The position numbers and the translations under genes are program-made. A model generated the notes under the pieces. The model saw only the letters and a list, made by a program, of their open reading frames with translations. It made no database searches and was not told the DNA's origin. A stretch of 28,749 nucleotides of DNA from a bacterium (GTDB taxonomy: Bacteria; JAMCPX01), in the NCBI GenBank assembly GCA_021787665.1, contig JAJYLN010000026.1:1-28749 (forward strand). Reading direction: 5' to 3'. Shown here in pieces: positions 1-28,749 of this stretch; within the stretch, counting starts at the first letter, position 1, and every line of letters starts with the position of its first letter.

Positions 1-93
1 CAGCGAAGAGCCTACGGACTAAAAGATCCTGAATACTTCCAGCTAAAAGTCCTGACTTGTATGCTGCCACCTCTCGACTACAAAAAAACCTGA
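1..93 (+). CDS. ISL3-family transposase, C-terminal fragment (runs off left edge)
   Basis: An open frame enters from the left edge and stops at TGA 91-93, giving the last 30 residues of a protein. The stretch RRAYGLKDPEYFQLKVL matches the conserved C-terminal style of ISL3 (IS204/IS1001/IS1096/IS1165) DDE transposases, which commonly end in an R-x-A/G-Y-G-(F/L)-(R/K)-(D/N) block followed by (F/Y)-F-x-L-K. The catalytic DDE residues lie outside the window. The frame ends 29 bp before the proposed IS tip at 122, as expected for the 3' end of a compact IS. Whether the full transposase is intact cannot be judged. Confidence 0.65.
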   Translation, partial: QRRAYGLKDPEYFQLKVLTCMLPPLDYKKT

Positions 94-122
94 AATTCAC
101 CCACTCGGTAAGGAGAAGAACC
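1..122 (+). mobile_element. Right end of an ISL3-like insertion sequence (partial)
   Basis: This is the terminal part of an insertion sequence whose body lies left of the window. It holds the last codons of a transposase (1-93) and then about 29 bp of non-coding end sequence. Read inward from position 122 on the minus strand, the end is GGTTCTTCTCCTTACCGAG. This resembles the GGCTCTTC-type inverted-repeat tips known for ISL3-family elements. The helicase gene on the other strand loses its family-like sequence exactly at 122/123, which fixes the boundary. ISL3 elements usually make 8-bp target duplications, so AGAATTTG at 123-130 is the predicted copy; its partner would be off the window. The family assignment is from memory of the IR and protein style, not from a search. 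Confidence 0.7.
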
Positions 123-2170
123 AGAATTTGTTTGTATAATTGAATGTCCTGTTCAATGTGCTTCTGCAATCGTTCTTTATCGAAGTCGGCAATTTGGTAC
201 GTTTTAGAAACTTCTGCCAAAGCGTCGATTAAATCCATCTCTTCTTCTGCATTCGGATCATAAAGAATTTGTTGTGCATCTTCACCTGCTGGAACAATTC
301 CTTTGGATAATGCAGTCAAAAACCTCTCATGGATAGCAAGTAAATTTTTGACTGTTTCCCGAAATGCAAAAACGCTCGATTCAAAGCGTTTAAACAATAG
401 GATCCTGATCAGGCCGTGAAGATTAGCTCCTGCCCGATGCAGTTTTGCGTATGGCTCCTGCCTTTGTTTTTCTTTATTTACATAATGCCATAAGCCATAA
501 CGTGCATAGGTAAGCTCGTCTTTGGGTGGCGTATCTGTTTGTTGTTTCCGTGCCTTGCCAAGATACCTGCGTAATTCTTTGTAAAGACCCTGGTATGTAT
601 CTTCAATGCTATATTCAATTGTCTCGAGCTCCCGCTTTGGAAAGAATTGGTGTTTTCCTGCCACAAGTACATATGCTTTTTTAACTCCGTCCAAATATTC
701 TTTAAAACATGATGGATCGATTTGTTGATGTGTCTGAGCATCAAAACCATACCAGCGTAGAATATGATTCCTGGTTCTACGGATCAAAAGGTTTGATAAG
801 AGGTCTTGTAATCTTTTCTCGCCCTTTTCGATAAGCCGGAAGTATTGTTTTAAATCAGGCGGATCTATTGGCAGAGTAGTCTTATCATCTTGATGGAAAA
901 GTTTAATCTGATTGTATACATCCCATGCACTTTTATTACGCGGCGTTGCAGTAAGAAAACAGCATCGCTTGTCTTTCGATAAAAATGATTGCAATATCTT
1001 ATATCTCTGTGTTTCAGGATACCTAAAGTTATGACTTTCATCGATGAGTACAAAATCGCGATCTCTATATTTAACATCTTCCAGTAAAAAGTTGCGTGTT
1101 TCATCCTCACTTTCTTTTAAATAGCCGGAAGAAAGAACACGGGCATTGAGCTGGTATACTTCATTGTAACTTTCCCACATGTCAACCAAGGGAGCGGGAC
1201 AAATAATCAGCGGTCTTGCATGTTCTGTTCTCTCAAAGTGTTTTATAATAGCTGTACCGATATAGGATTTTCCCAGCCCGACGACGTCGGAAACAAATGC
1301 ACCATGGTTGTCCTTGATGATTTGTATAGCCTGTTTCACCGCAGTCTTCTGGAAATCAGCAAGCTGCTTAATTATCTCATCGTCCCAAAGGGTTTCTTTT
1401 TCTTCTTCACCTTCAATGCGGTCACTGACCAGGGAATAAAGGGCTTTCATATAAATATCGTATGGTCTGGCAGGCGCAATTGCCCACGACTGTTTCATTT
1501 CATGCATCAAGGATTCATCAAAATCCTGCGACTCATCCCATAAGGTATCAAACCATTTAACAAGCTCCGTATGGTTGTCATTGCCTTGCACAACCACATT
1601 CAATTCGGTGTTGTGTGTCACGCCGGACAGGGTAAGATTTGAAGAACCTACTATCGCTATGCCCTTTTCATGCCTGTCGACCTTTTTGCCGGAATGGTCG
1701 TAAACATTTCCATAATCAAAGATATAAGCTTTTGCGTGGAAATGCCCATTGGTATAGATTCTTACTTTAAGCCGTTTTTCTTCGATCATCTGCACAAGAG
1801 TTTTGACGAGTAACTCGCTTTCATCAGTCTGATCCATAAGCTCTACCGAACCCCTGATGTTTTCTGCAACTTTGTCACTCATTGGCTTCATCTCTATCCG
1901 CTTGGGATGGGCTTGCCTATCAACCGTATCAGCTACCATTTCAAGTCTGCGGTAACCCTCTGCAAGTTGCTCAAGAGTTTGACTGTTGGTTGTATTGCCA
2001 ATCAGAAGACGCAGCTCCTTAACCCCTGCAAGCTTGGCAGAAATACTCGTCAGTCCGGACAAAAAGAAATACCCCACGGCAAACCGTGCTGACGCGGTCG
2101 AGCCGAGAATCCGATTGATATGATCAACCAGCTTTTCTTCTCGATTATCTATTATATCGTGTGTAGGCAT
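123..2170 (-). pseudogene. PLD-nuclease/SNF2-type helicase fusion, truncated by an IS
   Basis: The gene starts at ATG 2170 and stays open to the IS junction (682 codons). Residues 1-200 form a phospholipase D-like domain with HAKAY (145-149) and GSSNL (175-179), half of an HKD nuclease site. Residues about 270-480 form the first RecA lobe of a superfamily 2 helicase, with Walker A VVGLGKS (about 296-302), DESH (377-380) and TATP (407-410). The helical region that usually precedes the second lobe follows. At 122/123 the sequence switches into an ISL3-like element, so the second helicase lobe with motifs IV-VI is missing. The frame continues open for about 40 IS-encoded residues to the window edge, so a fused, truncated protein is possible. 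The gene lies downstream of an adenine methyltransferase on the same strand, so it is probably the restriction/translocation partner. It is AT-rich compared with the chromosome. Loss of function is inferred. Confidence 0.8.
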
Positions 2171-2174
2171 TCTT

Positions 2175-2183
2175 ATTATTTTT
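2175..2183. repeat. Left 9-bp target-site duplication of the MITE-like element
   Basis: ATTATTTTT directly flanks the left terminal inverted repeat and is repeated exactly at 2356-2364 beside the right one. A perfect 9-bp direct repeat immediately outside matching inverted repeats is the footprint of transposition. Confidence 0.8.
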
Positions 2184-2355
2184 CACTACTGTCCCAATGT
2201 TATATTATCAAAGCACCCTACGCTATTAAAAACAATAGATTAGAGAGCCAAAATATTTTTTTTAAGTTCAAATCGATAAATACTTTTTTGCCTGATTTAT
2301 CTATTGACTTCTAATAGGTTACTATACTTTTAGTAATAACAGTTGGACAGTAGTG
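2184..2355. mobile_element. 172-bp MITE-like element with terminal inverted repeats
   Basis: The ends 2184-2203 and 2336-2355 are inverted repeats that match at 18 of 20 positions, starting CACTACTGTCC on both inward reads. They are flanked by identical 9-bp copies of ATTATTTTT. The interior is about 130 bp, very AT-rich, and has no plausible coding frame, so this is a non-autonomous miniature element. It lies between the methyltransferase stop and the helicase start. Removing the element and one copy of the duplication leaves only 11 nt between the two genes. The parent IS family is not identified: the 9-bp duplication would suit several families, including IS4-type elements. It may alter expression of the downstream helicase gene by separating it from its upstream partner. 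Confidence 0.82.
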
Positions 2356-2364
2356 ATTATTTTT
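2356..2364. repeat. Right 9-bp target-site duplication of the MITE-like element
   Basis: ATTATTTTT is identical to 2175-2183. It overlaps the methyltransferase stop codon (TAA at 2365-2363 on the minus strand). The element therefore landed right at the gene end without changing the protein. Confidence 0.8.
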
Positions 2365-5300
2365 ATAAATTAATATTATAAGTTTTTTGTATAATTATAT
2401 TTAGTCGCTCTATAAGTCTATCTTCATCATTTTTGTATAATTTCCCTGTTTGTAGTTTTGAAACAATATCAATAATTTCTATTTCATCGAGATGAGATGG
2501 ACGAATAAAAGGAAGTTCCTCTAAAACATCAATATCTGTTTGCGCCATAGCTCTGTCAGTCTCTAATGAAATGATCCTATAATATCGATTCATAATTTGA
2601 CTGTTCAAAATAGCTACGATGATACGAATATCTATATCGGGATTTAACGAATTGCCAACATGAACATTGTTTAAACAATAAAAACCATCTGGATCGTAAG
2701 CGGCTATAAGAGAATCTTCTGTTTGTCTTATCAATAATTTAGGTTTACTATATTGTGCTTCTTTAAATCCTGATTTTAATTTTGACAAATCAAAATTTAG
2801 ATATTTACCACTGTAGTGAATCCTGTAAGGTAATATATCACCTCCCGAATTAATACCTCTATGCCATGTCTGGCCTTTTTTTATTTCTGCTACTATTGTT
2901 TCTTGACCTTGTAATCCTATAAGTCCTGAAGCAAATGAAATTATATTCCCTAATCTCTGAGCATTTTTTTCTATCCGTTCAACAAATACTTTATCTTGGA
3001 ATGAAAAAAATAACCGAAATCTGTTAAACTTAATATTTTCAAAATAACATTGTTCATAAGAGTAATCTTCCCAACTATGCTTAAGAAACATTTCAATGTT
3101 TTTACATAACCTTGTGTTGAGTTTAAATTCTTTAGTTGGACGCTTAACATGACAGGTAATTATGGTGGGCCTTCCGACAACACCAGACTCCCAGAAGTCT
3201 TCTTCAAACATAAATATTGATTTGATCTCAGCTATATCTAGAATACGACGACGCAGTTTACTAAAATATCGACCAAGAAGGTAACTATCTGGTGTAATAT
3301 ATATAGAGATGCCACCTGAACAATTCAAAGAAAGCCCTCGATCCATAAAAATAGCATACATACTTATTTTATATTCTGCAGATCTAACGTAATGTGTTTT
3401 TATCAAAGAAGCCCATCCTTTCTTTGAAGATTTATTACCTCTGAGGCCATAACTTACATACGGCGGATTGGCGATGACGATATCGAATCCGCCTTTTTCG
3501 ATAAATACTTCTGCAAAATCTACATGCCATATAAATGTAGGATGGCCTTCTGTATGGAAGTATTGGCGCCGTAAAGTATCGATATCTCCTTTCACTAAAA
3601 CTCTTTTTTGCCGTGCAAGCTGTTCTATTTCGCTTTTTGCTTTGGCAACCTTTGTTTTGAGTTCATCGAGTTCTTTTATCTGTTGTTCATGCTCTTCTTT
3701 TGCTTTGCGCTCTTTAGCTGACATCGTTGCTTCGCCGAATAATTGTGCTTGATAATGCGATAATTCATCAGTCTTCGCAATGATAAGCCGCTCGGCAAGG
3801 TCTGCCTGCTTGACAAGGATTTTTAATTCCAATCTGTGCTTCTCGTCGGTTTTGCTTTCCCGGAAGTATGATTGTTTATCAGCCTGAATTGATTCAATAA
3901 TTTGTTTTGTTTTTGCATCTGTTGCCATTTGATCAAGGTTCACAACATGACCAAAAAGCCGTTCAAGGAGGCTGTCTCCCTGTACAACGCGGTAGGATAA
4001 ATTAGGCAGGCTTGGGACTTCGCGTATTGCCTTATCAAAGGGGATATTTCGATCAACCTGATAATCCACTACCAATGAGAGCCATAATCTCAATTCACAA
4101 AGTCTGACCGCCTGTTCCTGAATGTCCACACCATAGAGACATGACTCAATGATCCTTTTTTTTAAATCATAATCATAATTGCGTTGAGCTAAGACGTCAG
4201 ATCCCTTACTGCTGAAATCCAATTTTGCGATGGTGGTAACCATTTCGTGGAGCATGCCCACTAAAAAAGCCCCTGAACCTACTGCTGGATCACAGACTTT
4301 GCAGTTATAAATGGAATGTATAAGACTTGCTGCCTCTGTATTTGTAAAGAGTGAGCGCAAACTGCTTATTTGTTCGTCATCAAGATGATCAGCCGGAGGT
4401 AGGGATATAAGTGTTTGTACCTTTTCTTTTACTACATCTGCCTTGTTCGAATCTTCTCCGGCAAGTTGTGTTACCAGATATTCCTTAAATGCCTCTTGAC
4501 ACATAAAATGTACGATAGGTCGGGGCGTATAGTAAGAACCGGTAATTTTACGGAGGTCTTTCTCCGGGTTTTTTTCAAGTTGAAGAATAAGGTTTTCAAA
4601 TATTTTTCCAAGCATTTCCGGATCAATAGCAACCTCAACATCGAGTGGAGTGTCTTCCGTTATGGTAAAATTGAACTTTTCAAGAAGGTCATCAAATATC
4701 ACCTTAAATGTTGCATTCTTAAGATGCAGGCGTGCCTGATTCAACCGTTCTATCTGTGTTTGCTTTATATCCTCTTCAAAAAGTCCACCATTCAAGAATG
4801 GCACGGAGCCAACGGTATTTATTTTTGTGTCTGCATTCGATAGAGTAAGAAATAGAGGATAAAGTATATCCGTGTAATAACTATTCCCTTGAGGATCCTT
4901 TTTCCAGTGTTCACGAAATCGGATATAAAGATAATCTGGTGATTGATCAAGCCAACCCTTTTTCTGAATGAAATATAAGAAGAGCATCCTATCAAGTAAT
5001 AACTGGGCAAGCTTGCCTGCATCCTTCTTAAGATTTTGAACCTGTTCAATATCCTCAATGACCTTATGATAAAGTTCTGCAAAGGTTTTAAAAAACTCTT
5101 TCTGTACGGCTTCGACATCAAATGCTTTGTCATGCGCTGCCTGGATATCCAGCGGCGAAATGCCAAATAAGCTTGGGTTGATGGACTCAGGATCAAGCAT
5201 GGCTATTCGCTCGGAAGCGGTGCGGAGCCGCTCTTCCGGACCTATGGTGATCCTTCTGAACAAGCGGCGCTTGCTGCTCTGTTCATCATATTTCACATTG

Positions 5301-5644
5301 AGAAAATGCCATCGATCCTGATGGCTGTTAGAGAATATAAAAAGAGTATAAGGATGCGTGTTCAGAAGTTTTGATACGATGGGACGCTCTTGCCCGATGA
5401 GCAACCGGTCCGATGCCAATCTTGAATAGATGATATGGAATTGATTGCCTGATCCACCGGCGGCGAACAATACCGGGTCTTCTGCCAAAGCCTTATTTGC
5501 TATATCCGAAAATCCGTGGCGGGAAAGAGGCTCATTGACCTGCTCATAGTTTAACTCTGTCCAGAACAGCCTTTTTAGAGGCTCCAGCCCTTTAAATTCA
5601 TTAAGAATATTAAGTACAGCCTCTTGCCCTCCTGAATTTGCCAT
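2363..5644 (-). CDS. Eco57I-type N6-adenine DNA methyltransferase (restriction-modification)
   Basis: This 1093-aa protein resembles the large Eco57I/TaqI-class adenine methyltransferases found in type IIG, BREX-like and other single-chain modification systems. GSYYTP (369-374) precedes the AdoMet-binding motif I CDPAVGSGAF (451-460). The catalytic motif IV is IVIANPPY (723-730, NPPY 726-729). A charged coiled-coil-like insert (about 600-680) sits between motifs I and IV, and the C-terminal third is probably the TaqI-like target recognition region. Residues 1-350 are the helical N-terminal part typical of this class; I see no clear nuclease motif there. The frame appears complete and intact. 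It is AT-rich relative to genes after 5751, which points to horizontal acquisition. The next gene downstream is the broken PLD-helicase, so this enzyme may now act as an orphan methylase. The target sequence cannot be predicted. Confidence 0.88.
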   Translation of the reverse strand: MANSGGQEAVLNILNEFKGLEPLKRLFWTELNYEQVNEPLSRHGFSDIANKALAEDPVLFAAGGSGNQFHIIYSRLASDRLLIGQERPIVSKLLNTHPYTLFIFSNSHQDRWHFLNVKYDEQSSKRRLFRRITIGPEERLRTASERIAMLDPESINPSLFGISPLDIQAAHDKAFDVEAVQKEFFKTFAELYHKVIEDIEQVQNLKKDAGKLAQLLLDRMLFLYFIQKKGWLDQSPDYLYIRFREHWKKDPQGNSYYTDILYPLFLTLSNADTKINTVGSVPFLNGGLFEEDIKQTQIERLNQARLHLKNATFKVIFDDLLEKFNFTITEDTPLDVEVAIDPEMLGKIFENLILQLEKNPEKDLRKITGSYYTPRPIVHFMCQEAFKEYLVTQLAGEDSNKADVVKEKVQTLISLPPADHLDDEQISSLRSLFTNTEAASLIHSIYNCKVCDPAVGSGAFLVGMLHEMVTTIAKLDFSSKGSDVLAQRNYDYDLKKRIIESCLYGVDIQEQAVRLCELRLWLSLVVDYQVDRNIPFDKAIREVPSLPNLSYRVVQGDSLLERLFGHVVNLDQMATDAKTKQIIESIQADKQSYFRESKTDEKHRLELKILVKQADLAERLIIAKTDELSHYQAQLFGEATMSAKERKAKEEHEQQIKELDELKTKVAKAKSEIEQLARQKRVLVKGDIDTLRRQYFHTEGHPTFIWHVDFAEVFIEKGGFDIVIANPPYVSYGLRGNKSSKKGWASLIKTHYVRSAEYKISMYAIFMDRGLSLNCSGGISIYITPDSYLLGRYFSKLRRRILDIAEIKSIFMFEEDFWESGVVGRPTIITCHVKRPTKEFKLNTRLCKNIEMFLKHSWEDYSYEQCYFENIKFNRFRLFFSFQDKVFVERIEKNAQRLGNIISFASGLIGLQGQETIVAEIKKGQTWHRGINSGGDILPYRIHYSGKYLNFDLSKLKSGFKEAQYSKPKLLIRQTEDSLIAAYDPDGFYCLNNVHVGNSLNPDIDIRIIVAILNSQIMNRYYRIISLETDRAMAQTDIDVLEELPFIRPSHLDEIEIIDIVSKLQTGKLYKNDEDRLIERLNIIIQKTYNINL

Positions 5645-5750
5645 GAGTCAGATTATTACTACATTTACCCGGGAAGTTCAATACAATCTCTGAGGACCAC
5701 CTATGTTTTACTTGCTGATCCCGGTGAACTCTGCTTAGACTGCTACGAAC

Positions 5751-6848
5751 ATGATAGATAGCACTGACATTCGCGATGACCTGTACTACTGGCTTGCGCT
5801 CAGGCGCGTGGAAGGTATCGGCGCTGTGTACTGCAAGAAGCTCATCGATGCCTTTCATGGTCCGAAGGCCGTATTCTCCGCATCGTCGGAGGAGCTACAG
5901 GGCGTCGGGGGCATTGCCGGGACACTGGCGGACAGGATCAAGGACTTCGGCGGTTTCGACGACGCTCAGAACGAGATCGAGAAGATACGGAAGGAAGGGA
6001 TCGGAATCGTGACGCTGACCGACGCGCGCTATCCGGCACTGCTGAAGCGGATAGCGGATCCGCCCCCTTTCCTGTACACGAAGGGACTCCCGGACACCCC
6101 GGTAGAACGATGCATAGCGGTGGTCGGTACCCGGTTCCCGTCTCCCTACGGCGGGCGGGTCACCGAGGACATCGTCCTGGAGCTCATCGCCCGGGGCTTT
6201 ACGATCGTGAGCGGTATGGCGAAAGGCGTCGACGCGGTCGCGCAGAGGACCGCGCTCCTGCACAAGGGCCACACCGTGGCGATATGGGGTACGGGCTTAG
6301 ACAGGGCGTACCCGGCCGAGAACGCCCGGCTCGCGCAGGACATCGCACGATATGGGCTCATACTGACCGAGTATCCGCTCGGCACGCCGCCTCTGGAGAC
6401 GAACTTCCCGGAGCGCAACCGGATCATCAGCGGCATGTCGCTGGCCGTGATCGTGACCGAGGCTTCGCTCAACAGCGGTACGATGATTACCGTATCGCAC
6501 GCACTGGACCAGGGCAGGGAGGTGTTTGCCGTGCCGGGTCCTATCGACGCGATGATGAGTCAGGGCACCAACAGGCTCATCAAGCAGGGCGGAGGCATGG
6601 TCGATACCGTCGATAGCCTTATCGCGGAACTGGAAGTGCTTGCGCCCCGGAGTCCCGCGCGGAGGGCCGATCTGCCCCGGGAACAGGCGGACGTGCTCTC
6701 GGCACTGGAAGCCGGCACCATGGACCTCGACACGTTGATCTCCCGGCTAAAAATTGACACGGCAAAAGTAATGAGTATCCTTACTGAGATGGAGTTGAAC
6801 GGCTTGGTGAAACAGTTGCCGGGCAAAAGATTTATGAGAATGGAGTGA
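5751..6848 (+). CDS. dprA: DNA processing protein DprA
   Basis: DprA (Smf) binds incoming single-stranded DNA during natural transformation and loads RecA. The 365-aa protein has an N-terminal helix-hairpin-helix region (about 15-75). A Rossmann-like fold follows, with VVGTRFPSPYG, the SGMAKGVDA block, PERNRIISGMS and the EASLNSGTMIT block, all DprA hallmarks. A C-terminal winged-helix domain ends in LPGKRFMRME. The first motif reads GTR where many relatives have GSR. The start ATG 5751 lies about 100 bp beyond the AT-rich island, and no strong ribosome site is visible. The stop TGA (6846-6848) lies 2 nt before the topA ATG, so the two genes are an operon, a common pairing in bacteria. It may serve general DNA handling if the host is not competent. 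Confidence 0.95.
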   Translation: MIDSTDIRDDLYYWLALRRVEGIGAVYCKKLIDAFHGPKAVFSASSEELQGVGGIAGTLADRIKDFGGFDDAQNEIEKIRKEGIGIVTLTDARYPALLKRIADPPPFLYTKGLPDTPVERCIAVVGTRFPSPYGGRVTEDIVLELIARGFTIVSGMAKGVDAVAQRTALLHKGHTVAIWGTGLDRAYPAENARLAQDIARYGLILTEYPLGTPPLETNFPERNRIISGMSLAVIVTEASLNSGTMITVSHALDQGREVFAVPGPIDAMMSQGTNRLIKQGGGMVDTVDSLIAELEVLAPRSPARRADLPREQADVLSALEAGTMDLDTLISRLKIDTAKVMSILTEMELNGLVKQLPGKRFMRME

Positions 6849-6850
6849 AC

Positions 6851-9100
6851 ATGCCCAAAACGAATACCGACAAGAAACGAGCAGAAAAATTCCTGATTAT
6901 CGTGGAATCGCCTGCCAAAACAAAAACCATAAAAAAATTTCTGGACAGCAAGTACGAAGTGGTCGCCTCAATGGGGCACATCATGGACCTGCCCAAGTCA
7001 AGGCTCGGTGTGGACATAGCGACCTTCACGCCGGAGTACGAGATGCTCAAGACCAAGATGAAGGTCGTAGCGGCCATCAAAAAGGCAGCACGGGGAGCGA
7101 GTACCGTGTACCTTGCCCCGGACCCGGACAGGGAGGGCGAGGCGATCGCATGGCACATAGCGGACGAGCTCACGAAGCAGAATGCGAAGATAACGATATA
7201 CAGGGTGATGTTCAACGAGATCACGCGGCAGGCCGTCCTCGAAGGCATCAAGAACCGCGGCGAGCTCAACAAGAAGATGTACGATTCGTACCTCGCACGG
7301 CGCATACTCGACAGGCTGGTCGGGTATCAGCTCAGCCCTTTGCTCTGGGACAAGGTCAGGAGGGGCCTGAGCGCAGGCAGGGTGCAGTCCGTAGCGGTGA
7401 GGCTCGTGTGCGACCGCGAGACCGAGCGTGAGGGCTTTGTTCCCCAGGAATACTGGTCGATCACCGGCAACTTTGCGACCCCGGGCAGGGATGTGTTCGA
7501 GGCAAAGCTTTTTTCCATAGACAACAAGCCCGTCGCTATCAATGACGCCGTGATCGCGACCTCACTCACCGACGAGATCAAAAAACAGCAATTTTCCGTT
7601 GCCGGCATCGAGCTGAAGGAAAGAAAATCATATCCTCTGCCACCGTTCATCACCAGCACATTGCAGCAGGAGGCCATAAAGAGACTGAGACTGACTGCCG
7701 ATAAGACCATGAAGATCGCACAGAAGCTCTACGAGGGCGTTGAGCTCGGCAAAGAAGGCCATACGGCGCTGATAACCTATATGAGGACGGACTCCGTCAG
7801 GATAGCGGACGAGGCACTGTCCGGCGTGCGGGGATACATCGACAGGGCGTACGGTAAAGCCTATCTGCCGGCATCCGCAAATCTGTACAAGAACAAAAAG
7901 TCAGCGCAGGACGCGCACGAGGCCATCAGGCCCACGCGGTTCGACCTTTCTCCCGACCGGGTGGAAAAATATCTTTCGGACCAGGAATATACGCTGTACA
8001 GGTTGATCTGGGAGCGGTTCATCGCAAGCCAGATGACGCCCGCGGTATTCAAGCAAATGATCGTGAGTGTGGCAGGCGGCAGGTTCGTGTTCAGGGCAAT
8101 CGGCTCGACCCTTGCGTTCGACGGCTATCTGAAAGTATACGACGAGCAGCGAGAAGAGGCATTGCTGCCGGTGCTGAACAATAAGGACGGCCTCGCCATA
8201 AAAGACATCGTGCCACACCAGCACTTTACCGAACCGCCGCCGCGGTACACGGAAGCTTCGCTCGTGAAGGAGCTCGAAGAAAAAGGGATCGGCAGGCCTT
8301 CGACCTATGCGGCGATACTCTTTACCATACAGCAGAGAGGATACGTGGTTAAGGAAGAAGGCAGGTTCGCGCCGACGGAACTCGGCAGGATTGTCACGGA
8401 CCTTTTGGTCAAGAACTTCCCTCAAATCCTCGACGTGGGATTTACCGCAGACATGGAGGACAAGCTGGACAACGTGGAAGAAGGCAACACAAACTACATC
8501 GAGATCCTGAAGTCGTTCTACGGGCCGTTCAAGCAGTTGTTGGCGAAGGCCGGCAAACAGATGATAAACATGAAGGCGACTGAGGAAAAGACGGACGTCG
8601 TCTGCGAGAAATGCGGATCGCCCATGGTAATAAAATGGGGACGGAACGGCATGTTTCTTGCGTGTTCCAACTACCCGCAATGCAAGAATACCAAGAACTT
8701 CAAAAAGGACGATACCGGGAAGATCATCGTGATCGAGAACGAGAAGTCTGACCAGACCTGCGACCGGTGCGGCGGTGCGATGCTCGTAAAGCGGGCGCGG
8801 GCCGGCGCACGCTTCCTCGGGTGCGAGAACTATCCGAAATGCAAGGGCACGAAGCCGTACACGATCGATGCGAGATGCCCGCTCTGTGGGGGGACCATCG
8901 CTGAGCGCTCCTCGAAAAAGGGGAGGCTGTTCTACGGCTGCACGAACTACCCGAAGTGCGACTTCGTATCGTGGAACAAGCCCGTGGCCGGGACCTGCCC
9001 GAAGTGCGGCTCGAAGTACCTCGTGGAGAAGTACTCGAAGAAAGACGGCATGGTTATCGGGTGCCCGAACAGGGACTGCGCTTTTGTGGAAAAGAAATGA
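6851..9100 (+). CDS. topA: DNA topoisomerase I (type IA)
   Basis: Topoisomerase I relaxes negative supercoils by cutting one strand through a tyrosine. The N-terminal Toprim domain shows FLIIVESPAKTKTIKKFL and the acidic DPDREGE motif. The active tyrosine is in ITYMRTDS (about Tyr310, near Tyr319 of E. coli). Four C-terminal zinc ribbons of the CxxCG...CxxyPxC type run from about residue 585 to the end (CEKCG, CDRCG, CPLCG, CPKCG). A GTG at 6845 would add two codons. I chose ATG 6851 because GGAG at 6842-6845 lies 5 nt upstream of it as a ribosome site. At about 749 aa it is somewhat shorter than E. coli TopA. It follows dprA almost without a gap. Confidence 0.96.
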   Translation: MPKTNTDKKRAEKFLIIVESPAKTKTIKKFLDSKYEVVASMGHIMDLPKSRLGVDIATFTPEYEMLKTKMKVVAAIKKAARGASTVYLAPDPDREGEAIAWHIADELTKQNAKITIYRVMFNEITRQAVLEGIKNRGELNKKMYDSYLARRILDRLVGYQLSPLLWDKVRRGLSAGRVQSVAVRLVCDRETEREGFVPQEYWSITGNFATPGRDVFEAKLFSIDNKPVAINDAVIATSLTDEIKKQQFSVAGIELKERKSYPLPPFITSTLQQEAIKRLRLTADKTMKIAQKLYEGVELGKEGHTALITYMRTDSVRIADEALSGVRGYIDRAYGKAYLPASANLYKNKKSAQDAHEAIRPTRFDLSPDRVEKYLSDQEYTLYRLIWERFIASQMTPAVFKQMIVSVAGGRFVFRAIGSTLAFDGYLKVYDEQREEALLPVLNNKDGLAIKDIVPHQHFTEPPPRYTEASLVKELEEKGIGRPSTYAAILFTIQQRGYVVKEEGRFAPTELGRIVTDLLVKNFPQILDVGFTADMEDKLDNVEEGNTNYIEILKSFYGPFKQLLAKAGKQMINMKATEEKTDVVCEKCGSPMVIKWGRNGMFLACSNYPQCKNTKNFKKDDTGKIIVIENEKSDQTCDRCGGAMLVKRARAGARFLGCENYPKCKGTKPYTIDARCPLCGGTIAERSSKKGRLFYGCTNYPKCDFVSWNKPVAGTCPKCGSKYLVEKYSKKDGMVIGCPNRDCAFVEKK

Positions 9101-9135
9101 GCTTGGGAACGGGCGTGCATAAACCCAGATAGCAC

Positions 9136-11760
9136 ATGAGTAAGACGTCCACTCCTTTAGTACAGCAGTACCTCGAGATCAAAGAGAAATACAAGGATGC
9201 CATACTCTTTTACCGGCTGGGCGACTTCTACGAGATGTTCTTCGATGACGCGGTTACCGCGGCGCCGGTCCTGGACCTGACCCTGACATCGAGGCACAAG
9301 GACGTCGAGGATCCGGTCCCGATGTGCGGGGTGCCGTACCACGCTGCTGCGCCGTACATAAAGAAGCTGCAGGATGCCGGGTTCAGGGTGGCGATATGCG
9401 AGCAGCTCGAAGACCCGTCAAAGGCGAAGGGCATCGTGAAGAGGGACGTCATTCGCGTGGCGACGCCCGGCCTCGTGTACGACCCGGATACGCTCGAGTC
9501 CGGACAGACGAACTACATCGCAGTCCTGCTGGAGGACAACGGCACGTACGGCATCGTGTTTTTCGAGCCCTCCACATCCGAGATGTTGCTCCTCTCTACC
9601 ACGGACCCGGAGCGGGCATTCTCCGAAATAAAGAAGCTCATGCCCAGGGAGATGGTATACCGGGACAAGGCCTTGCCGGACAGGGTCATAGGCCTGTTCG
9701 GGGGAGAACTCCCGTTCATGCTGACGCCGCTCCCGGCGTCCTCCTTCGACTGGGGCCCGGTACGCGAGCGGCTTATGCCGCTGTGGGGCAGCCAGCTCAC
9801 CGCCTCGGGCGCAGACAGCGACAGGACACTCCTGTCCGTGGTATCAGCGCTGTTCCGCTATCTCGATGACACGAAGACTCCCGTCAGCACCATAACGATA
9901 AAGAACGTCCTCCCGTCGTCGTATCTGTACATGGACAATGCGACCATCAGAAACCTCGAGCTGTTCAGCTCGATCATAGACGGCTCAGAGAAAGTAAGCC
10001 TCATGGGGGCGATGGACAGGACCGTTACCCCCATGGGATCGAGGCTGCTCCGCGGCTACCTGAGGTTTCCCTCGGTCTCGCCGGACGAGATCGCCGGGCG
10101 CCATGCCGTCGTAGATCACTTCTTCAACGATCCCGTCGCACGGTCCGAGCTGCGCAGCAGGCTGGGCGACGTCATCGATATGGAGAGGGCCGTTGCAAAG
10201 GCGCATAACCGGACCATGACGCCCCAGTCCCTCCAGAGGCTCGCTGCCTCCCTGGGGGCGGCGAGGGACATACGATCCATGATCCACAAAGATATACCGC
10301 TGCTTTCAGAGCTTCACGGCTCCATGGACGACCTCGGGGACGTCGAGGAACGCATAGCGGGCACGCTCGATCTCACGGACACCCAGGCAGAACACGGATG
10401 GTTCGTAAAGAGCGGCATCGATACGCAGCTCGACGAGTTGAAGACGCTGGTCAGGGACACGAAAGGATGGCTCAGGAACTTCGAACAGGACGAGCGCGCG
10501 CGTACGGGCATCAACTCCCTGAAGGTGGGCTACTCCGGCGTATTCGGTTACTTCATCGACGTCACGCGGCCCAACCTCCGTCTGGTGCCGGACGACTATA
10601 TACGGAAGCAGACCGTCGCGAGCGGCGAGAGGTTCATCACCCCCAAGCTCAAGGAGATGGAGGTAAAGCTGCTGAGCGCCGAAGAGGAGATAAAGCGGAT
10701 CGAGAGCGGACACCTCGCCACCCTGAACGAGGTCGTGTCCGCGAACGCCCCGCGCATCCTCAGGACTGCGTCGGTCGTGGCGGCAGTCGACGTGCTGTCG
10801 TGCTTCTCGGAGATCGCGGCAAGAAACAAGTACGTCAGGCCGGCGATCGATCCCGGCGATGCGATGGATCTCAAAGACGCGAGGCACCCGGTCATAGAGC
10901 ATCACCTCAGGGGCGCCGCATTCATCCCGAACGATATCTCCCTGAACTGCACGGACCGGCAGGTCGTCATCATCACCGGCCCCAACATGTCAGGCAAGTC
11001 CACGATCATCCGGCAGTCCGCGCTAATCGCGCTCATGGCCCAGATGGGCAGCTTCGTGCCCGCTCGGGAAGCGAGGATCGGGATCGTCGACAGGATCTTT
11101 GCCAGGGTCGGCGCATCGGACCACCTCGCCAGGGGGCAGAGCACTTTCATGGTCGAAATGACGGAAACGGCCAACATCCTGAACAACGCAACCGGCCGGA
11201 GCCTCATCATCCTCGATGAGATAGGGAGGGGCACGAGTACGTACGACGGCATCAGTATCGCGTGGGCCGTGCTCGATCACCTGGCGAACAGGATCGGCGC
11301 AAAGACCCTGTTTGCAACGCACTACCACGAGTTGATCGAGTTCGGCCGCAGCCATCCCAAGGCCCTCAACCAGTCCATACCGGTAAAGCAATGGCAGGGG
11401 AGGCTCATCTTCGTGAGGAAGCTCGTGGACGGCGGCTCGAACGAGAGCTTCGGTATCGAGGTGGCGAAGATGGCCGGTCTGCCGGCAGAGGCCATCGGGC
11501 TTGCGCAGAGGATCCTGAAGAAGCTGCAGGACGGAGAGATAGACAGCCTGGGCAGGCCGCGTCTCGCGGAGGGGACAGGGCTGGACAAGACGCAGTACTC
11601 GTTGTTCAAGCCCGGCGATACAAAGGTCTACGACCTGCTGAGGGACATCGATCCCGACATCATGACGCCGATCGAGGCACTCCAGTTCCTGATCAGGCTG
11701 AAAGAGGCCGCGGACAGCTCCCCTGACACGGGTGACAGAGGGGATCACAAAGGCACATGA
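9136..11760 (+). CDS. mutS: DNA mismatch repair protein MutS
   Basis: MutS recognises base mismatches and small loops and starts repair with MutL. The 874-aa length is typical of MutS1. The mismatch-reading motif is RLGDFYEMF (Phe31, Glu33). The core and clamp domains follow, then the ATPase with Walker A GPNMSGKST (615-623), Walker B IILDEIGRGTS (Asp694-Glu695) and the FATHYHEL block. The C-terminal tail (about 820-874) is charged and less conserved. The gene lies 35 nt after topA on the same strand and overlaps the following protease gene by ATGA, so translation of the two is likely coupled. No mutL is in view. Confidence 0.97.
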   Translation: MSKTSTPLVQQYLEIKEKYKDAILFYRLGDFYEMFFDDAVTAAPVLDLTLTSRHKDVEDPVPMCGVPYHAAAPYIKKLQDAGFRVAICEQLEDPSKAKGIVKRDVIRVATPGLVYDPDTLESGQTNYIAVLLEDNGTYGIVFFEPSTSEMLLLSTTDPERAFSEIKKLMPREMVYRDKALPDRVIGLFGGELPFMLTPLPASSFDWGPVRERLMPLWGSQLTASGADSDRTLLSVVSALFRYLDDTKTPVSTITIKNVLPSSYLYMDNATIRNLELFSSIIDGSEKVSLMGAMDRTVTPMGSRLLRGYLRFPSVSPDEIAGRHAVVDHFFNDPVARSELRSRLGDVIDMERAVAKAHNRTMTPQSLQRLAASLGAARDIRSMIHKDIPLLSELHGSMDDLGDVEERIAGTLDLTDTQAEHGWFVKSGIDTQLDELKTLVRDTKGWLRNFEQDERARTGINSLKVGYSGVFGYFIDVTRPNLRLVPDDYIRKQTVASGERFITPKLKEMEVKLLSAEEEIKRIESGHLATLNEVVSANAPRILRTASVVAAVDVLSCFSEIAARNKYVRPAIDPGDAMDLKDARHPVIEHHLRGAAFIPNDISLNCTDRQVVIITGPNMSGKSTIIRQSALIALMAQMGSFVPAREARIGIVDRIFARVGASDHLARGQSTFMVEMTETANILNNATGRSLIILDEIGRGTSTYDGISIAWAVLDHLANRIGAKTLFATHYHELIEFGRSHPKALNQSIPVKQWQGRLIFVRKLVDGGSNESFGIEVAKMAGLPAEAIGLAQRILKKLQDGEIDSLGRPRLAEGTGLDKTQYSLFKPGDTKVYDLLRDIDPDIMTPIEALQFLIRLKEAADSSPDTGDRGDHKGT

Positions 11761-12413
11761 AGCGGTATCAAGTCTATATGGTCTACGCAATCGTCATGCT
11801 TGCGATCTTTGCAGCAAGCAGGCTGTCGGTGCTCAAGCCCGACCTCGGTATCGTCGTCGCGGCCCTGTTCCTCTATACACCCGTCGCTGTCCTCCTCATA
11901 AAAAAGCAGCCGCCGTCCCTGTACGGGATAAGGGGGAAAGGGATGGCGCGGTCCCTTGCCAGGGCACTTCTGCTCGCCGCAATAGTGTTCCCGCTCTATG
12001 CAGTGGGCTTCTCGCTCTACATGAAACACTTTTACAACCTCGTTCTGACCTTCCGGCCAGCATGGCCTGCCGGCACAGGACGGCCGCTGGGGCTTGCCCT
12101 GAACGGGCTCCTGATGGTGGCCATACCGGAAGAGGTGTTTTACCGGGGCTATATGCAGTCGGAGACCGGCCGGCGTGACGGCCGGAAGATAAGCGTTCTT
12201 GGCGCAAGGCTCGGCATGTCCGCCCTGATCACGAACGCGCTGTTCGCGGCAGGGCACCTTATCGTCATTCCGAACGTCCTGCGGCTCGCCGTGTTTTTTC
12301 CGGGGATCGCCTTTAGCTGGCTCCGGGAAAGAGACGATAACATCGCAGGTCCGGTCGTCTTCCATTGGCTGAGCAATATGCTCTCTCTGTTCCTGTTTTC
12401 CCTGCTACGCTGA
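11757..12413 (+). CDS. CPBP-family intramembrane glutamic protease
   Basis: This 218-aa multi-pass membrane protein belongs to the CPBP (CaaX protease and bacteriocin-processing, Abi) family. Hydrophobic segments lie near residues 8-22, 30-48, 68-88, 112-125, 153-185 and 195-216. Catalytic motif 1 is IPEEVFYRGYMQ (Glu125-Glu126, Arg130). Motif 2 is FAAGHL (His167) and the third motif is VFHWLSN (His203), so the active site looks complete. The substrate is unknown. The tail segment ARLGMSALITNALFAAGHL recalls the CPBP subgroup linked to protein sorting in deltaproteobacteria, but I cannot confirm that. The start overlaps the mutS stop (ATGA). The end overlaps the convergent speB gene by 9 bp. 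Confidence 0.85.
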   Translation: MKRYQVYMVYAIVMLAIFAASRLSVLKPDLGIVVAALFLYTPVAVLLIKKQPPSLYGIRGKGMARSLARALLLAAIVFPLYAVGFSLYMKHFYNLVLTFRPAWPAGTGRPLGLALNGLLMVAIPEEVFYRGYMQSETGRRDGRKISVLGARLGMSALITNALFAAGHLIVIPNVLRLAVFFPGIAFSWLRERDDNIAGPVVFHWLSNMLSLFLFSLLR

Positions 12414-13274
12414 TCCGGCCGCGATATAGCCCATGATTTTGTACGCAAGCTTCGCGGCGAGGAAATCGGTTATGATAGACAGCGGGACAGGTGCAAGCTC
12501 TACGATGTCGCACCCCACGAGATGCTTCCGCTCTATCACCAGCTTGATGAGGTCTATGACGTCGTACCAGGAGAGGCCCCCCGGCTCCGGGGTACCTACG
12601 CCCGGGGCGACCGATGGGTCGAACCCGTCGAGGTCGATCGTGAGATAGACGTGCTCCCCGAGTGCCTCCACCACATGCTCCTTCCAGAGAGCATCGCGCC
12701 GCAGGGCGCTCATATAGAAGGTGCGTATGCCCCGCTGCTGTATGAGGTCGTACTCCGGCCTCGTCTGGCTCCGTATGCCGACCTGGACGATGTCCGCGAT
12801 GTCCTTTATCCGCGCCATGACCGAGCCATGGCTGTAGATCGTGCCCTCGAACTTTTCCTGTAAATCGGAGTGAGCATCGATCTGCAGCACGGTCATACTG
12901 CGGAACTGTTCATGGTACGCCCTGACTATCGGATAGGTTATGGAGTGCTCCCCGCCGAGGGACAGCAGAAACTGCTCCCTGATCCGGAGTGCCTTTACCG
13001 CAGCGTATATCTTTTCTATGGAAACATCCAGAGGACCCTTATCGAAGGCTATCGGCCCCAGGGTGTGTATGCCCTCGAGGTAAGGCTCTGTGCCGAGTTC
13101 CTCGTCGAACAGCTCGAGATAGCGGGACGCCCTGAGAATGGCGTCCGGTCCGTCCTTCGTACCCTGACCATACGACGTGGTCCGCTCGTAGGGGACCGGC
13201 AGAATCAGGAACCGGGCGTCCGTCATGGGTACCGTGTATCGCAGAAAGCTGTTTCTGTCGGGTATCGGCTTCAT
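12405..13274 (-). CDS. speB: Agmatinase (arginase/ureohydrolase family)
   Basis: Agmatinase hydrolyses agmatine to putrescine and urea with a dinuclear manganese centre. All ligand motifs are visible: SLGGEHS, the IDAHSDLQ block, and TIDLDGFDPSVAPGVGTPEPGG. The 289-aa protein starts at ATG 13274 (MKPIPDRN). A longer open frame to 13394 exists, but it overlaps pdaD and its extension is not family-like. It lies 8 nt after pdaD, whose product makes agmatine, which favours agmatinase over arginase or formiminoglutamase. The 3' end overlaps the convergent CPBP protease gene by 9 bp. Confidence 0.92.
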   Translation of the reverse strand: MKPIPDRNSFLRYTVPMTDARFLILPVPYERTTSYGQGTKDGPDAILRASRYLELFDEELGTEPYLEGIHTLGPIAFDKGPLDVSIEKIYAAVKALRIREQFLLSLGGEHSITYPIVRAYHEQFRSMTVLQIDAHSDLQEKFEGTIYSHGSVMARIKDIADIVQVGIRSQTRPEYDLIQQRGIRTFYMSALRRDALWKEHVVEALGEHVYLTIDLDGFDPSVAPGVGTPEPGGLSWYDVIDLIKLVIERKHLVGCDIVELAPVPLSIITDFLAAKLAYKIMGYIAAGSA

Positions 13275-13282
13275 CGTTTCTC

Positions 13283-13828
13283 TCAGGGGAGGAGCACAGC
13301 CACCGCGATCACCGTGGTCCAGTAACCGTCCTTGTCGACCGTGGCGGACTGGGTGATGCTTCTCGTGGTCACCGCCTGCCCCTTGATCGTCCATATCTCC
13401 TTCTGCTCGTCATAGCTCTTGTTCGGATCGAACTCCACGCCCAGGGTCGTCGCAAGCATGTACGCAGCGAGGTCCTCGGCATAGTCGCCCGCTACTTTCT
13501 CGGTCTGCCCGAAGCCATGGTGCTCCGAAAGATAACCGTGTATGGCCTCGTCCTTGGGGTTCGCGAGCCCTATGGATGCCGCGATGAGTCGGTGGGGCTC
13601 GTTCGATTCGTTCGCCGAAAGAACACTGAACACGATCTGTCCCTTCTGCAAGTACTGGAGCCCCTGCTCCAGCGTGATGATCTTGCAGCGCGGTGGGATG
13701 ATGCTGCTGACCCGAACCAGGTTATACTCGGCTATCTTCGCATCCCTGAGCGCCATCTCAAAGCTGGTCAGCCTCTCGGTATGCCTGCCGATGCCCTTGG
13801 TCAAAAAGAGTTTCGATGGTACAAACAT
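13283..13828 (-). CDS. pdaD: Pyruvoyl-dependent arginine decarboxylase
   Basis: This enzyme decarboxylates arginine to agmatine. It uses a pyruvoyl group made by self-cleavage, not PLP. The 181-aa length and the block VRVSSIIPPRC fit the family, and cleavage is expected between Ser41 and Ser42, turning Ser42 into the pyruvoyl cofactor. Later family blocks include EAIHGYLSEHHGFG and the C-terminal part with the TTVIAVAVLLP end. AGGA about 6 nt before ATG 13828 is a good ribosome site, and a sigma-70-like promoter lies just upstream. The next gene is agmatinase, so the pair forms the agmatine route to putrescine. This enzyme type is best known from archaea and chlamydiae and is also present in scattered other bacteria. 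Confidence 0.93.
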   Translation of the reverse strand: MFVPSKLFLTKGIGRHTERLTSFEMALRDAKIAEYNLVRVSSIIPPRCKIITLEQGLQYLQKGQIVFSVLSANESNEPHRLIAASIGLANPKDEAIHGYLSEHHGFGQTEKVAGDYAEDLAAYMLATTLGVEFDPNKSYDEQKEIWTIKGQAVTTRSITQSATVDKDGYWTTVIAVAVLLP

Positions 13829-13857
13829 GCTTTTCCTTTTATGCCAGACCCCCGGCG

Positions 13858-13886
13858 TTTATGCAACAGGGGTATGCCGATGTCAA
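13858..13886 (-). promoter_or_regulatory. Candidate sigma-70 promoter for pdaD-speB
   Basis: On the minus strand a perfect -35 TTGACA (13886-13881) is followed by a 17-nt spacer and a -10 CATAAA (13863-13858, 4 of 6). It lies about 30 nt before the pdaD start and downstream of the tldD stop. It therefore separates the polyamine pair from folC-tldD. Not tested. Confidence 0.5.
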
Positions 13887-13908
13887 TACAATCATTGCTT
13901 GTGCCCTA

Positions 13909-15291
13909 TCATTTCTTGCCACCGACGACTATCCGCGGGATCCGTAACGTGGGCTGACCGTCCGCGACCGGGACACCCTGATTGTCTTTCCCGCACGTAC
14001 CGATACCATAGCCCATATCGCTGCCAACCCTGTCTATTTCCCTCAGAACCGCCGGGCCGTTGCCGAGCATGATCGCGCCCTCGACCGGAGGACCGGTCTT
14101 CCCGTGCTCGATCAGGTGGCCTTCCGTGATCTCGAACACGAAATCACCGGTCACCGTATTGACCTCACCGCCTCCCATCTTAAATACGAGCAGGCCGGCG
14201 TCGACCTCCGCAATGATGGATGCGGGGTCATCCCTGCCGCTGAGGATAAGGGTATTCGTCATCCTCGGTATCGGAGGGAACCTGAACGACTCTCTGCGGC
14301 CGTTTGCGGTCGGCCGCATACCGTTGTCCCCTGCCTGCTTGAGATCGAACAGATAGTTCTTCAGGACCCCGTTCTCGATGGCCATCGTGCGCGCCGCGGC
14401 CGTGCCCTCGTCGTCATAGCCGAACGAGCCCCGCATACCGGGCATCGTTGGGTCGTCCACTACGCTGATGAGGGGCGATGCGACCTGCTCGCCCAGCTTG
14501 CCCGTATACACGGACAGGTCCTTGTAGATGTGATCGGCCTCGAGCCCGTGCCCCACCGCCTCGTGAATCATGGTCCCGCCGGCCTCGCTCGATAGCACCA
14601 CGGTCATAGGCCCCCCCTCGATGGGTATGCTGTTACTCATCTTTATCGCCCTGCCCACCGCCGTCATCACCGCCTTCAGGTGGTCCTCGTTGTTGAACAG
14701 CTCCATGCCGATCGTTCCCCCGATAGACTCGTAGCCCGTGTAGAGTCTGCCCTGCTTCTCGAGGACCACATTGAAAGTCATCGTGGTCCTCACCTGCTCG
14801 TCCTCGACCGCGGTGCCGCTGCTCGAGAACACCGCTATCCTCCGCGAGCTGTCGCTATAGGCACCCTGGACTTGCACGATCTGATCCACCCTTTTATAGG
14901 CCTCGCTCTGCGACGACATCAGGATGTCCGCCTTCCTCGCCATGCCGACGCCGAACGGGTGTTTCACGACACGGGTCGACGCCCGGGAAGGATTCTGAAG
15001 CACCACCCGTACCTCATTGCCGGCCTGTCCGAGATATGCGCAGAGCTTCTTCAGGAGTGCCCTCACCCCATCATGTGTACAGTCCGTGGTCGAGGCGTAG
15101 TACACGACGCCGCCGCTGAAGAGCCTCAGCCCGACCCCCCTGTCCGTGCCGGTCACCGCCCTGTCCACCCGGTGCGACTCGACCCGTATGTTCGTAAAGG
15201 TCGTCTCCTCAAAAAACAGCTCGGCAAACTCCGCGCCGTTCCTCAGGGCATCTTCCAGTATGCCCTCTATGTTAATGCCGCCATAGTTCAT
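13909..15291 (-). CDS. tldD: TldD family metalloprotease
   Basis: TldD with TldE (PmbA) forms a zinc protease that trims unfolded peptides and matures some modified peptides. The zinc motif is MIHEAVGHGLEAD (HExxxH followed by a downstream acidic residue), the TldD signature. TldE partners lack this motif. The C-terminus carries the barrel-like end GVPVADGQPTLRIPRIVVGG. I set the start at ATG 15291 (MNYGGINIEGI), giving 460 aa, close to E. coli TldD (481). The longer open frame to 15423 only reads back into folC. The ATG overlaps the folC stop as ATGA, so the two are translationally coupled. No pmbA is visible in the window. Confidence 0.94.
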   Translation of the reverse strand: MNYGGINIEGILEDALRNGAEFAELFFEETTFTNIRVESHRVDRAVTGTDRGVGLRLFSGGVVYYASTTDCTHDGVRALLKKLCAYLGQAGNEVRVVLQNPSRASTRVVKHPFGVGMARKADILMSSQSEAYKRVDQIVQVQGAYSDSSRRIAVFSSSGTAVEDEQVRTTMTFNVVLEKQGRLYTGYESIGGTIGMELFNNEDHLKAVMTAVGRAIKMSNSIPIEGGPMTVVLSSEAGGTMIHEAVGHGLEADHIYKDLSVYTGKLGEQVASPLISVVDDPTMPGMRGSFGYDDEGTAAARTMAIENGVLKNYLFDLKQAGDNGMRPTANGRRESFRFPPIPRMTNTLILSGRDDPASIIAEVDAGLLVFKMGGGEVNTVTGDFVFEITEGHLIEHGKTGPPVEGAIMLGNGPAVLREIDRVGSDMGYGIGTCGKDNQGVPVADGQPTLRIPRIVVGGKK

Positions 15292-16556
15292 CGTTCCGCC
15301 TCCGCCGCTAATTCTCCTACCAGAAATAGGGAGCCTGTTACAACAATCACGCCGCCCGGGGGCGTTATGCCGAGGGCGAATCTCAGCGCATCGCCCGATC
15401 TCGCGGCCACGTGTGTATGGCACGAACCGTCCCGGCAGACCGAGCCGATGAATGCTCCGAGACTCACCGGATCTGTGCTCCTCTTGCCCCGGTACGACGT
15501 GAGCACAAAAGTGTCCGCCACCTCGGTAAGTACCGTTATCATCGTCTTCCAGTCCTTGTCACGCGATGCCGCGAAGACGACCGTGACCTTGTCCCTGTAC
15601 TTGTCCTTTATCGTCTCGACGAGCGTGCGGACGCCTGCGGGATTGTGTGCACAGTCGACAACCACGTCCGGGTGGTGCCGTATGGTCTCAAACCTTCCCT
15701 GCCATACCGTCTTCAAAAGCCCTTCCCGGACCTGTTCGTCCGAAACCACGAAGCCTTCTCTCCCGAGCAGCAGGACGGACTGGACCGCAGCGCCGGCGTT
15801 GGAGAACTGGTGCCTGCCCGTCAGGGACAACCTCAGCCGCTCTATCGTACGACCGGCGCCGTGGAAGTCCATACCTGTCCCGTCGCTTTCTACCGAGAAG
15901 TCCCGGCCGATCTCGTAGAGCGTGCCGCCCTTCAGCCTGCACTCGTCTTCCAGCACAGCCCTCGAGCCCTGCCCGGTATCCGTGATAACGAAGGGCCTCC
16001 CTGCCCGCACGATGCCAGCCTTCTCCCGTGCGATTTCCTCCGGGGTGCTGCCCAGGTACGACTGATGGTCCATCGCGATGTTCGTCACCGTCGATACCAT
16101 CGGTTCCACGGCGTTGGTTGCGTCGAACCTGCCGCCCATGCCGACCTCGAGCACGGCCATATCGATGCGCTGTCCACTGAAGTACTGCAGGGCGAGGGCC
16201 GTGAGGAACTCGAAATAGGTCGTGTCCGAAAGCGACGGTTCGCGCCCGATGATCCGGAATAGGTCCCGGGCCGTGTCCTCCAGATCCCCCTGGCCTATCA
16301 TAGCGCCATCGGTCCTTATCCGCTCGTTCATACGGACGAGGTGGGGCGATGTGTAGAGTCCCGTCCGATAGCCGGCAGCGCGGAGTATCGAGTCGATCAT
16401 CGCGCACGTGGAACCCTTGCCATTGGTACCCCCCACGACCACACACGGGTACGTCTGCTCCGGATGGCCCAGGTACCGGAGCAGATCGGCTATGCGCCCA
16501 AGGCCGGGCCGTATCCCCTGCTTCTCCAATGCCTGAATACGCTGAACGATGTCCAT
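15288..16556 (-). CDS. folC: Folylpolyglutamate synthase / dihydrofolate synthase
   Basis: FolC adds glutamate to dihydropteroate and to folates, an ATP-dependent Mur-ligase-like reaction. The P-loop is GTNGKGS (43-49). Other family blocks are TSPHLVRMNERI, LEVGMGGRFDATN and GSTPEEIAREKAGI, followed by the C-terminal domain with DCAHNPAG. I chose ATG 16556 (MDIVQRIQ), giving 422 aa. An upstream open extension to 16661 has no family resemblance. No ribosome site is evident before ATG 16556, and a -10-like box lies only 10 nt away, so the message may be nearly leaderless. The stop overlaps the tldD start. Confidence 0.94.
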   Translation of the reverse strand: MDIVQRIQALEKQGIRPGLGRIADLLRYLGHPEQTYPCVVVGGTNGKGSTCAMIDSILRAAGYRTGLYTSPHLVRMNERIRTDGAMIGQGDLEDTARDLFRIIGREPSLSDTTYFEFLTALALQYFSGQRIDMAVLEVGMGGRFDATNAVEPMVSTVTNIAMDHQSYLGSTPEEIAREKAGIVRAGRPFVITDTGQGSRAVLEDECRLKGGTLYEIGRDFSVESDGTGMDFHGAGRTIERLRLSLTGRHQFSNAGAAVQSVLLLGREGFVVSDEQVREGLLKTVWQGRFETIRHHPDVVVDCAHNPAGVRTLVETIKDKYRDKVTVVFAASRDKDWKTMITVLTEVADTFVLTSYRGKRSTDPVSLGAFIGSVCRDGSCHTHVAARSGDALRFALGITPPGGVIVVTGSLFLVGELAAEAER

Positions 16557-16566
16557 AGCGGACCGT

Positions 16567-16595
16567 ATGATACGTCTTATCCGCCCCGAATACAA
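16567..16595 (-). promoter_or_regulatory. Weak candidate promoter just upstream of folC
   Basis: On the minus strand TTGTAT (16595-16590) and TATCAT (16572-16567, 5 of 6 to TATAAT) are 17 nt apart. The -10 box ends 10 nt before the folC ATG, so a transcript from here would have almost no leader. The -35 match is poor (3 of 6). Confidence 0.28.
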
Positions 16596-17115
16596 GGAGG
16601 GACTGCACCACATCTGAGTGATCCCAGTTTCAACGGATACGATAGTAAAAAAGGTGTACAAGGGATAAGAACTCCTCAGAACATCTGATCTTTCAATTGA
16701 AATATAGATTTGAAAAGGACGTTCGTGAATGGACGTTTATGCTATAGCGGGCTGCATCCTGAAAGCCTCAAAAGGGTCCGGCTATATCCTCTGTCATGAA
16801 TGCCTGGATTATAGTTGTGAAAATACTTGGCTTCTTATTCTCTATACAATTTATTTACTCAAAAATGAAAAGGGGATACGGCGATACATGCAATACACAA
16901 AAGGAACCACGGCAGTGTTTAATGACACGGCTGCGCCCTGTCCTCTCCCCTCGCAACAGCCGTGATTGATTCCCTCAGAAGTGATACAGGAGGACAAAGT
17001 GGATGTTTAGTCCAAAAAAGAAGCGGGGCTAAAGCCGACAATAAAATACGGATTTACCGAGCATGCAAACCGTTTTAAAAGGTCGTCTTCAGCAGACAGC
17101 ACACCGCGTAGGCCT
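16596..17115. other. Long stretch between folC and marC with no convincing gene
   Basis: About 520 bp separate the folC upstream region from the marC stop. It is less GC-rich than the flanking genes. The only longer open frame (78 codons, plus strand, 16729-16965) shows no recognisable features. Two details stand out. An 8-bp perfect inverted repeat CACGGCTG/CAGCCGTG lies at 16926-16933 and 16957-16964 with a 23-nt loop. A strong ribosome site AGGAGG (16988-16993) precedes ATG 17003 by 9 nt, but that frame encodes only MFSPKKKRG before a stop at 17030-17032. The latter could be a gene remnant. I see no RNA family that I recognise. Confidence 0.5.
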
Positions 17116-17703
17116 CTACCCTGCCGCAGCGTGCATCAGTATCGTCTGTATCCCCAGACGGATGAGCATCACGCCGATGGATGCGAGCAGTATGCTCGCC
17201 ACTTTCCCGATGGCCATGGTCCCGCCCTCGCCGATGATCCGCCCCACGAGAGAGGCCTTTCTCAGAACGATATAGACGATGCCCATGTTCAGGGTCAGCG
17301 AGACGATGGCCGGCCCTATGCCGTACAGGTCGATGATCAGGATCGACGTGGTCAGCACGGCCGGGCCCGTGATAAGCGGTATGCCGATAGGTACGATCCC
17401 TACCGATCCGGCCGGGGTACGCGTGGGCCTGTTCGGATATATGATGTCGTTTATGGAAAGAACAAGCAGGAGCACGCCCCCGGCAATCTGGAAGTCCGGT
17501 ATGGTGATGCCCAGCACGGTGAAGACGAGCTTGCCGATACCGATAAACGATACACTCACGAGGAACGCCGTCAGGGTGGACTGGCTCACCACGCCCCGGC
17601 GCTCGTCGTCCGTGTAGGACGATGTGAGAGACAGGAATATGGGGAGCAGCCCGAATATGTCTATCGCCACGAAGATCGGTATGAAAGCTAGTACATAGTT
17701 CAT
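17116..17703 (-). CDS. MarC family integral membrane protein
   Basis: This roughly 195-aa protein of the MarC (UPF0056) family has about six hydrophobic segments and the family's two-fold repeat style. Examples are PIFVAIDIFGLLPIFLSLT near the N-terminus and GIVPIGIPLITGPAVLTTSI in the middle, where MarC proteins have the conserved P-L-(A/I)-x-P-x-x-x-G-P block. The function is unknown; despite its name, the E. coli protein is not an antibiotic-resistance factor. Starts at TTG 17727, ATG 17709 and ATG 17703 are possible. I prefer 17703 because GGGGGA lies 9 nt upstream; 17709 would leave only about 3 nt. It follows nlpD by about 110 nt on the same strand, so it may be the last gene of that operon. 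Confidence 0.88.
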   Translation of the reverse strand: MNYVLAFIPIFVAIDIFGLLPIFLSLTSSYTDDERRGVVSQSTLTAFLVSVSFIGIGKLVFTVLGITIPDFQIAGGVLLLVLSINDIIYPNRPTRTPAGSVGIVPIGIPLITGPAVLTTSILIIDLYGIGPAIVSLTLNMGIVYIVLRKASLVGRIIGEGGTMAIGKVASILLASIGVMLIRLGIQTILMHAAAG

Positions 17704-17814
17704 CACCATACTTCCCCCATAGCCCAACCATGCAAATAAGTAAACCGGCCGGGTATGGAAGATTGATGGTGAGAGACGTGGGACTGCACGGGAGACCCGC
17801 TGGAAGGTTCAGTC

Positions 17815-18564
17815 TTACTGCGGGAGGTAGTCGAGGGGATTTCTCGGTATCGCGTGGATCCGTATCTCGAAATGAAGGTGTGGCCCGGTCGCATAGCCGG
17901 TATGGCCGACCTTTGCGATGACCTGCCCCTGCTCCACCGCCTGTCCCTTCCTGACAAGGTTGACGCTATCATGCGCATACACCGTTACGAAGCCATTCTT
18001 ATGCTTTATGATGATCATGTTGCCGTATCCCCGTATCGTATCGTCGCTGTATATCACCGTGCCGGACGCGGCCGCCCTGACGGGCGTGCCCTCGGGCGCC
18101 TGTATGTCGATGCCGTCGTGTCTGGCCCCGTTCGACGTACTGAACCCCTGCAGTACCGTTCCATGCAACGGCCAGATAAAGTGGAACGACGGCGTGCCGC
18201 TGTCGGTGATCGTCTGCGCACTACGCTGCCGATAGGTTTTTGCCTGCTGCGGCTGCCCGCCACCGGGCCCAGGGGACTGCTGGCTGCTTCCGGTCTCGAC
18301 CGATGGGGGCACATACATGGTGTGCGTAGCGCCCGGGATAAATAGCCTTTGCCCCGGCATGAGCTCGGACGTATCGTCCAGATCGTTTGCCCGGCTGATA
18401 TCCGCCATGGGTACCCCGTAGACCTTTGCGATGTTATAGAGCGTCTGGCCCTTTTCGACGGTATGATACACGCCAAACGGTACACCACACGCGGACAGCA
18501 AAACAAGAGCCAGCACCGCAAGGAATACAGGGAAGAGAGATCGTTTCTTAGTTACTCCACGCAT
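17815..18564 (-). CDS. nlpD: NlpD-like LysM / M23 peptidase lipoprotein
   Basis: The 249-aa protein has a lipoprotein signal (residues about 8-26, ending in LLSAC with Cys26). One LysM peptidoglycan-binding domain follows (about 33-78, YHTVEKGQTLYNIAKVYGVP). A proline/glutamine-rich linker leads to a C-terminal LytM/M23 domain (about 145-249). The M23 metal ligands seem present, as RHDGIDI (HxxxD) and the terminal HLHFEI (HxH). E. coli NlpD lacks a functional set and only activates amidases. This one may therefore cleave peptidoglycan itself, though that is inference. The start ATG 18564 lies inside the last codons of pcm (17-nt overlap), continuing the surE-pcm-nlpD order known in many proteobacteria. 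It probably acts at the outer membrane during cell division. Confidence 0.92.
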   Translation of the reverse strand: MRGVTKKRSLFPVFLAVLALVLLSACGVPFGVYHTVEKGQTLYNIAKVYGVPMADISRANDLDDTSELMPGQRLFIPGATHTMYVPPSVETGSSQQSPGPGGGQPQQAKTYRQRSAQTITDSGTPSFHFIWPLHGTVLQGFSTSNGARHDGIDIQAPEGTPVRAAASGTVIYSDDTIRGYGNMIIIKHKNGFVTVYAHDSVNLVRKGQAVEQGQVIAKVGHTGYATGPHLHFEIRIHAIPRNPLDYLPQ

Positions 18565-19210
18565 ACTCGCCTATCAGCTTTACGAACCTGCACGCCCCCA
18601 GCGACTCTTCTGTGAGCGCCGTGCCCTGTTTCGTGATCCTCACGAGAGTCTGACTGTGCTCGTCGCCGATCGGCATGACGAGCCTGCCTCCGTCTCTCAT
18701 CTGCGCCGAGAGCGGCTCCGGTACACGCGGCCCGGCCGCAGTAACGATGATGCCATCGTACGGCGCCTTCTCCGCACAGCCCTGCGTACCATCTCCTATC
18801 ATGACCATCACGTTGTGGTACCCGAGCCCGTCGAGCAGCTTCCTCGCCTTCGCAGCGATGGCACCCCGGCGCTCTATGGAATAGACCTTGCTGCACAATT
18901 CGGCGAGTATAGCCGTCTGGTACCCGGAGCCGGTCCCTATCTCGAGCACCGTATCGTCCTGACGTACATCGAGGCTCTGCGTCATCAGCGCGACGATGTA
19001 GGGCTGAGATATGGTCTGTCCGTCTGCAATGGGCAGGGGATAATCGCTGTAGGCCTGGTAGATGAGCCCGTCTTCGATGAAAAGGTGCCTCGGCACCTTT
19101 CTGAACGCATCGATGACCCGCGCGGACCCGATCCCCCTGGCGATCAATTGTTCCCGCACCATCCTCTCCCGATGAACGGCAAGGGCATCGATGTCTTTCT
19201 TCTCTATCAC
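18548..19210 (-). CDS. pcm: Protein-L-isoaspartate O-methyltransferase
   Basis: Pcm methylates L-isoaspartyl residues in aged proteins using S-adenosylmethionine, allowing their repair. Motif I of the methyltransferase fold is VLEIGTGSGYQTAILAEL (from residue 88). The family-typical RHLFIEDG and DGQTISQPYIVALM stretches are present upstream. The 220-aa length is normal. The start is GTG 19210, directly after the surE TAG with no spacer. GGAGG lies 6 nt upstream inside the end of surE, supporting coupled translation. The end overlaps nlpD by 17 nt. Confidence 0.95.
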   Translation of the reverse strand: MIEKKDIDALAVHRERMVREQLIARGIGSARVIDAFRKVPRHLFIEDGLIYQAYSDYPLPIADGQTISQPYIVALMTQSLDVRQDDTVLEIGTGSGYQTAILAELCSKVYSIERRGAIAAKARKLLDGLGYHNVMVMIGDGTQGCAEKAPYDGIIVTAAGPRVPEPLSAQMRDGGRLVMPIGDEHSQTLVRITKQGTALTEESLGACRFVKLIGEYAWSN

Positions 19211-19960
19211 CTACAGCCTCCACCCTGACATTCCCTTGAGGAACGCGTACGCAGTAAAATCAAGCTGTATCGGGGTAATGGAGATATACCCCTCATCCAC
19301 CGCCTGGATGTCCGAGTTCGCTATCGGGGTCTCCCTGATCAGGTACCCTCCGATCCAGTAGTACTTCTCGCCACGAGGGTCCAGCTTCTCGACGACGGAA
19401 TCGCCGTACTTCCGCTTGCCCTGACGCGTGAACCGATAGCCTCTGATCCTGTTGCCCGGCAGGTTCGGGACGTTGACGTTGAGCAGTATATTGGGGGGCA
19501 GGGCCTGCTTCATGATTCTGATGACGAGCCTGGAGGCGATCTCCTCGGAGGCCCTGAAGTATACCTTACCCTTGCCCACCACGGAGACCGCAATGGCCGG
19601 GACGCCCTGCAGCGTCGACTCGATTGCTGCCGCGACGGTGCCGGAGTACGTGATGTCGTCCGCAAGGTTCGGCCCGATATTGATGCCCGATACGACGACC
19701 TGGGGCCTGATCTTAAGCAGCCCGTTCAGCGCAAGGTGGACACAGTCCGTGGGGGTACCGTTGACGGCATACACAGGGCCCCTCCCTATTTTCTTCACCC
19801 GCAGCGGCCTGTGGAGCGTGAGCGCATGGCTCGTTGCGCTCTTCTCGCTCGCGGGCGCCACGATATAAACATTACCCAGTTTGCTCATCTCCCCGGCGAG
19901 CGCCCTGATGCCGCTTGAGTATACACCATCATCGTTCGTCACGAGGATATTCATGGTCAT
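19211..19960 (-). CDS. surE: 5'-nucleotidase SurE
   Basis: SurE is a metal-dependent nucleotidase/exopolyphosphatase linked to stationary-phase survival. The N-terminus MNILVTNDDGVYSSGIRAL carries the Asp-Asp metal pair. VSGINIGPNLADDITYSGTV holds the second active-site block. The protein is about 249 aa, a normal size. I chose ATG 19960 (MTMNIL), with GGA 7 nt upstream. A second ATG at 19954 is also plausible, and the longer frame to 20017 would run into tRNA-Pro. The leader between the tRNA 3' end and the start is only 15 nt. Confidence 0.96.
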   Translation of the reverse strand: MTMNILVTNDDGVYSSGIRALAGEMSKLGNVYIVAPASEKSATSHALTLHRPLRVKKIGRGPVYAVNGTPTDCVHLALNGLLKIRPQVVVSGINIGPNLADDITYSGTVAAAIESTLQGVPAIAVSVVGKGKVYFRASEEIASRLVIRIMKQALPPNILLNVNVPNLPGNRIRGYRFTRQGKRKYGDSVVEKLDPRGEKYYWIGGYLIRETPIANSDIQAVDEGYISITPIQLDFTAYAFLKGMSGWRL

Positions 19961-19975
19961 AGAAGAATCCAAATA

Positions 19976-20050
19976 TCGGGGCGACCCGATTCGAACGGGC
20001 GACCTCTCGCACCCCAAGCGAGTGCGCTAGCCAGGCTGCGCCACGCCCCG
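19976..20050 (-). tRNA. tRNA-Pro(GGG)
   Basis: On the minus strand the acceptor stem CGGGGCG pairs with CGCCCCG (19983-19977), followed by discriminator A at 19976. The anticodon stem CTCGC/GCGAG encloses the loop TTGGGGT, giving anticodon GGG for proline. The T arm has TTCGAAT. CCA is not encoded. The gene sits 6 nt after merR and 15 nt before surE, on the same strand. Confidence 0.96.
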
Positions 20051-20056
20051 ATTATA

Positions 20057-20422
20057 TTAGGCCCCACCTAACATCTTTCTGAGGTCCAGCAATTGTTGTC
20101 TTACCATACCGAAAACTTTCTTCAACTGTTTCTCTTCGCCTTCGCCCGAAGCTGCTGCGGATTGTTCCTGTAGCCTTTTTTTTGCACCGGAAAGCGTCAG
20201 GCCCTCGCCGTATATGAGCTTCTTCAAAAGCATGATCGTCTCGACATCCTTCTTCTTGAATAGCCTGTACCCCGTCGGTGTCATGATGGGCTTCAGGGCC
20301 GGCAGCTCAGAGACCCAGTAGCGTATACTGTATTCTTTCACACCTACGATACGGCTTACTTCACCGATCTTGAAGTAATCCTTGTTCTGGGGATCATACT
20401 CCGTCATCTTTTGATGGTGCAT
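20057..20422 (-). CDS. MerR family transcriptional regulator
   Basis: This 121-aa protein has an N-terminal MerR winged helix-turn-helix (about 17-85). It starts YFKIGEVSRIVGVKEYSIRYW and continues through GYRLFKKKDVETI, the usual wing and second helix. A C-terminal helical, glutamine/lysine-rich segment is probably for dimerisation. No metal-binding cysteines are present, so it is not a metal sensor. The same type of short MerR gene follows ihfA in many deltaproteobacteria; its targets are unknown. Two starts are possible: ATG 20422, overlapping ihfA by 29 nt, or ATG 20407 (MTEYDPQ). Neither has a clear ribosome site. Confidence 0.88.
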   Translation of the reverse strand: MHHQKMTEYDPQNKDYFKIGEVSRIVGVKEYSIRYWVSELPALKPIMTPTGYRLFKKKDVETIMLLKKLIYGEGLTLSGAKKRLQEQSAAASGEGEEKQLKKVFGMVRQQLLDLRKMLGGA

Positions 20423-20711
20423 CGAATGCGTTTTCCTTTAACAGCTTCTTGAGAGACGTGCCCGCCCTGTAAACGATGACCTTTCTTCCGGATATCATGA
20501 GCGGCTTGTTCGTCTGGGGGTTCCTGCCGAGCCTCTCCTTCTTCGCCCTGGCATAGAAAGTCCCTATCCCCTTGATCTTGACCTTTTCCCCACGTACGAT
20601 GCCCGATTTTATAAGATCAAAAAATGCCTCCACGATATCCGTTGCGTCCTTTTTTGAAAATCCTATGTTCCTATAAATGAGTCCCACGAGTTCCGCCTTC
20701 GTTACCGACAT
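20394..20711 (-). CDS. ihfA: Integration host factor alpha / HU-like subunit
   Basis: This 105-aa protein is of the HU/IHF family, which bends DNA. VGLIYRNIGFSKKDATDIVEAF forms the N-terminal helices. The DNA-binding arm includes the signature GIGTFYARAKKERLGRNPQT, and the end shows VIVYRAGTSLKKLL. Assignment to the alpha subunit rests on position directly downstream of pheT, the usual place of ihfA. AAGGAGG lies 6 nt before ATG 20711, a very strong ribosome site. The end overlaps merR. Confidence 0.92.
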   Translation of the reverse strand: MSVTKAELVGLIYRNIGFSKKDATDIVEAFFDLIKSGIVRGEKVKIKGIGTFYARAKKERLGRNPQTNKPLMISGRKVIVYRAGTSLKKLLKENAFDAPSKDDGV

Positions 20712-20723
20712 ACCCGACCTCCT

Positions 20724-23114
20724 TTACACCTTGAGTCTCACGCCATACCTGCCTTTTATATGGTCCATCACCGTCTTCATGCACGGATCCACTTCTTCGT
20801 CCTTCAGCGTCCTGTCCTGCGCCCTGAAGATGAACCTGTACGTCACGCTGTGCATCATAGTATCCGATCTATCGTTTTTGTCAACATACAGGTCAAACGG
20901 GAATATCTCACTAAGAAGAGGGAGCCCGATCGCCCGGATCCCTTTGACGATGTCCGAAGAGCTCAGCGACACCGGCTTTTCGATCGTGAGGTCTCTCGAA
21001 ATGGACGGATACCTGGGGACAGCCGCGTACTTCGTGAACGTGCTCGCATCTGCAAACAGGGGCCCGGCCTCGATGTCGAAAACGAACACCGGCTGGCCAA
21101 CATCGTACCTCTTCAGGACATGCGGAGCGACCTCGCCGGCAAAGCCCACGACGTGGTCCCTGTACTTCAAAGCCGCAGTGTTATGCGGGACCAGGAACCC
21201 GAGGGATGCCGGCACGGCCTCCGGCCCGCTGCCCAGGCCCAGGACGCTAAAGATGCCCCTGACCGCACCGATGGCATCGAACAGGTCGACTTCCTCGTGG
21301 GGAAACGACCACTGGAACGGGTACCGCATCCCGGTAAGCAGGCCGGCAACATGCAGCGGCTCGGCATACTCGCCGGACCGCCCCTTGGGGAGATAGATCT
21401 TTCCTATCTCGAACAGTCTCTGGTGCGCAACCTGCCTGAACAGGTTGTACTGCGCATTTCTGAGGAGCAGGGGAACGAGACCCGTGCGCATCAGGGTCGT
21501 CTGCTCGTTCAGGGGGTTTGAAAGCCGTACGGCATCACCTCCGGCAAGGGCATGATCTTCCTCGCTGTAGAAGCTGTAGTTGATCACCTCGTCGAAGCCC
21601 GCGGCCACGAGACATTCCCGTACCCGCCCGGCACTGAGGGAGCCGGCCGGCAAAGGAACGTGACTTGCCTGCCGCAGGGGGAGCCGAGACGGTATCCCGT
21701 CGTACCCGATCAGCCTGGCAATTTCTTCCGCAAGGTCCACGGCACCGGCAAGGTCCAGCCTGAACGATGGCGGCACTACGGACAGAACATTCCTGCGCGT
21801 CCTCGCAACATCGCAGGAGACGGACCTGAGCAGGGACTGCACCCTCTTTATGTTCAGGGGAAGGCCGGTTATCGTCTTCAGGGTGTCCATCGACACGACA
21901 ATGGTGCGCTTCTTCCCTCTCCCGCGGGAGTAATCGACCAGCCGGTACACCCGTGCGCCGGTCTCCCGGGAGATCAGGAAAGAGGCGTAGTCCGAGGCCT
22001 CCCTCGTGATCTGCGGGTCGATGCCCCGCTCAAACCGATAATCGGCCTCGGTACGGAGACCGAGTCTGCGCTCGGTCGCTCGGATAACGGGCGGCGAGAA
22101 AATCGCGCTCTCGAGCAGTATGTCTTTTGTCTGCTCCGTGATACCGCTCGCACTGCCGCCCATGATACCGGCGATCGCGACCGGCTTGCTCCCGTCGGCA
22201 ATGACAAGGACTTTGTCCGACAGTTCACGCTCCTGATCATCGAGCGTGACAAGCTTCTCGCCGCGGCCCCGGCGCACGATGATCGTGTCGCCCTCGATGC
22301 GACCGGCGTCGAAGGCGTGCAGCGGCTGTCCCAGCGCGAACATCACATAATTCGTTATATCCACGATATTGTTGATGGTCTTCTGCCCGAGCTTGCCCAA
22401 GGCTATCCTCAGCCAAAGGGGAGATACCCCGACGATCGCGCCGGACAGCCGGCGTACCGTATACCGGGGACAGTCGTCGAAAGACTGCACTTTGACCTTC
22501 GGGTTGCTGCTCTCCCCGCCATACCGTGATTCTTTCAGCGCGTACTGCGGTATCCCGACCTTCAGGTGAAACAGCGTTGCGATCTCCCGTGCTAACCCCA
22601 GGTGACTCAGGACGTCCGGCCTGTTCGGCGTCACCGCGACGTCAACAACGAAGTCGTCGAGATACAGAAGGCCCCTCACATCGCTCCCCGGGAGAACCGA
22701 GGTGTCGAACACGACGGCCTCGCTGAGCGGACCTGGTATGCCGAGTTCACGCTCGGACACGATCATGCCGCTCGACCTCTGGCCCTTTATGTCCATCTCG
22801 GACAGCGTCCTTCCCCCGGATACGTACGAACCTGCAGGCGCGTACGCCACGATCGCGCCCGGCCCGACTCCGGACGCAGCCGTCACGGTCGTGAAGGTCT
22901 TCGTACCGGTGAACACGTTTACAATATGCAGGCTGCCGTCACCCGGGTGCGGCCTGATGTCCTGTACCCTCGCTGCGACGACGCCGCCGATATCGGTGAA
23001 GGTCTTCTTGAGTGACTCTACCTCCAGGCCGGCGAGGGTCAGCCTTCGTGCGATGTCCTCAGCCGGAGGCACCTTGTTCAGGAACTGCGCTATCCACCGG
23101 TAAGAGTACAACAT
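20724..23114 (-). CDS. pheT: Phenylalanine-tRNA ligase beta subunit
   Basis: PheT forms an alpha2-beta2 enzyme with PheS that charges tRNA-Phe; the beta subunit carries editing and tRNA-binding domains. The 796-aa length is standard. The N-terminal region and EMAP-like tRNA-binding domain (about 40-150) are followed by the B3/B4 editing domain (about 205-380) and the B5 domain. A catalytic-like core comes next, then the ferredoxin-fold anticodon-binding domain ending IKGRYGVRLKV. The start ATG 23114 lies 1 nt after the pheS stop. Confidence 0.97.
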   Translation of the reverse strand: MLYSYRWIAQFLNKVPPAEDIARRLTLAGLEVESLKKTFTDIGGVVAARVQDIRPHPGDGSLHIVNVFTGTKTFTTVTAASGVGPGAIVAYAPAGSYVSGGRTLSEMDIKGQRSSGMIVSERELGIPGPLSEAVVFDTSVLPGSDVRGLLYLDDFVVDVAVTPNRPDVLSHLGLAREIATLFHLKVGIPQYALKESRYGGESSNPKVKVQSFDDCPRYTVRRLSGAIVGVSPLWLRIALGKLGQKTINNIVDITNYVMFALGQPLHAFDAGRIEGDTIIVRRGRGEKLVTLDDQERELSDKVLVIADGSKPVAIAGIMGGSASGITEQTKDILLESAIFSPPVIRATERRLGLRTEADYRFERGIDPQITREASDYASFLISRETGARVYRLVDYSRGRGKKRTIVVSMDTLKTITGLPLNIKRVQSLLRSVSCDVARTRRNVLSVVPPSFRLDLAGAVDLAEEIARLIGYDGIPSRLPLRQASHVPLPAGSLSAGRVRECLVAAGFDEVINYSFYSEEDHALAGGDAVRLSNPLNEQTTLMRTGLVPLLLRNAQYNLFRQVAHQRLFEIGKIYLPKGRSGEYAEPLHVAGLLTGMRYPFQWSFPHEEVDLFDAIGAVRGIFSVLGLGSGPEAVPASLGFLVPHNTAALKYRDHVVGFAGEVAPHVLKRYDVGQPVFVFDIEAGPLFADASTFTKYAAVPRYPSISRDLTIEKPVSLSSSDIVKGIRAIGLPLLSEIFPFDLYVDKNDRSDTMMHSVTYRFIFRAQDRTLKDEEVDPCMKTVMDHIKGRYGVRLKV

Positions 23115-23115
23115 G

Positions 23116-24141
23116 CTACTGCCTCAGGAACCTCAGATCGTTCTCGAAGAACAACCGGATATCGTCGATGTTGTACTTGAGCATCGAGAGCCTCTCGATC
23201 CCCATACCGAAAGCGAACCCGGTGTAGGCGTCCGTGTCATACCCGACCCTCTTCAGCACGTTCGGATGCACCATACCAGCGCCGAGTATCTCCAGCCAGC
23301 CGGTCTTCTTACATACCCGGCAGCCTGCACCGGCGCAGAACACGCATCCGATGTCCACCTCGGTGCTCGGCTCGGTAAAGGGAAAATAGCTGGGCCTGAA
23401 CCGTATCCTCGTACCGGCCCCGAAGAAGGCCTTGAGGAATGTCTCGAGGACACCCTTGAGATGGGACATGCTGACGCCGCGGTCCACGAGCAGACCCTCC
23501 ACCTGGTGGAACATGGGCGTATGGGTAAGGTCCCAGTCTCTCCTGAACACCCTGCCCGTCGCTATGATACTCACCGGGGGCTTCTGCGACTCCATCGTCC
23601 GTATCTGTACCGGCGATGTATGCGTTCTCAGGAGGTAGCTGTCCGTAAGATAGAACGTATCGTGCATGTCTCTCGCTGGATGATACGGGGGCATGTTCAG
23701 GGCCTCGAAGTTGTAATAGTCATTCTCGATGTCCGGGCCTTCGGTGACGCTGAAGCCCATGGTCATGAACAGGGAGATTATTTCTGTGAGTGCCCGTGTA
23801 ATGGGGTGGATATGACCCACCAGCCCGGTCCTGCCCGGCAGGGTTATATCCGTCGTCGCCTGCGTGCCCGCTGCAGGGCCCCGGGCAGCGGCGCTTTTTC
23901 TGTCGAATGCTTCCTGAAGGCGCTGCTTGCACAGGTTGGCCTCTTTCCCGAATGCCGGCCTTTCCTCCTGTGGCAGGTCACTGAGCTGCCTCATCAGGGC
24001 CGTCAACGCCCCGGACGACCTGCCTAAGTAGCGTATCCTGAATGCCTCCAGCGCCTCAGGCGTGTCCGACTTTGCCAGTTCTTCCTCTGCCTGCCGCCTG
24101 AGGGCGTCCAACCGACCGAGCAGCTCATTCAGGGCCGACAT
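23116..24141 (-). CDS. pheS: Phenylalanine-tRNA ligase alpha subunit
   Basis: This is the class II catalytic subunit of phenylalanyl-tRNA synthetase (341 aa, normal length). The N-terminal coiled coil spans about residues 1-85. Motif 2 includes GRVFRRDWDLTHTPMFHQVE. Motif 3 is near the C-terminus (FGMGIERLSMLKYNIDDIR). A cysteine cluster FCAGAGCRVCKKTGW lies before motif 3, as seen in many bacterial PheS proteins. It lies 3 nt after rplT and directly before pheT, the classic order. Confidence 0.97.
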   Translation of the reverse strand: MSALNELLGRLDALRRQAEEELAKSDTPEALEAFRIRYLGRSSGALTALMRQLSDLPQEERPAFGKEANLCKQRLQEAFDRKSAAARGPAAGTQATTDITLPGRTGLVGHIHPITRALTEIISLFMTMGFSVTEGPDIENDYYNFEALNMPPYHPARDMHDTFYLTDSYLLRTHTSPVQIRTMESQKPPVSIIATGRVFRRDWDLTHTPMFHQVEGLLVDRGVSMSHLKGVLETFLKAFFGAGTRIRFRPSYFPFTEPSTEVDIGCVFCAGAGCRVCKKTGWLEILGAGMVHPNVLKRVGYDTDAYTGFAFGMGIERLSMLKYNIDDIRLFFENDLRFLRQ

Positions 24142-24144
24142 GGC

Positions 24145-24504
24145 TCATGCAATCCCCAATGCCTTCTTCGATACATCGATAAGCCGTTTAAAGTCTGCCG
24201 GCTGGTTTACCGCAAGCTCCGCAAGGGCCTTTCGGTCGAGCGCAATATTGGCTTTCTTCAGTCCGGCGATGAACGAACTGTAGCTGATGCCTGCCTCCCG
24301 TGCCCCGGCGTTTATCCTGACAATCCAGAGTGACCTGAAGTCTCTCTTCCTTACCCTCCTGTCACGGTAGGCATACTTGAGGGCCTTTTCCACCGCCTCT
24401 TTTGCCGTCCTATAGATCGAGTGCTTTCTGCCCCAGTAGCCCTTTGCGAGCTTCAGATATTTCTTGTGTCTTTTCTTGGCCGTAACTCCTCTTTTTACTC
24501 TCAT
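24145..24504 (-). CDS. rplT: 50S ribosomal protein L20
   Basis: L20 binds 23S rRNA early in large-subunit assembly and represses the rpmI-rplT message in E. coli. The 119-aa protein begins [15 protein letters not shown] and contains [15 protein letters not shown] and the [14 protein letters not shown] block. I chose ATG 24504, with GAGGT 5 nt upstream. TTG 24507 would add one residue only. The gap to rpmI (124 nt) is longer than usual and holds a small basic open frame (24590-24504). Confidence 0.97.
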
Positions 24505-24590
24505 CAACCACCTCGTGCCACTTTTTTATTATTTAACCGAACCTTACGATAAGGGAGACCTTCCTTGGCAAACGTATTTTTAGGATTCAT
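24504..24590 (-). CDS. Possible 28-aa basic leader peptide before rplT
   Basis: In the rpmI-rplT gap an open frame runs from ATG 24590 to TGA 24506-24504. The final A of its stop is the first base of the rplT ATG (TGATG overlap). The peptide begins [11 protein letters not shown] and ends KKVARGG, with about nine lysine or arginine residues among 28. The upstream ribosome site is weak. The stop-start overlap would allow coupled translation of rplT, but a chance frame of this size is quite possible. The region could instead be an L20-binding leader RNA. No known family is recognised. Confidence 0.25.
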
Positions 24591-24628
24591 ATACTACCCG
24601 TTCTTCCTGCGTTTCCTGCACCGGCCGT

Positions 24629-24826
24629 CTATGCCGTCGGTATCAGCCGCTTGATCTGCTTCTTCATGGAACCGGTGATCATGCTGTTCCGCTTGAGTCT
24701 TCTCTTTCTGCTCTTGGACTTGTGCGCAAGCAGGTGCCGCATCCCCGGCTTCTTGAACTTTACCTTGCCCGTCCCCGTAGTAAAAAACCGCTTCTTCGCT
24801 CCCGACTTCGTCCTGATTTTCGGCAT
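24629..24826 (-). CDS. rpmI: 50S ribosomal protein L35
   Basis: This is a small, highly basic ribosomal protein of 65 aa with the family start [14 protein letters not shown] and the [13 protein letters not shown] stretch. GAGGAG lies 4 nt before ATG 24826. It sits between infC and rplT, the conserved order in bacteria. Confidence 0.97.
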
Positions 24827-24861
24827 ATCGCTCCTCTTTTCCGGCTTCCCTTCTCCGTCGC

Positions 24862-25371
24862 TTACTTCTTCGCAGATACGACGGCGTACACGGTCTTACC
24901 CAAGTGCTTCGGCGTCTCCAGAACGACGGCGCTGTCCTCGAGCATCTTTATCAGCCTGTCGAGCATAGCGAAGGCCCTCTCCTTGTACATCATCTCCCTG
25001 CCCTTTAAAAAAATCCCTATCTTCACTTTATTCCCTTCCTGCAAAAAGGTCCTGATCTTTTCCATCTTTACCTTGACGTCGTGCTCGTCAGTCACCGGCC
25101 TCATCTTGACCTCTTTCGTCTTGATAATGACCTGTGACTTCCTCGAGTCCTTGTTCTTCTTCTTGAGCTGATACTTGTACCTGCCGAAGTCCATCAGCTT
25201 GCACACCGGCGGGAACGAATTCGGCGAAACCTCTACGACATCGAGCCCCACCTGCTCCGCTATCGTCAGCGCCTGGCCAAGAGGCATGGTGCCGAGCTGG
25301 GAGCCGCCCGCATCGATGAGCAGTATCTCTCTTGCCGTTATCTTTCTATTGTACCTCAGTTCCTTTTCTAT
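24862..25371 (-). CDS. infC: Translation initiation factor IF-3
   Basis: IF-3 binds the 30S subunit and discriminates against non-canonical start codons. The first ATG in frame (25287) would cut off the conserved N-terminus. The family-like sequence continues upstream through [18 protein letters not shown]. The likely start is ATA at 25371. GAGAGG lies 8 nt before it, and it overlaps the thrS stop (ATAG). This gives 169 aa, close to the usual 170-180. The C-terminal domain shows [17 protein letters not shown] and the VKMRP motif. Non-AUG (AUU/AUC/AUA) infC starts underlie autoregulation in E. coli and relatives, so the same control is expected here. CTG 25359 is a less likely alternative. Confidence 0.92.
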
Positions 25372-27278
25372 GTACTTGTCCTCTCTGTATTGAATGTATA
25401 TAACATATTCAGCAGTTCTTCAATCCCATACGATTTCTGCGCCGCCTCTTTCGGTCGCCTTACGTTGACCGTCCCTGACTCCTGCTCTCTGTCGCCCACG
25501 ATCATCAGGTACGGTACTTTCAGCATGGTCGCTTCCCGGATCTTGTAGGAGAGCGTCTCCTCCCTGAAGTCTTCCTCTGCCCGTATACCAGAATTCTTGA
25601 GCTTTAGCATGATTTCTTTCGCATAGGCAACATTTCTTGTATTGATCGTGATGATCTTCGCCTGCACCGGCGAACACCAGAACGGCAGGGCCCCGCCGTA
25701 GTGCTCGATCAGGACACCCACGAACCTCTCGAGCGATCCCATGATGGCCCTGTGCACCATGATGGCCCTGTGCTTCTGGTTGTCCTCCCCGATATAGCTG
25801 ACATCGAAGCGCTCCGGCTCGTTGAAGTCTATCTGGATAGTCGTACACTGCCATTCCCTGCCGAGTACGTCCTTTATCTTGATATCTATCTTGGGCCCGT
25901 AAAACACGCCCTCGCCCGGATCGATCGAGTACGACAGCCCCTGCTTTACCAGCGCGCCCTTCAGGGAGGACTCGGCCTTCGCCCAGTTCTCGAGACTACC
26001 CACATACTTCTCAGGCCGCGTGGAAAGGTAGACGTTGAACTGCTCGAACCCGAAGGTCCTCAGGTAGCGCAGCGCGAGGCCGAGAATGTCTACGATCTCG
26101 CCCTCCAGCTGTTCCGACGTCACGAACACGTGCGCGTCGTCCTGGGTAAAGCCCCGTACCCGCATGAGCCCATGCATGACGCCTGAGCGCTCGAACCGGT
26201 ACACGGTCCCGAGCTCCGCATACCGCAGGGGCAGGTCCCGATAGCTCTTCGTCCCCGCCTTGTATATTGCGATATGGAACGGGCAGTTCATCGGCTTCAA
26301 CTGATAGTCTACGTGCTCGAGCTCCATGGAGGGGAACATGTTCTCCCGGTAGAACCCAAGGTGCCCGCTCGTTTCCCAGAGCGAGAGCTTCGCTATGTGG
26401 GGCGTATACACGAACTGATAGCCGGAGGCGGCGTGCAGATCCTTCCAGTAGCCCTCTATGACGCTTCTGAGCACGGCGCCCCTGGGGTGCCACAGCACGA
26501 GCCCGGCTCCTATCTCGTCCTCTATCGAGAACAAGCCGAGTTCCCTGCCAATCTTGCGGTGGTCCCGCTTCTTCGCCTCCTCGATCCTCTGGAGGTGCAC
26601 CTTGAGGGATTCCTTGTCCGGGAAGGCCGTGCCGTATATCCTCCTGAGCATCTCGTTGTGCTCGTCGCCCCGCCAGTACGCGCCCGCGGTTGAGAGCAGC
26701 TTGAACGTCCTGATGTACCCGGTCGAGGGCACGTGAGGGCCGGAGCACAGATCGACAAAATCGCCCTGCCGGTACACCGAAATCGTCCCGTCGATGTCCT
26801 TCAGGAGTTCGACCTTGTAGTCCTCGTGGCGCTGCCCGAAAAGCTCCTGTGCCTGCGCTCTGGAGAGTTCCTCCCGCCGGATGGGAATATCCTTCTTCGA
26901 CAACTCCCGCATACGCTGCTCGATCCTCCCGAGCGACTCCGGGGTAAACGGCTCCGGCACCGAGAAGTCGTAGTAGAAGCCATCCTCGATCGCCGGACCA
27001 ATAGCGAGCCTCGCGTCCGGGAAGAGCTCCTTGACGGCCTGCGCCATGAGGTGGGAGGTGGAATGCCGCAGCACGGCAAGCGACTCCGGGGCATTGATAG
27101 CGAACACCACAAGAACGGCGCCATCCTCCCGGATCTCGTGTGAAAGGTCCACGGCCCTGTCGTTGAGTTTTGCAAAGACAACCGATTGCGAGGACCTGTT
27201 GATGCTCTCAAGAAAACCCTTTACGGTCGTACCCTCTGAAAAAGAATACTGTTTGTTCTCAAAGCTAATATGTATCAT
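25368..27278 (-). CDS. thrS: Threonine-tRNA ligase
   Basis: This class II synthetase charges tRNA-Thr. The 636-aa protein has an N-terminal TGS domain (1-60) and an editing domain with HSTSHLMAQAV (about 72-82). The catalytic core contains the zinc ligands in MNCPFH, the DDAHVF block and MVHRAIMGSLERF. The C-terminal anticodon-binding domain follows. The start ATG 27278 lies only 24 nt after the 3' end of tRNA-Val(GAC), without a clear ribosome site. Its stop overlaps the ATA start of infC. It heads the infC-rpmI-rplT-pheST cluster. Confidence 0.97.
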   Translation of the reverse strand: MIHISFENKQYSFSEGTTVKGFLESINRSSQSVVFAKLNDRAVDLSHEIREDGAVLVVFAINAPESLAVLRHSTSHLMAQAVKELFPDARLAIGPAIEDGFYYDFSVPEPFTPESLGRIEQRMRELSKKDIPIRREELSRAQAQELFGQRHEDYKVELLKDIDGTISVYRQGDFVDLCSGPHVPSTGYIRTFKLLSTAGAYWRGDEHNEMLRRIYGTAFPDKESLKVHLQRIEEAKKRDHRKIGRELGLFSIEDEIGAGLVLWHPRGAVLRSVIEGYWKDLHAASGYQFVYTPHIAKLSLWETSGHLGFYRENMFPSMELEHVDYQLKPMNCPFHIAIYKAGTKSYRDLPLRYAELGTVYRFERSGVMHGLMRVRGFTQDDAHVFVTSEQLEGEIVDILGLALRYLRTFGFEQFNVYLSTRPEKYVGSLENWAKAESSLKGALVKQGLSYSIDPGEGVFYGPKIDIKIKDVLGREWQCTTIQIDFNEPERFDVSYIGEDNQKHRAIMVHRAIMGSLERFVGVLIEHYGGALPFWCSPVQAKIITINTRNVAYAKEIMLKLKNSGIRAEEDFREETLSYKIREATMLKVPYLMIVGDREQESGTVNVRRPKEAAQKSYGIEELLNMLYTFNTERTST

Positions 27279-27302
27279 AAACGCTTGGGATGGCTTGTTG
27301 AA

Positions 27303-27377
27303 TGGTAGGCACGGGCGGTATCGAACCGCCGACCTCTACCGTGTCAAGGTAGCGCTCTCCCCCTGAGCTACGTGCCT
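27303..27377 (-). tRNA. tRNA-Val(GAC)
   Basis: On the minus strand the acceptor stem AGGCACG/CGTGCCT is followed by discriminator A and an encoded CCA (27305-27303). The D arm is GCTC...GAGC. The anticodon stem CTACC/GGTAG encloses TTGACAC, giving anticodon GAC for valine. The T arm is GGCGG TTCGATA CCGCC. It lies 41 nt after a near-identical tRNA-Val(CAC) and 24 nt before thrS. Confidence 0.96.
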
Positions 27378-27418
27378 AGGTAGCCTCCGATCTGTGTGTG
27401 CGCCTGGATAGTATACCA

Positions 27419-27493
27419 TGGTAGGCACGGGCGGTTTCGAACCGCCGACCTCTGCTGTGTGAAAGCAGCGCTCTCCCCCTGAGCTACGTGCCT
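27419..27493 (-). tRNA. tRNA-Val(CAC)
   Basis: It has the same acceptor, D and T stems as the neighbouring tRNA-Val(GAC), with encoded CCA (27421-27419). The anticodon stem CTGCT/AGCAG encloses TTCACAC, giving anticodon CAC for valine. The differences lie almost only in the anticodon arm, which suggests tandem duplication and divergence. It is the first element of the minus-strand cluster. About 50 nt upstream is a TTGACA box without a good -10. Confidence 0.96.
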
Positions 27494-27701
27494 GTGATCT
27501 ATCGTACTGTTCATACTGTTATGAGCTACCAATACATTTCCGACATGTCAAGCAGATACGCACGGCATGCCCGTTAATACCTTTGCAGCATGCCCGCCCC
27601 CAAGCGCCCGAGGTTGTTGACAGGGCTATCGATACCGGGTAAGAAAAAAGCGGAGGGGGATGGCCAGGTGATGACATGGTTATCTGTACAGGGTAAAGCC
27701 T

Positions 27702-28325
27702 ATGAAGCAGGCGAAGAAAGCTGCCTTAGATACTATCGTCGATAGGGAATTGAGCAGAAGGGACTTTTTCAAGTGGGTCTTCAGGGCTTCCGTCATGGCA
27801 TCCCTGTTCGGCTTGATAGACCAGATAAGCTGCGGCACCTTGAAGCTGCCGCCGGGCCAGGGCTCCTGGTTCATGCAGCCCCAGACTGAAGACGAGAAGA
27901 CCGTATACGCCATCTGCGATACAATCCTTCCCGGTACGGCCACCGATCCCGGAGGCGCCCCGGGTGCCAACGATGTGGGTACGCTGAACGTCATTTACGA
28001 CAAGTTCTACCCGGCCGTCCAGTACCTCCCGGCCATCCTGGTACTCATCGAAAGCGCTGTGCAGACCACGTACGGCCATGGAAAAAAATTCTACGATCTG
28101 AGCATGGCACAGCGTACCGATCTGCTGGCAGGGATCGAAGGACGACTGGGGATCATCGACCTGCTCTACAAATACATCAGGGCACCGTTCTATGTCGGAA
28201 TCCTGAGCAACCTTGGGCCGCAGTACATGGGATATCCCGGGCCGAACTTGGGGTACAGGGAGCAGGACTTCAGCTTCCACATGCCCATGTCAAAGGAGAT
28301 GACGCCGAACGGGAACCGACCCTGA
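27702..28325 (+). CDS. Tat-exported gluconate 2-dehydrogenase subunit 3-like protein
   Basis: This 207-aa protein has a twin-arginine signal, LSRRDFFKW (residues 17-25), followed by a hydrophobic stretch to about residue 42. It is therefore expected to be folded in the cytoplasm and exported by Tat. The mature part, including DEKTVYAICDTILPG, resembles the small gamma subunit (subunit 3) that accompanies GMC-type flavoprotein dehydrogenases. No GMC oxidoreductase or cytochrome partner is visible, and the next gene is a phospholipase. Its partner may be encoded elsewhere, or the protein may have another role. The start ATG 27702 is the first in frame before the Tat motif. The family call is by recognition and is moderate. 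Confidence 0.7.
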   Translation: MKQAKKAALDTIVDRELSRRDFFKWVFRASVMASLFGLIDQISCGTLKLPPGQGSWFMQPQTEDEKTVYAICDTILPGTATDPGGAPGANDVGTLNVIYDKFYPAVQYLPAILVLIESAVQTTYGHGKKFYDLSMAQRTDLLAGIEGRLGIIDLLYKYIRAPFYVGILSNLGPQYMGYPGPNLGYREQDFSFHMPMSKEMTPNGNRP

Positions 28326-28381
28326 GGCTTCACCCTTCACTGCATACTTCAACGGTCCGATGGTCCATCCTTCATATCGGG

Positions 28382-28400
28382 CTCTATACACTATATAGAG
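28382..28400. repeat. Perfect palindrome upstream of the patatin gene
   Basis: CTCTATA and TATAGAG form a 7-bp inverted repeat around a 5-nt loop. It is too AT-rich and lacks a T-run, so it is not a standard terminator. Its place about 50 bp before the candidate promoter would suit a regulator-binding site. Confidence 0.35.
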
Positions 28401-28448
28401 ATTCATTCTCTTCAAACACCATACGTTGTAGCCATATAAAAGTTTTGA

Positions 28449-28478
28449 TTGACATCTGTCGCGGGATATGATTATGCT
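28449..28478 (+). promoter_or_regulatory. Candidate sigma-70 promoter for the patatin-like gene
   Basis: A perfect -35 TTGACA (28449-28454), an 18-nt spacer and TATGCT (28473-28478, 4 of 6) lie about 108 nt before the ATG at 28587. No coding region overlaps it. Confidence 0.45.
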
Positions 28479-28586
28479 GCCTCATACAATGAACTGCGGA
28501 GAACATAAGAAGGTACCGGCACGTACAATCTCAGGTTCAGAGCTTCGCTGCTTGAACAATGCACGTGCTGTCCATGTGGACCCCTC

Positions 28587-28749
28587 ATGGTAGATAAACG
28601 ACCCCTGGGAAAGCTGATACAGGAATACAACCGCAAGCCGCGGAGTCCCTTGAAGATAGGGGTATGTCTGAGCGGCGGAGCAATACGGGGGCTTGCCCAT
28701 GTCGGCGTCCTCCGCGTTCTGTACAACGAGTTCATCCCTGTCGACGTTA
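28587..28749 (+). CDS. Patatin-like phospholipase, N-terminal part (runs off right edge)
   Basis: The first 54 residues of a patatin family lipid acyl hydrolase are visible. The nucleotide-like oxyanion segment is IGVCLSGGAIRGLAHVGVLR (23-42), matching the SGGGARGLAHIGVL pattern of bacterial patatins such as RssA/PlpD-type proteins. Here the third glycine is alanine, a change also common in the family. The nucleophile GxSxG and the catalytic Asp lie beyond the window. There is no signal peptide at the N-terminus, so a cytoplasmic or membrane-associated enzyme is likely. Confidence 0.85.
   Translation, partial: MVDKRPLGKLIQEYNRKPRSPLKIGVCLSGGAIRGLAHVGVLRVLYNEFIPVDV

Follow-up and report, generated by a model that had tools for sequence, protein, structure and literature searches.

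What is the short noncoding sequence that separates an adenine methyltransferase gene from a helicase gene at this locus, from what does it derive, and how could it have come to lie there? The first-pass annotation of the window (the whole 28,749-nt stretch of DNA analyzed here) called it a 172-bp MITE with inverted ends matching at 18/20 positions and a perfect 9-bp target duplication, held that it splits a restriction-modification operon, and left its parent transposon unnamed. Direct reading of the sequence (element at 2184-2355, ATTATTTTT on each side) reproduces the element, its ends, and its duplication; the other claims are taken up below.

Boundaries and Genomic Setting of the Insertion

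The locus comprises the following features, given in window coordinates:

1-122, minus strand: end of a second IS, C-terminus of an ISL3-type transposase, which cuts the helicase gene
123-2170, minus strand: PLD (HKD) + SNF2 helicase, the downstream gene, truncated, with ∼683 homologous codons (ortholog, 1118 aa)
2175-2183: target duplication (9 bp, ATTATTTTT), left-hand copy, read from the sequence
2184-2355: non-autonomous IS4-family (IS4Sa-type) miniature element, 172 nt
2184-2194, plus strand: terminal inverted repeat (TIR) CACTACTGTCC, outer 11 nt perfect, 18/20 when extended
2345-2355, minus strand: TIR CACTACTGTCC
2356-2364: target duplication (ATTATTTTT), right-hand copy, overlapping the methyltransferase stop codon
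2363-5644, minus strand: Eco57I/type IIG-like adenine methyltransferase, the upstream gene, 1093 aa, with a TaqI_C specificity domain

The inverted ends (CACTACTGTCCCAATGTTAT and CACTACTGTCCAACTGTTAT) match at 18 of 20 positions and are identical over the outermost 11; the probability of an 11-bp TIR arising by chance is ∼3e-7 given the local composition, and that of an identical 9-bp duplication (target site duplication, TSD) is ∼3e-5 given the composition of the flanks. The element aligns over its full length with its own reverse complement (68%) and, as the first-pass annotation had stated, is without coding capacity, no open reading frame of at least 80 aa being found within its 172 nt. 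The insertion at positions 2184 through 2355 is real and consists of a miniature element derived from IS4Sa. It has the TIRs, the TSD, the short noncoding sequence, and the ends in common with autonomous ISs (in the related genomes G001, G005, and G008) that are expected of a MITE; the multiple genomic copies are lacking, as it is single-copy in the window's genome, which is 92.7% complete. The search of 2184-2355 against the rest of that genome, which had been proposed as a check, returned no second copy. The term MITE therefore holds for structure and not for copy number, and "miniature element" is a safer label than a MITE family of that genome. The element is unmatched in a plasmid collection searched by DNA, and viral contigs contain no 157- to 187-nt element with both TIRs perfect.

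The same genome gave no match to the transposase of the parent IS (described below), and it retains one IS left-end remnant (C29:36444) in which nt 16 through 135 are kept and the TIR is lost. Based on this remnant and the absence of a detectable transposase, the element now appears stranded; with neither an intact transposase nor a second copy there, we infer its mobility within that genome. The remnant (L003; C29 36444-36494 and surroundings) is degenerate and adjoins a CRISPR-repeat-like sequence, GTCGCGCCCCATGCGGGCGCGTGGATTGAAAC.

The methyltransferase stop codon (TAA, 2363-2365) overlaps the right repeat (2356-2364), as noted in the first-pass annotation, and the helicase ATG (2168-2170) lies 4 nt past the left one. 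The insertion breaks neither reading frame: the stop codon regains two of its bases from the right repeat. Collapsing the element and one repeat places the methyltransferase TAA 11 nt from the helicase ATG, exactly as had been reconstructed. The helicase open reading frame is nevertheless not intact, since window positions 1 through 122 are the end of the second IS. This ISL3-type IS is multi-copy, with contigs C2, C20, and C21 terminating in the same end, and its end at 1-122 is probably the cause of the contig break.

The 11-nt junction and the shared strand speak for an operon. The comparison with relatives does not: the orthologous helicase follows an AAA gene with a 34-nt spacer in G001 and likewise follows another gene in G003 (spacer short by inspection), the orthologous methyltransferase has a convergent neighbor downstream, and the two genes lie ∼8 kb apart within the same island in G001. 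An uninterrupted methyltransferase-helicase pair, against which the locus was to be compared, was not found in G001 or G003, whose orthologs (G001:C53, G003:C35, and G003:C55) have other neighbors. The same 190-bp spacer, which would have spoken against a mobile element, occurs in no relative. The claim of a split operon hence stands as regards the junction and is weakened by the neighbors of the orthologs, the lack of an intact pair, and the breakage of the helicase gene by another IS. Functional consequences for the defense genes would probably be minor, given that the helicase is already broken. Extra 5′ helicase-gene fragments lie beside unrelated genes at L114 (G001:C53, 7675-7796 and 9910-9937), a hint of repeated shuffling in the defense island.

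Parent Insertion Sequence and Two-Left-End Architecture

A DNA search of 145 genomes for relatives of the element gave matches in four (G001, G004, G005, and G008), all from the same bacterial family; these matches span about half of the element and fall at IS left ends. The copy in G004 is broken; the others are as follows:

G005:C328:11436-12760: IS copy, 1325 bp, CACTACTGTCCCAACGT-type ends, 9-bp duplication ATCATAGAT
G001:C48:10632-11956: IS copy, 1325 bp, CACTACTGTCCCAACGT-type ends
G008:C45:650-1974: IS copy, 1325 bp, CACTACTGTCCCAACGT-type ends

These 1325-bp ISs end in CACTACTGTCCCAACGTT, the same as the window element. Their transposase contains DUF4372 and DDE_Tnp_1 domains, scores 278 bits against the NCBIfam IS4 profile (NF033592; cutoff, 115), and carries a complete YREK signature (Y290, R293, E297, and K304 invariant); the nearest named element is ISPosp4, at 60% amino acid identity. 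The IS4Sa subgroup is defined by ends CA------T, repeats of 8 through 10 bp, and a size of 1150 through 1750 bp (PMC2266710, Table 1), with which the ends (CACTACTGT), the 9-bp repeats (at the G005 copy and in four of five plasmid relatives), and the 1325-bp size of the parent ISs agree. Judged by ends, repeats, size, YREK signature, and family profile, the parent's DUF4372 + DDE transposase is consistent with subgroup IS4Sa within the IS4 family. The parent that the first-pass annotation could not name is hence traced to an IS4Sa-type element whose nearest name is ISPosp4; ISs with CACTACTGTCC ends do occur in the same bacterial family, contrary to the possibility that matching ends would be found nowhere, and they support the original reading of a non-autonomous element with a 9-bp target duplication.

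Two features of the transposases and their genes were also observed. A stable hairpin lies over or beside the transposase ribosome-binding site in unrelated members (L010, L074, L193, and L194), as expected for translational shielding, and is absent from the miniature element. Six transposases (L010, L069, L074, L080, L193, and L194) terminate at or close to QLxLF, a sequence described in other IS transposases as the consensus for binding the β sliding clamp (PMC4549789).

Aligned with the ISs, the element divides into two halves:

2184-2258, plus strand: half A, ∼75 nt of IS left end, without the box described below; closest score to G001; 66 to 75% identity to the family ISs (interior)
2258-2355, minus strand: half B, ∼98 nt of IS left end, with the box; 79 to 88% identity to the family ISs (interior)

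By BLAST, half A matches the left end at G001:C48 (E = 4.3e-12), and half B matches G004 (E = 1e-14) and G008 (E = 4.6e-14). Local alignment to left ends gives z of 4.4 through 14.6, with best values per half of 14.6 and 14.3. With the TIR excluded, z against IS left ends is 4.2 through 7.8 for half A and 7.9 through 9.8 for half B, and the TIR-excluded interior of half A reaches 14.3 against the G001 left end; neither half matches the right ends (z at most 1.5, TIR excluded). On these alignments, the parent IS contributed its left end to both halves of the element. The element is therefore not the left half plus right half of one IS, as half A is left-like and not right-like, and the same-end origin of its halves differs from a simple internal deletion. 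Such a deletion is seen in a 367-bp element of G144, an ordinary left + right derivative unlike the window element; among the other miniature elements, whose parents are too distant for a clear assignment, L024 and L016 lean toward left + right. Halves A and B resemble each other at only 69%, which is comparable to the divergence among IS left ends themselves and would weaken an origin by one clean duplication; the inverted joining of two diverged IS copies is as plausible as one old inverted duplication.

A Conserved Box at a Fixed Distance from the Left Terminus

Half B contains one further feature:

2267-2275, minus strand: box CGATTTGAA, nt 81 through 89 from the right-hand terminus

Short elements with the same perfect ends were collected with a search pattern limited to 157 through 187 nt, giving 17 other elements on 16 stretches, from MAGs of Alpha-, Gamma-, and Deltaproteobacteria, Rhodanobacteraceae, Smithellaceae, Bacteroidetes, Planctomycetota, and Omnitrophota. 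One internal motif, CGAYTTSAA, recurs among them, lying 79 through 83 nt from exactly one end in 9/17, and it lies at 81 in the window element. The TSD is perfect in eight of the nine box-bearing elements, with one mismatch (by inspection) in the ninth, L030. The box is absent from seven of the remaining eight and masked by Ns in one, and seven of these eight have no perfect TSD. Five elements of 164 through 183 nt from UBA6149 and Robiginitomaculum MAGs (L015, L025, L028, L026, and L027) have the same TIRs, no box, and mostly no TSD, possibly reflecting a different mobilizer. An apparent length cluster near 171 through 174 nt is not claimed, as the search pattern was itself confined to 157 through 187 nt.

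Full-length ISs carry the box as well. Among non-redundant IS left ends selected by transposase alone, it lies at 79 through 82 nt in 17/21, against 0.07 expected; the four left ends that lack it include some belonging to other subgroups. Plasmid ISs fetched after the motif had been defined (Polaromonas ISPosp4, Magnetococcus, Thiodictyon, Rhodoferax, and Arenibacter) each carry the box, perfect and at exactly 81 (5/5), and four have a 9-bp TSD. Because the column profile included left ends picked by the box itself, these two sets, 17/21 and 5/5, provide the unbiased figures. The combined pattern was present on seven viral contigs (none with the box reversed) and at 31 sites in 386 genomes (14 for the reversed-box control); in the 17 of these 31 that have a perfect TIR, the box is always at 81 or 82. 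Literature searches on DUF4372, ISPosp4, and the box sequence returned nothing relevant and no description of the box, and the table of the IS4 classification (PMC2266710) gives no internal site alongside ends and repeats.

The box lies where a transposase promoter could sit. We tentatively propose, at somewhat less than even confidence, that the IS4Sa-type left end is asymmetric, with CGAYTTSAA as a mandatory accessory site 81 nt inside the terminus, to which the transposase or some host factor would have to bind; across several phyla, miniature derivatives would then be constrained to keep it, and one box with two TIRs would suffice for mobility of a two-left-end element. That the box is instead the −35 region of the transposase promoter, with no role in transposition and retained in miniature elements by descent only, is unlikely but by no means negligible. 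The sequence TTGAA is similar to a −35 hexamer, and hexamers of the −10 type are mildly enriched 16 through 18 nt downstream (mean match of 3.16/6 versus 2.64 in shuffles, a weak enrichment). However, the position of the box is tied to the TIR (offset SD, 0.69 nt) and not to the gene (SD of the distance to the transposase domain, 8.7 nt), its conserved CGA falls outside the hexamer, it is retained by miniature elements, which need no promoter, and the window element has no good −10 at the proper spacing.

Whatever its role, the box at its constant distance from the terminus provides a simple signature, at the sequence level, for a large and widespread IS4 group in which the literature searched describes no internal site. 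It yields a testable prediction on left-end function in IS4Sa-type transposons, and TIR + ∼70 nt + CGAYTTSAA offers a search handle for ISs and hidden MITEs.

Proposed Mechanism and Comparison with Known Systems

The explanation as a whole, which we consider very probable, is that an IS4Sa-type, transposase-less miniature element with two left ends, and with the left-end box as a candidate cis site, was mobilized in trans into the methyltransferase-helicase gap and created the 9-bp duplication. The element would have formed when two left ends of ISs, perhaps those of diverged copies, became joined in inverted orientation. The DUF4372/DDE transposase of an intact IS, now lost or unassembled in the window's genome, would have paired both TIRs in trans, and the paired element would have been excised, moved by DDE cut-and-paste, and inserted with a 9-bp stagger. 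Insertion with a 9-bp stagger is usual for IS4-family elements and is established for IS10 and IS50. The box would mark the left end as a candidate cis-acting accessory site for a host factor or the transposase; such a role would explain its fixed spacing and its occurrence once per element. At the locus, both reading frames are kept, but the helicase would no longer be translationally coupled, and the transcript would gain a strong hairpin.

This hairpin invites other readings of the element. In the operon direction, its RNA is predicted to form a single long hairpin (−50.9 kcal/mol, z of −6.6, 0/200 shuffles), as would be expected of an intergenic attenuator or a conserved, structured RNA; yet Rfam has no match to the element, its boundaries are those of a transposon with a TSD, its ends match ISs, and only short spacers lie upstream of orthologous helicases. 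Homology to the ISs refutes the structured RNA, to which we attach almost no credence. It is also very unlikely that the insertion was selected as a regulator of the helicase, whether promoter or insulator: promoter-like hexamers do point outward at both element ends, but at shuffle level (3 found, 2.4 expected), and the helicase itself is cut short by a different IS. Scans of the element for promoters and terminators stayed at chance level, and the sole terminator-like site of the scan is inside the helicase gene. As to origin, internal deletion is the usual route to a MITE, and the same transposon group provides an example in the 367-bp element of G144, with left and right ends and a 9-bp TSD. 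An ordinary internal-deletion MITE whose second half is left-like merely through AT-richness is nonetheless very improbable here, in view of the z of 14.3 and E of 4.3e-12 that link half A to the G001 left end, compared with no right end above a z of 1.5.

The preferred reading, a mobilized two-left-end element, can be set against several known systems. ISPosp4 and other DUF4372 IS4-like ISs (IS4Sa-type; ∼1325 through 1332 bp, whose left end carries the box CGAYTTGAA at nt 81) share the terminal sequence type and 9-bp TSD of the window element's group; the element differs from them in that it lacks a transposase and has a left end on either side. Bacterial MITEs such as Chunjie, QMITE2, and MITEAba12 (reviewed in PMC10969869) are likewise <200 bp, AT-rich, noncoding, bounded by TIRs and a TSD, and mobilized in trans by ISs, whereas the window element is single-copy, has an IS4Sa-type parent, and has two halves that go back to one and the same IS end. 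MITEs frequently have no known parent; for this element, the parent group is identified. Also derived from a DUF4372 IS, the 367-bp element of G144 has a 9-bp TSD and retains the left end through and past the box, but arose as an ordinary left + right internal deletion; its copies, L178 and L186, represent a second miniature family that keeps the box. The Correia/NEMIS elements of Neisseria (∼105 through 155 bp) contain an internal IHF site proposed to aid transposition (PMC2229807); like the window element, they are short with an internal site (protein-binding in Correia), although their TIRs are unrelated and the IHF site is not the CGAYTTSAA box. As an IS4Sa-derived miniature element, the insertion is of a known kind, and its two-left-end build and left-end box set it apart as a variant.
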